Shown here: positions 1 through 64,000 of the stretch, piece by piece
Numbering within the stretch: the first letter of the stretch is position 1
Layout of the letters: every line of letters begins with the position of its first letter
Source of the DNA: Chryseobacterium sp. JAH
GTDB lineage: Bacteria; Bacteroidota; Bacteroidia; Flavobacteriales; Weeksellaceae
Assembly (NCBI RefSeq): GCF_001507335.1
Contig: NZ_LMAH01000012.1
Coordinates: 1-64,000, forward strand
Direction: 5' to 3'
DNA: 64,000 nt
Position numbers and translations under genes: made by a program
The notes under the pieces: model-generated
The model's input: only the letters and a program-made list of their open reading frames with translations
Told to the model about the DNA's origin: nothing
Database searches by the model: none

Positions 1-251
1 AAGTTCTTCGTTGAAGTAATTTTCAAAGAGTTGGCTTTAGTAATCGTTTGATCAGAGTTGTAATCTGCCGCAGTGGCATAGTTAAAGTCAACTGTATTAC
101 CGATGGCTGTACTTCCGCTGTCGATAGAGATTACATCTTTCAGGGTAATGTTTACCGTTGTTGTAGCTGTAGTATTTTGAGCTTGAACATTGTTAGTTCC
201 TAATATGATGGCTCCGATAGTTAAGGCTGCGATTGCGAATTGTTTTGTCAT
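1..251 (-). CDS. Secreted beta-rich protein, N-terminal part (runs off left edge)
   Basis: The window holds the first 83 codons; the C-terminus lies outside. A signal peptide of about 25 residues ends in VQAQ. The mature start (TTTVNITLKDVISIDSGS, then VDFNYATAADYNS) is closely parallel to the full-length protein at 700..1242, so the two are tandem paralogues of one secreted family. I do not recognise a named domain. The alternating hydrophobic pattern suggests beta structure, as in surface or fimbria-like proteins, but that is inference. A decayed third copy lies just upstream at 449..634. Confidence 0.8.
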   Translation of the reverse strand, partial: MTKQFAIAALTIGAIILGTNNVQAQNTTATTTVNITLKDVISIDSGSTAIGNTVDFNYATAADYNSDQTITKANSLKITSTKN

Positions 252-303
252 GATATTAATCTTTGATTTTATTTCTTATTTAATTGTTCTCTTTTGAACA
301 CTA

Positions 304-311
304 CAAATCTA
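304..311 (-). promoter_or_regulatory. Possible -7 promoter box of the left-edge gene
   Basis: The minus strand reads TAGATTTG, which fits the Bacteroidota TAnnTTTG box, about 53 bases before the start codon at 251. No clear TTTG -33 box is visible at the expected spacing. Confidence 0.3.
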
Positions 312-394
312 CGGCGGCGATAAAAGTTTATTTGTAGTTGAACATGGAAGTTCATGTAGTAAAATAACTACATGACTATTCATTTGGAAAATAG

Positions 395-426
395 AAAAAC
401 CCCCAATACATTGCGTGTTGAGGGCT
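395..426 (-). terminator. Rho-independent terminator after the decayed paralogue
   Basis: On the minus strand a CAACAC...GTATTG stem flanked by CCC/GGG is followed by TTTTT. It is nearly the same sequence as the terminator at 643..674, so gene end and terminator were duplicated together. Confidence 0.7.
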
Positions 427-448
427 TATGTAAATTGCTTTTTGTTTA

Positions 449-634
449 TTATAAAGCTGTTGCAGTATACGTTACTGTTTGCGTATACGTTCCGGCCGGT
501 TTACCTAAGATATCAGAAGATGATGATTTCGACGCCGGAATGGTGTAGTCCAGATTCAATGTCAAGGCGCTTCCAAGCGGAGCATTTGATACTAAAGTTT
601 GATCAGTTTCAGATAAAAGAATTATTAATTCGGT
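449..634 (-). pseudogene. C-terminal remnant of a third paralogue of the secreted family
   Basis: The minus strand carries about 61 codons with no start codon; an in-frame stop lies directly upstream at 635..637. It ends LGKPAGTYTQTVTYTATAL, almost the same as the C-terminus of the 700..1242 protein (LGKPKGTYTQKITYTATAL), and contains DQTLVSNA against DQVLVSNA. The N-terminal two thirds are gone. The fragment keeps its own terminator. Unequal recombination within a tandem gene array is the simplest explanation. Confidence 0.8.
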
Positions 635-642
635 TTAAATAG

Positions 643-674
643 AAAAACCCCCAACACTTTGTGTGTTGAGGGCT
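643..674 (-). terminator. Rho-independent terminator of the 700..1242 gene
   Basis: The minus strand shows the stem CCCTCAACAC / GTGTTGGGGG followed by TTTTT, 26 bases after the stop codon. It is a near copy of the terminator at 395..426. Confidence 0.85.
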
Positions 675-699
675 TATATAAAATTACTGTTTGTTTTTA

Positions 700-1242
700 T
701 TATAAAGCGGTAGCAGTATACGTTATTTTTTGCGTGTAAGTCCCCTTAGGTTTTCCCAAAAGTACCTTCGATGCTTTATCTGCTGAAATAGAATAGGCAA
801 TATTTAAAGATTGTTTTGCTCCAGAACTTGCGTTGCTTACTAATACTTGATCGTTTGTAGATAAGGTGACCTCATTCAGGGTTCCCATCAAATTTCCGCC
901 AGCTATTGCTTTTACCTGTAGTACATCCACTGGAATTACGTTTGCGCCACTTATGAAGTTTGCGCCTTCAGATTTTACTTTTACATCGAAATTTTTGGAG
1001 GAAATGATGACCAAACTATTCGGCACGGTCACATTTTTTGAAGCGTTATAATCTGTTGTATTTACGTAATTAAAATCTACAGAGCCTTGTGAAGCAGCAC
1101 TTCCCACATCCATTGATATAACATCTGCTAAAATAATGTTAACGGAAGTATTAAACTGCTCAGAATTTTGTGCCAGAACTTGGTTACTTCCTAAAGCGAT
1201 TGCTCCCAGAGACAACGCAGTGATTAAGATTTGTTTTTTCAT
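700..1242 (-). CDS. Secreted beta-rich protein, full-length family member
   Basis: 180 residues. The signal peptide (positively charged start, hydrophobic stretch to about residue 24, QVLAQ cleavage region) points to export. The mature part alternates hydrophobic and polar residues without cysteines, which suggests a beta fold. The family is present here as one intact copy, one copy cut by the window edge and one decayed copy. Role unknown; a surface or fimbria-like structural protein is possible but not shown. It has its own promoter (1311..1342) and terminator (643..674), so it is a single-gene unit. Confidence 0.85.
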   Translation of the reverse strand: MKKQILITALSLGAIALGSNQVLAQNSEQFNTSVNIILADVISMDVGSAASQGSVDFNYVNTTDYNASKNVTVPNSLVIISSKNFDVKVKSEGANFISGANVIPVDVLQVKAIAGGNLMGTLNEVTLSTNDQVLVSNASSGAKQSLNIAYSISADKASKVLLGKPKGTYTQKITYTATAL

Positions 1243-1310
1243 GATAGGTGACTTAGAGATAATGAAAGCTGTAATTCAAAATTAATTGTACTGACAAATA
1301 TCATTAAAAT

Positions 1311-1342
1311 CAAATTTAATAACATTATCTGACATGACCAAA
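1311..1342 (-). promoter_or_regulatory. Bacteroidota-type promoter of the 700..1242 gene
   Basis: The minus strand reads TTTG, 20 bases, TAAATTTG. This matches the TTTG / TAnnTTTG consensus with normal spacing, about 70 bases before the start codon. Confidence 0.7.
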
Positions 1343-1545
1343 CTTTGTTTTTTATTTTTTAACTAATTAACAACGTGAGAGCTATGTGAGATTTCTACAT
1401 AATAATCATAATCTTATTATTATTTCACCATCAAATGATAAATGAATGTAGATTTTTTAACGCAGTCATTATCTATTGAAGATATCTGCACAAACTGTAC
1501 CAAGATATTTACCCATGCTACGTTGCAATAAAAGACAAACAAAAA

Positions 1546-1573
1546 ATGCTGTAAATATTAATCTTTACAGCGT
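1546..1573 (-). terminator. Terminator of the serine hydrolase gene
   Basis: The minus strand has an ACGCTGTAAA / TTTACAGCAT stem followed by a T run, about 165 bases after the hydrolase stop codon. The rest of 1243..1738 holds only this and the promoter at 1311..1342. Confidence 0.65.
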
Positions 1574-1738
1574 TTAGATTATCATGGTTTGTGAAGAGAG
1601 TGGATTCGAAAGTATATCCTTCAACATCTATTATCCTCGATTCTTTATTATTCAGATGAGATTTGGGAAATGCATAACTTCTGTAGGTTATGCATTTCTA
1701 TAGATCATTATAGAATGTTTACATGAAAACTACCTTTT

Positions 1739-2872
1739 TTATTGCATGTAATTTTTAAACTCTTCCACCATAATTTTAACCTGAATTGGTCTTAGTTTTT
1801 CATCTACTTCTAATCGATTGTACAGTCCTGTCTTTACAATGACAATTTTTTTATCAGGAATCATGATGATAAACTGACCTAAAAATCCGTAAAAGAAACG
1901 GTATTTAGTATCACTTTCATCATCAGCCCAAATACTAAAACAGAAAGCATCGTTTTCTTGGGTGGGAGTCAAAAGATTTCTACAAAAATCTTTACTAAGA
2001 AGTTGTTGTCCTTGCCAGTTTCCTTGCTGCATGATAAACTGACCAACCCTTGCAAAATCTTTGGCACTTGCATGAATGCAGCAGAACGCTTTTTCTATTC
2101 CTTTTTCATCCGTACTCCATTTTGCAGGATACTCCATTCCCAATGGTTTCCATAGCTTTTCGGAAAGGTATGCTGCGAGGTTTTTCCCCACAGCCTTTCT
2201 CAATGACATACCTAAGAGTTGCGCTGAAATGCTCTGGTATTCATATTTTTCTCCGGGCATTTCTTTAAAATCTATATTAAAAGCCTGGTCAGCGAGATCA
2301 TCTATGAAATATTGTTTAGAGTTTTCTGCAAACGGATGATGATATTCTTCATTCCAGTCAAAGCCGGCCTGCATGGTCATCAGATGTCTGAAAGAAAGAA
2401 ATTGTCCGAACTTACTCTTTTTGTAGGATGGAAATATTGTTGATATTAGCTGATCTTCAGATTTGATATAACCATCATCTATCGCAAAGCCGACTAAAAT
2501 TGAAAGAATGCCTTTTGCCATGGAGAACGAGTTCATCAGTGAAGAAGATTGATGATCTTTCCAATACTGTTCATAAACCAATTTATTGTCACGGATCACA
2601 ACAAGTGATGATGTACGGGTTTTTTGAAAATCCTTCAGAATATTTTCTGATAACTTATAACTATTGTAAGAACTGTCTTTTGTCCAGAAATTCGGATGCA
2701 GATTATCAATAAGCAAAGATGGAAATTTTTCTTCATCATCGATTGACGGTGTAAGAGCTCCCTTTTTTAAGTTTATTGCTACTGCTTTAAAAATATATCC
2801 ATAACCTAAAATATAAATAGCTGCAACTGCTGATGATATTCCTACTGTAACGACAGTCCATACTTTTTTCAT
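1739..2872 (-). CDS. Serine hydrolase, class C beta-lactamase/esterase fold
   Basis: 377 residues. An N-terminal hydrophobic segment (about 5-30) suggests a membrane anchor with the enzyme outside the cytoplasm. The beta-lactamase family catalytic motifs are visible: S117-M-A-K120 (SxxK nucleophile and base) and Y212-Q-S214 (YxS). The C-terminal part ends with a GFLGQF strand where class C enzymes have KTG or HxG. Members include esterases, D-aminopeptidases and 6-aminohexanoate-dimer hydrolases, so the substrate cannot be named; resistance to beta-lactams should not be assumed. It stands alone, with its own terminator at 1546..1573. Confidence 0.85.
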   Translation of the reverse strand: MKKVWTVVTVGISSAVAAIYILGYGYIFKAVAINLKKGALTPSIDDEEKFPSLLIDNLHPNFWTKDSSYNSYKLSENILKDFQKTRTSSLVVIRDNKLVYEQYWKDHQSSSLMNSFSMAKGILSILVGFAIDDGYIKSEDQLISTIFPSYKKSKFGQFLSFRHLMTMQAGFDWNEEYHHPFAENSKQYFIDDLADQAFNIDFKEMPGEKYEYQSISAQLLGMSLRKAVGKNLAAYLSEKLWKPLGMEYPAKWSTDEKGIEKAFCCIHASAKDFARVGQFIMQQGNWQGQQLLSKDFCRNLLTPTQENDAFCFSIWADDESDTKYRFFYGFLGQFIIMIPDKKIVIVKTGLYNRLEVDEKLRPIQVKIMVEEFKNYMQ

Positions 2873-3328
2873 GCTGAGTTTATTTATTATAATCTATTTA
2901 AAAGTATAGAAAGAAAATTACGTACCGATTAATCAGTAGAAAATTAATTCTGCTTCTTTATTTGCTTGTTGATAAAATTTCACGGTAAATTTCTGTATAA
3001 ATAAGAAAGGTACTCTGGCAGGCTGGCCTCCGTTAATCTTTAGAAAATATAAATAATCAAATTACAAAGTCATTATGGAGACAAACACCAAGTGCTTAAT
3101 TCAAACATTCAAAAACGGCATAACTTTGTCTATCATTAATAAATTGAAAGCTGATGCTCTCCAGAAAAAAGGTTTTTGATACAATAGAAGCAAATTTGCA
3201 ATCAGGTCTGTCGGCAGATGGAAGAGATTTTGTGTCATAAAAAAAATATTTTGGACATCTTTTAAAAAAGATCTAAATACTTTCATCGTTTCAAGTTTTT
3301 TTTTAACATCGTGTCAAATCTATCTATT
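2873..3328. other. Intergenic region with no clear gene
   Basis: About 455 bases between divergent genes. It contains a 34-codon plus-strand frame starting with ATG at 3075, too short and unlike anything I know to call a gene. No riboswitch or clear terminator was recognised. Confidence 0.5.
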
Positions 3329-4762
3329 ATGAAAAAAATATTACTTACAGGAGCAACGGGATATATCGGGAAAAGAATGATCAGTGTGATCACGGAACAA
3401 GGTTATACAGTAGTCTGTTGCAGTCGTGATGTAAGCCGTTTTTCTAAACCTTCCGGAATCAAAGATGAATTGATAGAGGTTATAGAAGTAGATTTTTTAG
3501 ATGAAAAAACTTTAGAGAATATTCCGCAGGATATTTCCGGGGCTTATTATCTAATGCATTCTATGAGTGGCAATGGTGACTATGAAGAAGCTGAGAAGAT
3601 ATGTGCTCAGAATTTTGTTACAGCAATCGAAAGAACAGATTGTGAACATATCATTTACTTGTCAGGACTTGTCAACCAAAAGGAATTATCAAAACATTTG
3701 AATTCCAGATTTCAGGTCGAGAAAATCCTTATGAAAAGTAAAGTTCCCGCAACTGTTTTACGTGCTGGGATTATCATTGGATCGGGAAGTGCCTCATTCG
3801 AAATTATCCGCGATTTAGTGGAAAAATTGCCGGTAATGGTGACTCCAAAATGGCTGGAAACCAAATGTCAACCGATAGGAATCGCCAATGTTCTGGATTT
3901 TCTGATTTTTACATTATTCAAAAAAGAAACTTATCATAAAAGTTTTGATATTGGTTGTGATGATATCCTAACTTATAAACAGATATTATTAGGCTATGCC
4001 AAAGTGAGAGGCCTGAAAAGAACGATCTTTATTCTACCGGTAATGACACCAAAATTGTCGTCATACTGGCTGTATTTTATTACGTCAACGACTTATAGCT
4101 TGGCAAGTTCACTGGTTGGAAGTATGAAGATAGAAGTAGTATGCGATAAGGAAAGTTTAGACCAGATTAAAAACATAACGGGCATCCATCCATTCTCATA
4201 CGAGAGTGCTTTGCAAAGAACGATGGAAAAAATTCAGGCAAATGAAATCCGTTCCAGCTGGAAAGATAGTTTTATAAGCAGTAGAAATGATTCTTCACTA
4301 AAGGAATTTATAGAAGTTCCCCATTTCGGTTGTTTCAAAGATGTTAGAGCTATAAAATACGATGATCGGGATAAATGCCTCAACAGAGTTTTTAGTCTAG
4401 GCGGAAAAAATGGATGGTATGGGCAGATTTTCTGGAAGGTGAGAGGATTTCTGGATTTAATGGTTGGCGGTCCTGGTTTAAGAAGAGGCCGCACGCATCC
4501 TACATTGCTTCACGAGGGAGATGCTTTGGATTTTTGGCGGGTGATTTATGCAAACAGGGAAGAGGGGAAACTGATTCTTTTTGCTGAGATGAAATTACCT
4601 GGAGAAGCGTGGTTGATGTTCAAACTATACAAAGGGAAACTTTGGCAGAAAGCAGTTTTCAGACCCAAAGGGTTGCTTGGAAGATTATATTGGATTTCTG
4701 TTTTACCATTTCACGGTCTTATTTTCAAAGGAATGCTGAAAAGATTAGCTCTTGGTTTGTAA
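3329..4762 (+). CDS. SDR-like NAD(P)-binding protein with C-terminal DUF2867
   Basis: 477 residues from the ATG at 3329. An upstream in-frame GTG at 3311 would add only six residues before the Rossmann strand, so the ATG directly before KKILLTGATGYIG is preferred. The TGATGYIG glycine motif (7-14) and later YLSG/LRAGIIIGSG segments show an atypical extended SDR (NmrA or NDUFA9-like) fold binding NAD(P). The last 150 residues (GGPGLRRGR, FWRV, GEAWL, WQKAVFRPKGLLGRLYW) are typical of DUF2867. This two-domain arrangement is widespread in bacteria, often annotated as an SDR oxidoreductase; its substrate is unknown. Confidence 0.85.
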   Translation: MKKILLTGATGYIGKRMISVITEQGYTVVCCSRDVSRFSKPSGIKDELIEVIEVDFLDEKTLENIPQDISGAYYLMHSMSGNGDYEEAEKICAQNFVTAIERTDCEHIIYLSGLVNQKELSKHLNSRFQVEKILMKSKVPATVLRAGIIIGSGSASFEIIRDLVEKLPVMVTPKWLETKCQPIGIANVLDFLIFTLFKKETYHKSFDIGCDDILTYKQILLGYAKVRGLKRTIFILPVMTPKLSSYWLYFITSTTYSLASSLVGSMKIEVVCDKESLDQIKNITGIHPFSYESALQRTMEKIQANEIRSSWKDSFISSRNDSSLKEFIEVPHFGCFKDVRAIKYDDRDKCLNRVFSLGGKNGWYGQIFWKVRGFLDLMVGGPGLRRGRTHPTLLHEGDALDFWRVIYANREEGKLILFAEMKLPGEAWLMFKLYKGKLWQKAVFRPKGLLGRLYWISVLPFHGLIFKGMLKRLALGL

Positions 4763-4918
4763 TATGATTCCGGTTACCATCAGCTAAGTGGAAACAGTTT
4801 TCATATCATCCTTCGAGATTCTACTAAATGATGTACTGTGTCGTAATACAAGCGTCAATAAGCTGGCGGTGGTTTAATGTTAAGTGCTCAGTTTTAAAAT
4901 TTGTCGATTACTTTTGTA

Positions 4919-5119
4919 TTATATCTTTTTTAAAGCTGAAGCCTTATGAACTGCAGTTTTACCCGTTTTTTCGCTCATCACTTCATATTGCGGAGTTTCT
5001 TCTGATGCTCTTCTTTGTCTATTCATAAATACAAAATCATTGGTGTGGATCTTGATAATTATTCCTTGTGTTTCCCCAAACTGGAATTTCCATTTCACTT
5101 TATCTCCTTTTTTTAACAT
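4919..5119 (-). CDS. DUF2945 / HVA1-like TUDOR-fold small protein
   Basis: 66 residues. The sequence begins LKKGDKVKW, continues with a GxIIKIHTND strand, and has the conserved ASEETPQYEV segment and C-terminal HKASALKKI. This is the pattern of the small 'hypervirulence associated' TUDOR-like proteins (DUF2945). They are basic, one-domain proteins common in bacteria and fungi and often seen near stress genes; their molecular role is not settled. A GGAG-like sequence precedes the ATG. It is convergent with the SDR gene. Confidence 0.8.
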   Translation of the reverse strand: MLKKGDKVKWKFQFGETQGIIIKIHTNDFVFMNRQRRASEETPQYEVMSEKTGKTAVHKASALKKI

Positions 5120-5494
5120 TATTTTTATTTTTTATGATCGAGTAGGGCTAAAGAATATACACAAGTAATCATCAACTTGCGGTATAACACTACTGACAAA
5201 CGAAACAAATACTGTACCTAGTGACAGATCCTGTGATAAAGATATCTGAATAAAATATGTTCATTTCACTGTAATTTGAAATATGAACTTGGTATTTAAA
5301 TTTAATGATTTTAAAGTTCAGTATCGTTATTCTACCAGTACATTGTGAGCACTTTCAATCAGTTTTTATAATTAATGTTTAAGTAGAGAAAATAATTAAG
5401 GTCATCATCTTTTGCCACCTCTATTTTTTTCTACTATCTCATATACCACTACTTGCAGGTAATAAAAAGAGTTTTGCATATCTTTGTCAAATTT
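5120..5494. other. Intergenic region upstream of the PAS kinase
   Basis: About 375 AT-rich bases between divergent genes. Apart from the promoter box at 5479..5486, I see nothing. Confidence 0.4.
5479..5486 (+). promoter_or_regulatory. -7 promoter box of the PAS kinase, very close to the start codon
   Basis: TATCTTTG fits TAnnTTTG. Transcription would begin near 5492, only a few bases before ATG 5495. This box decides against the upstream in-frame TTG at 5453 as the start. Confidence 0.45.
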
Positions 5495-7489
5495 ATGAAT
5501 ATGCAAGAACTTTTGTCCGAAAATAGCTTCAGCTTAGATTTAATTATTCAGGCATTAGCTTCCTCTCCGGCACCAACATCCATTTATTCAGGGGAAGATA
5601 TGATCATACGTTTTGCAAATGAGGGCATGTTGGCACTTTGGGGTAAAGACGCGTCTGTGATAGGTAAACCGTTAATGGAGGCTATTCCAGAACTTGAAGG
5701 ACAACCGTTTTTAAAGCTACTACAAGAGGTTTGGCATTCCGGTAAAACCTATTCTGTTCATGAAGCACCTGCAAAATTGATAAAAAATGGTGTGGAGGTG
5801 CTTGATTATTTTGATTATGAATATAAGGCGCTTACTGATCATGATCATAAAACATGGTGCATACTCAATACAGCACTTGAGGTAACCGCTCGTCGTGAAT
5901 TTTTACAGCAATTGCAACAAAAAGAAGAAAAAGAACATGCACTTAATGAAGAGATGGCTGCAACACTTGAAGAACTGACCGCCACAAACGAAGAACTCAG
6001 TGAATCTATAAAACAGCTTGACGAAAGCAGGAATTATATCAGGACAATCATTGAACAGGCTCCTGTCGGAATTGCCATGTTAAAAGGACCTGAACACACT
6101 ATTGAAATCGCCAATCCGGCTATTCTTAAAATATGGGGACGAAAAGAATCGGAAGTAATTGGCTACATGCATGAGAGTGCCCGTCCAGAATTACGCGGCC
6201 AGCCTGTAAATGGATGGCTTAAAGAGGTTTATGAAAGTGGGAAACCCCAAATAAATACCGAATTTACTGTCAGACTGCATCATAATGGTGGATTAAGAGA
6301 AGCTGTCGTCAACTCGATATATCAGCCTATCTTTTCTGACCGCGGTAATATTTCAGGAGTTCTTGTTATTATTGAAGAAATCACCCAACAGGTCTTGGCA
6401 CGTAGGAAAAATGAAAATGACCAGCAGATGTTGGCTTTGGCCATAGACGCAGGAGAACTTGCTACTTTTTATTACCAGCCTGTAACGAATCTTTTCTCCG
6501 GGAATAATCTACTAAAAACATGGTTTGGACTGTCGTCCGAAGAAAGTTTAGATCTTTCTCTTGCATTAGCGGTCATTGTGCCAGAGGATAGAGATCGAGT
6601 TATTGCAGCAATCTCTAATTCACTGAGTAAAGATTCTGATGGTCATTATTTAATAGAATATAAAATTCAGAATAAAACAGACAAAAAGATTAGACTTTTA
6701 CAGGCCAACGGAAGAGTTTTCTATGATAATGAGGGTAATCCGCTAAGCCTTAATGGTACTCTGAGGGATATTACAAAACAAAAGAAAGAGGAGGAGAGAA
6801 AAGATGATTTTATGGGTATGGTAAGTCATGAACTTAAAACGCCGCTCACATCACTCAAAGCATTTATTCAGATTTTGCAACGAACGGAAGTAAGTAAAGA
6901 GAACCCAATGCTGCAAAATGTATTGGAAAAATGTTTGAAGCAGGCGGATTATATGAATAATATGATCAATGGTTTTCTTAATGTATCTCGATTCGATTCC
7001 GGACAATTGCATATTGAAAAAACAACTTTTGATTTCCAATTACTATTTTCGGAAATTGAGGATGAAGTTCTCTCAACCAACCCTGCCGGTAATTTTATTT
7101 TTAAGTCTTCCGGAGAAACATCGATCATTGCTGACCGCGAAAAGATATCGCAGGTACTCCATAACCTTGTAGGAAATGCAATCAAATACTCACCTTTCGG
7201 AACGTTGATTACTGTAGAATATTTAATGATAGGTGACAATCATTTAAAAATTAACGTTCACGATCAGGGAATAGGAATATCGCCCGATGATCAGAAGAGA
7301 ATATTTGATCGCTATTACCGTGTAAAAGATATCAACAACAGATCCATAGCAGGATTTGGTATAGGACTTTATCTTTGTAAGGAAATTATTGAACTCCATA
7401 ACGGAATTCTTCAGGTGGATAGTGATAAAAATATAGGTACCGTTTTCTCATTTACTTTGCCGATTGATGGTAAGAAACTTCGGGAATAA
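5495..7489 (+). CDS. Multi-PAS sensor histidine kinase, no transmembrane segment
   Basis: 664 residues from ATG 5495. Order: PAS domain (about 10-130), coiled coil rich in E and L (about 135-180), two further PAS domains (about 180-300 and 310-425), HisKA with SHELKTPL (phospho-accepting H445), then HATPase_c with the N box (HNLVGNAIKYS), G1 box (DQGIGIS) and G2 box (GFGIGLYL). No signal peptide or membrane helix is seen, so it should sense a cytoplasmic signal. No receiver domain or adjacent response regulator gene is present, so the partner is encoded elsewhere. Its kinase core is close to that of the protein at 11037..13403. Confidence 0.9.
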   Translation: MNMQELLSENSFSLDLIIQALASSPAPTSIYSGEDMIIRFANEGMLALWGKDASVIGKPLMEAIPELEGQPFLKLLQEVWHSGKTYSVHEAPAKLIKNGVEVLDYFDYEYKALTDHDHKTWCILNTALEVTARREFLQQLQQKEEKEHALNEEMAATLEELTATNEELSESIKQLDESRNYIRTIIEQAPVGIAMLKGPEHTIEIANPAILKIWGRKESEVIGYMHESARPELRGQPVNGWLKEVYESGKPQINTEFTVRLHHNGGLREAVVNSIYQPIFSDRGNISGVLVIIEEITQQVLARRKNENDQQMLALAIDAGELATFYYQPVTNLFSGNNLLKTWFGLSSEESLDLSLALAVIVPEDRDRVIAAISNSLSKDSDGHYLIEYKIQNKTDKKIRLLQANGRVFYDNEGNPLSLNGTLRDITKQKKEEERKDDFMGMVSHELKTPLTSLKAFIQILQRTEVSKENPMLQNVLEKCLKQADYMNNMINGFLNVSRFDSGQLHIEKTTFDFQLLFSEIEDEVLSTNPAGNFIFKSSGETSIIADREKISQVLHNLVGNAIKYSPFGTLITVEYLMIGDNHLKINVHDQGIGISPDDQKRIFDRYYRVKDINNRSIAGFGIGLYLCKEIIELHNGILQVDSDKNIGTVFSFTLPIDGKKLRE

Positions 7490-7553
7490 ATTTGCAAATG
7501 ATCCATATCGATTCCTACAACGATAAATTAATCATTAAATTTAAATATAAAAT

Positions 7554-8318
7554 ATGTCTATCACAAAAGAATCTGAACTTATCGGAATGCAGAAAGTGAG
7601 TGAAGCTGTTGCATATACTCTAAAAGAAATGAAAAAATTTGTCAAGCCTGGGATTACAACGAAGGAGCTCGATGATTATGGTGCGGCGATATTAAATGAT
7701 TTTGGTGCAAGATCAGCTCCCTATTTAACTTATGAATTTCCAGGCTGTGCTTGCATTAGCGTTAATAATGAATTCTGCCATGGAATTCCTTCAAAAAATA
7801 CTGTTTTAAAGGAGGGTGATTTAATCAATATTGATGTGTCTGCCGAATTAGATGGTTTTTGGTCAGATAACGGTAACTCATTTGTAATTGGCGTAGATAT
7901 TCATCAACATCAAAAATTAGTGGATGCGTCAAAGGAGATATTAAAGAAAGCTATCAACTCAATCAAAGGTGGAGTGAAAATATCTGATGTGGGACATCTT
8001 ATCGAGACCGAGGCTAAAAAGAAAGGTTATAAAGTTATTAAAAATTTGGGTGGACATGGTATTGGCAGAAGTCTTCATGAGGATCCGGAAGAGCTCTTGA
8101 ACTATAGAAACCGTTTTGACCAAAGACGATTTAAGAAAAATTCTGTTGTAGCAATCGAAACCTTCATTACAACAGATTCTTCTTACGCGGTAGAACTCAA
8201 TGATGGTTGGACGATGGTCGGAGACAAGGGTGGATTTATGGCACAGCACGAACATACAATTCTCATAACTGATGGAAAACCAATAATCTTAACAGAGTTG
8301 AACGGTATTTGGAATTAG
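7554..8318 (+). CDS. map: Methionine aminopeptidase type I
   Basis: 254 residues, the usual length of the bacterial enzyme. It removes the initiator methionine from new proteins. Metal and active-site residues are visible in order: H76 (CHGIPS), D94 and D105 in IDVSAELDGFWSDNG, the GHGIGRSLHEDP histidine, ETF glutamate and QHEHT glutamate. This gene is separate from ribosomal protein genes, where a main map copy often sits, so it may be an additional copy. It lies 64 bases after the kinase gene and may be read from its own promoter. Confidence 0.9.
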   Translation: MSITKESELIGMQKVSEAVAYTLKEMKKFVKPGITTKELDDYGAAILNDFGARSAPYLTYEFPGCACISVNNEFCHGIPSKNTVLKEGDLINIDVSAELDGFWSDNGNSFVIGVDIHQHQKLVDASKEILKKAINSIKGGVKISDVGHLIETEAKKKGYKVIKNLGGHGIGRSLHEDPEELLNYRNRFDQRRFKKNSVVAIETFITTDSSYAVELNDGWTMVGDKGGFMAQHEHTILITDGKPIILTELNGIWN

Positions 8319-8806
8319 ACCGAGATTTTATTTTTTTCAGATAAGTTATCATATGCATTCTGATAATTAATAAAAATATTACATAGGACAGAAATGCGCT
8401 TCAATTTATTTCTTTCTGCCTGTACGGTAAATCTTTATGTATATTCGGAACCTCACAGGATGCAGTTGCAGTTCATTGAACTAAGAAAATAACCTGCTTT
8501 AAAAGTTTACTCTATATACTCTGGCTTTTTCATTTAAATCTTTTGATTTATTGAATGTATTAATACAAAAAACATTATCAAGTAGGTATGAATTGCATTA
8601 CCCGGGAGCTGAGGATCAAAAACTTAAAATATTGGGAGTATGGCTAAGGAACTGAGGGCGGAGATTAGAACTTCGAAAAAAAATATGTAGTTGAGAATAT
8701 CTTACTCAAATAAATAAAAAGCTTTCATTTTCGGAAACTTCAAACACACATGATGAAGAATTGCGATTGTGGGATATCGTAAAAATAAAAAAAGGTTAAT
8801 AAAATA
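8319..8806. other. Intergenic region with possible coding debris
   Basis: About 490 bases. Near 8638-8800 the plus strand carries short open stretches in shifting frames (MAKELRAEIRTSKK, then THDEELRLWDIVKIKKG ending at a TAA just before the AlkB start). This could be a decayed gene with several frameshifts, but no family is recognisable. Confidence 0.25.
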
Positions 8807-9418
8807 ATGGCTCAACTTAGTTTATTTAGCGCCGAAGAATTCTATGATTTTCCACAGGATCTGTTAGAGTTCAGAGAACATTTCCTGACGATAGAAGAAT
8901 CGGATCTGCTTTTTTCTCAACTTCTTGAAAATACTCCTTGGAAACAGAGAACCCAGAAGATGTATGATAAGAAAGTATTGACTCCACGTCTGACAGCGTG
9001 GTATGGTGATAGTGAAAAGTCGTATAAGTTAGGAGGAAGCCAATTTGAAGTGAATGCCTGGACGCCTGAATTGTTGTCTTTAAAGACCAAAATTGAAGAT
9101 GCTTTTGGATACCAATTTAATTCAGTGCTATTGAATTTATATCGTGACAATAATGATTCTGTAGCATGGCACAGAGATAAAGAAAGCAGATATGGTGACC
9201 GTCCTGTTATTGCCTCTTTAAGTCTTGGACAGACCCGAAAATTTGACTTCAGAAAATTGAACCATCATGAAAGTAAATACAGCATTCCGCTTCCGCATGG
9301 ATCTTTATTAATAATGAAAGGAGATCTTCAGGAGCATTGGGAGCATAGGATTGCCAAGTCCAGTCTGAATATGAAAGAACGAATTAATCTTACTTTTCGG
9401 TTGGTAAGTGAACTATAA
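8807..9418 (+). CDS. alkB: AlkB-like 2-oxoglutarate/Fe(II) dioxygenase
   Basis: 203 residues, typical of the short AlkB (ALKBH2/3-like) type. The enzyme repairs alkylated bases such as 1-methyladenine and 3-methylcytosine by oxidative demethylation. The iron ligands are seen as H122-R-D124 and H180 (EHWEHRI); the RINLTFR segment near the end supplies the 2-oxoglutarate-binding arginines. NLYRDNNDSVAWHRD and ASLSLG are family signatures. It is convergent with the HxlR gene, with only three bases between stop codons. A fragment resembling its C-terminus lies at 10884..10976. Confidence 0.9.
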   Translation: MAQLSLFSAEEFYDFPQDLLEFREHFLTIEESDLLFSQLLENTPWKQRTQKMYDKKVLTPRLTAWYGDSEKSYKLGGSQFEVNAWTPELLSLKTKIEDAFGYQFNSVLLNLYRDNNDSVAWHRDKESRYGDRPVIASLSLGQTRKFDFRKLNHHESKYSIPLPHGSLLIMKGDLQEHWEHRIAKSSLNMKERINLTFRLVSEL

Positions 9419-9421
9419 TAC

Positions 9422-9808
9422 TCAGGATGTAGAAGTCACCGTTTTCTTCATTCCCGAAATGATGCGCTGGCGATGGATGAAGCCCCAGTCTGCAATTGTG
9501 TTCGTTAGTTGTTTAAGTGATTTTCCGTAATCAGTTATTTGATATTCCACGGCAACAGGTGCTGTATTGAAGACATGACGCTCGATCAATTCATTAATTT
9601 CAAGGTCCTTAAGCTCACGGCTGAGCATCTTGCCGGAAATACCTTTAACCTCCTTCAGCAATTCAGAATACCGCATCGGTTTATAACAAAGGCAGGCAAT
9701 AATGGACATCTTCCATTTACCGTTTAAAATTTCCATCGTATCACTGATCGCCAATATTTTTTGGCTGCAGTCCTTTACCAGATCAAATTCTTGTTCCATA
9801 TCATTCAC
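9422..9808 (-). CDS. HxlR-family winged-helix regulator
   Basis: 128 residues. The HxlR pattern is clear: LNGKWKMSIIACLCYKPMRY near the N-terminus, then FSELL-like SELLKEVKGISGKMLSRELKDLE and the wing VEYQITDYGKSL. These dimeric regulators commonly sense redox or electrophile stress through a cysteine (C41 and C13 are candidates) and control a divergent oxidoreductase. The neighbour at 9904 is exactly such a nitroreductase. The start could be GTG 9808 or ATG 9799. Confidence 0.9.
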   Translation of the reverse strand: MNDMEQEFDLVKDCSQKILAISDTMEILNGKWKMSIIACLCYKPMRYSELLKEVKGISGKMLSRELKDLEINELIERHVFNTAPVAVEYQITDYGKSLKQLTNTIADWGFIHRQRIISGMKKTVTSTS

Positions 9809-9810
9809 TT

Positions 9811-9879
9811 GGTTACTCGTTTGTCACTATAACTTTTTGTCACTTAGTTACAAAGATACACATTGAAGACATAACTTTG
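9811..9879. promoter_or_regulatory. Divergent control region with direct repeats and a promoter box
   Basis: TTGTCACT occurs at 9821-9828 and again at 9837-9844, flanked on both sides by GTTAC. TAACTTTG at 9872-9879 fits the TAnnTTTG box for the nitroreductase. The repeats lie between the HxlR gene and its target and are candidate HxlR operators; binding is inferred. Confidence 0.45.
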
Positions 9880-9903
9880 CTCTTTCAATTTATAAATGAC
9901 AAA

Positions 9904-10533
9904 ATGGAATTAATCAAAAACTTGAAATGGCGTTATGCTGTCAAGAAATACTCAGATGAGAAGGTCAGTGAAGATAAGATTGATCAAATTGTTGAAGCTA
10001 TCAATCTTACCGCATCTTCTTGCGGAATACAGCCTTACCGAATATTGGCCATCACCAACCCTGAAGTAAGGCAACGGTTGGGAGAAGGTTCATTCAATGC
10101 ACAAATTCATGCCTCTTCTCATTTACTGGTCTTTGCCGGATTCAATGAAATAAGCATTGACTATATCAGAGACTATGTTGAGATGATGGAACAGCAGCGA
10201 AATTTGGAAAGCGGAGCATTGAACACATTGAAAGACATGCTGATCGATTATTTTTCTGCCCAAACACCCTCACAAAATGTGATCTGGTCTGATAAACAGG
10301 CATATATTGGCCTGGGTACAGCCCTGATTGCTGCTGCAGAGCTTAAAGTGGATGCCACACCAATGGAAGGGTTTGACCCGAAACTGTTTGATGAGGTTTT
10401 AGGTCTATCCGAAAAAGGGCTTCACGCTTCGGTCATCTTATCATTGGGCTACCGTGATGAAGCTAATGATTTCCTGGCTTCCATGCCGAAAGCCAGGTTA
10501 CCTATTAATGAATTTTCGACCAAAGTACATTGA
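9904..10533 (+). CDS. Nitroreductase-family NAD(P)H-dependent flavin oxidoreductase
   Basis: 209 residues from ATG 9904. The upstream in-frame start at 9877 lies inside the promoter box, so it is unlikely. The N-terminal WRYAVKKYSDEKVSEDKI and NLTASSCGIQPYRIL segments are the FMN-binding signature of the NfnB/NfsB type; GLGTALIAAAELKVDATPMEGFDP and LGYRDEANDFLASMPKAR complete the family pattern. The enzyme transfers two electrons from NAD(P)H to quinones or nitro compounds as a dimer. Its divergent HxlR regulator suggests induction by electrophiles. Confidence 0.9.
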   Translation: MELIKNLKWRYAVKKYSDEKVSEDKIDQIVEAINLTASSCGIQPYRILAITNPEVRQRLGEGSFNAQIHASSHLLVFAGFNEISIDYIRDYVEMMEQQRNLESGALNTLKDMLIDYFSAQTPSQNVIWSDKQAYIGLGTALIAAAELKVDATPMEGFDPKLFDEVLGLSEKGLHASVILSLGYRDEANDFLASMPKARLPINEFSTKVH

Positions 10534-10556
10534 AATGTCTGAAATAAGAAAGGATT

Positions 10557-10739
10557 TTAGTTTTCTGAACGGTGAAAATTGGTGATTAAAATGGAAGCTC
10601 TGACATTTGTCGGGGCTTTTTTATCATTAGCCAGTACCTGGGAAGTCACTCCTAAATCCATATCCATAGTACCGCTTATTTTTCCGTTTTCCACAAAAGG
10701 AGTATTGGTGAATTCAACAAGACTTTTTCTATGCGTACT
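10557..10739 (-). pseudogene. Decayed reading frame, family not recognised
   Basis: The minus strand holds 61 open codons without a start codon, reading RKSLVEFTNTPFVENGKIS and GTMDMDLGVTSQVLANDKK. The composition looks like a real protein. An apparent frameshift near 10735 joins it to further coding-like sequence (VLIENKVRIEK). The 5' part of the gene is absent. The plus-strand frame over the same bases looks like a shadow. Confidence 0.35.
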
Positions 10740-10807
10740 TTATTTTCGATCAGCACCGAATTTGAACAATCTGTAGCAGATTTTCCCTATTTAAAGGTTT
10801 TAATCAA

Positions 10808-10883
10808 TTATTGGTTAAGCTTGGGAAATACTTCAAACAAAGATTTGCCAAAAACTGAATAATCCTTTCCAGCAAGTTCAAGC
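10808..10883 (-). pseudogene. Short C-terminal gene fragment, unidentified
   Basis: The minus strand reads LELAGKDYSVFGKSLFEVF and ends PKLNQ-stop. It is coding-like but too short to identify. It meets the AlkB-like fragment at 10884 head to tail, which suggests a deletion junction near that position. Confidence 0.25.
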
Positions 10884-10976
10884 ATGGATCTCTCCACTGA
10901 AAAACGAATTAATCTGACTTATAGGTTCGTGAATAAGCTCGTTAGGTATTCTAAATTTCCAATATTAGAATCTTAA
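10884..10976 (+). pseudogene. AlkB C-terminal remnant
   Basis: 31 codons whose EKRINLTYRFVNKL matches the KERINLTFRLVSEL end of the intact AlkB protein at 8807..9418. Nothing of the catalytic core precedes it. The similarity covers the last strand with the 2-oxoglutarate-binding arginines. It shows that a second AlkB-like gene, or a duplicate of the intact one, once existed here. Confidence 0.5.
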
Positions 10977-11036
10977 TAAGAGCTTACTGCACTGAACTAA
11001 ATTTTGAATTTAATCTTTAATGTTGTTGAGTCATCT

Positions 11037-13403
11037 TTAAGCTGTAGGTAATTCAAAGTAGAAGGTGGATCCATTTCCAAATTCGCTTTCTGCCCAAATC
11101 TTTCCACCATGAGCTTCTATAATTTCGGCACTGAGGTACAATCCAATCCCAAAACCTGCAATAATACTTTCCTGCTCGACTCTGTAGTATCTGTCAAACA
11201 ATCTAGCAAGATTTTCAGGCTTAATACCTATTCCTTCATCTTTGACAATTACTCTAATACATTCGTTCATTTTTTCAAAAGAGACACTGATGGTAGTTTT
11301 GTTAGCTGAATATTTTACGGCATTACCCACTAAATTGTTGATAACCTGTGCCAGTTTTAGACGGTCTGCATTGACGATTATTGATTTTGGTATGGTGAAA
11401 ATAAGATCGTGTGTCGAATACTGAATTTGATAGTCTGCTTGAATTTCTTTAAATAATTCAGAAAGGTCAAAATCCGTTCTATCGATATGTAATTTACCGG
11501 ATTCGAGTCTTGATATATTCAAAAAACCATTGATCATTTCAGTCATATTTTTGACCTGTTTCAGGCTCTGGGCAGAAGCTTGTTTTACAAACTGGTCATC
11601 AGACTTCTCTGCTTTTCGCAATAACAGTTGCAGGTAGGTATTGATTGAAGTTAATGGAGTTTTAAGTTCATGGGAAACCATGCTTATGAAGTCATTTTTT
11701 CTGATCTCGTCCAATTTTTTTTCTGTAATCTCATGGATAACTCCCGTAAAATATTCTTTACCATCCTTTTCTTGAACTTCGCCAATCGCACGAACCCACC
11801 TTTTCTTTTCATCGCGATAACCGATAATTTGATATTCCATATTGAAACGCGTGCCTTCCAAAAATGTACGCTCAACATTTGCAGCTACAGAAGCACGAAA
11901 GTCAGCATGTATCTGATTGACAGCTGCCTCATACGGCATAATTTCGTCTGGGTAGAACCCAAAAAGCTCTTTAAGTTTAGGTGAAGCTTTAAAGGTGCGC
12001 TCATCAGCGCTGATTTGAAATGTCCCTAAACCTGCTGCATCAACCGCCATTCTTAAATATTCTTCCGCACGTTTTATCTCTGCACCAGATAAATATTGAT
12101 CCGTAATATCCATCACAACGCCAGTGAATGCAGAAAAAGCCCCGGAAGGATCAGCTTTTAGATTGCCTATTGCACGAAGCCAACGGAGCCGCTTGTCATG
12201 GAGTCCGATAACAGGGTAGGTAACATCATAATCACCATTGTTGTAAATAGCATTTTCGAGCTTTGCCGCTACAATAGGCCGGTGTTCCTCAGTAATCTGT
12301 GCCAAAGCCTGTTCTATGGATAAAGATTCATTTTCATAATAACCGAACAATTCCTTTAAGCGGGCATCAGTAGTAAACTCTCGGGTAACGGAGTGGATGA
12401 ACCATGTTCCGAAATTTGCTGCATTAACTGCCAGACGGAAGGCGATCTCGCCTTCTACAATCTTTTCATTGGCTTTTATTAATTCATCATTTACTTCGGC
12501 TACTTCTTCCAGCGTAGTTGCCAACTCATGATTGGTATTTTCTAAATCTTCATTGAGTTGTTGAAGGGTTTTAGAATTAATTTCCAGACTCTCTTCCCAC
12601 TTTTTCCTATCTGTAACGTCTCTTGTTGCTCCTGCAACAGCTTCCAATTCTCCATCTTTATCCAGGACAGGAGTAAAAATATAGTCATAGACGCGTTTAC
12701 CTAATGTAGCATGGGGAAATGATACCTCTCCACGGATAGGAAGTTTGGTTTTCTTTATCTCATCAATTTCTTTTTCATGCATTTCTGCATGCCAAGGTTC
12801 ATAACCATTTTCTAACAAATTTTTACCAATAGAATCTTCCCATGATTTACCCCACATGTCGAGCAAAGCCTGATTTGCATAAGTAAAACGGTAGTCAAGG
12901 TCAAAAACATATAACAAATCTGGTGTAGATGAAGTGACGGTCTCGTAAAGTCTTTTCTGCCGATCAGATTTTTCCTGGGTGATACGAAGTGCTTTTTCAG
13001 CATCTTTTCGAAGTGTTATATCTTTTGCAGTTCCAAGCCACTCAATAATTTCGCCTCTTTCATCTAATATCGGTATTGCCTTTGAAAAAGTCCAACCTGG
13101 TGTACCATCAACTCTCTGAACACGATGCTCAAGCTGAAAAACTTTCTTTTCTCGAATACATTCCTCGATTGTCGCATTGACGATCTCAAGATCTTCTGGA
13201 TAAACATTGATTAATTTCCAATCTTTGGTTGGCTCATTGGCATCTTTTAGAAATCCTCTTCCGTCTAATTCACGCATTTCCGCCCAATCCGGGCTTAAAG
13301 AGTAAACGACATCAGAGGTAGCTTCAATAAGTGCTTTCAAACGATTTTCTGTTTCGGCAACTCTTTGCTGTTCAGAACTATGTTGATTAGAGAAATTTGT
13401 CAT
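11037..13403 (-). CDS. Large multi-PAS sensor histidine kinase
   Basis: 788 residues, soluble. At least four PAS/PAC units are visible: about 20-135, 150-265, 320-430 and 445-555, with GTAKDITLRK, GATRDVTDRK, GVVMDITDQ and GVIHEITEK at their PAC ends. A coiled coil (about 275-320, NTNHELATTLEEVAEVNDEL) separates the second and third. HisKA has SHELKTPL (H578). HATPase_c shows NNLVGNAVKYS, DEGIGI and GFGIGLYL. PAS 3 and 4 resemble each other and probably arose by internal duplication. There is no receiver domain and no adjacent regulator gene. The signal is unknown. Confidence 0.9.
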   Translation of the reverse strand: MTNFSNQHSSEQQRVAETENRLKALIEATSDVVYSLSPDWAEMRELDGRGFLKDANEPTKDWKLINVYPEDLEIVNATIEECIREKKVFQLEHRVQRVDGTPGWTFSKAIPILDERGEIIEWLGTAKDITLRKDAEKALRITQEKSDRQKRLYETVTSSTPDLLYVFDLDYRFTYANQALLDMWGKSWEDSIGKNLLENGYEPWHAEMHEKEIDEIKKTKLPIRGEVSFPHATLGKRVYDYIFTPVLDKDGELEAVAGATRDVTDRKKWEESLEINSKTLQQLNEDLENTNHELATTLEEVAEVNDELIKANEKIVEGEIAFRLAVNAANFGTWFIHSVTREFTTDARLKELFGYYENESLSIEQALAQITEEHRPIVAAKLENAIYNNGDYDVTYPVIGLHDKRLRWLRAIGNLKADPSGAFSAFTGVVMDITDQYLSGAEIKRAEEYLRMAVDAAGLGTFQISADERTFKASPKLKELFGFYPDEIMPYEAAVNQIHADFRASVAANVERTFLEGTRFNMEYQIIGYRDEKKRWVRAIGEVQEKDGKEYFTGVIHEITEKKLDEIRKNDFISMVSHELKTPLTSINTYLQLLLRKAEKSDDQFVKQASAQSLKQVKNMTEMINGFLNISRLESGKLHIDRTDFDLSELFKEIQADYQIQYSTHDLIFTIPKSIIVNADRLKLAQVINNLVGNAVKYSANKTTISVSFEKMNECIRVIVKDEGIGIKPENLARLFDRYYRVEQESIIAGFGIGLYLSAEIIEAHGGKIWAESEFGNGSTFYFELPTA

Positions 13404-13708
13404 GGTGTTTCTACTGAAATAAAATAAGTAAAAAATAAACCTTGGATTTTATTGAAAAAAAGATCTATACTTAGATATCATATAAATATTTTTCAGAAAA
13501 CCCGAAATAGAACTGATACGCAAATTCAAAAATATTAAAAGTAAAAACAAACTCAAAATATTTTGAATAATTTTAAAAAGAAAAATTAAAAACCGCAGGT
13601 CTGATTTACGGACGAATTCTAGATAAACTATACGGAGCAATAATACTAGAATTTTCTAAGCAAGAGTTGAGCCTTTCTTTTAGTAAAGTTAATTTGTAGT
13701 ATTTTCAG
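13404..13708. other. AT-rich intergenic region upstream of the kinase
   Basis: About 300 bases without a recognisable gene. It should hold the kinase promoter, but no convincing TTTG/TAnnTTTG pair was found. Confidence 0.4.
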
Positions 13709-13885
13709 TTAGCTTAGTAAAGAAAATAATATAGTGATTACGGGATTTACCCCTCCACGTGGCGGTTCCTCATCAGGAATGTTTGCAGAAACCTCTCGAG
13801 CTATGGAAACTACAATTTTTTCTGTAGAAGCAGTTTTAATACCTTATCAGCTAAAACACCGGATTTACAGTTTTCCCCAACGGCA
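13709..13885 (-). pseudogene. Frameshifted gene remnant, family not recognised
   Basis: The minus strand reads AVGENCKSGVLADKVLK in one frame and continues TASTEKIVVSIAREVSAN, IPDEEPPRGGVNP in another. The switch falls near 13835. Both halves look like real protein sequence, so this is probably the end of a decayed gene with one frameshift. No start codon is present. Confidence 0.4.
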
Positions 13886-13903
13886 GAATGCTATTTAATT
13901 TAA

Positions 13904-14173
13904 AAAATAATCACACTATACCGAACACTTAGGAAATATCAGATTAAGTTATACCAAGAAGGGTTCTGGAGTGGCGATCTTTCAGGTGAGAAATTTTTAT
14001 CCTTATCAGATGAAGAACAATGTTCAAATCGATCTGTTTGTAATTACGAACAAATCGGTAAAGAATTTCAGAAGGAACATGGGGCAGTTTTAAGCTACAT
14101 GACAGGACTTGATAATGCAGTATTTGGTTCTTTTGAGGATTTTTTGGAACAGTATAACTCACTTTCAGTGTAA
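13904..14173 (+). pseudogene. Truncated gene, C-terminal 89 residues, unknown family
   Basis: 90 codons open from an in-frame stop at 13901 to TAA 14171, with the only ATG close to the end. It contains KLYQEGFWSGDLSGEKF and KEHGAVLSYMTGLDNAVF, and ends FEDFLEQYNSLSV. The residue choice is that of a real soluble protein. The N-terminus is missing, so it is a fragment. It overlaps the fragment at 14165..14299 by nine bases tail to tail. Confidence 0.5.
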
Positions 14174-14299
14174 TGATTCTGGCGGCAGTGGAGGTGGTTT
14201 TTTAGCTTTATAATCTCTAATTATAGGGTCAATAAATCTTGTCATTAACGTTTTGTCTTCCTCCTCAAATTTCAACAAAATATCTGTATTGAGAAATTT
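14165..14299 (-). pseudogene. Gene fragment or small ORF with proline-rich tail
   Basis: 45 minus-strand codons: FLNTDILLKFEEEDKTLM, TRFIDPIIRDYKAKK and a PPPLPPESLH tail. An in-frame stop at 14300-14302 lies directly upstream, so only the C-terminal end is present, or a 26-residue peptide from the internal ATG. Family unknown. Confidence 0.35.
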
Positions 14300-14380
14300 C
14301 TATTTTGTGTAATTTAGCTTTTACTGAAATTAAATACGTATTAAAAAATAGTATCCAGCCATTTTGTTACCATCATTATA

Positions 14381-15139
14381 ATGAAAGAACTAAATCCATC
14401 AATCAGAAATCACTTAGTAATCGGAATCTTTATCAGTATATGGCTTTTCATTTTCGCATTTTTCATACGGCCTTTTGATGATGGAACAATAAGCTTTGCA
14501 ATGTGGATTTTGATAAGCGTTGGGTTTAGCCTTATTGCATTTCTTTGCTATGGACTATTGGCGGTTTTTCAAAAATTTTTGTATCAAAAAGTCTCAAAAT
14601 GGAATGTAGGTTTTGAAATAACCAGCATTGTATTTTTTCAACTTCTGTTTTTAATTAGCACTTATGTCTACTATAAATCAATTTTGAACGGAGGATACGC
14701 TTTTCTTGAATTTTTTAGAACAATCATTCTTAAATTGGCTTTAATTTCAACGCCGATTATAATCTTTGCAAGAATATATGTTGTGCAATTAATTCCGGCT
14801 AAAGTTGAAAATATTTTACCCGAAAATGAAGATATTATTATCAGAGGAGAAAATAAACTAGATATTTTAAAAATAATGAAATCTGACTTAATTTGTGTTT
14901 CAAATGCACAAAATTATGTTGAGATTTTCTTTTTAGATGGGCATCAATTAAGAACAAAGTTAATTCGCAGCACGCTCAAAAAAATCCAGAATGACTGTGA
15001 CTTTTTGGTTCAAATCCATCGTTCACATTTAATAAATCCATCTCATTTCAAATCTTGGAAAAACCCGGATACCATTTCTCTAACTCAAATTGAACTTCCA
15101 GTTTCTAAAAATTACAAGGAGCATCTATTGTCTTTATAG
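14381..15139 (+). CDS. Membrane-bound LytTR DNA-binding regulator
   Basis: 252 residues. The N-terminal half has four hydrophobic helices (about 12-32, 41-64, 83-103, 113-138). The C-terminal part (about 155-250) is a LytTR domain: CVSNAQNYVEIFF, LRTKLIRSTLKKI, FLVQIHRSHLINP and LPVSKNYKE. There is no receiver domain, so the membrane part itself may sense the signal and hold the DNA-binding domain at the membrane. Such one-component LytTR proteins are common in Bacteroidota. The amidohydrolase 104 bases downstream is a possible target. Confidence 0.85.
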   Translation: MKELNPSIRNHLVIGIFISIWLFIFAFFIRPFDDGTISFAMWILISVGFSLIAFLCYGLLAVFQKFLYQKVSKWNVGFEITSIVFFQLLFLISTYVYYKSILNGGYAFLEFFRTIILKLALISTPIIIFARIYVVQLIPAKVENILPENEDIIIRGENKLDILKIMKSDLICVSNAQNYVEIFFLDGHQLRTKLIRSTLKKIQNDCDFLVQIHRSHLINPSHFKSWKNPDTISLTQIELPVSKNYKEHLLSL

Positions 15140-15243
15140 TTTTCGTACCTAAAACAGTTCATTTCGTACCTAAACAGGTGTCACGTAATGATTCAGGGCA
15201 TATTACCTTTTATTTTCGCATCATCAATCTAAATAATTAATTT

Positions 15244-16764
15244 ATGAAAAATCGATGGTTTAAGAGGGTGTTATCTGCTATTATAATATTATCAGGTGTT
15301 TTTTTTGGTGTCTTCATATGGGCGGATAATGAATTAAATAAGGTTTTAGGTAAATCAACGACCGTTATTGATATTACTTCCATTGTAAAACCCTCCGGCG
15401 TAATTCAAATAAAAAATACCAATGTACTTTCAGAAGATTGTACGTATTTCATTAAAAATCAAGATGTGGTTATCAAAAATGGAAAGATCATTACCTTGGG
15501 AGAACATCAACTTTTAGACAATAATTTCACCATCATTGATGGAGCAAACAAATATCTAATTCCGGGGCTTATAGACTCTCACGTTCATCTAAAAGAAAGC
15601 AAGAACGATTTATTTTTATATTTAGTTAATGGTGTTACATCTGTAAGAGAAATGGCTGGAAGACCACGTTCTTTGGAATGGAAAAAAGAGATACAAAAGA
15701 ATGCTTTCGGCCCCAGGCTATTCGTTGCATCACCACCTGTATTTAGCGAAAGTGGAGTGGCTGGCTATTATTATAGTTGGACAAGGCAATCCATCAACTA
15801 TTCAAATAAAAATGATGCTGCAAAATCAATAAAGAAGATAAAGGAGCAGGGTTATGATGCCGTTAAAATGTACGGTTTTGTGAACCCTGAAATGTTTAAA
15901 ACTACAATAGCAGTTGCCAAAGAAAACAATATCCCTGTTATTGGTCATCTACCGCTAGTAAGCTTGGAAACATTTTATACATCAGGACAAAAAGAGGTTG
16001 CTCATATTGAAGAAATAACCATAAAAACAATTGATAATTTTGGAAAATCAGTAGCTAAAAATCCGGGAGACTATCTGAATTATTTAAGAACACATTCAGA
16101 ACAAATTGCAAAAAAAATAAAAAAGAATAATATCAGCGTTACTTCAACCGTTTGGTTGTGTGAAAGTTTTTTGACCCAAAGATTTGATTTAAAATCTAAA
16201 TTGAAAGAAGTAGAACTACAATATGCAAATCCAAAAATTATTGAAGGAACAAGATTATATAAATTAGGTTGGCTGCCTGGTGAAAATGGATATGAGTATG
16301 ATGGACAAAATGAGCCTGAAGCAAGAAAATTATCATTGACTTTTTGGAAAACTTATGTTGAAGCTATTCATATTATGACAAAAGCATTAGTAGAAAATAA
16401 GGTTACCATAATGGCTGGTACAGATGCGAATGTTGCTACTGTAGTTCCAGGTTTTTCACTCCACAATGAGCTGGAATCTTTATCTAAATCTGGACTCACA
16501 AATGCACAAGTTCTGTATTCGGCAACTGTTGCGCCAAGCAAATGGATGAAAACGAAAACAGGAAAAATTAAAATTGGTTATTATTCAGATCTAGTATTAC
16601 TAACAAAAAATCCGTTAGAAAATATTAAAAACACAAAAACGATCGAATATGTATTTTCTAATCGATATATGATTGATAAACCCCAAATCAAAACTATTTT
16701 GAAAGCTATAGAAGATGCTAATAATGAAAACAGAAAAGTGAAAATCGATCAATTTACAGATTGA
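15244..16764 (+). CDS. Exported metal-dependent amidohydrolase
   Basis: 506 residues. A single N-terminal hydrophobic segment (about 10-27) suggests a membrane anchor or uncleaved signal, with the enzyme in the periplasm. The amidohydrolase pattern is present in order: GLIDSHVHL (HxH metal pair), AVKMYG (probable carboxylated or bridging lysine), IGHLPL and EVAHIEE histidines, and AGTDAN aspartate. It most resembles the imidazolonepropionase/prolidase-like group that opens cyclic amides or cleaves Xaa-Pro peptides. The exact substrate cannot be given. Confidence 0.85.
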   Translation: MKNRWFKRVLSAIIILSGVFFGVFIWADNELNKVLGKSTTVIDITSIVKPSGVIQIKNTNVLSEDCTYFIKNQDVVIKNGKIITLGEHQLLDNNFTIIDGANKYLIPGLIDSHVHLKESKNDLFLYLVNGVTSVREMAGRPRSLEWKKEIQKNAFGPRLFVASPPVFSESGVAGYYYSWTRQSINYSNKNDAAKSIKKIKEQGYDAVKMYGFVNPEMFKTTIAVAKENNIPVIGHLPLVSLETFYTSGQKEVAHIEEITIKTIDNFGKSVAKNPGDYLNYLRTHSEQIAKKIKKNNISVTSTVWLCESFLTQRFDLKSKLKEVELQYANPKIIEGTRLYKLGWLPGENGYEYDGQNEPEARKLSLTFWKTYVEAIHIMTKALVENKVTIMAGTDANVATVVPGFSLHNELESLSKSGLTNAQVLYSATVAPSKWMKTKTGKIKIGYYSDLVLLTKNPLENIKNTKTIEYVFSNRYMIDKPQIKTILKAIEDANNENRKVKIDQFTD

Positions 16765-16885
16765 AAAAACAGGTCTCACATTCCAAAAGATATTTACAAT
16801 GGAGAAATTGAATAATTTTATATTTCGTTTTTCTTATAGTATTTGCACACACTTCTGATCTATTCTGTTCTATCTGATTAAAACA

Positions 16886-17101
16886 ATGAAACATATCATC
16901 CTTTATGCTCATCCAAATCCGCAGAATTTAAACAACTATTTGAAGCAAATTCTCATCGGCTGTTTATGGCACAGCAGACACGAAGTGGTTCCGGCTCTTT
17001 CATTAGACGATATGAAAGCACAACGAATGGGTGAAGATGCAAATCATGTGAAAAAAGAAAAAGAATATATTTCTTCGGCAGACCACATGATACAAGAATG
17101 A
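16886..17101 (+). pseudogene. Truncated flavodoxin-fold NAD(P)H oxidoreductase
   Basis: Only 71 codons of a family that normally has about 180-200. It begins MKHIILYAHPNPQNLNNYLK, the start of MdaB/KefF-like quinone reductases, and continues through SLDDMKAQRMGE and KKEKEYISSADH. A short piece around the second strand appears deleted (HEVVPALSLDD is compressed), and the frame stops right before the conserved FIYPIWW-like flavin-binding segment would follow. Non-functional remnant. Confidence 0.75.
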
Positions 17102-17174
17102 TAAAAGTTATTAGAGATCGTGTTGAATAATTCCATTTCTAACTAAATCCATAAATAATTCGGATAAATTTGAC

Positions 17175-17186
17175 TTAAACGTTTAA
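17175..17186. promoter_or_regulatory. LacI-type operator, copy 1
   Basis: Perfect 12-base palindrome TTAAACGTTTAA, with the central CG typical of LacI-family sites, about 210 bases before the LacI gene. The same 12 bases occur at 18420..18431. It suggests autoregulation. Confidence 0.75.
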
Positions 17187-17397
17187 CTGAAAACTAATGT
17201 TTAAGAACATTTTCTTAATATTAAATTGATACACTATAATAAATTAAATTTCAATTTATTGATTGTCAGTGTTTTATTTAATTTTTGAATGTGCAAAAAA
17301 AATCTTCCAAATTACACTTTTTTCTGAATGAGAGAAAAAAAAATGACTATTGTTTTTTTAATTTATTATTAAATACTTTGCAATGTAAATCAGAACA

Positions 17398-18402
17398 GTG
17401 AAACGACCATCCATTAAAGACATTGCACGAATTGCCGGAGTTTCCGTGGCGACTGTTTCATATGTTCTGAACAAGAAAGAAGGTCAGAGGATCAGCGAAG
17501 ACACCAAGAAAAAAATTTTTGAAGTTGCTGAAACGATTAACTACATACCCAATAGAATTGCAAAGAGTCTTCAGAATAATAAAAGTAAATTGCTAGGGCT
17601 CATTGTAGCTGATATTTCCAACGACTTTTATTCTAATATTGCCAGAAATCTTGAAGACAAAGCTTTAAAACTTGGGTATACTTTGATTATTGGCAGTTCT
17701 GATGAGAATCCGGAAAAATTTGAAAAGCTGGTTGAAATTTTTTCTCAACAGCAGGTAGATGGAATGATTGTGGCTCCAGTGGCAGGTTCTGAAGAGATTT
17801 TGCTGAAGTTGATGGAAAAAAAATATCCTGTTGTGACGATTGACCGATATCTGAAAGGTATCAACGTTCCAGGTGTTATCCTTAATAACAGAGAAATTGC
17901 TGAAAGTACAACTTCGTATCTTTTAGAAAAAGATTTTGATCAAATTGTTTACATCGGTTATGATACAAAATTGCCTCATCTTTTAGATAGACAACATGGC
18001 TTTGAAACAAGTATTGCTGATTCAGAAAAAAGTATTATTAGCAAAAGTATCTTACTTGGATTGGAAAATATAGTAGAAGTTCAAACACAACTTGGGAAAA
18101 CCCTAGGAACAAATCCTCAAAATACAGCACTTTATTTTTCAAGTAATAAATTGGCAGTTGCTGGTCTTGCGTATTTAGTGAAGAATAATATCAAAGTGCC
18201 ACAGCAGGTATCAGTATTAGCTTTCGATGAAACAGAGGCGTACAAATTATTCCCAGCAGAAATTACTTTTGTAAAGCAACCTCTAGAAGAAATGGCAGAA
18301 GAATCAATCAAATTGCTGGATATGCAAATCGCCAATTACAGTTCTACGACAAAAAAAATAACGCTGTCAGGAGAATTAATCATCAATAATTCAATAAAAT
18401 AA
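17398..18402 (+). CDS. LacI-family transcriptional regulator of the ketose locus
   Basis: 334 residues starting at GTG. The N-terminal HTH reads RPSIKDIARIAGVSVATVSY with the hinge NRIAKSLQNNKS; the rest is a periplasmic-binding-protein-like effector domain (GLIVADISNDFYSNIA, DGMIVAPVAGS, VLAFDETEAYKLF). It is followed after 36 bases by the sugar kinase, and the identical palindromes at 17175 and 18420 frame it. It should therefore repress itself and the operon until a sugar or sugar phosphate binds. The effector is not known; a ketose is likely from context. Confidence 0.92.
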   Translation: MKRPSIKDIARIAGVSVATVSYVLNKKEGQRISEDTKKKIFEVAETINYIPNRIAKSLQNNKSKLLGLIVADISNDFYSNIARNLEDKALKLGYTLIIGSSDENPEKFEKLVEIFSQQQVDGMIVAPVAGSEEILLKLMEKKYPVVTIDRYLKGINVPGVILNNREIAESTTSYLLEKDFDQIVYIGYDTKLPHLLDRQHGFETSIADSEKSIISKSILLGLENIVEVQTQLGKTLGTNPQNTALYFSSNKLAVAGLAYLVKNNIKVPQQVSVLAFDETEAYKLFPAEITFVKQPLEEMAEESIKLLDMQIANYSSTTKKITLSGELIINNSIK

Positions 18403-18419
18403 TTTTTTTATCAATTAAC

Positions 18420-18431
18420 TTAAACGTTTAA
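18420..18431. promoter_or_regulatory. LacI-type operator, copy 2
   Basis: The second TTAAACGTTTAA palindrome lies between the regulator and the kinase, eight bases before the kinase ATG. Binding here would block transcription or elongation into the operon. Confidence 0.75.
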
Positions 18432-18438
18432 CCTATAT

Positions 18439-19350
18439 ATGAATATAAATAATTCTAAAATCGTATGTTTTGGAGAAGTTCTCTGGGACATCTTTCCAAT
18501 CGGGTCAAGAGCAGGAGGCGCACCTTTCAATGTTGGGTACAATCTCGGTAAAATGGGAGTAGACGTGCAGATGATCAGCAAAATCGGAAACGATAAACTT
18601 GGCAACCAACTTCTGAATCAGATAAAAAGTTGGAATATTTCTATTGATTTTATCCAGATCGACAATAACAAACCAACAGGAACAGTCATTGCTAAATTTG
18701 ATGAACATGGAGAGGCACATTATGACATTGTAAACAATGTGGCGTGGGATCATATAGAAATTACTGCAGAACAAAATGAGTTGATCAGGTACTCTGATGC
18801 ATTTGTATTTGGGAGTCTTATTGCCAGAAATGAAGAATCAAGAAATACACTTCTTAAACTGATAGAACTTTCAAAATTCAGAGTGTTTGATGTCAATTTT
18901 CGTCCTCCTTTTATAGATTTTGACTTGATTAAAACATTACTCCATAAAGCTCATTTGGTGAAAATGAACAAAGCGGAACTGAGAACCATCATTGAGTATC
19001 TTGGTGAAGATTATATTGATGAAGATCAGAGCATCAAATACATTCAAAGACATTTTGACCTTAATGAGATTGTCCTTACAAAAGGGAGCAAAGGTGCAAG
19101 GTATTTTGTGGGAGACAAAAGTTACAATTTTTCAGCGGTCTCAATTGAGGTTAATGACACCGTAGGAAGCGGCGATTCATTTCTTGCAGGGTTTTTGTCA
19201 AAAAGAATTCAAGATAAATCACCGGAAGAAATTATGAAGGAGGCAGTGTCTCTCGGCGCATTTATTACTTCAAAATCAGGTGCTTGTCCGGATTACACAT
19301 ATGAAGAATTCACGTCATTCAAAGAAGAACATTACGGTCAAACTATTTAA
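18439..19350 (+). CDS. PfkB-family sugar kinase, probable fructokinase
   Basis: 303 residues. The ribokinase/PfkB pattern is clear: GEVLWDIFP and RAGGAPFNVGYNLGKMG (sugar-binding N-terminus), FDVNFRPPF, TKGSKGARYF and the C-terminal signature NDTVGSGDSFLAGFL containing the catalytic aspartate. The GGAPFNVA-like segment is typical of bacterial fructokinases. It should phosphorylate an intracellular ketose with ATP. It is the first gene of a tight operon: 9 bases to the permease, then 1 and 20 bases to the following genes. Confidence 0.88.
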   Translation: MNINNSKIVCFGEVLWDIFPIGSRAGGAPFNVGYNLGKMGVDVQMISKIGNDKLGNQLLNQIKSWNISIDFIQIDNNKPTGTVIAKFDEHGEAHYDIVNNVAWDHIEITAEQNELIRYSDAFVFGSLIARNEESRNTLLKLIELSKFRVFDVNFRPPFIDFDLIKTLLHKAHLVKMNKAELRTIIEYLGEDYIDEDQSIKYIQRHFDLNEIVLTKGSKGARYFVGDKSYNFSAVSIEVNDTVGSGDSFLAGFLSKRIQDKSPEEIMKEAVSLGAFITSKSGACPDYTYEEFTSFKEEHYGQTI

Positions 19351-19359
19351 ATCAATACG

Positions 19360-20604
19360 ATGAATACTGCAAAATTTACAGAGAAGAAATATTATGTCGT
19401 ACTGGCATTTGTTATATCATTATTTTTCTTTTGGGCGATTGCTCTGACGATGGGCGATGTTCTGAACAAACATTTCCAAAATGTTTTGAATATCTCAAAG
19501 TCAAAATCCGGATTGGTACAGCTTTCAATCTTCGGCGCATATGCTTTAATGGGAATTCCGGCGGGACTGTTTATGAAAAAATTTGGATATAAAATGGGTG
19601 TAATCTTAGGATTATCACTTTTTGCCCTTGGGTCATTTCTTTTCATTCCGGCTGCCAATCAAATGTCTTTTAACTTTTTCAGAGTTGCACTTTTCGTTTT
19701 GGCAATGGGAATGGCAACTTTGGAAACTGTCGCACATCCTTTCGTTGCAGCTTTAGGAAATGAAAAAACGAGTGATCAAAGGGTTAATTTCGCTCAGTCT
19801 TTTAATGGTTTAGGCGCAATTATAGGTCCGCTCTTGGGAGGTTATTTTATCTTTGGAAAGTCTGGTTTAAACGATAATTCTTTAGACTCTGTAAAAGATC
19901 TTTACACTTGGATTGGTGTTGTCATATTGACTATAACCGTTATTTTTTCTTTTATTAAAGTTCCAAGTCTGAAAGATCCTCACGCAGAAGATATTGCGAT
20001 TTCAGAACACGAAAATGGAGTAGAGACTTCAGTTTCAGATCCGCACGCACCACTATGGAAGCAGAGACACTTTATTTTTGCCGTGATCGCACAGTTTTTC
20101 AATATCGCTGCTCAAGGTGGAACTTGGGCGTATTTTATAAACTACGGCGTAGAAAAAATGAATCTTCCGGAAATTGAGGCATCTTATTATTTTTCACTAA
20201 GTATGGCAATGATGATGATCGGACGTTTTGTAGGAACATTTTTAATGAAATTTATAGCTCCGAATAAACTTCTTGCCGTTTTCACAACTTGTAATATTAT
20301 TCTATGTTTGATTATTTCTCAAAGTTTCGGTTGGGCATCTTTTATCAGTTTGATTTTATTAAATCTATTCTTAAGTGTAATGTATCCTACTATTTTCAGT
20401 CTAGGTTTGAAACGCTTGGGAAGCAAAGTCCCACAAGCTTCGTCATTTCTGGTGATGGCAATGTTTGGAGGTGCTGTTTTTCCACCTTTAATGGGAAAAA
20501 TTGCTGAGAAAGATATTGCTCATGCATATCTTCTTCCTATTATTTGCTACGTCGTTATCCTATTATTTGCTTTGAATTTTTACAAGCCAAAAACATTTAA
20601 ATAA
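19360..20604 (+). CDS. Sugar:H+ symporter of the major facilitator superfamily (FucP/GluP-like)
   Basis: 414 residues with about twelve membrane helices. Signs of the FucP/GluP group are SLFFFWAIALTMGDVLNKHF at the start, LETVAHPFVAALG and NFAQSFNGLGAIIGPLLGGY in the middle, and AQGGTWAYFINYGVE in the second half. Relatives move fucose, glucose/galactose or fructose with protons across the inner membrane. Its position between the kinase and the porin makes it the inner-membrane importer of the locus. Confidence 0.88.
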   Translation: MNTAKFTEKKYYVVLAFVISLFFFWAIALTMGDVLNKHFQNVLNISKSKSGLVQLSIFGAYALMGIPAGLFMKKFGYKMGVILGLSLFALGSFLFIPAANQMSFNFFRVALFVLAMGMATLETVAHPFVAALGNEKTSDQRVNFAQSFNGLGAIIGPLLGGYFIFGKSGLNDNSLDSVKDLYTWIGVVILTITVIFSFIKVPSLKDPHAEDIAISEHENGVETSVSDPHAPLWKQRHFIFAVIAQFFNIAAQGGTWAYFINYGVEKMNLPEIEASYYFSLSMAMMMIGRFVGTFLMKFIAPNKLLAVFTTCNIILCLIISQSFGWASFISLILLNLFLSVMYPTIFSLGLKRLGSKVPQASSFLVMAMFGGAVFPPLMGKIAEKDIAHAYLLPIICYVVILLFALNFYKPKTFK

Positions 20605-20605
20605 G

Positions 20606-22018
20606 ATGAAAAATTTAAATGTTTTTAAATATAGCTTTTGGTTTTTATTAATCATCAGCCAGATTTACCACGCCCAAATTGTGATTACCAACAAGGATTT
20701 TTCCTTTGGAACAACAGGAAGAATAGGCGTCGGATATTCTCCGAATGCTGATGGGAGAACCGGCAGACAACTGAATCTTAATAATCAAGGCTCATTGGGA
20801 GGAAGAATGGATCAGGGTGATTATGTGGATTTTTTACCAGCATTTCATTTCACTCCAGTTGTCAACGGCGACAGTGAAAAAACCACGAAAATAGATATGC
20901 AGGCGAGATTGAGTTTCTATTCAGGCGGCACTTTTCTGGGGAATGTAGATTCAAAATCCAATCAGGGAATGATCATCGCTTTGCCGGAAGCATTTGTGGA
21001 AGCCAGAAATATTATGGGAAGCGACTGGGATGTCTGGGCTGGTTCGCGATGGTTAAGATATGATGATGTGCATATTGCAGATTATTTTTACTTTGATGAC
21101 CATTCGGCGACGGGTTGGGGTGTGAGACATAAAAATACCAGATTTTCAATGTTTTTTCCGGCAGCGATTGATACCGCGGCCAGTAATTCAACGCCTTATT
21201 CTTACACAAATGTTATTAGTGGTACAAAAAATCTGATCTACAGACAACGTGAAGTTTTTGTTGTAGAACAGACTATTCCATTCAAAAATAATCTTCATAT
21301 GCTAAAACTCCTTGCTGAATTTCATAATGTAGATAAGTCGGGAGAAAAATCAATGGAGCAATATAAATCGGATCAGGGTTGGGTTCTGGGTGTAAAACTG
21401 AATACCAATTTAAAAACAAAAATAGCAGGCTCTTTTAATCAAATATCCGTAAGGTACGGAAGTGGAATAGCAAACGGAGGTGACGGCGGAAATACACAGA
21501 CCTGGCGAACGTATGGTGCTCCCGACGAGGTGAATAAAGCCTATAAAAGTGCCTATTCTTTTACTGCCGTTGAACACATTTTGCTTAACCTTTCCAATAA
21601 ATGGTCAGCCAATGCTTATGCAGTTTATACAATGAGTAAAGGCGGATCTGACAGTAATAACAAAGCAATCAATTACTATCAAAAAGAAATTTTTAACAGA
21701 AAAATTGAATTTAATACGGGCCTTAGAGCAACTTATTATTTTAACAACTGGTTTCACATTCTATCAGAATTACACTTCGCTGCAAGGAAAGACGGAAATC
21801 AAAATACTGCCTCGATGACCAAATTAGTTTTAGCACCAACCATCGTTCCGACTGCGGAAAGGAGTGTTTGGGCGAGACCACATATCCGTTTCATTGCAGA
21901 GGTTTCAAGATATAATAATCAGGCAATAAATAGTTTGTATTCTCCATTTTTACAACAATCTGGTTCTAAGAGATTCGGAACTTACTTTGGCGTGAGAACA
22001 GAATGGTGGATTTTCTAA
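20606..22018 (+). CDS. Maltoporin-like outer-membrane carbohydrate porin
   Basis: 470 residues with a signal peptide (to about residue 24, IYHAQ). The mature start FSFGTTGRIGVGYSPNADGR and GSLGGRMDQGDYVDF, the WDVWAGSRWLRYDDVHIADY segment, and a C-terminus ending in aromatic FGVRTEWWIF fit a LamB-type beta barrel. It would let sugars pass the outer membrane by diffusion. This differs from the SusC/SusD pair usually found in Bacteroidota sugar loci, and suggests small sugars rather than polysaccharide. The start codon follows the permease stop by one base. Confidence 0.82.
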   Translation: MKNLNVFKYSFWFLLIISQIYHAQIVITNKDFSFGTTGRIGVGYSPNADGRTGRQLNLNNQGSLGGRMDQGDYVDFLPAFHFTPVVNGDSEKTTKIDMQARLSFYSGGTFLGNVDSKSNQGMIIALPEAFVEARNIMGSDWDVWAGSRWLRYDDVHIADYFYFDDHSATGWGVRHKNTRFSMFFPAAIDTAASNSTPYSYTNVISGTKNLIYRQREVFVVEQTIPFKNNLHMLKLLAEFHNVDKSGEKSMEQYKSDQGWVLGVKLNTNLKTKIAGSFNQISVRYGSGIANGGDGGNTQTWRTYGAPDEVNKAYKSAYSFTAVEHILLNLSNKWSANAYAVYTMSKGGSDSNNKAINYYQKEIFNRKIEFNTGLRATYYFNNWFHILSELHFAARKDGNQNTASMTKLVLAPTIVPTAERSVWARPHIRFIAEVSRYNNQAINSLYSPFLQQSGSKRFGTYFGVRTEWWIF

Positions 22019-22038
22019 AAAACATTTAAAATAAAAAA

Positions 22039-22875
22039 ATGAAAGTAAAATTGGGAGCGTCATTGTTATCCTGGATAACACCAAACTGGAATCCGGAATC
22101 CGGAAAATATGCCATAGAAAAAACAGCAAAAGCAGGTTTTGATTTGATTGAGATCCTTTTACCAACTTCAATGGAATTCAATTCAAAAGAAGTAAAACAA
22201 CAATTGAAAGATAATAATCTGGAAGTTGTCTGCTCCTTGAATCTTCCTAAAGAAGCGCATATTGCTTTTTATCCCGATGTTGCTGAGAATTTGATTAAAA
22301 AAGCCATTGATAAGACCTCGGAACTGGAAACTGATTTTTTAGGTGGTGTTCTTCACGGTGGAATTGGCGCTTTTACAGGAAATCCTTTGACTGAAAATGA
22401 AGCCGAAATCATTGTTGAAGTCTGGAGCAATGTTGCCGATTATGCTAAAGAAAAAGGTGTGAATATAGGAATTGAACCCATAAACCGTTATGAATCTTAT
22501 GTTTGTAATACCGCAGGAAATGTGTTGGATTTAATTAAGAAAACTGGAAAAGGCAATCTATTTCTTCATCTCGATACTTTCCATATGAATATTGAGGAAA
22601 ATAATTTTTATGATCCAATCATTCTTGCCGGAAATAAACTGAAGCACGTACACATCACAGAATCTCACCGAGGAATGTTGGGAGAAGGAATTGTCAATTG
22701 GACAGAATTTTTCAAAGCCTTGCAAGAAATCAATTTTGAAGGAAATCTGGTTCTTGAAAATTTCTCATCATCAATTCCCGGAATGCAGCAGATGGTTTCA
22801 TTATGGCAGAAATCGAATTATGATGCAGAAGAACTGGCAGAAGGTAGTCTGAGATTTATTAAAAATTATATGTAA
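22039..22875 (+). CDS. Ketose 3-epimerase-like TIM-barrel sugar isomerase
   Basis: 278 residues. The xylose-isomerase-like TIM barrel carries the metal ligands of the D-tagatose/D-psicose 3-epimerase group: E146 (IGIEPINRYE), D179 (HLDTFHMNIEE), H205 (HVHITESHRG) and E240 (LVLENF). E146 and E240 also act as the catalytic acid/base pair in characterised relatives. As the last gene of the fructokinase operon it probably converts an imported rare ketose (allulose or tagatose are candidates) to fructose or another kinase substrate. Xylose isomerase-like hydroxypyruvate isomerase is the main alternative. Confidence 0.85.
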   Translation: MKVKLGASLLSWITPNWNPESGKYAIEKTAKAGFDLIEILLPTSMEFNSKEVKQQLKDNNLEVVCSLNLPKEAHIAFYPDVAENLIKKAIDKTSELETDFLGGVLHGGIGAFTGNPLTENEAEIIVEVWSNVADYAKEKGVNIGIEPINRYESYVCNTAGNVLDLIKKTGKGNLFLHLDTFHMNIEENNFYDPIILAGNKLKHVHITESHRGMLGEGIVNWTEFFKALQEINFEGNLVLENFSSSIPGMQQMVSLWQKSNYDAEELAEGSLRFIKNYM

Positions 22876-22951
22876 CATCAGTTCCGGATTAATGATTTTA
22901 AAAACATCAGTAATAACTTTATAAATACTACTGTTCTCTACCAGACATTTA

Positions 22952-23059
22952 CTAAAGTAATGTTTTAATCGTTAATAAATAAGTGTGCCTTTCATTTTCA
23001 AATACTCTGTAATCTTCCTCTTCTAAGGGACATCTTATTTCAATTACTTTATAAAGGTT
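22952..23059 (-). pseudogene. Short decayed coding fragment
   Basis: 36 minus-strand codons bounded by stops: YKVIEIRCPLEEEDYRVFEN and RHTYLLT. It looks like protein but has no start and no recognisable family. It sits beside the Crp and NDH-2 fragments, in the same run of debris. Confidence 0.3.
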
Positions 23060-23195
23060 GAATCATTTTTATGCTGTCAATCATAAAAGATTTATAGTTG
23101 ATATTTATATTTTTACAATTACTAATTCACACAAGCAGAAGCTAGATTCTATTGTGAAAAATGAGTTTAATCTCTTTTATAATTTTATCTTTTTT

Positions 23196-23273
23196 ATGGT
23201 CATCAGTGAAGAGATCCTTCTTAAAAACGGGGCAGTCATTCAGCAATTTAAAGCTGAACAAACAATTTTCTGA
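23196..23273 (+). pseudogene. N-terminal remnant of a Crp/Fnr-type regulator
   Basis: The frame from ATG 23196 (EEILLKNGAVIQQFKAEQTIF) matches the usual start of Bacteroidota Crp/Fnr proteins, where an E-x-LL-x-x-GA-x-x-x-x-F-x-x-x-x-x-IF segment precedes the first strand of the cyclic-nucleotide fold. It stops right where SEG(D/E) should follow. Nothing of the remaining cNMP or HTH domain is present. The 3' end runs into the opposing NDH-2 fragment. Confidence 0.45.
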
Positions 23274-23453
23274 AAGGAAAACTGATAGATGAAGGTTCTA
23301 TAAAGGCAGTTGCTACTTGATAAATTAAGAGAGGGAAAAGTGATAATTATTTCGGTTAACCAAAGTAATGAGAAACTCATTTGATTTAGTAATAGTTTTG
23401 ATTAAATTAATGACGGCAAATCCTCCTCCTATCACAACAGTATGTTTTTTCAT
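23248..23453 (-). pseudogene. ndh: N-terminal remnant of type II NADH dehydrogenase (NDH-2)
   Basis: The minus strand starts MKKHTVVIGGGFAVINLIK, the FAD-binding motif of NDH-2 (normally GGGFAGxxxA/L), and goes on to ITLVNRNNYHF. A frameshift near 23328 then moves the reading to LLIYQVATAFIEPSSISFPF, the conserved substrate-side segment of this enzyme. After FPFRK the homology ends. About 65 of some 430 residues remain, so it is non-functional. The opposing Crp-like fragment begins at the same point, which marks a deletion junction near 23270. Confidence 0.8.
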
Positions 23454-23658
23454 AATTAGGATATTTTTTGAATGGTATTGCAAAACCCATCGAAGAATAA
23501 GCCCAATATCTATAAAATTCTAATCTGTGGTATCATTTACACTTAGGTGATCATTGTGCTGAATTATTTGAATAGATTCACTGGTTTAATCATATGAGTG
23601 GAAAGCACTTAATTTTTAAGAAATAATAATTTTATACATTTGAAAAAAAAATATAATA

Positions 23659-23937
23659 TTGAACAACAAACTGCAGACAACTTCAGAAGGTCTGATTTAT
23701 ATCAAACCTTCTGTCATTATTACTTTGAAAAAGCCCAACACGATTGAGGGAGCTAAAATATTGGGAAAGCCGATAATTATCAATGCGAATCAAATTTGTT
23801 TTTTAAGTCATAATACGGAAGGAAATGTAACCTATTTTTTGACAAATGGTTTTGAAGTGTCAATGAACATCTTTTTTGATGAAGCACTCAGCATATTAAA
23901 TGCTGCAAAGGCTAATATCATCAAGAGTATTGAGTAA
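23659..23937 (+). CDS. Small protein of unknown family with a paralogue at 39.1 kb
   Basis: 92 residues from a TTG start; no in-frame ATG gives a longer or better start, and the ribosome site is weak. No signal peptide. The segment YFLTNGFEVSMNIFFDEA matches LFMANGFEVSMNVFYYEA in the frame at 39113..39310, so both belong to one unnamed family. Alternating hydrophobic residues suggest a small beta-alpha domain. Its TAA overlaps the ATG of the next gene (TAATG), a sign of translational coupling. Confidence 0.6.
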   Translation: MNNKLQTTSEGLIYIKPSVIITLKKPNTIEGAKILGKPIIINANQICFLSHNTEGNVTYFLTNGFEVSMNIFFDEALSILNAAKANIIKSIE

Positions 23938-24023
23938 TGTATCTGAAAACCCTTTCCATTGAAAAATTTCTGTTTCTTAGTTTTCTCATTTGCCTTCATC
24001 TTTCCTCCTGTAAAAAAGAATAA
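23937..24023 (+). CDS. 28-residue lipoprotein peptide, coupled to the upstream gene
   Basis: The ATG shares an A with the upstream TAA. The peptide is nearly all a lipoprotein signal: basic start, hydrophobic core FLFLSFLICLHL, lipobox LSSC and only KKE after the cysteine. It could be a real tiny lipoprotein of the entericidin or lysis-peptide kind, or the surviving 5' end of a truncated lipoprotein gene. Sequence alone cannot decide; no homologous coding sequence follows. Confidence 0.4.
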   Translation: MYLKTLSIEKFLFLSFLICLHLSSCKKE

Positions 24024-24456
24024 CCCCAAAAAAATATTTAGAAATCATAAATAATGATGCAGCATATTTTTAAAGTTATATTAGTTACCTGTGCAAGAGA
24101 CTTTAAATACAGATTTTTAAAAAGGAAATAGTACACGAAATGTCCTTTTTAATGATCGCTGGCTATGTTTTCGCACTCATGTTACAATTAGATAGTCGCC
24201 GCAATTTTTTTAAAATTACTTAAAAAATTTCTGTTTTTGAGTTGGCAGGGGAGATTTTAAATTGCGTGTTTTTAGCTAGATTACAAGAATAGTTTTACAC
24301 AATTACCGGTCAGAGTATAATAAAATACCAATTTATACGTTATATCACCATACAATCCGGTAACTTGCCGGAAAATTCATCATTCTCCTTAGTCCAACAC
24401 CCGATTTAGCATATCTGTTTGTTCGTACAAAGTAAGTAGATCAAACAAGATATATT
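24024..24456. other. Intergenic region upstream of the desaturase
   Basis: About 430 AT-rich bases. No gene, RNA or clear promoter pair recognised. Confidence 0.4.
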
Positions 24457-25539
24457 ATGTCACAAAAGGTAAAATTTTCGTCCGCTTCGGGTTCTCTTTT
24501 TTATGCAACCGTCAGAAAAAGAGTAGAATACTATTTCAATCAAAATCAGTTAAGTCAGCATGCAAATGCCAAAATGTGGGGCAAGACAATATTTTTCCTT
24601 TCAGGGTTTGTTGCAACGTATGTGGTAATCCTCTCAGGCTTTTTGCCTGGTTGGATGCTCTTACCACTTGCGGTGGTATTAGGTATGTTCAGTGCCTTCG
24701 TAGGTTTCAACGTCTGTCACGATGCTATACATGGAGCGCTCTCAGGAAATAAAAAAGTGAATAAGCTGTTCGGATTTATTTTTAATCTGGTTGGTGCCAA
24801 TCCATATGTTTGGAGTATTACACACAATGTAGTTCATCATACGTATACCAATATCCCCGGGCATGATGAGGATATTGAGGTAGCGCCGGGATTAATCCGG
24901 ATTGCTGAAGAAGACGAAGTCAACTCCATTCAGCGGTACCAGCACTGGTATGCATTTCCACTCTACAGTCTAGCCTCCCTTTCATGGGTTTTCAGGAAAG
25001 ATTATATGAAGTTTTTTCAGAAAAAGATTGGCGCCCATCAGAACAAGCATCCTAAGCTCGAGTACTTTAATTTATTTTTCTATAAGTTACTGTATTACTT
25101 TTTGTTTATTATATTACCACTGTGGGTGCTCGATTTAAGTTGGTGGCAGTTTCTGATTGGCTTTTTGCTCTTGCATATTGCCCAAGGATTAACGATGGGG
25201 CTGGTCTTCCAGCTGGCGCACGTCGTTGAAGGAACCAATTTCCCGATGCCGAACGGAACCGGACAGATAGAGGAGGCATGGGCAGAACACCAGATGCGAA
25301 CCACTGCGAATTTTGCAACGCATAGTAAGCTTGCTGCATTTTTCCTTGGTGGACTAAACAGACAGATCGAGCATCACCTTTTTCCTAAAGTGTGTCACAT
25401 ACATTACGGGGAGATTTCTGTCATTGTAAAGAAGACTGCAATGGAGTTCAATCTGCCTTATATTGAAAATAAGACTTTTTTCTCTGCGCTTCGTTCGCAT
25501 GTGCTGATGCTAAAAAGGTTTGGTAAAGAGGCAAGCTAA
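24457..25539 (+). CDS. Membrane fatty acid desaturase (acyl-CoA/lipid type)
   Basis: 360 residues. The three histidine boxes that bind the di-iron centre are present: H88-D-A-I-H92, H123-N-V-V-H127-H128, and QIEHHLFP near residue 310. Hydrophobic pairs (about 45-85 and 205-245) span the membrane. The QxEHH third box places it with front-end or linoleoyl-CoA desaturase-like enzymes (FADS/DesA type). It introduces double bases-free cis double bonds into acyl chains, which keeps membranes fluid in the cold. Single-gene unit, well separated from its neighbours. Confidence 0.88.
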   Translation: MSQKVKFSSASGSLFYATVRKRVEYYFNQNQLSQHANAKMWGKTIFFLSGFVATYVVILSGFLPGWMLLPLAVVLGMFSAFVGFNVCHDAIHGALSGNKKVNKLFGFIFNLVGANPYVWSITHNVVHHTYTNIPGHDEDIEVAPGLIRIAEEDEVNSIQRYQHWYAFPLYSLASLSWVFRKDYMKFFQKKIGAHQNKHPKLEYFNLFFYKLLYYFLFIILPLWVLDLSWWQFLIGFLLLHIAQGLTMGLVFQLAHVVEGTNFPMPNGTGQIEEAWAEHQMRTTANFATHSKLAAFFLGGLNRQIEHHLFPKVCHIHYGEISVIVKKTAMEFNLPYIENKTFFSALRSHVLMLKRFGKEAS

Positions 25540-25643
25540 TAATTTATTTGTGTTCAGTTTATATTGGCAAAATAATTGTTAACACATTGTACAGAGTAAT
25601 TAACTGTTATTCAATTTTATAAACCAAATCAAATTTTAGTATT

Positions 25644-26264
25644 ATGAAAAATTCAATTCTAACACTGTTGGCATTGTCTGCAATGATGGCATGCAACAAA
25701 AAAGAAAACACAACAGTCGCTGATTCCACGGCAGACAGCACCGCAATGAATGCGCCTGCAGATTCCCCAATGACACTCAATGATTCTGCTACTGTGTCTG
25801 GTGCAGATACAGGATCTACATCTACTGCACTTAACGATCAGGATAAGAAGTTTGTAGATGCAGCCGCAAGGGGCGGAATGATGGAAGTGATGATGGGAGA
25901 GCTAGCTGCTACAAATTCGACGGATGCATCTGTAAAATCATTGGGACAGAAGATTGCGAAGGATCATAAGATAGCTAATGATGAGTTGAAAAAATGGGCT
26001 GCAACAGTCAACTATTCTTTACCATCTTCGATGGACGAAGCACAACATAAAATGCATGCTGATCTGAAAGCAAAAAAAGGGGCTGATTTTGATAAAGCGT
26101 ACGTAGATATGATGCTCAATGACCATAAAAAAGATATTGCAGCTTTTAAAAAACAATCTACAGACGGATCAGATGCTAATCTAAAAGCATTTGCCGCTAA
26201 AACTCTTCCGACTTTAGAAAATCATTTGATGGAGACTGAAAAGGTAAAGACTGCTATCAAGTAG
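25644..26264 (+). CDS. DUF4142 lipoprotein
   Basis: 206 residues. Lipobox MMAC with C17 gives a membrane-attached protein. A low-complexity linker rich in Ser, Thr, Ala and Asp (about 25-70) is followed by a helical DUF4142 domain (about 72-205) with FVDAAARGGMMEVMMGELAA, KIAKDHKIANDELKKWA and MMLNDHKKDIAAF. This ferritin-like four-helix domain is widespread in stress-related secreted proteins; its function is not established. A strong terminator follows at 26292. Confidence 0.88.
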   Translation: MKNSILTLLALSAMMACNKKENTTVADSTADSTAMNAPADSPMTLNDSATVSGADTGSTSTALNDQDKKFVDAAARGGMMEVMMGELAATNSTDASVKSLGQKIAKDHKIANDELKKWAATVNYSLPSSMDEAQHKMHADLKAKKGADFDKAYVDMMLNDHKKDIAAFKKQSTDGSDANLKAFAAKTLPTLENHLMETEKVKTAIK

Positions 26265-26291
26265 AAAATAAATGTTACAAGATATAATTAT

Positions 26292-26323
26292 GGGCTGTCA
26301 ATTTTTGACAGCTCATTTTTTTT
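26292..26323 (+). terminator. Strong rho-independent terminator of the DUF4142 gene
   Basis: Stem GGCTGTCAA / TTGACAGCT with a short T loop, followed by a run of eight T. Confidence 0.9.
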
Positions 26324-26530
26324 GCTGTTCATTCCGGATCGTAGAGTTTTGAACAAATTTGTTAATAATGATTTGCTGATATACAAATATTCTGATTTCC
26401 AATTTTTGAAATTAAATTTCACTGTTCCATCCAATTTTTATTTTCAGGCTATCTATTCTCTCGTCTTTTGAATAGATGATTGAAGGAACACTAATTTCAA
26501 AATGCATAACCGAAAAACATGACATAAGCA

Positions 26531-26560
26531 AACTCTCCAAAGTAAGAACTTCGGAGAGTT
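26531..26560. terminator. Hairpin between convergent genes, probable terminator
   Basis: AACTCTCCAAAGT pairs with ACTTCGGAGAGTT. The flanking T runs are short on both strands. It lies between the DUF4142 gene and the SpoIIAA-like gene, which converge. Confidence 0.5.
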
Positions 26561-26623
26561 TTAAAAATATGTGAAGAATGAAAGAAATATTGTCTTTGAA
26601 AAAGAGTGGGTCTTAGACTCAGG

Positions 26624-27001
26624 CTATCCTTTATGATTCTCAAGTTCGTTACCGTTATTGCACCAGTACATCGCATGATAAACATTATCTTTTGGAAAGA
26701 TCTTGAATCTGTTGCTGTGTAAAGCAGTTATTTTCTGCAGTCGTACATCATCACTCACGATGGCCGCACGATTGCAATGTGCGATGTTATTGAGTGTAGA
26801 CAGCGAACGTGACAACCACAAATCTACATCAGTCTGGGGTGCATCAGTATTTAAGTACAGCAGATAGTTAAGTTCATCGTACTTTGCTACTTTTTTCTCG
26901 ACATGCGGAATAATGATATTTTCAAATTCCAGTTGATCGATATTACCGCTAGCATTGAAAGCTGCAACGTTTTCCGGAGCATCATTGAGTAAAGTAATCA
27001 T
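26624..27001 (-). CDS. SpoIIAA/STAS-like protein
   Basis: 125 residues. It follows the SpoIIAA-like (DUF3478) layout: an N-terminal segment FNASGNIDQLEFENIIIPHV, then KYDELNYLLYLN, a helix with SLSTLNNIAHCNRAAIVSDD, and a C-terminal strand with FKIFPKDNVYHAMYW. These soluble one-domain proteins have a CRAL-TRIO/STAS-like fold; their role is not known and many lie near stress genes. Convergent with the DUF4142 gene. Confidence 0.8.
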   Translation of the reverse strand: MITLLNDAPENVAAFNASGNIDQLEFENIIIPHVEKKVAKYDELNYLLYLNTDAPQTDVDLWLSRSLSTLNNIAHCNRAAIVSDDVRLQKITALHSNRFKIFPKDNVYHAMYWCNNGNELENHKG

Positions 27002-27258
27002 ATTATATTATTTTGGTGTAGCAAACGTGATCAAATATTAAACCATTTTTACAGTTTATGGTCATCAAATTAACCGGGAAAAAAATAAAACAGAAATATA
27101 TACTGAGTTATGCAGTGTAAGAGTAGTTTTTTGTTTCATACTTTTCGCTCAGAACAGACCTCATACTCTTTGTGGTTGTCATTTTAAGCCTTTAAATTTG
27201 TGATAACACCAAAATGTTTTTAAAATTTGATATATATTTAGTTTTCTAAAATTCCGAT

Positions 27259-28836
27259 ATGCTTGAAAATTTTGAATTTTATCTTTTTTTGGTTCTGCTT
27301 ATCACTATGCTCATCATGCTTGCAAAAAAAATTCAGGTTGCATATCCTGTTTTGTTGGTGTTAGCGGGGCTTGTCATCAGTTTTATTCCTGGTGTGCCAC
27401 CTATTAAAATAGAACCTGAATTATTATTCATCATTTTTTTACCGCCTTTGCTGTATGAGGCTGCCTGGTCAACTTCGTGGAAAGAACTTTGGCGATGGCG
27501 TAGAATTATTTTCAGTTTTGCTTTTGTAGTCGTTTTTTTTACTGCTATGTCTGTGGCTGTTTTTGCCAATTATTTTATTCCCGGATTTTCTTTAGCCTTA
27601 GGTTTTTTATTGGGCGGAATCATCTCTCCACCAGATGCAGTGAGTGCTGGAGCAATTTTAAAATTTGTAAAAGTGCCAAAGAGGCTGGCTTCAATTCTTG
27701 AAGGTGAAAGCCTGCTCAATGATGCTTCTTCTCTCATCATTTTTAGATTTGCGATGATCGCTGCTGCGACCGGACAATTCGTCTGGCATGAAGCAGCAGG
27801 GAGTTTTGTCTGGATGTGTTTTGGAGGAGTAGGACTAGGTCTTGTTATTGCGTACATTTTCATGAAAATGCATAAAATTTTACCTACCGATTCAAACATT
27901 GATATCCTGTTGACTTTTATTGCGCCTTTTTCAATGTATTTGGCGGCAGAACAACTACATGCATCCGGGGTTTTGGCTGTGGTAACCGGTGGGTTGTTTC
28001 TTTCTTACCGCAGTCACGATTTTTTAAGCAGCGCATCACGAATACGGACGGTAACCGTTTGGGAAAGTTTTTGCTTCTTGCTAAATGGAATCGTTTTCAT
28101 GCTGATTGGTTTAGATCTGCCGGAAATTGTTTCCGGTTTAGGTGATACCGATCTATTCACTGCCATCGGCTATGGAGTTGCAGTTACCGTTGTCCTTATT
28201 ATTGTAAGAATAGTTGCTGGCTACGGAGCGTTAGTTACAACCTTAATTATGAGAAATTTTATTACCGTTGCAGATGCTCAATCACCAGGCTGGCAAACGC
28301 CCATGATTATTGGCTGGACGGGAATGCGTGGTGTTGTTTCTTTGGCGGCAGCGCTTTCCATTCCCCTGACTCTCGATGATGGAACTCCTTTTCCACAAAG
28401 AAATATGATCCTCTTCATCACATTTATTGTCATTCTTTTAACCTTGTTGATACAGGGGCTTACGCTACCTCTTTTACTGAGGAGGTTTCCACCGGTAGAC
28501 CGCGACTTTATAAAGAGTGAGAAAGAAATAGATTATGATATTCAAAACAGCTTGGCAGAAGTGGCCGTTAATAAAATCCGCAGAGATTATGCTCACAAGA
28601 TAGACAGTTTCCCGGCGTTGAAAGATCAATTACAGAAATATGAAAACCAACTGAACAGCTCTGAAATTATTCTTAATTTCGATGAGTACAGAACGATTTA
28701 TATTGACATTCTTGACAGTCAGAGAAGCTGGCTGATTACTAAAAACCGCGAAGAAATTTTGTTGGATGAAGAAATAATCAGAAAACATCTCAGGCTGCTT
28801 GATCTTCAGGAGGAAAGATTGAATATGAAAAGCTAG
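27259..28836 (+). CDS. Na+/H+ antiporter, CPA1 (NhaP-like) family
   Basis: 525 residues with about twelve membrane helices up to residue 415, then a cytoplasmic tail with helices. The CPA1 pattern is visible: FLPPLLYEAAW, GGIISPPDAVSAGAIL (the ion-binding aspartate segment), EGESLLNDASSLIIF (the second acidic motif) and GWTGMRGVVSLAAALSIP. It exchanges cytoplasmic sodium (or potassium) for protons and serves pH and salt homeostasis. Single gene. Confidence 0.92.
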   Translation: MLENFEFYLFLVLLITMLIMLAKKIQVAYPVLLVLAGLVISFIPGVPPIKIEPELLFIIFLPPLLYEAAWSTSWKELWRWRRIIFSFAFVVVFFTAMSVAVFANYFIPGFSLALGFLLGGIISPPDAVSAGAILKFVKVPKRLASILEGESLLNDASSLIIFRFAMIAAATGQFVWHEAAGSFVWMCFGGVGLGLVIAYIFMKMHKILPTDSNIDILLTFIAPFSMYLAAEQLHASGVLAVVTGGLFLSYRSHDFLSSASRIRTVTVWESFCFLLNGIVFMLIGLDLPEIVSGLGDTDLFTAIGYGVAVTVVLIIVRIVAGYGALVTTLIMRNFITVADAQSPGWQTPMIIGWTGMRGVVSLAAALSIPLTLDDGTPFPQRNMILFITFIVILLTLLIQGLTLPLLLRRFPPVDRDFIKSEKEIDYDIQNSLAEVAVNKIRRDYAHKIDSFPALKDQLQKYENQLNSSEIILNFDEYRTIYIDILDSQRSWLITKNREEILLDEEIIRKHLRLLDLQEERLNMKS

Positions 28837-29318
28837 TGCTTATTAATGACTGTAGGATTTCGTTTTTTGGATGAAAATAAAAAAGATCAATGAAAATTTA
28901 AGAAAACTATACAGCAGATAAGGTCTTAGAATTATCACTTTAAGTCTATAGAGTACCTCAGATTCTATTGAATGCTGTTTTCTTTTCTCTGAGATGTGTG
29001 TGGTATCTCTGCCACAGGAATGAAATTTAATACTGCAAGGGTAATAGTTTTTCGTTTCAATTATTACCATACTGCAAAAAAAGGCAGCGTATTTCTGTGC
29101 TGTTCTCCCGCTGATTTGGTTAAGACTATCGATAACTGGTTAAAAGAACTTTGTCATAAATCTTAAAAAAAACAATCATTTTCACTCTCAAGATATTTTT
29201 GTATTCGTGGCGACTAGATACTAGATAAAGCTGAGCCTTTTAACAAAGTTAATTTGAGCTTTTCTACAAACTTTAATGATGCTCATCAGCATAAATTTGT
29301 ATCATTAAAACCAACAAA
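28837..29318. other. Intergenic region before the aldehyde dehydrogenase gene
   Basis: About 480 bases. TAAATTTG at 29292-29299 fits the TAnnTTTG promoter box 20 bases before the dehydrogenase ATG; no good -33 box is seen. I recognise no gene here. Confidence 0.4.
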
Positions 29319-30734
29319 ATGAAAACAGTAAATAAAGTGTACGTCAATGGCGAGTTTGTAACGCCACACGGAAAAGAAATTTTCAATCTCATCAATCCTT
29401 CTAATAATCAAAAGATTGGCGAAGTCATATTAGCTGATGAAACAGATACAAAAAATGCAGTTGCAGCGGCAAAAGAAGCTTTCAAAACGTTTTCTAAATC
29501 TACAGTTGCAGAACGAACCAACTATTTGACCCAATTAAAAATCGCAGTCGAAAAAAGAAAACAGGATTTCATCGACATCATGATTGAAGAATATGGCGGA
29601 ACGCATCAGTTTGTTACCATGAGTAACAGGCATACCGGCGACTGGTTCGACAGTATGATAGAAGTTCTTCAAACGTATGAATTCGAAAAAAACATCAATT
29701 CTTCATTGGTAAAAATGCAGCCAGTCGGCGTAGTGGGAATCATCACGCCTTGGAATGCCAGCAACAGTTCGGTTACCAGTAAAGTGGCAACAGCCATCGC
29801 TGCGGGATGCACCGTTGTGATTAAACCCAGTGAGATGAGCGCCTTGCAGACACAGGTTTTGATGGAAGCTTTTCACGACGCCGGTTTGCCAAAGGGCATT
29901 ATCAATTTTGTGACAGGGTTAGGAAATGTGGTCGGAACAGAATTGATAACTAATCCTGATGTTTCTAAAATCTCATTCACAGGTTCTACCGCAGTCGGAA
30001 AATTAATTGCAAAAACGGCTGTTGATACAATGAAAAGGGTCACTTTAGAATTGGGCGGAAAATCTCCCAACATCATTCTCGACGATGCAGATTTGCAAAA
30101 AACAATTCCTATGGCTGTTTACGGAGCTTATATGAACAGTGCTCAGGCGTGTATTGCGCCGACAAGACTTCTGGTTCCGGAAGATAAACTGGACGAAGTG
30201 AATGCGATTGCAAAGTCAGCCGCTGAAAATATTGTGGTTGGTCTGCCTCAAAATGAAAATACGAATATAGGTCCTATGGTCAGCGTAAAGCAGTTTGAGA
30301 GAGTTCAAAATTATATTAAAATCGGCTTGGAAGAAGGTGCCACTTTACTTGCCGGTGGCGAAGGAAAACCTGAAGGTCTTGAAGACGGAAACTTCGTGAG
30401 AGCAACCATTTTTACGAACGTTAACAACAAAATGAGAATTGCTCAGGAAGAGATTTTTGGCCCTGTCTTGTCGATTATTCCGTATAAAACTGAAGAAGAA
30501 GCGGTAGAAATTGCCAACGATTCCCCTTACGGTTTGGCGGCTTACGTAAGTTCTGCAGACCACGAAAGAGCAGTACGTGTGGCTTCTCAAATTGATGCAG
30601 GAAGAGTTTGTATCAACGGTTTCAGCCACGACCCAATGGTGCCGTTCGGCGGTTTCAAACAGTCGGGTATTGGAAGAGAATATGGCGTTTACGGTTTGGA
30701 AGCTTATCTTGAACCAAAGGCTATTCTGAAATAA
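29319..30734 (+). CDS. Aldehyde dehydrogenase family protein
   Basis: 471 residues, normal length. The catalytic residues are E244 (VTLELGGKSPN) and C278 (SAQACIAPTR). NAD-binding parts GIITPWNAS, KPSEMSA and FTGSTAVGK, and the C-terminal EEIFGPVLS and PFGGFKQSGIGREYG are present. It oxidises an aldehyde to the acid with NAD(P)+. The AraC regulator 53 bases downstream on the same strand may control it. The exact aldehyde is unknown. Confidence 0.92.
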   Translation: MKTVNKVYVNGEFVTPHGKEIFNLINPSNNQKIGEVILADETDTKNAVAAAKEAFKTFSKSTVAERTNYLTQLKIAVEKRKQDFIDIMIEEYGGTHQFVTMSNRHTGDWFDSMIEVLQTYEFEKNINSSLVKMQPVGVVGIITPWNASNSSVTSKVATAIAAGCTVVIKPSEMSALQTQVLMEAFHDAGLPKGIINFVTGLGNVVGTELITNPDVSKISFTGSTAVGKLIAKTAVDTMKRVTLELGGKSPNIILDDADLQKTIPMAVYGAYMNSAQACIAPTRLLVPEDKLDEVNAIAKSAAENIVVGLPQNENTNIGPMVSVKQFERVQNYIKIGLEEGATLLAGGEGKPEGLEDGNFVRATIFTNVNNKMRIAQEEIFGPVLSIIPYKTEEEAVEIANDSPYGLAAYVSSADHERAVRVASQIDAGRVCINGFSHDPMVPFGGFKQSGIGREYGVYGLEAYLEPKAILK

Positions 30735-30751
30735 TAATTTGTAAATTTGAT

Positions 30752-30785
30752 AAGCGTTATCGCAACAGATAGCGCTTTTATTTTG
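30752..30785 (+). terminator. Terminator between aldehyde dehydrogenase and AraC genes
   Basis: Stem AAGCGTTATC / GATAGCGCTT followed by TTTATTTT, just before the AraC start codon. It suggests partial or full separation of the two transcripts. Confidence 0.75.
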
Positions 30786-30787
30786 AT

Positions 30788-31597
30788 ATGAACAGTAAAG
30801 TAGAAACTTCAGCAATTGTCTATTCCTGTTACCACGAGGTAAGCAGGAAGGGCGAAAATTTTGTTCCGACGCATACGCTTTCGTATCAGATTTCTGGCAG
30901 TTTTGTGCTGGCAGATGACAAAGAAAATTATACAGCGAATCCTGGAGATTTTAATTTAATAAGAAAAAACCAATTGGTGAAGTTTGTCAAAATTCCACCT
31001 GAAAATGATGTTTTTGAAAGTATGAATATCTACTTGAGTGACGAGAATTTAATTAATTTTTCGAGAGAATATCATCTACAGGCAGAGCATTCAATCACTG
31101 CCAAACCTCTTGTTTCGGTAGAAGTAAATGCGGTGCTTCAGAATTTTATCACTTCGTTAAAGACTCTTCTGGATAGCAATTTGAATCATCAAACTTTAGT
31201 AGATTTGAAAATAAAAGAACTTCTTTTAATTTTATTGCAAACGAAACCTGAATTGAAAAATATTCTATTCGATTTTTCAGAGCCTTTCAAAATTGATTTA
31301 GAAGCTTTTATGAATCAAAATTTTCGTTACAATGTCAATCTGGAACGTTTTGCTTTCCTTACAGGAAGAAGTTTAGCCACATTTAAACGTGATTTTGAAA
31401 AAGTATTTCAGACTTCGCCACACAAATGGATTCTTCAAAAGCGGCTGAATGAAGCCTATTTTCTCATCAAAGAAGAGGGCAAATCTGCTTCTGATATTTT
31501 TGTTGATTTAGGTTTTGAAGACCTTTCACATTTTTCTTATGTTTTTAAAAAACAGTTTGGTTACAGTCCTACAAAAATCGAAAAAGTGGATTTCTGA
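30788..31597 (+). CDS. AraC-family transcriptional regulator
   Basis: 269 residues. The N-terminal half has a cupin-like sensor pattern (GSFVLADDKENYTANPGDF). The C-terminal AraC domain (about 170-265) has two HTH motifs: NLERFAFLTGRSLATFKRDF and SDIFVDLGFEDLSHFSYVFK, ending QFGYSPTKI. The FAFLTGRSLATFKRDF wording is common in Flavobacteriia. It likely activates the aldehyde dehydrogenase just upstream or an oxidoreductase elsewhere; the ligand is unknown. Confidence 0.9.
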   Translation: MNSKVETSAIVYSCYHEVSRKGENFVPTHTLSYQISGSFVLADDKENYTANPGDFNLIRKNQLVKFVKIPPENDVFESMNIYLSDENLINFSREYHLQAEHSITAKPLVSVEVNAVLQNFITSLKTLLDSNLNHQTLVDLKIKELLLILLQTKPELKNILFDFSEPFKIDLEAFMNQNFRYNVNLERFAFLTGRSLATFKRDFEKVFQTSPHKWILQKRLNEAYFLIKEEGKSASDIFVDLGFEDLSHFSYVFKKQFGYSPTKIEKVDF

Positions 31598-31706
31598 TTC
31601 GTCAGTTGTCTCAACATTCGGGTTTAAACCATGTATTTTTTATAAAATTTCTAAACTTACTCTATATCTATCAGAGGAGTGGGATTTAATACATAATCTG
31701 AAAAGT

Positions 31707-31743
31707 AAAAATCCCCGGTCTTAATAAAACAACGGGGATTTTT
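31707..31743. terminator. Strong terminator, possibly bidirectional
   Basis: AAAAATCCCCG pairs with CGGGGATTTTT. It lies after the AraC gene and before the convergent gene at 31850..32110. Confidence 0.85.
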
Positions 31744-31849
31744 GAGTTAATATAATGTGATTGTGGTGTGTATTTGAAATCATTTATCTGTACAACAGGT
31801 ACAAGTTTTGTGCCTGAATAAGGGATATTGCGCAAGTTTTAGAAAAAAA

Positions 31850-32110
31850 TTACACGATTGGATCCTGATACGTTTTCACTGTGCCATCAAAGAATGTGAG
31901 TGTTAGCTGTTGGGCAAGGTCAAAATCAATGAGGTGTTGCGGATTTTCTTCTTTAGTGGTTTCATCCAATATTCTGACCTCAAACGGACTGATTTTTACG
32001 GCAGACAGTGCGCCGTTGTGTTTCTTTTTTTTCTTATAAACGACCTCAACGTTTTCGATTAATTTCGTGTGGCTAATGAGGTCATCTTTAATATCAAAAG
32101 TAATTTCCAT
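31850..32110 (-). CDS. Small protein of unknown function
   Basis: 86 residues, soluble, with no signal peptide. It contains a lysine run (YKKKKKH), an ISPFEVRILDE segment and a beta-rich C-terminus (LTLTFFDGTVKTYQ). A good ribosome-binding distance and natural residue use support a real gene. No family recognised. Confidence 0.6.
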   Translation of the reverse strand: MEITFDIKDDLISHTKLIENVEVVYKKKKKHNGALSAVKISPFEVRILDETTKEENPQHLIDFDLAQQLTLTFFDGTVKTYQDPIV

Positions 32111-32325
32111 GTTTTAAAAAATGTGAATGGGTGTTCAAAATATTTTACAAATATCACGCCAGCATCGATCAACATTGATATTCTTTAGATGGAATTTACA
32201 TTTCAGAACTGGAACTCACTTAAAAACAGAAATGTATCCAGCGTTTTATGTTGAGAATGCTACAGCAAAATCAAAAAATTCGGAAGCAGGTTATTCAGTA
32301 GCATCTCAAAACTTAAAATATCTCT

Positions 32326-32440
32326 CTGACTGAGATCAAGCCAAATGGGAAAATCTCAGTAGGAGAGAGTGTTTATTATCCTCACACGCGATCGGAATTG
32401 CGCAATAGTTGGGAAGTCAGGAATGTCACTTGTAATGTAA
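32326..32440 (-). pseudogene. Remnant of a gene like the helicase at 56829..59387
   Basis: The minus strand reads SPTEIFPFG, exactly the nine residues found at about 122-130 of the helicase. At base level CTGAGAT, CAAATGG, AAAATCTCAGTAGGAGAG and nearby ATAGTTGG and TCAGGAAT stretches are shared with 58980-59095, with small gaps and a frameshift. Only this short piece, upstream of Walker A, is left. It shows that a second copy of this helicase type was once present here. Confidence 0.65.
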
Positions 32441-32491
32441 TGAAGAAGCGATTGAAATGATAGTCAAGGTAGATGTACTCTATCACAAACT

Positions 32492-33787
32492 TTAGTTAAT
32501 CATGTCACCAAATAAGAAATTAACAGAAACTCCCACAATATGGTCTGAGGATTTAAATGTATTGATCTCCTTCCACTGCAATTCAAAGTTTACCTTAGGC
32601 TTACCTTCTTTATCTTTTAAGCTTATGGGGATTCCCAATTTCCAGTTTGTTTTGTTATATTTTCCAGCATTAAATTCAATTGCCGGACTAAAACCGACAG
32701 TGTTGTTAAAAGTGAAAAAAGCAGGTTCAATTGTTATCGTCGGTGTGATGAATTTTTCAAAATTTGTTATGTAGCCATCCTCTGTATTAGTGATAACTGT
32801 GGTGTTATTTGCAGCTGTAGAAACCGTTTGAAATGGTGTAGAGGTCATGGCGTCAACTATAATATTATTGTTGTTTTTAATAGCTCCTTTTACTTTTAAA
32901 AATATAGATTCGCCTGATGAATATAACCACATGACATTATACGTCAAAGACCCACTGATCGCAAAGAAATTTTTATCCACGAGAGGACTTGATATGAAAT
33001 CAGAAGTTGTCTTGTACTTGTTTTCACCAAAAGGAATGTATACATCCGCAGATAACCAATGATTCCATAGATAACGATAGAGTTTATTATCTTCCGTATA
33101 TTTGATTTCATCTTTAGCCATCGCAATGTATAATTCATCACTTTTTTTATCCAGAATTGCTTGTGGTAATTCGGCTTCTTGATTGTATTTTTGTAGTTCT
33201 AGTTGTCTAGCCACAATATCCTTTTCTTCGGTCTTTAATTTTGTGTATTTAAGTTCATAATCAGAATATAAATGTTTTCTGTAAGCTATAATTGCATCCT
33301 TTCTTTTGATAGATTTGTTGATCTTGTCTTTATCACTGTAATTGATAAGACCTCTACCTATCAATGTTACTTTGAAGAATCCGCCAATATTACTACCTTG
33401 GAAATCACCGTTTTTATAAAAAGTTGAAAACTTGTCTTTAGCTTTCATTTTTAAACCTGTACTCAAGACCCACTTCAGTCGTTTTAATTCATCATCTCTG
33501 TCATCAAAATTACCACCTACAGATATTGAATTCTCTCCAGCATCAAGTGAGGCAAAGAATTTTTGTAGACTGAGATCGTTTGTGCCGCCAAATGCAGTAC
33601 CCACTTTTTCGGCGAAAAATATGTTAAGCATTTTATCATTAAAGTCTCCTTTTTTGCCATCTTGTGATATCATATCTCTTTCATACCTAGCAACAGGTGA
33701 TTTTGTGGATGTGGTATCTTGCACTTTTATTTGTGCAATTATTACGGTGTTGAAAGTGACTAGTAGGGATAGTGTAAGTTTTTTCAT
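32492..33787 (-). CDS. Exported protein of unknown function, probably outer-membrane beta-barrel
   Basis: 431 residues with a signal peptide (LSLLVTFNTVIIAQ). The middle part (about 165-215) is helical and rich in K and E; the ends look like barrel strands (FFAISGSLTYNVMWLY, PAFFTFNNTVGFSPAIEFNAG), and the last strand is VGVSVNFLFGDMIN. I do not recognise a domain. Barrel assignment is inference from the strand pattern. It appears to be a single gene without a neighbour of known function. Confidence 0.7.
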   Translation of the reverse strand: MKKLTLSLLVTFNTVIIAQIKVQDTTSTKSPVARYERDMISQDGKKGDFNDKMLNIFFAEKVGTAFGGTNDLSLQKFFASLDAGENSISVGGNFDDRDDELKRLKWVLSTGLKMKAKDKFSTFYKNGDFQGSNIGGFFKVTLIGRGLINYSDKDKINKSIKRKDAIIAYRKHLYSDYELKYTKLKTEEKDIVARQLELQKYNQEAELPQAILDKKSDELYIAMAKDEIKYTEDNKLYRYLWNHWLSADVYIPFGENKYKTTSDFISSPLVDKNFFAISGSLTYNVMWLYSSGESIFLKVKGAIKNNNNIIVDAMTSTPFQTVSTAANNTTVITNTEDGYITNFEKFITPTITIEPAFFTFNNTVGFSPAIEFNAGKYNKTNWKLGIPISLKDKEGKPKVNFELQWKEINTFKSSDHIVGVSVNFLFGDMIN

Positions 33788-33900
33788 GGTCTGTTATTTA
33801 GTTTGCAATAAAATTACGTTAACTTCATGCAAGAAAAAATAACACAAAAGGATGATTTGTCATCAATTTTACTATTACGAAAGTTTCTCAAGAAGTATAA

Positions 33901-33967
33901 ATTTTAATAACGTAATTCTATATTATCAGCTAAGTGGTTATTTATCTGCCTTCTAAAAGCTTACAAT
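33901..33967. repeat. Direct repeat, copy 1 (about 68 bases)
   Basis: Starts ATTTTAATAACGTAATTC and includes CTAAGTGGTTATT and CTTCTAAAAGCTTACAAT. A similar copy in the same orientation is at 44697..44766, 10.8 kb away. The repeat includes the last codons of the fragment at 33942..34058. Confidence 0.7.
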
Positions 33968-34058
33968 AATGCTTGTAGTCTTTGTCTGGAAAAACTTTTT
34001 GCAGAGCTTCCAACGAATCTTTTAAATTTTGATAGATACCATCCGCTTTTAAATTTTC
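33942..34058 (-). pseudogene. C-terminal fragment of an unknown protein
   Basis: 39 open minus-strand codons without start: ADGIYQNLKDSLEALQKVF, then PDKDYKHYCKLLEGR and a stop. The second direct-repeat copy at 44.7 kb encodes a similar HCKLLEER end. The sequence is clearly protein-like. Family unknown, possibly part of the same element as the DUF3945 remnants. Confidence 0.5.
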
Positions 34059-34108
34059 TTATAAAACGTCAGTAAAAATAGATTACCAATCTGGGACAGA
34101 GAATAAAA

Positions 34109-34138
34109 AAAGGAGACTTTCTCAAGCCTCCTTTATAT
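34109..34138 (-). terminator. Terminator of the 34157..35932 lipoprotein gene
   Basis: The minus strand has AAAGGAG / CTCCTTT with an 12-base loop, followed by a T run. Confidence 0.75.
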
Positions 34139-34156
34139 AAAAAGTTCTTAAAACCT

Positions 34157-35932
34157 TTAATTGTCTCTGATAACGTGTCCTGTCACAGAAAGAGTATGAG
34201 TTCCTGTAGAGTTGGTATAGGTTCCAGTGATTGTAAAATCAATATATTGGCCTACTGCTCCGAGATTAATAACTTGTAGAGATAAATTATTTCCAGGAGA
34301 AATTGAGCCACTTCCGACTACATCTAGGTTATTTAAATTAGTATAAGTTCCTGCGCTCAATATATTTGGAACTATCATCTGAAAGCCTCCTAGTGCCGAA
34401 TTTGGCGGATAACAGGTTACCGACAAAGTATTTGATGTTCCCGGAGTTGTAGTTCCTGCCGAATAGGTTGCTCCGATAGGAGGAAGAAGATTCTTTGGTG
34501 TCTGGCTATCAATCTGATAAGTGATAAACTCATTTACCGCAGTGCATACCGTAATATTCCCAAGATTGGTAACAGGGCTCACTCCCGTAAAACTGATTCC
34601 ACCACTGGTCTGCATATTGGCAAAGTCAAAACCTTCTAGAATAAACTGTTGATTGGCATTACACGAAACAGTGTTCATGGAAAATGTACCATTGGTAACA
34701 ATTGCTGTACCGCCCTGAAAATAGTTGGTAGAACCTGCCACAGGCTGTAAAACAGCCACTCCATTGGTTACGTTTGCTCCTGCGCAGTTTTTCAAAGTTC
34801 CGGTAACTGTAAATGCAGTGATGCCAGAAGACGGGATGATGATATCTGGTAATGTATGAATATTTCCTGCCGTGAAAGGTCCTACATTAGCCGTATACAG
34901 TACTGTTCCGCAAAAATTATATACTTTTAAAATCAGTGTTTCATTTGCAGGAACCAACCCTGAAACTGAACCGGCATTATCAGTCATGCCATAGGTTTCA
35001 TACGTCTGTGTGCTTCTTTTTAAGCCAATTTTTAAGTTACTCAATGCTTGCCCGGCAGAGTTTTTTACATTTACTTTCAAGGTAGCAACAGGAAATTGTA
35101 CATCACAGTTCCACCAGGAAAAATGACTTACATTTCCTACATAAGCATTTCCTACTTTAGTTGCAACGCCTTCTTCCTGCCAGATTCCGGTTGTTTCATT
35201 GAAGGACCATAGCGGAATTGTTGCCGCAGCAGTAGCCAGTTGAGAAGCATCGATCGCTATGGTCATTTCTGCTGTATGATTATTTGCAATCTGCAGTTTT
35301 TGTCCCGAAGAGCCGGTTAATTGTACGTGAAGCATTCCAAAAGTTTCCATGATTCTGGAATTCCCGTTAGAGTTTGTAGCCAGGAATGAACCAGGCATTA
35401 ATTCGTTAAGATACAGATTGGAAGGTGCTAAATGAAACATTGCGACGTTTACATTTCCTGTGTAGTTGGCACCACTTTCATCTTTAAAACTTCCATCAAA
35501 TTTCACTTTTGTTCCGTTCGGTAAGGAAACTGTAGATGATGTTCCGGAACTTACCGTCATCGTATTGGTTGCAGGAATCATCATGATATTGATTCTGTTG
35601 TTTCCTGTGGTGGGAACAAGTGTTCTTGCCCCATTCACAAACCCTGCTTTGGTTACTTTGACATAGGCAAAATTTTCTTTTACATCTGCATCACTGATTG
35701 CGAAAATACCTTTGATGTTTGTCTGTGTGGTTTTTGTCCCGATGGTAACGGTCGCACCTGAAACAGGACTTCCGTCTGTGGACAGCACCAGACCGTGAAA
35801 ATTTCTTTGAGCCGCGTTTCCAAAACTGAAATCTACCGTCGCATTGGGTTGACCGCCTTCTTCTATGTTAGTGTCAGTTTTGCAAGAAACTAACATGAAA
35901 ATTAAAAATAAAAAGGTGTATAGTTTACTCAT
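34157..35932 (-). CDS. Lipoprotein with carboxypeptidase-regulatory-like beta domains
   Basis: 591 residues from ATG 35932. A longer in-frame start at 36052 is unlikely, because the signal LFLIFMLVSC with lipobox cysteine C17 begins at 35932. After it comes a carboxypeptidase-regulatory-like domain (FHGLVLSTDGSPVSGATVTI, TNIKGIFAIS), then further beta-sandwich repeats including GQALSNLKIGLKRS and an NSTGTHTLSVTGHV end. Such proteins are anchored in the outer membrane of Bacteroidota and may bind glycans or other surface proteins; the ligand is unknown. Confidence 0.8.
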   Translation of the reverse strand: MSKLYTFLFLIFMLVSCKTDTNIEEGGQPNATVDFSFGNAAQRNFHGLVLSTDGSPVSGATVTIGTKTTQTNIKGIFAISDADVKENFAYVKVTKAGFVNGARTLVPTTGNNRINIMMIPATNTMTVSSGTSSTVSLPNGTKVKFDGSFKDESGANYTGNVNVAMFHLAPSNLYLNELMPGSFLATNSNGNSRIMETFGMLHVQLTGSSGQKLQIANNHTAEMTIAIDASQLATAAATIPLWSFNETTGIWQEEGVATKVGNAYVGNVSHFSWWNCDVQFPVATLKVNVKNSAGQALSNLKIGLKRSTQTYETYGMTDNAGSVSGLVPANETLILKVYNFCGTVLYTANVGPFTAGNIHTLPDIIIPSSGITAFTVTGTLKNCAGANVTNGVAVLQPVAGSTNYFQGGTAIVTNGTFSMNTVSCNANQQFILEGFDFANMQTSGGISFTGVSPVTNLGNITVCTAVNEFITYQIDSQTPKNLLPPIGATYSAGTTTPGTSNTLSVTCYPPNSALGGFQMIVPNILSAGTYTNLNNLDVVGSGSISPGNNLSLQVINLGAVGQYIDFTITGTYTNSTGTHTLSVTGHVIRDN

Positions 35933-37235
35933 ATGTGAATAATTAAAAGTTTTGGCTAATTTAATTAAAAATTCATGATGTAAAATAATTTTTGAAATAA
36001 TTAATTGTAGTAAAACTGCCAGGTAAATTGCAGAGAACCGTAACCAACCCACGAGTAAAGCCTCGGACCAATCACTTCTCTCAATTTTTCAGGCTACGTT
36101 TTTTGCAGCAGCAGCAAAATTTGAATGTGTAAAATTCAACAATAATGATGCTTTAGTTGTCACCAGACCGATTTAAAAAAAATAATTAGACCGATTTGTA
36201 GACGATTGATCGTTTTGCAGGCCGCAAAGCAAACACAGCTTACAATCTTTCTGAAATATCCTTGTCATGATGATTAACTTATGGTTGAAAACGGTATACA
36301 TACTATTTAGCTCACATTTTCATCAGATTCAGTCCAGCTTACATCTAAACAAGGCTCATCTTTCAAAACAAGAATCAACTTGCAGTAATCAATATTCATT
36401 AATATTAAATCTCCAGTAAATCATAAAAAATAGATTGCTTTTTCTGCATCATCTTTATTAATTTTTGATAAGTCTCAGATTACAAAATTCACCTTACATA
36501 AATCAATAATGTAAAATCTCCCTTTTTGACAATTGCGTTTTGAGGCTATACGATTTTCGATAGTAAATATATTCTGTTGTCACTGCGGAAAAAAATCTTT
36601 TTAGGTATCCGTAATCGGAGATTACAAACTCTCCGCAAAAATATTTCAGGCTGAATCAATGTTCTTTTTATTGCTTTCAAGGAATTGATTGCAGTTTTCA
36701 TTGTGCCTGCCTGAATGGTAATCTGCATAGAAAAGTCAGAAACCTCAAAAGATACAAATGCAGTTCATTGAAAGGTAGATCATTATTACCGTAAAAGAAA
36801 ATGAAAAGATTGAGGCTGTTTATCTAAACTCATTAAAAGCTTGCAACCTGATTTTGGGAGAAAAAACAAGAGAAGGGTAGAACTTTGCTTTTGCTCTCTT
36901 TAAATAAATCCTTTTAATTTGTACAGTTAACTTAGTTAACTTAGTGATCTTTTTCTTACAATCTTTTAGGCTTTTGACTTTGCTAATAAGTGACCCCGTT
37001 GATTTGATGTATATTTATTTTTTCTCTAAGTTCAAAATATCAGTATGGTCTCCTGATGTGATCTGTACCGGTATAATGACCATTTCACTGTAACGTTTTT
37101 TTGTATTGTTTTTATTTTATAATTTTTTAAATTTTATATGTTTAAGTATTGAAGTCATAAAACTATAATTATTTTTTCAGTATGAGATAATTTTGACGGA
37201 ACATTATTTGGATTGTTAGGATTAAGTTAATAATT
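35933..37235. other. Long intergenic region without a clear gene
   Basis: About 1.3 kb, AT-rich. AGACCGATTT occurs twice near 36164-36200. Around 36775-36880 the plus strand has a short coding-like stretch (EKIEAVYLNSLKACNLILGE) without a start, possibly another fragment. I see no RNA gene, attachment site or transposase. Confidence 0.4.
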
Positions 37236-39014
37236 ATGAATACCCAATCAACCAACAAAATAGCAATCATAGGTGGTGGCCCTGCTGCACTTTTAACTTT
37301 AAAACATATTCTCAAAAAATCACTTTGCCCCGAAACCATTTATATTTTTGAAAAAAACGAGCGGTTCGGTGTTGGGATGCCTTATGGAAAATTAGGCTCA
37401 ACAAAAGAACATGTTGCAAATGTTTCTGCCAATGAATTACCCGATTTGAGTTATTCATTTAAAGAATATCTGAAGAAAAATCCAGTGAAGGATTTTCCTG
37501 ATTTTAGTGATGCGGAGCAATTAAATTCTTATCAGGTAATTCCCAGATTGCTTTTGGGGAATTATTTGGAAGATCAGTTCAAAGAATATATTAAAATTGC
37601 AAAAAAAGCAGGAATTAAAATCATCGCTAAAACGAATACAACTGTAACTGACATCACAAAACTTGATCAAGGAAAAGAGGTTTTTAAAATCACGACCGAT
37701 CAGGAGGAGTTTCTTGCTGATACGGTTATTATTTGTACAGGGCATGTATGGCCAAAAAAACATGAAGAAAAAATAGAAGGATGGTTTGATTCTCCTTATC
37801 CTCCTTCAAAATTTACAAAAGCTACTGATTTTCCCGTTGCCATCCGTGGAACATCGCTTACAGCAGTTGATGCGGTAAAAACTATTTCCCGGCTAAACGG
37901 AGAGTTTATAAAAACTGAAAATGGAACTACGGAATTTAAACCGAATAAAGATTCTCAAAATTTTAGAATAAATTTGTTTTCAACGGGTGGTTTCTTACCT
38001 GCTCTGCGTTTTCATTCTGAAGATGATGCTTACTCTTCAGACTGGATGATGTCTTTAGACGAAATTTATGAGTACAAAAACAAAAACGGAGGTTTCGTAG
38101 ATTTAGATTATGTTTTTGAAATAAATTTTAAACTTCCCATTAAAAAGAAAGATGCGGAATTTTATACAATCATACAGGATTTAAGTATAGAAGAGTTTTC
38201 TGAAAAAATGCTTAGTTTAAGAGAAAGTTACGACAGTTTTGAACTGTTTAAATCTGAATTTGAAGAAGCAGAGAAATCAATTGACAAAAAAAAATCTATT
38301 ACTTGGAAAGAGAAACTTGCATCGTTTAGTTATGCTATGAATTATCCTGCAAAACATTTTTCTGCTGAAGATATGCTGCGTTTGAAATCAAGTTTAATGC
38401 CTTTAGTATCTGTAATTATTGCTTCACTTCCACAATCTTCTTATCAAGAACTGATGGCCTTACATAATGCAGGTCGTCTTGATTTAGTTCAGGTCGATAA
38501 AGAGAGTACAATGGAACCACATGCTGAACTTGGTGGTGTTTACCATTACAGTTCTGAAACGGGTCTCAAAAAGAATGAATACTACAAAATGTTTATTGAT
38601 GCAATTGGCCAACAGCAAATGAATATTACCGATCTTCCTTTTGCAGGCTTACAAAATCATCATGTGACAAGTGAAGGATATTTGGCTTTTAAAGAAAATA
38701 CTAAAGGAAAAGAATTGCTGGAAGACGGCATGGATAACGTACTTGAAGGACACAATAATAATTACTATCTGAAAGTTCCTGGTCTGGGAATCAATGATTT
38801 CTTTCAATCTCTGAATGTTTACAGTCAGGCTGTAGATCATCTTTTTATAATGGCAGTACCATTTATTGGCGGTTTAAATCCCGATTATTCCGGTTTGGAT
38901 TTTTGTGATACCGCAGCCGAAAAGATAGCTGAAGCTTTGAGCAGGTATGAAGTTCCTGTTATTGATATTAATCTCAATAATTTTAATAATGATTTACAGG
39001 AAAATATTGTTTAG
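37236..39014 (+). CDS. FAD/NAD(P)-binding protein
   Basis: 592 residues. The Rossmann motif is KIAIIGGGPAALLTL (GGGPAA at 13-18), followed by EKNERFGVGMPYG, and VIICTGHVWP for the second nucleotide-binding part. The layout fits the FAD-NAD(P)-binding family (PF13454) also found in lysine/ornithine monooxygenase-like and HydA-type proteins. No signal peptide. The substrate is unknown. The flanking regions give no hint at a pathway. Confidence 0.75.
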   Translation: MNTQSTNKIAIIGGGPAALLTLKHILKKSLCPETIYIFEKNERFGVGMPYGKLGSTKEHVANVSANELPDLSYSFKEYLKKNPVKDFPDFSDAEQLNSYQVIPRLLLGNYLEDQFKEYIKIAKKAGIKIIAKTNTTVTDITKLDQGKEVFKITTDQEEFLADTVIICTGHVWPKKHEEKIEGWFDSPYPPSKFTKATDFPVAIRGTSLTAVDAVKTISRLNGEFIKTENGTTEFKPNKDSQNFRINLFSTGGFLPALRFHSEDDAYSSDWMMSLDEIYEYKNKNGGFVDLDYVFEINFKLPIKKKDAEFYTIIQDLSIEEFSEKMLSLRESYDSFELFKSEFEEAEKSIDKKKSITWKEKLASFSYAMNYPAKHFSAEDMLRLKSSLMPLVSVIIASLPQSSYQELMALHNAGRLDLVQVDKESTMEPHAELGGVYHYSSETGLKKNEYYKMFIDAIGQQQMNITDLPFAGLQNHHVTSEGYLAFKENTKGKELLEDGMDNVLEGHNNNYYLKVPGLGINDFFQSLNVYSQAVDHLFIMAVPFIGGLNPDYSGLDFCDTAAEKIAEALSRYEVPVIDINLNNFNNDLQENIV

Positions 39015-39112
39015 CATTATTCTAACAAATAGAAGTGATGCTCTCATAAAGTGATTATTGAAAATTTAAGATGCAATATCCAGGGCAACACCAGCTTTAG
39101 TACTGGTGAAAA

Positions 39113-39310
39113 TCATCTTGCTTCATAGTAAAATACATTCATTGAAACTTCAAATCCATTAGCCATAAAGAGCGTTACAGTACTATCGGTTTTTGAGATC
39201 TCGGTTTTTGAAAAATGGGTATTGTCAAAAATATTTAGTCTTTTTTTACTATTTAATATTGAGGTACAAAACCTGTAGTAAGACTTGACATCAGTAGCCA
39301 CCACAATCAT
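39113..39310 (-). pseudogene. Probable truncated paralogue of the 23659..23937 protein
   Basis: 65 codons ending LFMANGFEVSMNVFYYEAR. This matches YFLTNGFEVSMNIFFDEA of the 92-residue protein at 23.7 kb, but the last 15 or so residues (SILNAAKANIIKSIE there) are missing and the N-terminal half differs. It is therefore either a truncated gene or a diverged shorter relative. Its start codon lies 15 bases from the terminator at 39325. Confidence 0.5.
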
Positions 39311-39324
39311 ATCGTATTAAAAGT

Positions 39325-39361
39325 AAAAATCCCGTAGTTTACAATAAACTACGGGATTTTT
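39325..39361. terminator. Strong terminator
   Basis: AAAAATCCCGTAGTTT pairs with AAACTACGGGATTTTT. It lies downstream of the minus-strand protease gene and is symmetrical, so it may act in both directions. Confidence 0.85.
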
Positions 39362-39469
39362 ACTTTCGTAATTTCTTTTAAATTTTGTTCATTTTGAATA
39401 TTCACTTTATTAAAAATTGATCAGGCGAAGCAGTCATCACAAACAATATCTGAATAATATGTTATGGCT

Positions 39470-40594
39470 TTATCTGATGTACTCTAAAACGTTTTTCTTT
39501 TCTAAAGTAAAAGTTTTCTTAGCTGAAGTTTCTATCGTTATAGATGAATTGCTGTCAAGTACCTTCTTAACTTCACAGACTGTTTCTGAATTGACTTTTG
39601 AAACATCTATATTATTAATTTTCAAAATTTTATCTTTTACATTTAATGCAGATAATTGAGGAAGCTGTATTTTATTGACGATGATAAAATCTTCCTTCAT
39701 TGGTGCGAAAGAGACGCCAAAAGTAAAATATCGAGGTTGGTCTCCGTTTGAATTAAGAATAATTTTTTTATGGATGAAATCGAGCTGAACCTCATAGTTT
39801 TCCATAAATCTAGTACCTAGAAGATTTCTTGAATCCGAGCTGCTATCTACCATCTGAACCCCCATATTTGAATTATTAATCTGAACCTCCATTAAATCAA
39901 CATATCTTTCTCCAATACTGACGCTGCTTATTGACTGAGCTAACAATCCTTCAAATGTCAGAAACAGATCATCTTTGATTTGATTATATGAATTTTGATC
40001 AAGCGTAAATCCCATTCCGGATCCTGTATCAAAAATAAACTCCAGATTTTGATTTCTTATCTTGATATTTATTTTAGGGACACCCGTAAAATTCTCCTCA
40101 GAAAATGGAATATGTACTGAATTTGCTACGTTTAATTCATTCACTTGATCCGATACTGTCAGTTTACTATTTTTAAAATCAATTTGCCAAATTTTACCTT
40201 TCATCATATTGGCACCAAAGATTCCGCTTATTTTCTTACATGCACGAGCGCTCATCCAGTTGATATCTGCAAAAGAAAAATTAACTTCTTTAAGATCCAT
40301 ATCTGATATCTGCAGTTTATTTGTAGAGAAAACATCCATTTTGGATTTGGCATTATTTGCGTCTGTTCCTTCAAATATAATCTTGGTTTTTTTTGCTTTT
40401 ATTTCATCCTTTAGTTCGGGTGAAATGAGAGTGAATGCTCCAGAATCAAAAATAAAATGGTGCTGTTTATCTTTTATTTTGACCTCAATAACAATTTTTC
40501 CATCAATCAATTCGAAAGGAATCGTTGCTGCATTAAAAAATAAAGGAAAAAGCAAGAGGACAATCGTTAAACATTGGACAGTATAATTTTTCAT
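39470..40594 (-). CDS. Secreted retropepsin-like aspartyl protease with C-terminal PDZ-like end
   Basis: 374 residues from ATG 40594; the in-frame ATG at 40636 precedes a non-signal stretch and is not preferred. Signal peptide CLTIVLLLFPLFFNAA. Two aspartyl protease half-sites are present: FIFD50-SGA and FIFD189-TGS, the pattern of retropepsin-like proteins with two lobes. The last 80 residues (LSALNVKDKILKINNIDVSK) resemble a PDZ domain. The catalytic type is clear; the target protein is unknown. Extracytoplasmic action is expected. Confidence 0.85.
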   Translation of the reverse strand: MKNYTVQCLTIVLLLFPLFFNAATIPFELIDGKIVIEVKIKDKQHHFIFDSGAFTLISPELKDEIKAKKTKIIFEGTDANNAKSKMDVFSTNKLQISDMDLKEVNFSFADINWMSARACKKISGIFGANMMKGKIWQIDFKNSKLTVSDQVNELNVANSVHIPFSEENFTGVPKINIKIRNQNLEFIFDTGSGMGFTLDQNSYNQIKDDLFLTFEGLLAQSISSVSIGERYVDLMEVQINNSNMGVQMVDSSSDSRNLLGTRFMENYEVQLDFIHKKIILNSNGDQPRYFTFGVSFAPMKEDFIIVNKIQLPQLSALNVKDKILKINNIDVSKVNSETVCEVKKVLDSNSSITIETSAKKTFTLEKKNVLEYIR

Positions 40595-40629
40595 TTTTTT
40601 GATTTTTGGTAAAAACAAATATAGGATAT

Positions 40630-40659
40630 AAAACAAAGACTGCCTAGAACGGCAGTCTT
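40630..40659 (-). terminator. Terminator of the 40682..40930 gene
   Basis: AAGACTGCC / GGCAGTCTT stem; the minus strand continues TTTGTTTT. Confidence 0.75.
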
Positions 40660-40681
40660 AATGCAATGCATTTAAAGTTTG

Positions 40682-40930
40682 TTACCGCTCCCAGCTCATA
40701 CCCAAACTCCCGCTTACAGCGGTAGGGCAGGTCTGAGGGTTAGTAGTTATAGCAACCGTAGTTGAAAGCTTTTTTTTCTTTTTACCTCTGGCTGCAAAGG
40801 GAGAAGGAGGTGTTGTATCCTGCATTTTGATAGGTATTTCTCCTGAAAATCCGATCGCTAAGCTAAAACCTGTGATTCTTAAATAAACTAATTCCAAAGA
40901 TTTGAGGTTGTCGAGTTGCTCATCGCTCAT
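40682..40930 (-). CDS. Small protein of unknown function
   Basis: 82 residues. It has an acidic, hydrophobic N-terminal half (LKSLELVYLRITGFSLAIGF), a lysine run (GKKKKK) and a Thr/Pro/Ser-rich C-terminal tail with one cysteine (NPQTCPTAVSG). No signal peptide. The layout, a leader-like half followed by a small polar tail, recalls peptide precursors, but no leader motif or modification enzyme is nearby. It has its own terminator. I regard it as a plausible gene of unknown role. Confidence 0.5.
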   Translation of the reverse strand: MSDEQLDNLKSLELVYLRITGFSLAIGFSGEIPIKMQDTTPPSPFAARGKKKKKLSTTVAITTNPQTCPTAVSGSLGMSWER

Positions 40931-40997
40931 TTAGAAATTTCCGGAAACAAATTGAATAGGGGTATTGGCAACTTGTTCAGAAACTTTCAATCTTTTA

Positions 40998-42812
40998 TTA
41001 TTTCTTCACAATGAGTTTAAATGTTTTTAATGCTTCCCCGGTATCAGTAGCTAAGTTGAGAATATAAGTTCCGGATACAAGAAGATTTTCTAAAGAGAAT
41101 TTGTGAATTTTACCTTTGGGTAAGTCTTCTTTATAGATTAATTTTCCGGAAATGTCAAAAAGGTGGATTTTGTAATTTGCTGTGCTTAATAAATCTCCGG
41201 TTATGTAGAAATTCCCGTTATTCGGGTTATTAAAAAGCTTAATTTGATCAGCCTTTATACTTTCTGATGTTGAAAGGTTTTTGGGCGTAAACTTAGCAAT
41301 AAAACAAGTGTAGTCTGAACTGCTTGGTCCTGTTATTGGTATGATTGCGGGTTGAAATGCTGCTTCTGTTGAGAACCCGTTGTGATTTGCAGTAATTCCG
41401 GCCAGGTAGAATGAGTCTGAATTTTTTGAAAAAAAGGATTTAACAGACCCACCTAAGAATATGCCTAAAGAAACGTCAGTAGCTCCATAATAAGAAGAAA
41501 CAACCAATTCTCCAGATGTATTAAACATTGCAAAAAAAATATCAGGTATACTCAGGTTGGGCTTTACGTTTACAAAAGCATTTGCGCTGGCAATATTCTG
41601 ACTGGATGTTGACCCGGAAATCAATATTTTGCTGCCTTTTACATCTAGACTAGAAAAATCATCTGATTCTGTGCCTCCAAAGTAAGTGCTCCAAACCCGC
41701 TGTCCGGAAAAACTAAATTTGCTGATCACACTGTCTTGGTTTCCCATCGGTTGCGCCTGATACGCTCCTGCAGTTGCAAAATAGTTGGTATTATTGGGTG
41801 AGTAGATTTCAAAAGACAAACCTAATGTATAAATCCCTGTTTCTGTTACTTTTATTATGCCAACATTTCCATAATTATCAGAAGGTCCATAATAAGTACC
41901 CCAGATTCTTTGGCCAGTATTTGCATTAAATCTCGAAATAGCACTGAGCGCTTTGGTTTGCTGAAATGTACCACTGGTGGCAAGTTGTGTATTGGTAACT
42001 AAGAAATCAGAACTGGTAACTAAGTACAGATCTCCATTATATTCATCAAGAGAAAATATTTGTTCAGCAGGATAGTAGGTTGACCATATTTTTTGTCCTG
42101 AAGAATTAAGTTTTACGAGATAAGCATTCTGTCTAAAGTTTCCATTGACGTAATCTAGTACAAAATTGCTTTGATAACTTCCCGTGTCTGCTAAGTCTTG
42201 TTTTTTGGTAAGTCCCGAGAAGTATATATTTCCTGCATCGTCTGTTGTAAAGCTTAGATCTGAAATGCCTGCAGGAATGAATGTTCTCCATAGAAAAATA
42301 CCGTTAGCGTCATACTTTGCCAAAAGTGATGTGCTATTGTTTTGTATATCTTCAACTACCGAACTTGTAAGCCAAACTCCTGTACTTGCGGAAGCATTGA
42401 GTATATTTTTTGATTCGTTTACATAATAACTTCCATCCTGATCACGATACATTATTCTTTCGCTTTCGGATGCGCCTAATGCAGTATTAGGAATCGCATA
42501 TTTTGAATAGAGCAAAGAACCATTATTATTAATCTTTCCTTCTAACCGGTTGAGTATGCCGGGAGTAAATCCCTGCATGCCCGTAGTGATAAATTGGTTG
42601 TAATAACTGGTATTCGAGTTGCTATTGTATTCTCTGTCAATGATAATATTACCATCATTAACCTCTGTTGCTTTATAGCTCGTGGTTCCCGTAGTTCCGT
42701 TGGTATGAACTCCTCCAAAATAAGTTCCCCAGCTTCTTTCATAGACCTGAGAAACTTGTGCAGAATATAATCCTGCAAAAAATACCAAAATGTAGTAAAA
42801 AGAATTCCTCAT
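40998..42812 (-). CDS. T9SS type A cargo protein with SBBP-like beta-propeller repeats
   Basis: 604 residues from ATG 42812, which begins a clear signal peptide (YYILVFFAGLYSAQ); an ATG 30 bases upstream is less likely. Repeats with WGTYFGG, WSTYYP, WGTYYGP and WSTYFGG are spaced about 50-80 residues apart, as in SBBP-type propeller proteins. The C-terminal 80 residues (LFNNPNNGNFYITGD, YKIHLFDISGKLIY, GTYILNLATDTGE) are a type A sorting domain that the T9SS cuts off after export. Function of the propeller is unknown. Confidence 0.88.
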   Translation of the reverse strand: MRNSFYYILVFFAGLYSAQVSQVYERSWGTYFGGVHTNGTTGTTSYKATEVNDGNIIIDREYNSNSNTSYYNQFITTGMQGFTPGILNRLEGKINNNGSLLYSKYAIPNTALGASESERIMYRDQDGSYYVNESKNILNASASTGVWLTSSVVEDIQNNSTSLLAKYDANGIFLWRTFIPAGISDLSFTTDDAGNIYFSGLTKKQDLADTGSYQSNFVLDYVNGNFRQNAYLVKLNSSGQKIWSTYYPAEQIFSLDEYNGDLYLVTSSDFLVTNTQLATSGTFQQTKALSAISRFNANTGQRIWGTYYGPSDNYGNVGIIKVTETGIYTLGLSFEIYSPNNTNYFATAGAYQAQPMGNQDSVISKFSFSGQRVWSTYFGGTESDDFSSLDVKGSKILISGSTSSQNIASANAFVNVKPNLSIPDIFFAMFNTSGELVVSSYYGATDVSLGIFLGGSVKSFFSKNSDSFYLAGITANHNGFSTEAAFQPAIIPITGPSSSDYTCFIAKFTPKNLSTSESIKADQIKLFNNPNNGNFYITGDLLSTANYKIHLFDISGKLIYKEDLPKGKIHKFSLENLLVSGTYILNLATDTGEALKTFKLIVKK

Positions 42813-43334
42813 CTTATCTGAATAATAAAGTATGTTACGCATTTTTGCTTAAAAAATAATAAATTACGGTCAGCTAATTTTTCATTGTTAATTTTTGCAT
42901 AGGCCAATTCATCATAATTAGTTTTCACTAAAAAATAACTTGTCCAAAGAAAATTTAAAATAGATAAACCACAAATAATGACCTTTTAAAATCATTTTTC
43001 ATAAAGTCCTTTGGTGAAAATAAACGGCAAAGAAAATGAAAATACCATCAGAACGATTCTAGATATACGATTAAATGGTTTTTTTTAATTTATTATGTAA
43101 ATATAAATTAATAATACTGCTATTATTTAAAAATATATCAGTCTTTTTTTAGAATTTTTATTTCTTACTCAAAATAGGATATTTAAATTTTAAAGCTGTA
43201 ATTTGGTAATGATGTAGATTTTAAAATGTGTACATCAGGAAAAAAGTATCTGCTACGGCCGGTATGCTTTTTTTTCTATAATTTTAAAAAGCTTAGATAC
43301 AGTACGTCGTAAAAACCGATAACAATTAACCAAT
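42813..43334. other. AT-rich intergenic region
   Basis: About 520 bases between divergent genes. No gene or RNA recognised. Confidence 0.4.
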
Positions 43335-44696
43335 ATGAAAAAACGTCTGAGTCCGATAGTTTCTTTCCCATTTATTGTATGTTTAGGGTTGCTGATCCTG
43401 AATGATTTTTATCTGAAAACAACCTATCATAATATACTTACCGGAAAACTATCAGATTTGTGCGGGCTTTTTGTATTTCCTGTTTTCTGGTCTGTTTTAC
43501 TGCCTAAATACCGATCAGCAATTTTCACAACAACGGCGGTATTTTTTGTTTACTGGAAAACTTCCCATTCACAGCCATTTATCGATTTTTTCAGTGAAGT
43601 ATTCTTCCCGATAGAAAGAACAGTGGATCTGACGGATCTTCTTGCTTTGCCAATTTTAGCAGCAGCATGGTTCAGTATGGACAGCGATCAGCAGAAACCA
43701 GTACTTTTAGTCTGGCAAAAAAGAATAAATCCTTATCTGATCGGGGCAATAGCCATTTTTGCATTTTATTCTACCAGTAAACCCAGATACACGCAAAGGC
43801 TTGATCAGCCGCATTATATACTTCTTACATCAGACAAACCTATTGACAGAAGTGATTACGACCATTTACAGTATTTTAGATTTGATTCATTGCTTGTCGT
43901 CAAAGTTGACGAGATTTCTCTGTCCGAAAGACCGGTGAAATATGATGACTACAGCAAAAATGCTGCTGTCAAAAATCTTGATTACACTGTCTCGCAGATG
44001 CTTGGTAATGGAGTACGATTGGTTGACCCGAAAACAATTACCTATTTAAATATAAATACAGCCGAAGGGGTAGATTCCGTACGATTCAGGGGTGGGCTTT
44101 TAGATGGGAAGTTGATAAGGAAAAAGGATGGCAAAATAACTATTGCCGGTTTATACAAAAACGGTATTGAAGACTCTGTCTGGGTTTTCCATAATGGTAA
44201 CGGGAAATTTTCAAATGCAGTTACTTTTGTTAATGGTGAACGTACAAAAGTTCAGTTGTTCGAAAACAGCAACGTAATAAAAACTGATCATGTTAATACA
44301 CGGAAAGATACTGTAAGATATAAATTGATCCAGATTATTATACTTGTCCTGTTATTAATTGGAACCGTATTTCTTATAATCAGAAATTATCATCAGGCAT
44401 CAGAAAAGCTGCAAATGAAAAAGCTGTCGAAGTGGCTTTTGTGCATCTTCATGCCGATAGTTGTCTGGTGTATACATTTTGCGATGATACTTTTGTTGGG
44501 TAACTACCACTACGATATTTTTATTGTTTTGGGTATTGCTATTCTAATGTATCTGATAGCCTGTCCTCTTTTCTTTATTGTCATTTTTGGAATTCAGCTC
44601 AGGAAACAAATTGATTTGCTTTGGTATACTCTTTTATTGGCGTTAGCGTTCAGTATCTGGATTGAAATTAACATCTACCTTGAGCTTTCAATATGA
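43335..44696 (+). CDS. Membrane protein of unknown function
   Basis: 453 residues. The N-terminal part has membrane helices (about 8-25, 42-58, 63-75, 98-112, 131-146), with the wording LTGKLSDLCGLFVFPVFW between. A soluble segment (about 150-320) carries MORN-like strands (FRGGLLDGKLIRKKDGKIT, NGIEDSVWVFHNGNGKF). Three or four more helices follow (about 332-350, 366-390, 393-425, 430-450). I do not recognise the family. The direct repeat at 44697 begins right after its stop codon. Confidence 0.7.
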   Translation: MKKRLSPIVSFPFIVCLGLLILNDFYLKTTYHNILTGKLSDLCGLFVFPVFWSVLLPKYRSAIFTTTAVFFVYWKTSHSQPFIDFFSEVFFPIERTVDLTDLLALPILAAAWFSMDSDQQKPVLLVWQKRINPYLIGAIAIFAFYSTSKPRYTQRLDQPHYILLTSDKPIDRSDYDHLQYFRFDSLLVVKVDEISLSERPVKYDDYSKNAAVKNLDYTVSQMLGNGVRLVDPKTITYLNINTAEGVDSVRFRGGLLDGKLIRKKDGKITIAGLYKNGIEDSVWVFHNGNGKFSNAVTFVNGERTKVQLFENSNVIKTDHVNTRKDTVRYKLIQIIILVLLLIGTVFLIIRNYHQASEKLQMKKLSKWLLCIFMPIVVWCIHFAMILLLGNYHYDIFIVLGIAILMYLIACPLFFIVIFGIQLRKQIDLLWYTLLLALAFSIWIEINIYLELSI

Positions 44697-44766
44697 ATTT
44701 TAATAACGTTATTCTGTATTTTCACCCGCTAAGTGGTTATTAATCTCTCTTCTAAAAGCTTACAAT
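44697..44766. repeat. Direct repeat, copy 2 (about 70 bases)
   Basis: ATTTTAATAACGTTATTC, GCTAAGTGGTTATT and CTTCTAAAAGCTTACAAT match the copy at 33901..33967. The minus strand of this copy also codes an HCKLLEER end like the fragment there. Confidence 0.7.
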
Positions 44767-44909
44767 GTTCTAATCATAACCATGTAAGTCTACGTTTTTT
44801 TAGTTCATCAGAAAAGAACCCGATTTCAATACCGCGCCTTCCGGTAATGAGTTCACCCTCAAAGAACAGCAAAAGAAAACCTCAAAGACGCTAAACCTTT
44901 ATCCATTCA

Positions 44910-44951
44910 AAGGATATTGGGAAGTTTGAGTTTTCGTTTAAAAATGCTTAG
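44910..44951 (+). pseudogene. Tiny DUF3945-like C-terminal remnant
   Basis: KDIGKFEFSFKNA-stop; the same bases and residues (KDIGKFEFLFKNP) occur in the longer DUF3945-like remnant at 46033..46254. Only 13 residues are left. Confidence 0.5.
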
Positions 44952-45104
44952 AATGAGAAAAAATTAACGGATAAAAATCCAATGAAATCAAAGGGTCTAA
45001 AAATATAATTGATTACAAATTAGGGATCTGTAATTTGCATTCAGAGGATCGTTTTTCGTTTAAATGTCAAAATAATTTATTGATTATAGTGAAGATAACC
45101 TATT

Positions 45105-45833
45105 TTAATACTTCGCGATTTTAGTTTGCTGGATGATATCTCCATTTTTATCTGAAAGCACTAAAATATAGGTGCCTTCCGCAAACTGTTCCATATTTAT
45201 TTGTGACACATTTTTATACGATCCCAATTTTTGACCAACCATATTGTATAATGTTGCATCAGCATTTACTGAAAAATGAAGCAAGTTTTTTACAGGATTT
45301 GGATACGTTAAAATACTTTTTTTTACAGTTTCTTCAGTTGCTAAAAATGATTGACAGTCTGAACTGTAAGTAGCGGCAGCATCTTTAGCCCAATAAGTTC
45401 CTATCATGTTGCTGTTATCAATCTGAATACACAGAAGATTAGGATTATTTGCAGAATATAGCCATATCAGGGCACTATTGTTTCCATTTTTTACATTGAG
45501 TGTTGTTAACTGATTTTCAGCACAACCCAAATAAGTTAAAGCAGTATTGTGGCTCACATCTAACGTTGTCAGTTGATTGCCATGACAAAACAGATCGGTA
45601 AGATTTACAAATGCTTCAATACCGGTAAGATCTGAAATGTTTTGATTGCCGATGTGTAACGCACCACTGTATCCAATTGCTTCTGAAACTTGTATGTCTC
45701 CATCACCATTCATATTGATTAAGGGTATGTTGAGCAATAAGTTTTTAAAATTATTATCAGGTATATGAACGTTTTGTGCTTGGATAAAGTTTACAGTGAG
45801 AAGGACTAAAATATAAAGTAATTTTTTTTTCAT
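45105..45833 (-). CDS. T9SS type A cargo protein with leucine-rich repeats
   Basis: 242 residues from ATG 45833 with a signal peptide (LLYILVLLTVNFIQAQ). Three or four leucine-rich repeats follow an IPDNNFKNLLL cap: LHIGNQNISDLTGIEAF, NLTDLFCHGNQLTTLDV, ALTYLGCAENQLTTLNV. A type A sorting domain forms the end (TYPNPVKNLLHFSV, GTYILVLSDKNGD). The repeats are fewer than in most such proteins. It is exported and released or attached at the surface. It lies between two mobile-element remnants. Confidence 0.88.
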   Translation of the reverse strand: MKKKLLYILVLLTVNFIQAQNVHIPDNNFKNLLLNIPLINMNGDGDIQVSEAIGYSGALHIGNQNISDLTGIEAFVNLTDLFCHGNQLTTLDVSHNTALTYLGCAENQLTTLNVKNGNNSALIWLYSANNPNLLCIQIDNSNMIGTYWAKDAAATYSSDCQSFLATEETVKKSILTYPNPVKNLLHFSVNADATLYNMVGQKLGSYKNVSQINMEQFAEGTYILVLSDKNGDIIQQTKIAKY

Positions 45834-46032
45834 ATTGAAATTGCTATGGATCATATTTTCACCAGGATTGGCTTTAGAATCGTTTATCGAAAAAAAGTTT
45901 CAAGTGCTTTTTAAATTGTAAAAATTTTCAGCAAATATAATGAGAAAAACTCCATTTTATTCCAATGGCTATGATATATATACGATCATAATCTCATAAA
46001 TCATTTATCAAAAATCTACAAAAACAAAATAA

Positions 46033-46254
46033 TCAATAATCTTTAGAGGCGAACCTCTCAACAAATGTCAGATCGAAAAACTCAAAACAGGGGAGACCGC
46101 CTACATCAACGGACTCACCAACATCAAAGGGAAGAAATACCAAGGCTGCATCAGTTTCGATAAAGATATCGGAAAGTTTGAGTTTTTATTTAAAAATCCC
46201 AAGAATCTAATTGAGAGAATAAAAAAACCTCAAGTAAAACAAGAGGTAGGATAA
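46033..46254 (+). pseudogene. DUF3945-type mobile-element gene remnant
   Basis: 74 codons open from a stop to TAA, without start codon. FRGEPLNKCQIEKLKTGET, AYINGLTNIKGKKYQGCISF and KDIGKFEFLFKNP match the C-terminal pattern of DUF3945 proteins (G-x-x-L-x-x-x-Q-x-x-x-L-x-x-G, then GLTSKKGKxF), which are carried by Bacteroidota conjugative elements and plasmids. The rest of the gene is missing, which marks decay of an integrated element. Confidence 0.7.
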
Positions 46255-46310
46255 TGTAGGTAAGGCCAACTTTAATTAACATAAATCCAAAGATAAATTG
46301 TGTGAAAATT

Positions 46311-47447
46311 TTAGTTTGTTATATCGATTGCTCTGCACAAATTTTTGTATTCCTGAAATGCATCTCCAAATTCTTGAGTAAACTCGTAGTTACTCATTTG
46401 ATATTCTTCGTTTACACCTGTAGAAGTCGATAAATGTATTCTGCCATATTGAACTACGGGTATCTGATAATTATTTTTAAATCTCTTATCAGGGGTACCA
46501 TTTTTATTTACCTTTGCCCATGTTTTTCTGATAATTTTAGAATCTCGTGGGACAGAGGATGTTTCTGTAAAGCTGACAGATGTACTGATCAGATTTAGCT
46601 CATCGATTCCAATAATTGCAAAGTTTTGATTATTTGTAAACATTAATATAAAAGTGGGGTAGAAATAGAGATCTGCCCCATTTATATTTTGAAAATATAG
46701 TGCTTCATAATTAGATTTTATTATGGAAAGTGATCTTAAGCCTACTTTAATTTCTCTTCTATTTACTAGTGTGCTGGCGTTAGATCTCGCTGCGACGCGA
46801 TTTTGAAAATGGACACCCGTAATATCCCAAATACGATGAGATGTACTTAAGTTTTTAAAAGCATTATAAAAACGTTCGTACTTTCTTTTTATTGGATCAT
46901 CAAATTGCACATCAATATTAATTGCAGAGTTATCAATGACAATTTGTGTTTCAATGATAGCCTCTTTTTGAGCTGTTATATCTTGATTAATCTTCTCTAC
47001 AATTTTTTTATTAATAAATCCATAAATCAACATATAGCTTATAATCTTTTTTGTATTAGAAAAAGACAATGCTTTTTTTATCTTCTTCAAATCTGCCTCT
47101 AATTCAATTTTTTGCCGTTGTGCAACTAAAATAGATTCTTTGATTCCTGACATATCCTGAGAAGTTATTTCGTGTATATCGGCACTGAAAATGTTATCAG
47201 AAAGATTTCGACTGTAATCATGAACAGGAAGCGGATGACTTTGAGGTTGTGGTGATCGTGATGCTGGAGATCCTGATATTTTATATGAGTTTGAGAAGCC
47301 GAGAACGTTGGTATTTAATCTGGTTCCTGAAGAACTGAAATTTAAACTAGCTCCTCTTACTCCGATGCTTGTTGAGATGCCTCTTTTGCTGAAATTAAGA
47401 TGTACACCTGGTACAATTTTAATTCTTTTTCTGTATGACCAAGCCAT
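46311..47447 (-). CDS. DUF4236 protein, third gene of the PLD/VWA operon
   Basis: 378 residues. The first 55 residues (SYRKRIKIVPGVHLNFSKRG, SIGVRGASLNFSSSGTR) are the glycine- and serine-rich DUF4236 domain, whose function is unknown. The middle (about 95-160) is helical, with QDMSGIKESILVAQRQKIEL and a possible short hydrophobic segment. The C-terminal half (about 170-375) is a beta-rich region with YFYPTFILMFTNNQNFAII. It follows the VWA-like lipoprotein gene by 42 bases and probably shares its transcript. Confidence 0.8.
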   Translation of the reverse strand: MAWSYRKRIKIVPGVHLNFSKRGISTSIGVRGASLNFSSSGTRLNTNVLGFSNSYKISGSPASRSPQPQSHPLPVHDYSRNLSDNIFSADIHEITSQDMSGIKESILVAQRQKIELEADLKKIKKALSFSNTKKIISYMLIYGFINKKIVEKINQDITAQKEAIIETQIVIDNSAINIDVQFDDPIKRKYERFYNAFKNLSTSHRIWDITGVHFQNRVAARSNASTLVNRREIKVGLRSLSIIKSNYEALYFQNINGADLYFYPTFILMFTNNQNFAIIGIDELNLISTSVSFTETSSVPRDSKIIRKTWAKVNKNGTPDKRFKNNYQIPVVQYGRIHLSTSTGVNEEYQMSNYEFTQEFGDAFQEYKNLCRAIDITN

Positions 47448-47489
47448 GATGATAGTTTTTTAGGGTTATTGGATTGAGTTGATGAAGTT

Positions 47490-48458
47490 CTATTTACTTT
47501 CTATGAAGTTTTTAATTATCGGATAGACATCTTTACTGTTCGATAAAGTTGCATGTATTTGCACACGACCGGCTCCGGATTTGGTCAACCAATCTGTCCA
47601 GATAATCTTGATAATTTCCAAGTCGGTTGGATGAAACCGTGCAACACCATTTATATCTAAAGATCTGTCGGTAATTTCTAAAACCAAAACATCTATGTTT
47701 TTAAGATCACTGTTTGTTTTTTTAACTAGAAATTGAGGATTTGAAAGGATGAACTTTTGTAGGTTACTAGTTTTACTTTTAAGAAATTCAGTTCTTACTT
47801 CTGTAATTAGATCCTGATTAAGATTATAACCCGATGTTTTATTGATTGTTTCTATGTATCCATCAGTTAGCAGGACAATCTTATTTTTTGTTGTAGAGAT
47901 AATGCCTTTGTTCTCTGAAATTTTTATAGTATCAATTTGATTTGATAGTGAGGAATGGATGGTTTCATTAAAGTAATTCCAGACATCTGATCCTGAACTC
48001 TGGATTAAAGCATAAGAATATATCTTGGCTGTTTCTTCTTTTAATGTTGATATATCTGATTTTAACTGACTTCCTTTATATTTTGAAGCTTCTTTAAGCC
48101 TATTTTTAAATTTTAAAAAATTGATTTCAAAATTAGAATTATTGATTGTTTTCTCATTTAGAATGCCACGGTTAATAAAGTCAATTTTATAAATATCTAG
48201 TTGATTAAGATTTCGATTACCCAATTTCAACAATTCAGGAATACGATCTAATACTGAATTTATAATAGTTATATCTGATATGGGCTTAGGATGAATAGAT
48301 TGATTAATCCTATTTGATAAATCAGGTACTATGAGTACGTTGTAATTGCTCGTGATAGAATAAGTAATTTTTGTTTTTGAGCTACATTTTGTTTCTTTAC
48401 AGGAAATTAAAAGAACAAATAAGAGAAATACAATAATTGATGAATATAATTTTTTCAT
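47490..48458 (-). CDS. VWA-like lipoprotein, second gene of the PLD operon
   Basis: 322 residues with lipobox cysteine C20 (LLFVLLISC). The mature part begins with VLIVPDLSNRI and later has KIVLLTDGYIE. These two segments resemble the metal-ion site of von Willebrand A domains (DxSxS and a later DG), with the second serine replaced. It should sit in a membrane facing the periplasm. The 12-base gap to the upstream PLD-like gene indicates co-transcription. VWA assignment is an inference from pattern only. Confidence 0.65.
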   Translation of the reverse strand: MKKLYSSIIVFLLFVLLISCKETKCSSKTKITYSITSNYNVLIVPDLSNRINQSIHPKPISDITIINSVLDRIPELLKLGNRNLNQLDIYKIDFINRGILNEKTINNSNFEINFLKFKNRLKEASKYKGSQLKSDISTLKEETAKIYSYALIQSSGSDVWNYFNETIHSSLSNQIDTIKISENKGIISTTKNKIVLLTDGYIETINKTSGYNLNQDLITEVRTEFLKSKTSNLQKFILSNPQFLVKKTNSDLKNIDVLVLEITDRSLDINGVARFHPTDLEIIKIIWTDWLTKSGAGRVQIHATLSNSKDVYPIIKNFIESK

Positions 48459-48469
48459 GTTTTGTTTGT

Positions 48470-50536
48470 TTAGTTCTGTGCAAAATCAGTGGTTAAATTT
48501 TTCTGAAGGCTGATACCATTCAACCAATTTTCACATTCATTAATGGCTTCGGATGTTTTAATTTCTGCTTTTTTTACAGCAAATAGTTCGTAGAGATATT
48601 TACTCCAACCTTCCATGAAAATATTAATTCTGTTTTCCATTTCAGCTTTAGAAACCGGTAATTTGTCATTATCTACCTGACTTTTATAAATCTGAGAAAG
48701 ATTTTCGACTTTTTCCCTGAATGATAAAAAAGCATTTCTTAATGAACCAATTTTTCTGTTGCACTCCAGCGGTAGGTTTTGTCCTAATTTTTCATACTCT
48801 TTTTTATCTCTGTCCATAGCTAAAATCTCAATGTTTAATCCGTCATTTATTTTTTTAACTTCTAATATCTGATTGTCTAATCCCGAAATTTCATTTTCCA
48901 GATTTTCAATAGAAAACTTTATTTTTTGTTGCTGATGAGTTGTGCTTCGCTCGTGAAGCAAAGAATATATTTTGTTAACAATTAAAGTTAAAAGTAAAAC
49001 CCCTAAGGTTCCCAAAATAAAAACAAGCAAAAAATTCTCAGACAAAATAATATCTGAAGTAGCCATTTTTTGATCTATTTCGTTGGTCAAAAGTTTTATT
49101 TCCTCAATATTTCGTGCAACTTTATAAGCCATAAATGCATCGACAATTAATATTAAGGGCACGCCAAAATATGATTGAAAGTCTATTTTTTTTCTCATCT
49201 GACCATTAAAGTCTTGATTATATGAATTTCTAAGTATTAACTTCATCATTCCCAATGCTATGGGTATTGATACGAACAGAAATAAAAATAGAAGGCCACC
49301 AATGCCTTTTTCAGAAACTTTAGTAAAGACTTCGGGATCAAATATTTCTGTGTTTGATGGTATCATTCCTACTGCTAAAGATGCTTTAATGTCTTCTTTT
49401 GAAAAAATAAAAATGTAAGCCACAGATGTGTAAAAGACAAATATATAGGCTAGCAAGGATATTCCTAAGAGTCCTAGCACTGTCATTAAAAAAATATCCA
49501 ACGGAGGTTTAACAATGTCTGTTTTGAGATCGATGATTTTTTTTCTTACTAGCTCTATTTTATTTTGAAGAAAGGGAATTTGAGTATCAGTATTGGCCTT
49601 AATGATAAATCTTTTCTCATCGGTAGACTTTTCCAAAATATTGATCACATCCTGTGCATTTTTAGTTTCAGCATTAAGAGTGGATGTAAGGCTCTCAATC
49701 TCGTTTTCGGTTCTGATTTCTACATTTCCTATACTTAATTTTTGCTGTTCCTCTATTTTTGTTTTAAGTCGAGTCTTCTTTTCTTCAATGACCTCGATAT
49801 CGTTAATGAAATTCGAATATAAACTGTCCAGAGCTTGTGGTAAAATCTGATGATCTCCCTGGTTTTCGTGCGCTCTCTGATATGCATTGGCTTTAAGAAG
49901 GTTTTTATCAAAAGATCCTACTTCAGTGGCAATAATACTCGTTAAAACATCCTGGAAATCCTTTAATGACTTTTCCTGAAAACTCAACTCTTCTTTTTGT
50001 GAAAATGCAGGTTTTTCATAAGAGTCATTTAACGTTTCTTTCCATTCTGATTGCTCCTCTTTTTCAATATCCTCCAAACTTATTCCACTGTTAATTTTCT
50101 CAATTCTATTTTCTATCTTAAAGAAAGTGGTCACCAATTCGTCGACTGTTTTAGGAAAAGTCGTTACCAATACCTGTTCATGGTTGTTTTTTGCATTGTT
50201 TGACCAATTGTATGATCCGGAGATTGCAAGTCGTCTGTCGATGATACAGAATTTGAGATGCATCATACCGTATCCTATATTTTTAATACGATTAAATTTT
50301 ACGCCCATTATGCGTAATGCTTCAAAGTCCAGCTTTTCGTTGTCTGGCTGATCTGAAATGATTAACGAAATCTTCACTTGTTCAGCTGCCTTTTTTTGAA
50401 GTATATCAAAAAGTTCGGGATTGGTAAACCACGCCATTGCCACCAATATTTCTGATTGAGCGTTGAGCAGTTCAGTTTTTATTCTTGATAGAATTTCATC
50501 TGCATCAGATAAAGAATCTTGTACAATTGTTGTCAT
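48470..50536 (-). CDS. Membrane protein with one phospholipase-D-like HKD domain
   Basis: 688 residues. The N-terminal domain (about 8-130) has a complete HKD motif H93-L-K95-F-C-I-I-D100 and G107-S-Y-N, as in PLD-family nucleases and phospholipases; with only one motif it should act as a dimer. A coiled coil (about 180-340) leads to four predicted membrane helices (about 348-378, 410-432, 452-470, 500-522). A second coiled coil and a C-terminal soluble part follow. There is no signal peptide, so the PLD domain is probably cytoplasmic. It is the first gene of a three-gene operon. Confidence 0.85.
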   Translation of the reverse strand: MTTIVQDSLSDADEILSRIKTELLNAQSEILVAMAWFTNPELFDILQKKAAEQVKISLIISDQPDNEKLDFEALRIMGVKFNRIKNIGYGMMHLKFCIIDRRLAISGSYNWSNNAKNNHEQVLVTTFPKTVDELVTTFFKIENRIEKINSGISLEDIEKEEQSEWKETLNDSYEKPAFSQKEELSFQEKSLKDFQDVLTSIIATEVGSFDKNLLKANAYQRAHENQGDHQILPQALDSLYSNFINDIEVIEEKKTRLKTKIEEQQKLSIGNVEIRTENEIESLTSTLNAETKNAQDVINILEKSTDEKRFIIKANTDTQIPFLQNKIELVRKKIIDLKTDIVKPPLDIFLMTVLGLLGISLLAYIFVFYTSVAYIFIFSKEDIKASLAVGMIPSNTEIFDPEVFTKVSEKGIGGLLFLFLFVSIPIALGMMKLILRNSYNQDFNGQMRKKIDFQSYFGVPLILIVDAFMAYKVARNIEEIKLLTNEIDQKMATSDIILSENFLLVFILGTLGVLLLTLIVNKIYSLLHERSTTHQQQKIKFSIENLENEISGLDNQILEVKKINDGLNIEILAMDRDKKEYEKLGQNLPLECNRKIGSLRNAFLSFREKVENLSQIYKSQVDNDKLPVSKAEMENRINIFMEGWSKYLYELFAVKKAEIKTSEAINECENWLNGISLQKNLTTDFAQN

Positions 50537-50570
50537 AGGATTGAATTTTAATGGGTTATCATTCTGTGTT

Positions 50571-50578
50571 CAAAATTA
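50571..50578 (-). promoter_or_regulatory. Possible -7 box of the PLD operon
   Basis: The minus strand reads TAATTTTG (TAnnTTTG), about 35 bases before the PLD start codon. A TTTG lies 15 bases upstream, closer than usual. Confidence 0.4.
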
Positions 50579-50662
50579 ATAACAAAGACTATCCAAAAAT
50601 TATGGTTTACCATAATTCCAGGGAATTATATGAAAATACATTGATTCACTACTAAAAAATAG

Positions 50663-50690
50663 AATCAGCCCTCAATTTTGAGGGCTGATT
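50663..50690 (-). terminator. Terminator of the 50700..50981 gene
   Basis: AATCAGCCCTC / GAGGGCTGATT stem, followed on the minus strand by TCTATTTTTT. Confidence 0.85.
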
Positions 50691-50699
50691 TCTAATACT

Positions 50700-50981
50700 T
50701 TAATTGCAGCTTGAGCAATACGAACGGTCTACGTATTCTTTACTGTTTCCGGAGTAGTAATAACAACCACCACGAGGACCCACAATAAGAGTATGTCCAT
50801 TATAAGTACATCCTTTAGAAGTCGTTTTTTTAGCTGTACTTTTACGGCTTTTAGATTTCTTTTTCTTCTGTTGAAAATAAGAAAGTTCTGAAGTTGTCAT
50901 CTTAGATATTTCTGCAGCTTTGCTTACTACAGGTAACAATAGTCCTAAGCTTAGCACGGTGGCGAAGATCATTTTTTTCAT
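50700..50981 (-). CDS. Secreted protein with GPRGG motif
   Basis: 93 residues. Signal peptide to about 22 (VLSLGLLLPVVSKA), a lysine/serine-rich basic middle (QQKKKKSKSRKSTAKKTTSK), then CTYNGHTLIVGPRGGCYYYS with SKEYVDRSYC. The GPRGGxYYxxxxxKxYV wording resembles the PBCV-specific basic adaptor motif found in viral and some bacterial proteins. Five cysteines may form disulfides after export. Function unknown. The next gene at 50999 is 17 bases upstream, so the two may be co-transcribed. Confidence 0.7.
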   Translation of the reverse strand: MKKMIFATVLSLGLLLPVVSKAAEISKMTTSELSYFQQKKKKSKSRKSTAKKTTSKGCTYNGHTLIVGPRGGCYYYSGNSKEYVDRSYCSSCN

Positions 50982-50998
50982 GTTGAAGTAATTACAGT

Positions 50999-51205
50999 TT
51001 ATTTAGTATGACAAGTTGGACAGCATGTCTTACAACCATTTGAGTGTGTGTAAGATTTCTTAGCTTCCTTTACTGCACTTTCACATGTAGAAAACTCTCC
51101 CAGATACTGACAATTGGCTGGTAAAGGGAGATATGTGCAATTCTCTAGATGAACCTCATGATCTCCATTGCTTTGAGCATTTTTGTTGACGTAATACTTT
51201 TTCAT
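50999..51205 (-). CDS. Small cysteine-rich protein
   Basis: 68 residues without signal peptide. It starts KKYYVNKNAQSNGDHEVH, has ENCTYLPLPANCQYLGEF and ends in a CKTCCPTCHTK cluster that could bind metal. The type is common in Flavobacteriia as a conserved hypothetical protein. Its gene lies just upstream of the GPRGG gene. Confidence 0.65.
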   Translation of the reverse strand: MKKYYVNKNAQSNGDHEVHLENCTYLPLPANCQYLGEFSTCESAVKEAKKSYTHSNGCKTCCPTCHTK

Positions 51206-51285
51206 AAAATTTTAATTTTTTATTGATTAACATTTCAAAAGTATTTAGATAATAATAGATTTAATTACGGATTTCCATAAAAGGA

Positions 51286-51311
51286 AAACTTTCTAATGCA
51301 TTAGAAAGTTT
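51286..51311. terminator. Perfect 26-base palindrome after the response regulator gene
   Basis: AAACTTTCTAATG pairs with CATTAGAAAGTTT without a mismatch. On the minus strand TTTTCC follows. It can act as a terminator or as a binding site. Confidence 0.6.
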
Positions 51312-51337
51312 ATAAAAATGATAAGATATATTATTTT

Positions 51338-52003
51338 TTAGATGATGCCTAGATCTTTGCAGAATGCAATTAGTTGCTCATTATTATTAATTCCCAATTC
51401 CTCTTTCAGAACATTTAATTTCTTTTCTATGCTGCTAAGACTATTAGGTTTTATATTGTTATTCGCAAGATATGTTGGAATATTCTTTTGTAAGACTCCC
51501 TGAGCAAGAAGGGAAACTAAAGTAACATCGAAAGATGAAAATTCATAACTATTTAATTTTTTCACATCTTGTCTAGCTTCTAAAGCAAGATAGTTGTTCC
51601 CTTTAAATACTTCAGAAACTGCTTTCCTTAATTCTTTTCCATCATTTCTGCCTTTTCTGACGTAACCATTGATTTGATAGTCCTTGAATAATGTATCTAT
51701 TATTCCTGATTTATGTTCTGCAGAAAAAAAAATTACTTTAATAGAAGGGTGGATTTCACGGATTTCTTTCACCATTTCTCGTCCATCTTTAATTCTTTGT
51801 TCTCTATAATCAGTATCATAATAAACATCAGTAATGAGCAGATCGTAAGGACTGTTTTCCCTTAAACTTTTTTTAATTTTTTCTACAGCATCATCGCAAT
51901 AATGGACGTAATCCACCACTGGGATTTTTAATTCATCAGCTGTTCTCTGTACAGATAAATTTAGTATTTCGTGATCTTCTGCGATTAAAACTTTTTTAAA
52001 CAT
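51338..52003 (-). CDS. Response regulator with LuxR-like HTH
   Basis: 221 residues. The receiver domain has the acidic pair E9-D10, phospho-acceptor D59 (LLITD), S94 (IFFSAE) and K117 (VRKG). The C-terminal HTH (about 158-220) reads SLLAQGVLQKNIPTYLANN and SSIEKKLNVLKEELGI, a NarL/FixJ-type fold with unusual spacing. Its gene follows the TPR histidine kinase gene by 12 bases, so the pair forms one two-component system. Target genes are unknown; the island genes around it are candidates. Confidence 0.88.
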   Translation of the reverse strand: MFKKVLIAEDHEILNLSVQRTADELKIPVVDYVHYCDDAVEKIKKSLRENSPYDLLITDVYYDTDYREQRIKDGREMVKEIREIHPSIKVIFFSAEHKSGIIDTLFKDYQINGYVRKGRNDGKELRKAVSEVFKGNNYLALEARQDVKKLNSYEFSSFDVTLVSLLAQGVLQKNIPTYLANNNIKPNSLSSIEKKLNVLKEELGINNNEQLIAFCKDLGII

Positions 52004-52015
52004 AACATTTTTGTT

Positions 52016-53704
52016 TTATGAAATAGGAAAGGAAAAGTTTACTTCCAGTCCGTTTTCAGTTTGAGTTTCAAAAGTAATAGACCCACCGATATTCTCAATA
52101 CGGTTTACCATATTACGAACACCATTTTTCAAAATAGTTTCATTATTGATTCCAATTCCTGTATCAGAATAGAAAACTTTGACGTTTTCAAAAGTTCTTT
52201 CGAATCTTAAAGTGACACGATCTGCTTTACTGTGCTTTTTCATATTAATCAGCAATTCACGTAATATCTGATAAACTTCAGCCTTATTAAAATCAGATAT
52301 ATCTTCCCAAACCTCGACCTCATTACCAATTAAAATAGTATTCACTTCATCATTATTAAAGTAGCTCAAAAGTTTAGCAATCTTTTCATGAAAAACTTCT
52401 GAATGATCGTCATTTTTAATATTGTCGTAAGAAATATTCCGTGATCGATTATAAACATATTCTAGATCATCTAATGTTTCATCTCTGCTGATATCCAGAT
52501 GATTTTCTAGTTTTGTCATCACCTGATAGATTCCATTGGCTACTACATCATGAACTTTTTTGGAGTATTTTAATTCCGTGTTTTTTACTTCTAATTCTTT
52601 TTCCTGTTTAAGCAGTTCTTTTTCCTGTTCAAGTCTTTTACGTCTTTTTTTATAAGATAGATTAGCAAAGATAATTATGGTGATTAGTCCAACTACTGCA
52701 ATCACTAAATAAATAAGTTTTTTTTGAGATTCAAGTTGGTCAACTTTAAGAATGCTGTTTTCAGCTTTACTTTTTTCTACACCGTAGCGTATTAATGCAT
52801 ACTGATTTTTAGCACGGTTTACCTCTAATTGAATTTCATCGTTGAGAGAAGTGAATTTTTGGAAATTTATCTGATAGTTCTTTGAATCTAAGAAAATTAT
52901 TCTTTTGAAAGCCTGTAACCGATCCGGTAAACTATTGGCAGCAATTGCAGCACCTTCCATTTTTTTTGCGTATGCCAAAGCAATCCTATTATCTTTATCT
53001 TTATAATAGTCACATAAATTTGCAAAACTAGAATTTAAATCTAATTTATTTCCCCCTTTAGATCGGATATTTAAAGCTCTGTTATAGAAAGGCAAAGGAT
53101 TGAAATTTTGATTTTCCAAGTATTTGGCACGTGCCCAGTTATTTAATGCTCTGGCATAGTCCACACTATCGGTTGTTTTTAAGGCAGCTTGTAAGTAAGG
53201 AATTGCAGTTTGATATTCACCTTTAGTAATTAAAACATCTCCGATATTATTACAGTAAATAAACTTGTTTTTTAACTTGACAGCATTGTCCAATGCTAAT
53301 TTGTAAAACTTTTCTGCTTCATCATAATTCTTAAGGTTGTTCGATGCTACTGCGAGGTTATTGTAATTTGCCGCTAAAAACCCCTTTGAAATACTGTCCT
53401 TTTTCTTCGCTAATAAAGTATCCGCTTCTAATGATGTTTCGATACTTCCGAAGTAATCTCCACTATTGGATTGGATAATTGCCATATTAATAGTTGCTTG
53501 TGCAGCTTTAGAGGAATCTTTATTCAAAAGATATTCATCTTTTGCGATATTATAGTAATAAAATGCTGAATCAGATATTTGATTATCTCTAAATTCATTT
53601 GCCTTGTCGTGACTGCTGTTATTAAGCAAAGTAACTTTATCTGGCTGGCTTTTCTTACATGAATAAAGAAGTAAAAACAATATCAGCAATAAAACTCTTA
53701 TCAT
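52016..53704 (-). CDS. TPR-containing membrane histidine kinase (HisKA_3-like)
   Basis: 562 residues. It starts with a lipoprotein-like signal (LLLILFLLLYSC, C16), then TPR-type helices (about 40-290: ANYNNLAVASNNLKNYDEAE, CNNIGDVLITKGEYQTAIPY), one membrane helix (330-349) and a cytoplasmic coiled coil. The dimerisation helix carries KKVHDVVANGIYQ with H385. The ATPase part shows RELLINMKKHSKA, DTGIGIN and GVRNMVNRIENIGG. This layout is common in Bacteroidota and pairs with LuxR-type regulators, here encoded 12 bases downstream. Confidence 0.88.
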   Translation of the reverse strand: MIRVLLLILFLLLYSCKKSQPDKVTLLNNSSHDKANEFRDNQISDSAFYYYNIAKDEYLLNKDSSKAAQATINMAIIQSNSGDYFGSIETSLEADTLLAKKKDSISKGFLAANYNNLAVASNNLKNYDEAEKFYKLALDNAVKLKNKFIYCNNIGDVLITKGEYQTAIPYLQAALKTTDSVDYARALNNWARAKYLENQNFNPLPFYNRALNIRSKGGNKLDLNSSFANLCDYYKDKDNRIALAYAKKMEGAAIAANSLPDRLQAFKRIIFLDSKNYQINFQKFTSLNDEIQLEVNRAKNQYALIRYGVEKSKAENSILKVDQLESQKKLIYLVIAVVGLITIIIFANLSYKKRRKRLEQEKELLKQEKELEVKNTELKYSKKVHDVVANGIYQVMTKLENHLDISRDETLDDLEYVYNRSRNISYDNIKNDDHSEVFHEKIAKLLSYFNNDEVNTILIGNEVEVWEDISDFNKAEVYQILRELLINMKKHSKADRVTLRFERTFENVKVFYSDTGIGINNETILKNGVRNMVNRIENIGGSITFETQTENGLEVNFSFPIS

Positions 53705-53731
53705 ATTTGATTTTTACTGCAAAATATGAAA

Positions 53732-53756
53732 AAAGGCAGACTTTTGATCTGCCTTT
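53732..53756 (-). terminator. Terminator of the 53771..53989 gene
   Basis: AAAGGCAGA / TCTGCCTTT stem; TTTTTT follows on the minus strand. It separates this gene from the kinase gene. Confidence 0.85.
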
Positions 53757-53770
53757 GAATAAATTATTTA

Positions 53771-53989
53771 TTATGGTCTTGGAGTAGGGGGCGTCTGTCC
53801 TGTGTTTCCTCCGATTGGTCCTCCGGGACCTCCTGTGCCGTCATCTCCGCCTGTTCCTGTTCCCGGATCTAATCCTTCTCCAGTTCCATCGAGCTGCGTC
53901 ATTATAGTATTTGTACCATTGTTGTTGTACGTATTTGCATTGTTGCTTCCGAATGCTAAACCAAGTAGCATTAATAAGAGTTGTATCAC
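53771..53989 (-). CDS. Small exported Gly/Thr/Pro-rich protein
   Basis: 72 residues. A hydrophobic start (LLLMLLGLAFGS) is followed by Asn/Thr-rich sequence and a low-complexity tail of GTG, DDG, GGP and PPTPRP units. This is a flexible exported peptide, perhaps held in the membrane by the N-terminal helix. A plus-strand frame through the same bases is a shadow. Function unknown; the next gene downstream is the TPR kinase, which makes a role as its signal partner conceivable but unproven. Confidence 0.55.
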   Translation of the reverse strand: MIQLLLMLLGLAFGSNNANTYNNNGTNTIMTQLDGTGEGLDPGTGTGGDDGTGGPGGPIGGNTGQTPPTPRP

Positions 53990-54346
53990 TGTTGTAAAAT
54001 TTAAAAATTGACATTGGTGTTCTTCCCCGCAAAACTGATTGCAGGCGGTGTTACACGTTTTTGAAAAAAGAAGCGCTTCTTAAATTTTGGGAAGTGAAAC
54101 CCTTGAAAACGGAAGAGAAACCTCTGCTTCCCAACCCGGAAATCAATCCTCCGTTTTCTCAGATATTCAGAAATCAGATTGTTAATAATTGTTTAGTTTC
54201 TCACTGATTTCTATGGCAAAGTAACGGTGATAATGAAGGTGAGTGTTAGCAGAAATTTGGAAAAAATTTGGAAATTTTAAATGGGCCAAGATTACGGTTA
54301 ACCGTAAGGTAATGTGCTGGAAATGTTATAATTTGCAATAAATCTA
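53990..54346. other. Intergenic region with an unexplained open stretch
   Basis: About 355 bases. From about 54000 to 54206 the plus strand is open for nearly 70 codons without a start (TDCRRCYTFLKKEALLKFWE, VKPLKTEEKPLLPNPE). It is less AT-rich than its surroundings and may be a gene fragment; family unknown. Confidence 0.3.
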
Positions 54347-55141
54347 ATGACTATGAAACAAGAATTAGTGGCAGAAAAAAAATTGCTCGAAGATGTCTAT
54401 TTAAAATCTAAAAATAGAGACGGTGGAACCTCGGACAGTGGTGTCTTTAAGGATGTAAGTACAGACTTAATTAACACTCACAAAATCAACTTAAGTTACA
54501 AGACCATGCTTGCTTATTATAATAGTGTAGTTTTAGAAAAAGAAGAATATAAATCCATTAAGAAATCAAGTCTGGATGCGCTGAGTTTATATCTTGACTG
54601 CAGAGATTACAATGAGTATAAAGAAAAGAATGGTTTTTTTAGAAACCAATCTGCAAATAACGATATTAGCGTAAAAATCGGCAACGGTATAGATGCGATT
54701 GCTGATTCCGTTAATAGCATTATTATTAAAATTACACATGCTCCTACTTTTAAATTTTCTGAAATCGTTAATAAAAATAATGCAATGGGAGCAGGTTTTA
54801 TTGGTTTATTTCTAACGGCCGGTTCATTTGCTCACTTTAACGGATACTTTCAAAAGAAGGATCATATGTATTGGAATGGAGAAGAGTACCGGTTGACTGT
54901 TGCAGCGGATCTGAATCCTAAACATGATGTTATTCCATTAGACAGTGTTCGGTTTAAATATTTTAGAAAAATTACTCGTCCTGACACTTTAGATATTGAT
55001 AACGGAATGGAGAACGTCTGGTATTCGAAATATCAGAATAAAGTTGAATTTTTCACGATGGATGGAGTCAACCCAGATAATCAAAAAGAACTCAAACCTG
55101 TTTCAGAAAGAATTATTTTAAAGTATGCAAGTGAAAAATAA
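54347..55141 (+). CDS. Protein with one membrane helix and a DNA-binding-like N-terminus
   Basis: 264 residues (ATG 54347 or 54353). The first 85 residues (TDLINTHKINLSYKTMLAYY, SLDALSLYLDCRDYNEYKEK) follow a pattern often seen in Bacteroidota proteins that begin with a helical, possibly DNA-binding module. One hydrophobic helix lies at about 143-162 (GAGFIGLFLTAGSFAHF). The C-terminal 90 residues are soluble and would lie outside. I do not recognise a family. A one-component membrane regulator is possible. Confidence 0.6.
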   Translation: MTMKQELVAEKKLLEDVYLKSKNRDGGTSDSGVFKDVSTDLINTHKINLSYKTMLAYYNSVVLEKEEYKSIKKSSLDALSLYLDCRDYNEYKEKNGFFRNQSANNDISVKIGNGIDAIADSVNSIIIKITHAPTFKFSEIVNKNNAMGAGFIGLFLTAGSFAHFNGYFQKKDHMYWNGEEYRLTVAADLNPKHDVIPLDSVRFKYFRKITRPDTLDIDNGMENVWYSKYQNKVEFFTMDGVNPDNQKELKPVSERIILKYASEK

Positions 55142-55204
55142 AGTACAAATATTACAGAGGGTGATTTATTACCATATTTACATTAAATTGTGCAAATTAT
55201 TTAA

Positions 55205-55236
55205 TAAAAAAGGGCAGCTGAAAATCAGTTGCCCTT
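55205..55236. terminator. Terminator between convergent genes
   Basis: AAGGGCA-CTGA pairs with TCAG-TGCCCTT around a short A loop. On the minus strand six T follow. Confidence 0.8.
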
Positions 55237-55245
55237 ATCCTCTCA

Positions 55246-55386
55246 TTAGTCTTTAGGTTTATGTTTGTGCGGATCTAATGTAGGATGTTTTGGTTGGTTA
55301 GGAGGAGTAACGCTTCTCCTTCTGTCAGGCGTACCGTCCTCTTTTTTAGGTTTTGGTCCTGGCTTGATTGCTTGAATTGTGCTCAT
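55246..55386 (-). CDS. Small basic proline-rich protein (46 residues)
   Basis: ATG at 55386, TAA at 55246. MSTIQAIKPGPKPKKEDGT, PDRRRSVTPPNQP, then HPTLDPHKHKPKD. No signal peptide; rich in P, K, R and H. The terminator directly after it supports a real gene. Disordered; role unknown. Confidence 0.6.
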   Translation of the reverse strand: MSTIQAIKPGPKPKKEDGTPDRRRSVTPPNQPKHPTLDPHKHKPKD

Positions 55387-55596
55387 TTCAATTAATTAAT
55401 ATAGTTAGAAAATATTTATAATCTTAAAACGGATTAAGATTATTTCAAAAGTAAAACAATGCTTGTTTTCTACATTATGGAATCCCATAATCAGATAAAA
55501 TAAGATGTTCGTAATTTCTAAATAGGTCAAGTGTCTATATTCTTTATTGCTATTACCACCAAAGGTTTCCCATAATTAATCATGGTTTCTTTCCCC

Positions 55597-55604
55597 TAGA
55601 TTTG
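55597..55604 (+). promoter_or_regulatory. Possible -7 box of the 55622..56014 gene
   Basis: TAGATTTG fits TAnnTTTG, 17 bases before the ATG. No clear -33 box. Confidence 0.35.
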
Positions 55605-55621
55605 GCTAAATATTTTAAACC

Positions 55622-56014
55622 ATGAAAAAACTAGTACTTATTTTCGCAATTCTTTTTGCGCTTATTGTTAATGCTCAGGAAACTCCTAAGTATGTTTATT
55701 CAGAAATTGTAGGAACTTCGAAATTTTTAAGTACAAAAGTGCTTATCCAAATTGACTATGGCCAAGCGACATCAATTTGGGAAAGTAACCGTGTTAAAAA
55801 TACTGACGGATCTAACAGAGATTTTAATTCGATGGTTGATGCCATGAATTATATGGGTGCTTTGGGATGGGAGTTTCAGCAGGCTTATGTTGTTACTATA
55901 GGACAACAAAATGTGTATCATTGGCTTATGAGAAAAGAATTCAATGATTTGGATGCCAATATTCAAGATGAGTTGAAGAAGAACTTTCCTACAAAACGAG
56001 ATTTGAAAAAGTAA
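55622..56014 (+). CDS. Small exported protein of unknown function
   Basis: 130 residues with signal peptide (LVLIFAILFALIVNAQ). The mature part has YSEIVGTSKFLSTKVLIQID, MVDAMNYMGALGWEFQQAY and a C-terminal VYHWLMRKEF. The MGALGWEF segment recalls small beta-sheet proteins often called DUF4177-like (short strands followed by LxxxGWE), and this similarity is only suggestive. Located in the periplasm or outside. Single gene. Confidence 0.65.
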   Translation: MKKLVLIFAILFALIVNAQETPKYVYSEIVGTSKFLSTKVLIQIDYGQATSIWESNRVKNTDGSNRDFNSMVDAMNYMGALGWEFQQAYVVTIGQQNVYHWLMRKEFNDLDANIQDELKKNFPTKRDLKK

Positions 56015-56250
56015 ATCTGTGATAAAGAAAATTATATACTAATTACATTAATCAAACTTAATAATGCTTTGTATTGTACTCTTATAATGTGTAGTAAATT
56101 TTCAGACTGATATATTTATTTTATTAAAGTACATCATTTAAAATCTCATTATAACTGGATACTTATGGATTTGCAAATAGGCAAACACAGAAGTATCCAG
56201 CTATTTTATTATTATACAATATTTTATTTTAGAGGATATTAGGATGTCAT

Positions 56251-56288
56251 AAAAAAAAGTGAATCTCAATCATGCAGAGACTCACTTA
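56251..56288 (-). terminator. Terminator of the 56316..56720 gene
   Basis: The minus strand has AAGTGA.TCTC / GAGA.TCACTT with a T run of eight. Confidence 0.85.
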
Positions 56289-56315
56289 ATGTTTTTATTT
56301 TTTTATGTAGTTATA

Positions 56316-56720
56316 TTATCTTCTTCTCGGCGCACTTCTAGTATGCGGCCTAACATAAGTCCCATCTTTCCTTGTGTATCCCTTTACTTGTATTGATCCG
56401 CCAGAATTAGAACTTGGTGTGTAAGAGGAAGTGGATTTAGTTGAGTGGGATGTGCTAAAGTGTGTATAAGAGCTGTAAGTTGTATAGCTTGGATTATACG
56501 CCCATCCCAAATAATTGTCCCATTTTATCCTTTTATAATTGTTCTTATTGGCTTTGGTTGAAATGAAAACTTGAGTGTCTTTTGGTACTGTCGTTACAAT
56601 ACTTTCATTATTGCTACTTTCGTATATTGGAGTATCTTCAGATAATAAAACGGTGTAGTAATTGGTTGTACAAGAAATAAACGATAGAAAGATCGTCAGA
56701 TAGAGTAATATTTTTTTCAT
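56316..56720 (-). CDS. SH3-like lipoprotein with YVRPHTRS tail
   Basis: 134 residues. Lipobox cysteine C17 (LSFISC). The core (about 20-75) looks like a bacterial SH3 domain: VLLSEDTPIYESS, VTTVPKDTQVFIS, and YKRIKWDNYLGWAY. A Ser/Thr/Tyr-rich linker leads to VKGYTRKDGTYVRPHTRSAP. The last motif (GYxRKDGTYVxPHxR) is found at the C-terminus of many small bacterial proteins. It may bind peptidoglycan or remain on the membrane; exact role unknown. Confidence 0.75.
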   Translation of the reverse strand: MKKILLYLTIFLSFISCTTNYYTVLLSEDTPIYESSNNESIVTTVPKDTQVFISTKANKNNYKRIKWDNYLGWAYNPSYTTYSSYTHFSTSHSTKSTSSYTPSSNSGGSIQVKGYTRKDGTYVRPHTRSAPRRR

Positions 56721-56828
56721 GGTTAGTTTTGATTTTAAAATTTGTTAGATATTAATCTCTTTGATATTACTTACAAATCTAAATCAATAACGACGAAAGA
56801 AAATACGGAAATCCGTAATTAGAAAAAA

Positions 56829-59387
56829 TTATTTTCTTACCGTTTTCAGTGCATCAATCAACCTCCCCCTTTCCCCACTTCCCGTAGTAGAAAATCGTAA
56901 AAAAGGAACTCCATACTTCTCCACAATCTCATTCTTCATTTGATCCCTTTCACCTTGTCGGCTTTCCTTTTTATGGTATTCATAGCCATCAACTTCTATC
57001 GCCAAAACAGGGTTTTTACCTAGCTTATTGTAAATCAGAAAATCAAGATGGGTGGCGTGATGTCTGGCATATTGTTCTTCCTCTTCAGAAAGTTTGTCAA
57101 AATCCAACAGAAGATTTCTTAAAGGAAAATGCAGAACCACATCGTATTTGGAAAACTCGTCTTGTGATAGAACCTCTTTGATCAGCAGGTACATTAAATT
57201 TTCACTGTCAAAAACCGATTTTTTCTTTTGACCTGATAGGAGAACTCTTCGTTTCTCTTCATAGCCTTTGTACAGATAGTCAAAAATAGAGTGGAGCTCA
57301 CTGTTGACGATGGTGAAGTTGTGATAATCAATATAACGGATCAGGTCAGAGATGTTATTGTCTTTCTCATTTTCATTTCCATTGACAACCAGAATCAGCT
57401 GATCTTTTGCTCTCGAAATAGCAACGTTCAAACGATTCGGATTATCGGTAAAATCTGATATTTCATTATCTACAGTGGAAAGAATAATCACATCATTTTC
57501 TCTTCCTTGAAATTTGTCTACCGTATTAGCTTTGATCTTTGTTCCCTGAAATGTATTTTGCAAAGCAGAAATCTGATTTCGGTATGGAGTTACAATTCCT
57601 AAATCTACTGTTTCCAAACTTTGATATGGAATAATTTCCTGGGTAATAACATCAATCTGCCGCTGATTCATTCGTTCACGTGCATGATTTCCTGCTACGG
57701 TCTTGTAAACGATTAGGGGATTTCGGTCTGTTTTGACTTCGGATAAAATAATCAGCTGATTGTTGTAAAATTTCCGGTTGCAGAAATCAATGATTTGAGG
57801 ATGGCAGCGGTAATGTTCTTTTAAAAGGGTCTTAGGAATATCAGGAAATAATTCTGTGATCGATGAAAGCAAACTTTGGTTGGAATAACGATACGCTTCA
57901 GGAAGCTGATAGCTCTGAAAGATAAAATCTGTATTTTTTGCCGTTTGAGCATCAACCACATTCGGAAGCTGTTTTAAATCGCCTACAATCACCGCTCTTT
58001 TGGCGCAGGATAAAGCCAGCACACCTGTTGCTAAATCTACTTGCGATGCTTCATCAATAATCACAAAATCATACACGACATTTTCAGCAAGACTTCTTCT
58101 CAGAGAATAGGTGGTACTCATAATCACCGGATAGTCTTCGATGAACTCTAATGATTTTAAAAGAAGATCTCGCTCTGTATATTCCTTACGTTCTTTTCCG
58201 TTATATTTTTTATACAATGTATTTTTAAACAACTGCATCGAAACGTCTGTATAATCTTTCATTTTCTCATCGAAAGAAAAATCCTGCAATTCCGATTCTA
58301 ATTGTTGTCGCCTTAACTTGAGCTCTGAAATTTTTGTCGTGTAATATTTTGACTGAACCAATTTGATCAACTCCTGATAAGGCAGTTCATAAAAGTTTTT
58401 ATCTTTAACACCGTAAAGAAAAGGAAAGATCAATTTTCGCCACCAGTTGAATTTCTTACCCGATTGCTCGTAGTTTTCAATCGTGATCCAAAGCGAAAGC
58501 AACTTATCTGAACTGACATTCTTTTTAAAACGAACCTCTGCGAACAAAGTGTTAGTGAAGGAGAAATGCTGATATTCTGTTTCTATATTTTCAATTTCCA
58601 GTTTCAGTGATGCCAGCTCATTTTTGAATTTCAGTTTTTCTGAAAGCTGAGTAAAAAGTAAGGTATTAGACAATTTAAGAGCACTTGCTTCTTCAGCCGA
58701 TAATATCCAATCTGACAAATCAGGAATCTCAGCTTGGGATTCTATGAACTCTTTTTTATTTTGAGAACTTCCTAAAAGGGCTGCGATAAAAGAGATCCCA
58801 TTCTTATCCAGTTTTTCAAAAACATTCTTTGTTGCAGAATTATTGCTTGAAACCACTGCCACGGTTTGATTGTCCATCACTGCATTCGCAATGATATTTA
58901 AGATAGTCTGCGTTTTTCCAGTTCCGGGAGGACCTTCAATAACACTTAACGGTTTGGAGAAAGCTTCATTCACTCCATCTTTCTGACTGAGATTAAAACC
59001 AAATGGAAAAATCTCAGTAGGAGAGGAGTTTTCATTTCTCTCAGGTTGTTTTTGATTAAGATAGTTGGAAAGAATTGAATACTCAGGAATAAAAGAAATT
59101 CTCTCATAGCTGTCGGCAAGAATGTTATTTCCTTCCTCTGTTTTCAAGCCAATGGTCTCTGCAATTTCTTTTAAGTAACTGAAAATACTTCCTGCATTTT
59201 TTGTTTGAATCGCAGATTTTACAATTTGAATTTTGCTTTTGTTATAGGTGTATGATTTTCCATTGTTTTTAAAAACCACTATGTACTTCTCACCTGTGAA
59301 AGAGAAGGATTCTATTTCATCAGTTCTTTCTTTGCCGTCGATATAGATGGCTTGGGATTTTAGATGTGTAGTTGTGATTTTGTGCAT
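56829..59387 (-). CDS. Superfamily 1 helicase fused to a C-terminal PD-(D/E)xK-like nuclease
   Basis: 852 residues. Helicase motifs of the DNA2/UPF1 type: Walker A G152-PPGTGKT159, motif II VIIDEASQVD, motif III GDLKQLPNVV, HYRCHP, motif V DKFQGRENDVIIL and motif VI NVAISRAKDQL. Between motifs I and II lies a long coiled-coil insert. After residue 720 comes a nuclease-like domain with LDFLIYNK and AIEVDGYEYH, then FLRFST, as in DUF2726/Vsr-like fusions. It probably unwinds and cuts DNA or RNA. It lies 450 bases from the Avs-like gene, on the opposite strand. A short fragment of a related gene is at 32326..32440. Confidence 0.88.
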   Translation of the reverse strand: MHKITTTHLKSQAIYIDGKERTDEIESFSFTGEKYIVVFKNNGKSYTYNKSKIQIVKSAIQTKNAGSIFSYLKEIAETIGLKTEEGNNILADSYERISFIPEYSILSNYLNQKQPERNENSSPTEIFPFGFNLSQKDGVNEAFSKPLSVIEGPPGTGKTQTILNIIANAVMDNQTVAVVSSNNSATKNVFEKLDKNGISFIAALLGSSQNKKEFIESQAEIPDLSDWILSAEEASALKLSNTLLFTQLSEKLKFKNELASLKLEIENIETEYQHFSFTNTLFAEVRFKKNVSSDKLLSLWITIENYEQSGKKFNWWRKLIFPFLYGVKDKNFYELPYQELIKLVQSKYYTTKISELKLRRQQLESELQDFSFDEKMKDYTDVSMQLFKNTLYKKYNGKERKEYTERDLLLKSLEFIEDYPVIMSTTYSLRRSLAENVVYDFVIIDEASQVDLATGVLALSCAKRAVIVGDLKQLPNVVDAQTAKNTDFIFQSYQLPEAYRYSNQSLLSSITELFPDIPKTLLKEHYRCHPQIIDFCNRKFYNNQLIILSEVKTDRNPLIVYKTVAGNHARERMNQRQIDVITQEIIPYQSLETVDLGIVTPYRNQISALQNTFQGTKIKANTVDKFQGRENDVIILSTVDNEISDFTDNPNRLNVAISRAKDQLILVVNGNENEKDNNISDLIRYIDYHNFTIVNSELHSIFDYLYKGYEEKRRVLLSGQKKKSVFDSENLMYLLIKEVLSQDEFSKYDVVLHFPLRNLLLDFDKLSEEEEQYARHHATHLDFLIYNKLGKNPVLAIEVDGYEYHKKESRQGERDQMKNEIVEKYGVPFLRFSTTGSGERGRLIDALKTVRK

Positions 59388-59404
59388 TGGTTGGTGATGT
59401 CTTA

Positions 59405-59412
59405 CAAATATA
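59405..59412 (-). promoter_or_regulatory. Possible -7 box of the helicase gene
   Basis: The minus strand reads TATATTTG (TAnnTTTG), 17 bases before the helicase ATG. No clear -33 box. Confidence 0.4.
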
Positions 59413-59557
59413 TTAAACTGTAAAAGCTAAAAATGTAAAGTACAGATGATTTTTGAATTATTATAATGAAAAAAAATACAACTAACTAAGGATTCCCCTA
59501 AATGATATATTTATTTAATAGCCACTTTTACAATGCTAACAAATAAATAAAATAATT

Positions 59558-59704
59558 ATGGCAAAAACAGCAGCTTTTCATAGCATCAAACAGACCGTAC
59601 ACCACAACAATACTTCGTGTACGGAGGGTAACAACATTGAAACAGTAAACAAGCGAAGCGGAACAGGCGATAAGCCATTATGTTCACATTGCGCTAGACT
59701 GTAA
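59558..59704 (+). CDS. Small protein (48 residues), unannotated short gene
   Basis: ATG at 59558, TAA at 59702. It reads MAKTAAFHSIKQTVHHNNTS, CTEGNNIETVNKRSGTG, then DKPLCSHCARL. Histidines and three cysteines (one CxxC) could bind a metal. It is followed 16 bases later by a very strong terminator, which supports real expression. The type is found as a conserved small protein in Chryseobacterium-like genomes as far as I recall; no function is known. Confidence 0.7.
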   Translation: MAKTAAFHSIKQTVHHNNTSCTEGNNIETVNKRSGTGDKPLCSHCARL

Positions 59705-59720
59705 GTTTCTTTGGTTTATT

Positions 59721-59744
59721 GGCTCATCGAAAGATGAGCCTTTT
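59721..59744 (+). terminator. Strong tetraloop terminator
   Basis: GGCTCATC GAAA GATGAGCC followed by TTTT. Perfect eight-base stem with a GNRA loop, after the 48-residue gene. Confidence 0.92.
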
Positions 59745-59841
59745 AAATTAGCATATGAATTGGTTGTTTACATAAAAATGGTAAATATTGGTTAATCAAA
59801 ATCTTTAGCATATTTTAGTGATAAAATAATAATAAAACACA

Positions 59842-62800
59842 ATGCAAAACATTGATTGGAATAATATTAGGCCACTAAATCATTCCCAAAAGAATAGCTT
59901 TGAAGAACTTGTTTGTCAATTAGCTAGAAATGACAGGTTCGAAAATGCAGTTTCATTTGTTAGAAAAGGTTCTCCTGATGCTGGTGTTGAATGTTTTTGG
60001 GTTCTGAGCAATTTTAAAGAAATTGCTTACCAAGCCAAATTCTTTACTTCTCCTTTGTCATCTACCCAATGGGGTGAATTAGATAAATCTATAAAGACAG
60101 CCTTAGATAAACATTCCAATCTATGCAAGTATATTGTTTCTATACCTCAGGATCGCGCAGATGCAAGAATTGAAGGTAAAACTTCTTTTTTGGATAAATG
60201 GAATGAATCTGTACTAAAATGGAAAAATTGGGCACAAGCCCAAGGCTTAGATGTGGATTTTGTTTATGAAGGTAGTTCGGAATTGTTAACCAAATTATCA
60301 ATGCCAGAAAATATAGGAAAAGCATATTTTTGGTTTAGTAAAAATGAATTTTCTAAGGAATGGTTTAACGACAATAATAAAAGGAAAGTAAAAGATCTTG
60401 GTGCAAGATATAGTGAAGAACTAAATATTTTATCTGATACAGCGAAAATATTTGAACTGATGATTTTCCCTTTAAAATTAAAAAAAATACTATTTTCAGA
60501 ATATGAAAGTTTAGAGATAGATTTTAAATCTTATTTAAATATTTCCAAACAATATCCAGAAATTCATGAAAAATTGATCAAGTTACTAAACAATTTTTTA
60601 GATAAAGGAAAGTTGTTGCATTCGTATAACATATCTGATTTAAAACAACCAGAAATACTTAGCCATACAATCTTAATGCAGATGGATTCATTAATAAGAA
60701 TACTTTACGAGAATTATGCTGCTGATGATATAAAAATCAACCGAATTAATAGTAAAAATACTCTTGCGCTAAAAGCTAAGTATAAAGTAACATCATATAG
60801 CATTAATAAGTTTTTAACCATTTTAGATTCTTTAGACAAAAAGATAGCTATAAATCCCTTTTTGCTTATTGAAGGAGATGCTGGCATAGGAAAATCACAT
60901 CTTTTTGCTGATTTTGTCACCACATTTTACAAAGATTTACCTTCAGTTTTACTGTTAGGACAACAATTTTATAGTGAAAACCTATGGTTGCAAATAAGTA
61001 ATCAGTTACAAATAAATTGTTCTAAGGAAGAATTTCTGGGAATTCTGAACTCTATAGGAGAGAGTTTAAATTGTCGTGTGCCAATTTTAATTGATGCTAT
61101 TAACGAAGGAGGAAAGCAGATATGGAAAGAACAACTTTCTGGTTTTGTCAATGATATCAGATCTTATCCTCATATTGCATTAATTATTTCGATTCGTAGT
61201 ACCTACACTAACTATGTCTTATCAAAAAGTAATCTAAAAGACTTTGAGAGATATACAATTGAGGGCTTCAGAAATCTACCTGAAGTAACCAAAACATTTT
61301 TTAAGTTTTATAAAATTAATGATCTTCCCGTGCCGATTCTAAACCCGGAGTTTAAAAATCCATTATTTTTGAAGTTATTCTGCATAGGATTAAAAGATAA
61401 TAACTTAGATACGCTTCCCGATGATTATGATAATATAACTGTAATCTATAATTACTATTATCACAAGATTAACAAGATATTAGCAGATCGGTTAGCTTAT
61501 GATTATAGGAATTTTAACTTAGTTCTTGAAGCAATATCTTTGCTGGCAGATGATATGGTTAGATATAAGACTTCTCAATTGAGTAGAGAAGTTGCAAATA
61601 TCATATTAATTGAGAAATATCGATATTCCTTGCCAAATGCAGGAATGATACTCTCAGAGTTGATTAAGGAAAATGTATTGAACGAAAATATTGTTGGAAA
61701 TAAGGAAATAATTTATTTTTCCTATGAAAAATTGGGTGACTACATAATAGCTAAAAGTCTTTTGAATTTAGACTCTAACAAGATAAAGCTTTTAGCGGAA
61801 ACTGGAACATACAGCATTGATCAATCATTTAACCTTTTTGAAGTAATTAAAAATGATATAGCTGTTAAAGCTAATTTAGGTATTATAGAAGCTATTTCTA
61901 TATTACTGCCCGAAATGTATAATTTAGAATTGTTTCAATTAAGAAAATCTACTACAGTTTTTTTAAAGCCGTTGCTAAAAAGCTTACTATGGCGTAACTC
62001 GTCTACAATAAAAGATATAACTATTGATTATATTAATAAAAATAGAAAGCTAGATAAAGCAGTGGCAAGCGAATTTGTGAACACTCTACTTCAATTGTCA
62101 ATCAAGCCCAATCATCGTTTAAATATATATTTTGTTGATGCACTTTTATCTCAAAAGAAGTTAACCGAAATCGATTTGATGTGGACCATTCATATAAATA
62201 ACTCTGAAGCCGGAAAAATACTTGTTAATTGGGCATTGGAAATATCTTCATTTTCTAATCTACATTCAAAAACAAAAAAAATATTTGCATTTTCTCTTTC
62301 ATGGTTATTTTGTTCAACCAATCGCGAAATTAGAGATAAAGCAACCAGAGCACTAGCTAAATTGCTTCAGAATGATTATTCTATTCTTATTAATTTGATT
62401 AATAAGTTTAAGGTGGTGGAAGATATTTATATTCTAGAACGTTTAGTGGGTGTGCTTTATGGAATCACTTTAAGGTTAAATGATAAAGAAAATATCTTGG
62501 AAATTGTGCAATTTGTAAATAGTATGATTAAAGCAAAAGAATTCAGACGTCATTTATTAATCGAAAATTATGTTCAAGGAATTATTAATTATGCTTCGAC
62601 AAAGGGAATATCTGATAAAAATGATTATATACAACCCGATATTACGAGTGATAAAGATCTATTTAAAGTTAAATTAGATTCGAAATTATTTTTTAAAAGA
62701 CATATAGCTCACATTTGTCATGATACACTTGTTAGCTATATTTCAGGAGAGCATAGTTTCATTCATAAATTTCTTGGTAAGAAAGCAAATTTTAGAATTT

Positions 62801-64000
62801 CTAATTTTTATACTTCAGACTTCGACTCATTGGATAGTATTATTAATAATACAGGAAATGTCGAAATTATAGGAGAAATTATAAAATTAATAAAATTAAA
62901 ATCAGATAGCGAATTAACGTCTATGATGAATATCGGTAACATTGATGATGATATACAAAATCTTTATGAACAGTTAATTAATTATGAAACTTTAAAACCA
63001 CAGGATGTTTTAAATATTAGATCTTTCTTTAATGAAGTTGCGAGCATAACTGATTCACAGTTTAACATTGATACTTTACAATATTATATTTCAAATGATG
63101 TTTTTAATATTATAGGATGGAACGGCAATGATTTTAAAGAACATGATTATCCAATATTAAGTTCGAATTTTTACAAAAAAAATCTCTTTAATTTACAAGA
63201 ATCTATAGGTGAAAAATATATTTTTATATCTTTTTATAAATGGTTATCTATAGTATCTAGTAATTATTTAATTGCTGAGATAAATCCTTCAAAATTTAAA
63301 TATAATAGGTATAAAGATCTTCGTAACCTTCTGCAGACAGATATTGATCCAACTATTTTTTTTTCAGGAATTATGCAGCAGAAAAATTCTTCTAATAAAG
63401 CAAGCGAAATTTATCAATTTAATTCAGAAGAATTGCTTGGTGAATGGATATGCTTAGGTTCTTCCGATCCTGGAGTTATAAAAAATAGTAACTTTCAGTT
63501 TGTACGAAAATGTTTAATTATTAACGCTTCTGATGCTGTTGATTATTTAAATTATTTGAGAAATGATGAATTGATTTTGAGGGATTTTCTTTATCTAAAT
63601 ACTTCTCAAAGTAATCACTATTTGGGTGAATTACATTGGAGAGAAGAATCTAAATTGATTCATAAACAAAGCAATAGAAGAGGTTATTTGGCTGCTATAA
63701 CCTATAGATGGTCAAAGGATAATGATTTTTCTTTAAATGATGATTTGCAATTTTTAGTTCCATCCTATCAACTTTCTCAGATTTTGGATATTGCTGCATT
63801 AATAGATGGTAGGTTTTATGATAAAGATGAAAATGTTGTAGCAGTAACTACATTTTTTAATAAAAATAATACATCATTATTTATAAATAAAAAGTACTTT
63901 ATTAACAAAATGAAAAGTAAAGGTTTAAATGCTTTAATATTGAAAGATTACGCTAAAAGCCGAAGTAAAGCTAAAATTGTAAAAAATATTTCACTTATAC
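59842..64000 (+). CDS. avs4: Avs4-like antiviral STAND NTPase with N-terminal Mrr-like nuclease (runs off right edge)
   Basis: Open for 1386 codons from ATG 59842 to the edge, with no stop seen at the places I checked in frame. N-terminal nuclease: SFEELVCQLARND, D46 in GSPDAGVE50, and Q64-A-K66, the D...(Q/E)xK site of Mrr-type enzymes; WGELDKSIKTALDKHSNL follows. The STAND NTPase has Walker A G345-DAGIGKS352 and Walker B ILID418-AINEG. The rest (about 600 on) is a long helical repeat region that should be the sensor. Avs proteins recognise conserved phage proteins and then form active nuclease assemblies; Avs4 senses portal protein in described systems. A standalone gene, AT-rich. Confidence 0.82.
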   Translation, partial: MQNIDWNNIRPLNHSQKNSFEELVCQLARNDRFENAVSFVRKGSPDAGVECFWVLSNFKEIAYQAKFFTSPLSSTQWGELDKSIKTALDKHSNLCKYIVSIPQDRADARIEGKTSFLDKWNESVLKWKNWAQAQGLDVDFVYEGSSELLTKLSMPENIGKAYFWFSKNEFSKEWFNDNNKRKVKDLGARYSEELNILSDTAKIFELMIFPLKLKKILFSEYESLEIDFKSYLNISKQYPEIHEKLIKLLNNFLDKGKLLHSYNISDLKQPEILSHTILMQMDSLIRILYENYAADDIKINRINSKNTLALKAKYKVTSYSINKFLTILDSLDKKIAINPFLLIEGDAGIGKSHLFADFVTTFYKDLPSVLLLGQQFYSENLWLQISNQLQINCSKEEFLGILNSIGESLNCRVPILIDAINEGGKQIWKEQLSGFVNDIRSYPHIALIISIRSTYTNYVLSKSNLKDFERYTIEGFRNLPEVTKTFFKFYKINDLPVPILNPEFKNPLFLKLFCIGLKDNNLDTLPDDYDNITVIYNYYYHKINKILADRLAYDYRNFNLVLEAISLLADDMVRYKTSQLSREVANIILIEKYRYSLPNAGMILSELIKENVLNENIVGNKEIIYFSYEKLGDYIIAKSLLNLDSNKIKLLAETGTYSIDQSFNLFEVIKNDIAVKANLGIIEAISILLPEMYNLELFQLRKSTTVFLKPLLKSLLWRNSSTIKDITIDYINKNRKLDKAVASEFVNTLLQLSIKPNHRLNIYFVDALLSQKKLTEIDLMWTIHINNSEAGKILVNWALEISSFSNLHSKTKKIFAFSLSWLFCSTNREIRDKATRALAKLLQNDYSILINLINKFKVVEDIYILERLVGVLYGITLRLNDKENILEIVQFVNSMIKAKEFRRHLLIENYVQGIINYASTKGISDKNDYIQPDITSDKDLFKVKLDSKLFFKRHIAHICHDTLVSYISGEHSFIHKFLGKKANFRISNFYTSDFDSLDSIINNTGNVEIIGEIIKLIKLKSDSELTSMMNIGNIDDDIQNLYEQLINYETLKPQDVLNIRSFFNEVASITDSQFNIDTLQYYISNDVFNIIGWNGNDFKEHDYPILSSNFYKKNLFNLQESIGEKYIFISFYKWLSIVSSNYLIAEINPSKFKYNRYKDLRNLLQTDIDPTIFFSGIMQQKNSSNKASEIYQFNSEELLGEWICLGSSDPGVIKNSNFQFVRKCLIINASDAVDYLNYLRNDELILRDFLYLNTSQSNHYLGELHWREESKLIHKQSNRRGYLAAITYRWSKDNDFSLNDDLQFLVPSYQLSQILDIAALIDGRFYDKDENVVAVTTFFNKNNTSLFINKKYFINKMKSKGLNALILKDYAKSRSKAKIVKNISLI

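Follow-up and report, generated by a model that had tools for sequence, protein, structure and literature searches.

At the right-hand edge of the 64,000-nucleotide stretch of Chryseobacterium sp. JAH DNA analysed here (the window; positions 1 to 64,000 of contig NZ_LMAH01000012.1, referred to as C12) lies one long reading frame that joins an Mrr-type nuclease to a STAND NTPase, and it raises the question of which kind of antiviral STAND (Avs) receptor it encodes and which phage protein that receptor would detect. The first-pass annotation had answered Avs4, with possible recognition of phage portal proteins. Our analysis leads to a different answer: with a probability of about 0.82, the frame codes for an antiviral STAND receptor that consists of a single protein and belongs to the Avs2 lineage; it would sense a phage protein, oligomerise and cut DNA with its nuclease, so that infection is stopped. 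Its core is of Avs2 ancestry, the key residues of its nuclease and NTPase are invariant, and its sensor is unusually diverged. The gene and its parts are as follows.

59842..63999 in the window, with the stop at C12:64011, + strand: avs2-like gene, 1389 aa (frame; PADLOC Avs2, 865 bits; PDB 9o4e, 316 bits)
59842..60321, + strand: Mrr/PDDEXK-type nuclease domain, residues 1-160 (invariant columns, model, match to an Avs4 nuclease profile)
60322..60831, + strand: helical linker, residues 161-330 (all-helical in the model, poorly conserved)
60832..61401, + strand: STAND/NACHT-like NTPase core, residues 331-520 (42% median identity to relatives, fold matches)
60874..60897, + strand: Walker A motif GDAGIGKS, residues 345-352 (conserved in relatives)
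61093..61107, + strand: Walker B region DAINE, residues 418-422 (conserved in relatives)
61402..62616, + strand: winged-helix/arm and helical-repeat region, residues 521-925 (relatives' matches stop here; helical in the model)
62617..63999 in the window, + strand: diverged C-terminal sensor, residues 926-1389 (column retention, outlier test, model)

The frame opens with the ATG at 59842 on the + strand and runs for 1386 codons within the window. On the full contig (77,689 bases) it continues past the window edge for three more codons and the stop (C12:64000-64011), giving 1389 aa in total. The single long frame noticed at first reading is thus intact on the extended contig, with no frameshift, and the truncation attributed to the window edge is true of three residues; a large missing C-terminus was rejected, as merely these three codons lie outside. 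In addition, a stop-free run of 464 codons (from residue 926 to the end) has a chance of about 1e-20 at the local base composition, and GC content peaks at codon position 1 and is lowest at position 3 in nearly all parts of the gene. The gene is intact.

A search against Avs profiles, which had been proposed as a check of the Avs4 identity, gave its best matches in another STAND group, the outcome that the first-pass annotation had itself named as refuting: all the PADLOC Avs profiles that matched were Avs2 profiles (six, at 344-865 bits, the best with 864.8 bits over residues 2-925), and the sole other PADLOC match up to E 10 was mad8, with 16 bits. The only NCBIfam match was the Avs2 model NF041813, with 615 bits, below its equivalog cut-off of 1000 bits, and the only match at E<=10 in a sequence search of the PDB was the Avs2 structure 9o4e, with 316 bits over residues 170-924 and a weak second segment at 1064-1206, inside the sensor. 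The closest relative, L026, which belongs to the same genus, scores 1037 bits against NF041813 and passes its cut-off. Compared with Avs2 (AVAST type 2; 9o4e; NF041813; PDLC02161-02166), the JAH protein is homologous in the NTPase core and the helical repeats and retains traces of the sensor, and PDLC02164 covers the same nuclease N-terminus; it differs in its lower NCBI score, in the loss of most conserved sensor positions and in its N-terminal domain, which is not the same by sequence as that of 9o4e, matched only from its residue 165. Because the protein falls below the NCBI cut-off and has not kept the conserved Avs2 sensor, it is best called Avs2-like and classed as an Avs2 variant, not as a plain member.

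That it could be an Avs4 protein recognising phage portal proteins is very improbable, and at the sequence level the Avs4 assignment is refuted. The Avs4 models PDLC02169 and NF041815 match nothing in the JAH genome at E<=0.001, although Avs4 models work in relatives, where NF041815 matches 20 of the 296 genomes of the family, four of them above its cut-off of 1500 bits. The whole protein has no phmmer match to the Avs4 structure 8dgf at E<=10, whereas Avs4 proteins of the genus match it at full length (L050, 984 bits over 1-1554), and blastp against these genus proteins gave nothing better than E 0.01, in the nuclease region only. The genuine Avs4 proteins of the genus, 1555-1562 aa long, are other, separate genes, and the portal claim falls with the rejected label from which alone it had been drawn. 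In favour of Avs4 are the similar N-terminal fold, with an Mrr-type nuclease followed by a STAND domain, and the nuclease itself, whose profile matches Avs4 nuclease domains with 95.9% hhalign probability (E 5.7e-9, in a one-to-one comparison) and more weakly 8dgf by hmmsearch (E 0.15). These profile comparisons make the two nucleases distant relatives, which accounts for the earlier guess, but there is no significant sequence match outside it, and an Mrr-type nuclease is common to many Avs2 proteins and so not diagnostic of Avs4. Foldseek with residues 1-560 also places 8dgf first, at 12% identity; however, this ranking is no argument against Avs2, because 9o4e is absent from the Foldseek matches and the two families are therefore not compared. 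In the PDB structure search with these residues, Avs4 is followed by generic AAA/NACHT entries, and the absence of other families is uninformative.

The broader reading, that a Bacteroidota genome here encodes an antiviral STAND protein of Avs type carrying an Mrr-type nuclease, was borne out. The residues taken at first reading for the nuclease active site (D46, E50, Q64 and K66) are exactly where they had been placed; the first three are kept in 78 of 78 aligned relatives and K66 in 77, and all four, together with E21 and E22, are invariant across an alignment of 25 nuclease domains. In the model of residues 1-560 (mean pLDDT 86), a nuclease-like core precedes a NACHT-like domain, and the order of its elements (helix-strand-strand-strand-helix-strand) fits PDDEXK, with the acidic residues and the Q-x-K motif on this core. 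Pfam Mrr gave no match to the protein sequence. The Walker A motif and the DAINE sequence are also located precisely where they had been read: G345, G348, G350 and K351 are invariant in 78 of 78 relatives, as are D418 and N421, and E422 is found in 77; together with the NACHT-like fold, they identify the core as a STAND NTPase. The long helical repeat region described earlier holds for residues ~520-925 and not for the last ~240 residues, which are predicted to be alpha/beta. The model of residues 190-1386 (mean pLDDT 73) has helical repeats to ~925, a low-confidence part at 926-1073 and the alpha/beta domain at ~1143-1386. Fold matches of residues 1-560 are Avs4 and the NACHT domains of NLRC4 and NLRP3, and Foldseek with residues 190-1386 lists NLRP7, Avs3, NLRC4 and Avs4. 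The NLR proteins share the NACHT-like NTPase fold (Z ~12-13 for NLRC4 and NLRP3), a likeness at fold level only, with another effector and sensor, while Avs3 (8dgc) shares the STAND domain plus repeats (Foldseek E 4e-6 for residues 190-1386) at 12% identity, and neither PADLOC nor the PDB search gave a sequence match to it.

With JAH itself counted, the family has 15 genomes with a match out of 296 (E<=1e-10), the genus 9 out of 173 and the phylum 7 out of 395 (both at E<=1e-30), and most of the blastp/tblastn matches end at residue 915-940. L026 aligns over residues 1-1367 at 38% identity, and searches of family, genus and phylum and the wider scan found no closer relative. A contig scan with the single protein as query found no relatives, and an alignment-based scan found 488 across many phyla (80 kept, 77 used), all 77 carrying D46, E50 and Q64. 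The N-terminus varies within this Avs2-related clade: L031 and L034 have a trypsin-like one, with weak Pfam matches and, read by eye, H, D and GFSGSG/GFSGAG motifs, and L030 and L046 have a short one without the nuclease motif. Judged by sequence, this clade has exchanged effectors while keeping a common STAND core. Two Avs2-related genes are adjacent in one Chryseobacterium genome (L034:6156-10673 and 10908-15212), one with a trypsin-like N-terminus and the other with an Mrr-type nuclease motif; the latter gene forms with L035, L036 and L037 a remote Avs2-like Bacteroidota group, which matches the NCBI Avs2 profile weakly (71-84 bits in the three tested).

The surroundings of the gene look like a defence island. 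A low-GC stretch (~25-31%, C12 ~59,500-69,500) begins with the avs2-like gene, and the remaining contig is mostly at 31-38% GC. Adjoining the gene on the + strand are two overlapping frames, one like the PD-T4-10 A antitoxin (C12:64376-64816, L003:9377-9817; 62.8 bits) and one like the PD-T4-10 B toxin (C12:64803-66065, L003:9804-11066; 41.4 bits, only over 37-125), in the order and with the overlap described for the phage-defence pair; PD-T4-10 A and B form a toxin-antitoxin defence pair (PMC9519451). A KGGVGR ATPase with TPRs, an HTH protein and a DUF6932 protein stand in a row on the - strand (C12:66465-69021, L003:11466-14022), and PADLOC candidate-defence profiles match the ATPase (PDC-M28B-like) and the DUF6932 protein (PDC-M63A-like); the row is a possible uncharacterised defence operon. 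The helicase upstream of the avs2-like gene (56829-59387, - strand), of the SF1 type and with DUF2726 at its C-terminus, is partly similar to the Mokosh MkoA/MkoC helicases, and a long Phospholipase-D domain protein with hydrophobic stretches (48470-50536, - strand) has weak DrmC similarity (40 bits). A short intergenic frame, MAKTAAFHSIKQTVHHNNTSC...CSHCARL, was read by eye just upstream on the + strand (~59557-59705, approximate coordinates). From C12 ~69,500 (L003 ~14,500), at a SusC/SusD-like pair, GC content rises from ~29% to 44-45%, far higher than the 31-38% found elsewhere on the contig, and this segment adjoining the island is probably foreign. Among the neighbours tested in the flanks of relatives, some of them short, no fixed partner gene was found; only the helicase and the phospholipase-D protein matched there, weakly and partially.

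Special attention was given to the C-terminal sensor. Of the Avs2-conserved columns, judged against reference proteins, the JAH protein has kept 85% within its nuclease and 77% within its NTPase, but only 13%, 44% and 38% in three sub-regions of the sensor; L027, L028 and L029, of the same genus, keep 79-100% of the conserved sensor columns and L026 keeps 67-69%. When sensor identity was regressed on core identity over all pairs of 96 sequences, the JAH protein was the lowest of all (median residual -11.9 points, z -5.4). It is important to note that the alignment scan preferentially picks up loci whose sensor motif is conserved. In a repeat of the test with 19 motif-independent sequences, JAH was again the lowest (residual -11.0, z -4.3); L026 has residuals of -5.0 (third lowest of 96) and -5.7 (second lowest of 19). 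Identity between JAH and L026 falls from 75% in the nuclease to 56% in the NTPase and to 25% in the sensor; the other listed pairs with ~75% nuclease identity share 49-77% in the sensor. By column retention and identity, then, the sensor has changed far more than in relatives. The sensor alone (459 aa) has weak matches outside L026, and against the PDB it gave no match to 9o4e, only insignificant ones. Several Avs2-conserved positions nevertheless remain (E1120, I1122, G1123, K1125, Y1126, D1167-P1170, E1263 and P1307), which is why we read the C-terminus as a diverged Avs2 sensor and not as an unrelated domain.

Judged by the characterised Avs proteins, this receptor is likely to sense a ligand, oligomerise, cut DNA and cause abortive infection. 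A phage protein made during infection would bind the C-terminal region (~926-1389), possibly together with the helical repeats; the ATP-loaded STAND domain would then oligomerise and gather the N-terminal Mrr/PDDEXK domains, and these nucleases, which probably cut DNA once the phage protein is detected, would halt the infection while sacrificing the cell. Avs1-3 are reported as sensors of the large terminase subunit (PMC12724215), Avs4 as a portal sensor and one Klebsiella Avs2 as also sensing Ksap1 (PMC12724215; PMC12931631). With most of the Avs2-conserved positions gone from the sensor, we think that its ligand is a terminase of Bacteroidota phages that has diverged strongly, or else another phage protein.

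Under the first of these alternatives, a serious possibility somewhat short of even odds, the protein would be an ordinary Avs2 with the large terminase subunit of Bacteroidota phages as its ligand, its sensor having diverged only as the terminases did. The Avs2 core and the retained sensor motifs fit this, as does the terminase sensing reported for Avs2 proteins (PMC12724215). However, other Bacteroidota Avs2 proteins, including L027, L028 and L029, keep most of their sensor columns, and even the related L026 keeps about two thirds, so the host phylum alone is insufficient to explain the loss. It is possible, though short of probable, that the sensor on this Avs2 chassis has been re-targeted and now reads a phage protein that is neither terminase nor Ksap1 nor portal.

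The loss could also mean that the sensor is decaying under relaxed selection on the C-terminus, the gene being on its way to losing function. The low GC content of the sensor region (24-26%) coincides with the loss of conserved positions, but the linker at 161-330 is equally low, so this composition is not sensor-specific; the nuclease, a self-harming domain, retains its active-site residues, and simple decay is unlikely because the frame is open and periodic to its end. We find it similarly improbable that the high nuclease identity to L026 reflects exchange by recombination rather than a fast-changing sensor. The steep fall in identity to L026 along the protein and the exchange of N-terminal domains in the clade would suit such a swap, but fourfold-site identity in the nuclease (0.38) lies inside the span of the other, likewise saturated parts of the gene (0.09-0.57); as these sites, few in number, are saturated along the gene, a recent swap is not indicated. 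Moreover, the sensor is outlying relative to the NTPase core too.

The Avs2-like reading bears on the family in two ways. Avs4 cannot be recognised by the presence of an Mrr nuclease on a STAND protein, since proteins of the Avs2 lineage with such a nuclease are numerous across bacteria. As for which phage proteins Avs receptors read, and how this choice changes in evolution, a protein with a conserved effector and switch and an unconserved sensor means that sensor swaps with relatives could separate the chassis from ligand choice. If the re-targeting is true, the JAH protein and L026 would be a natural pair for mapping ligand change in Avs2.
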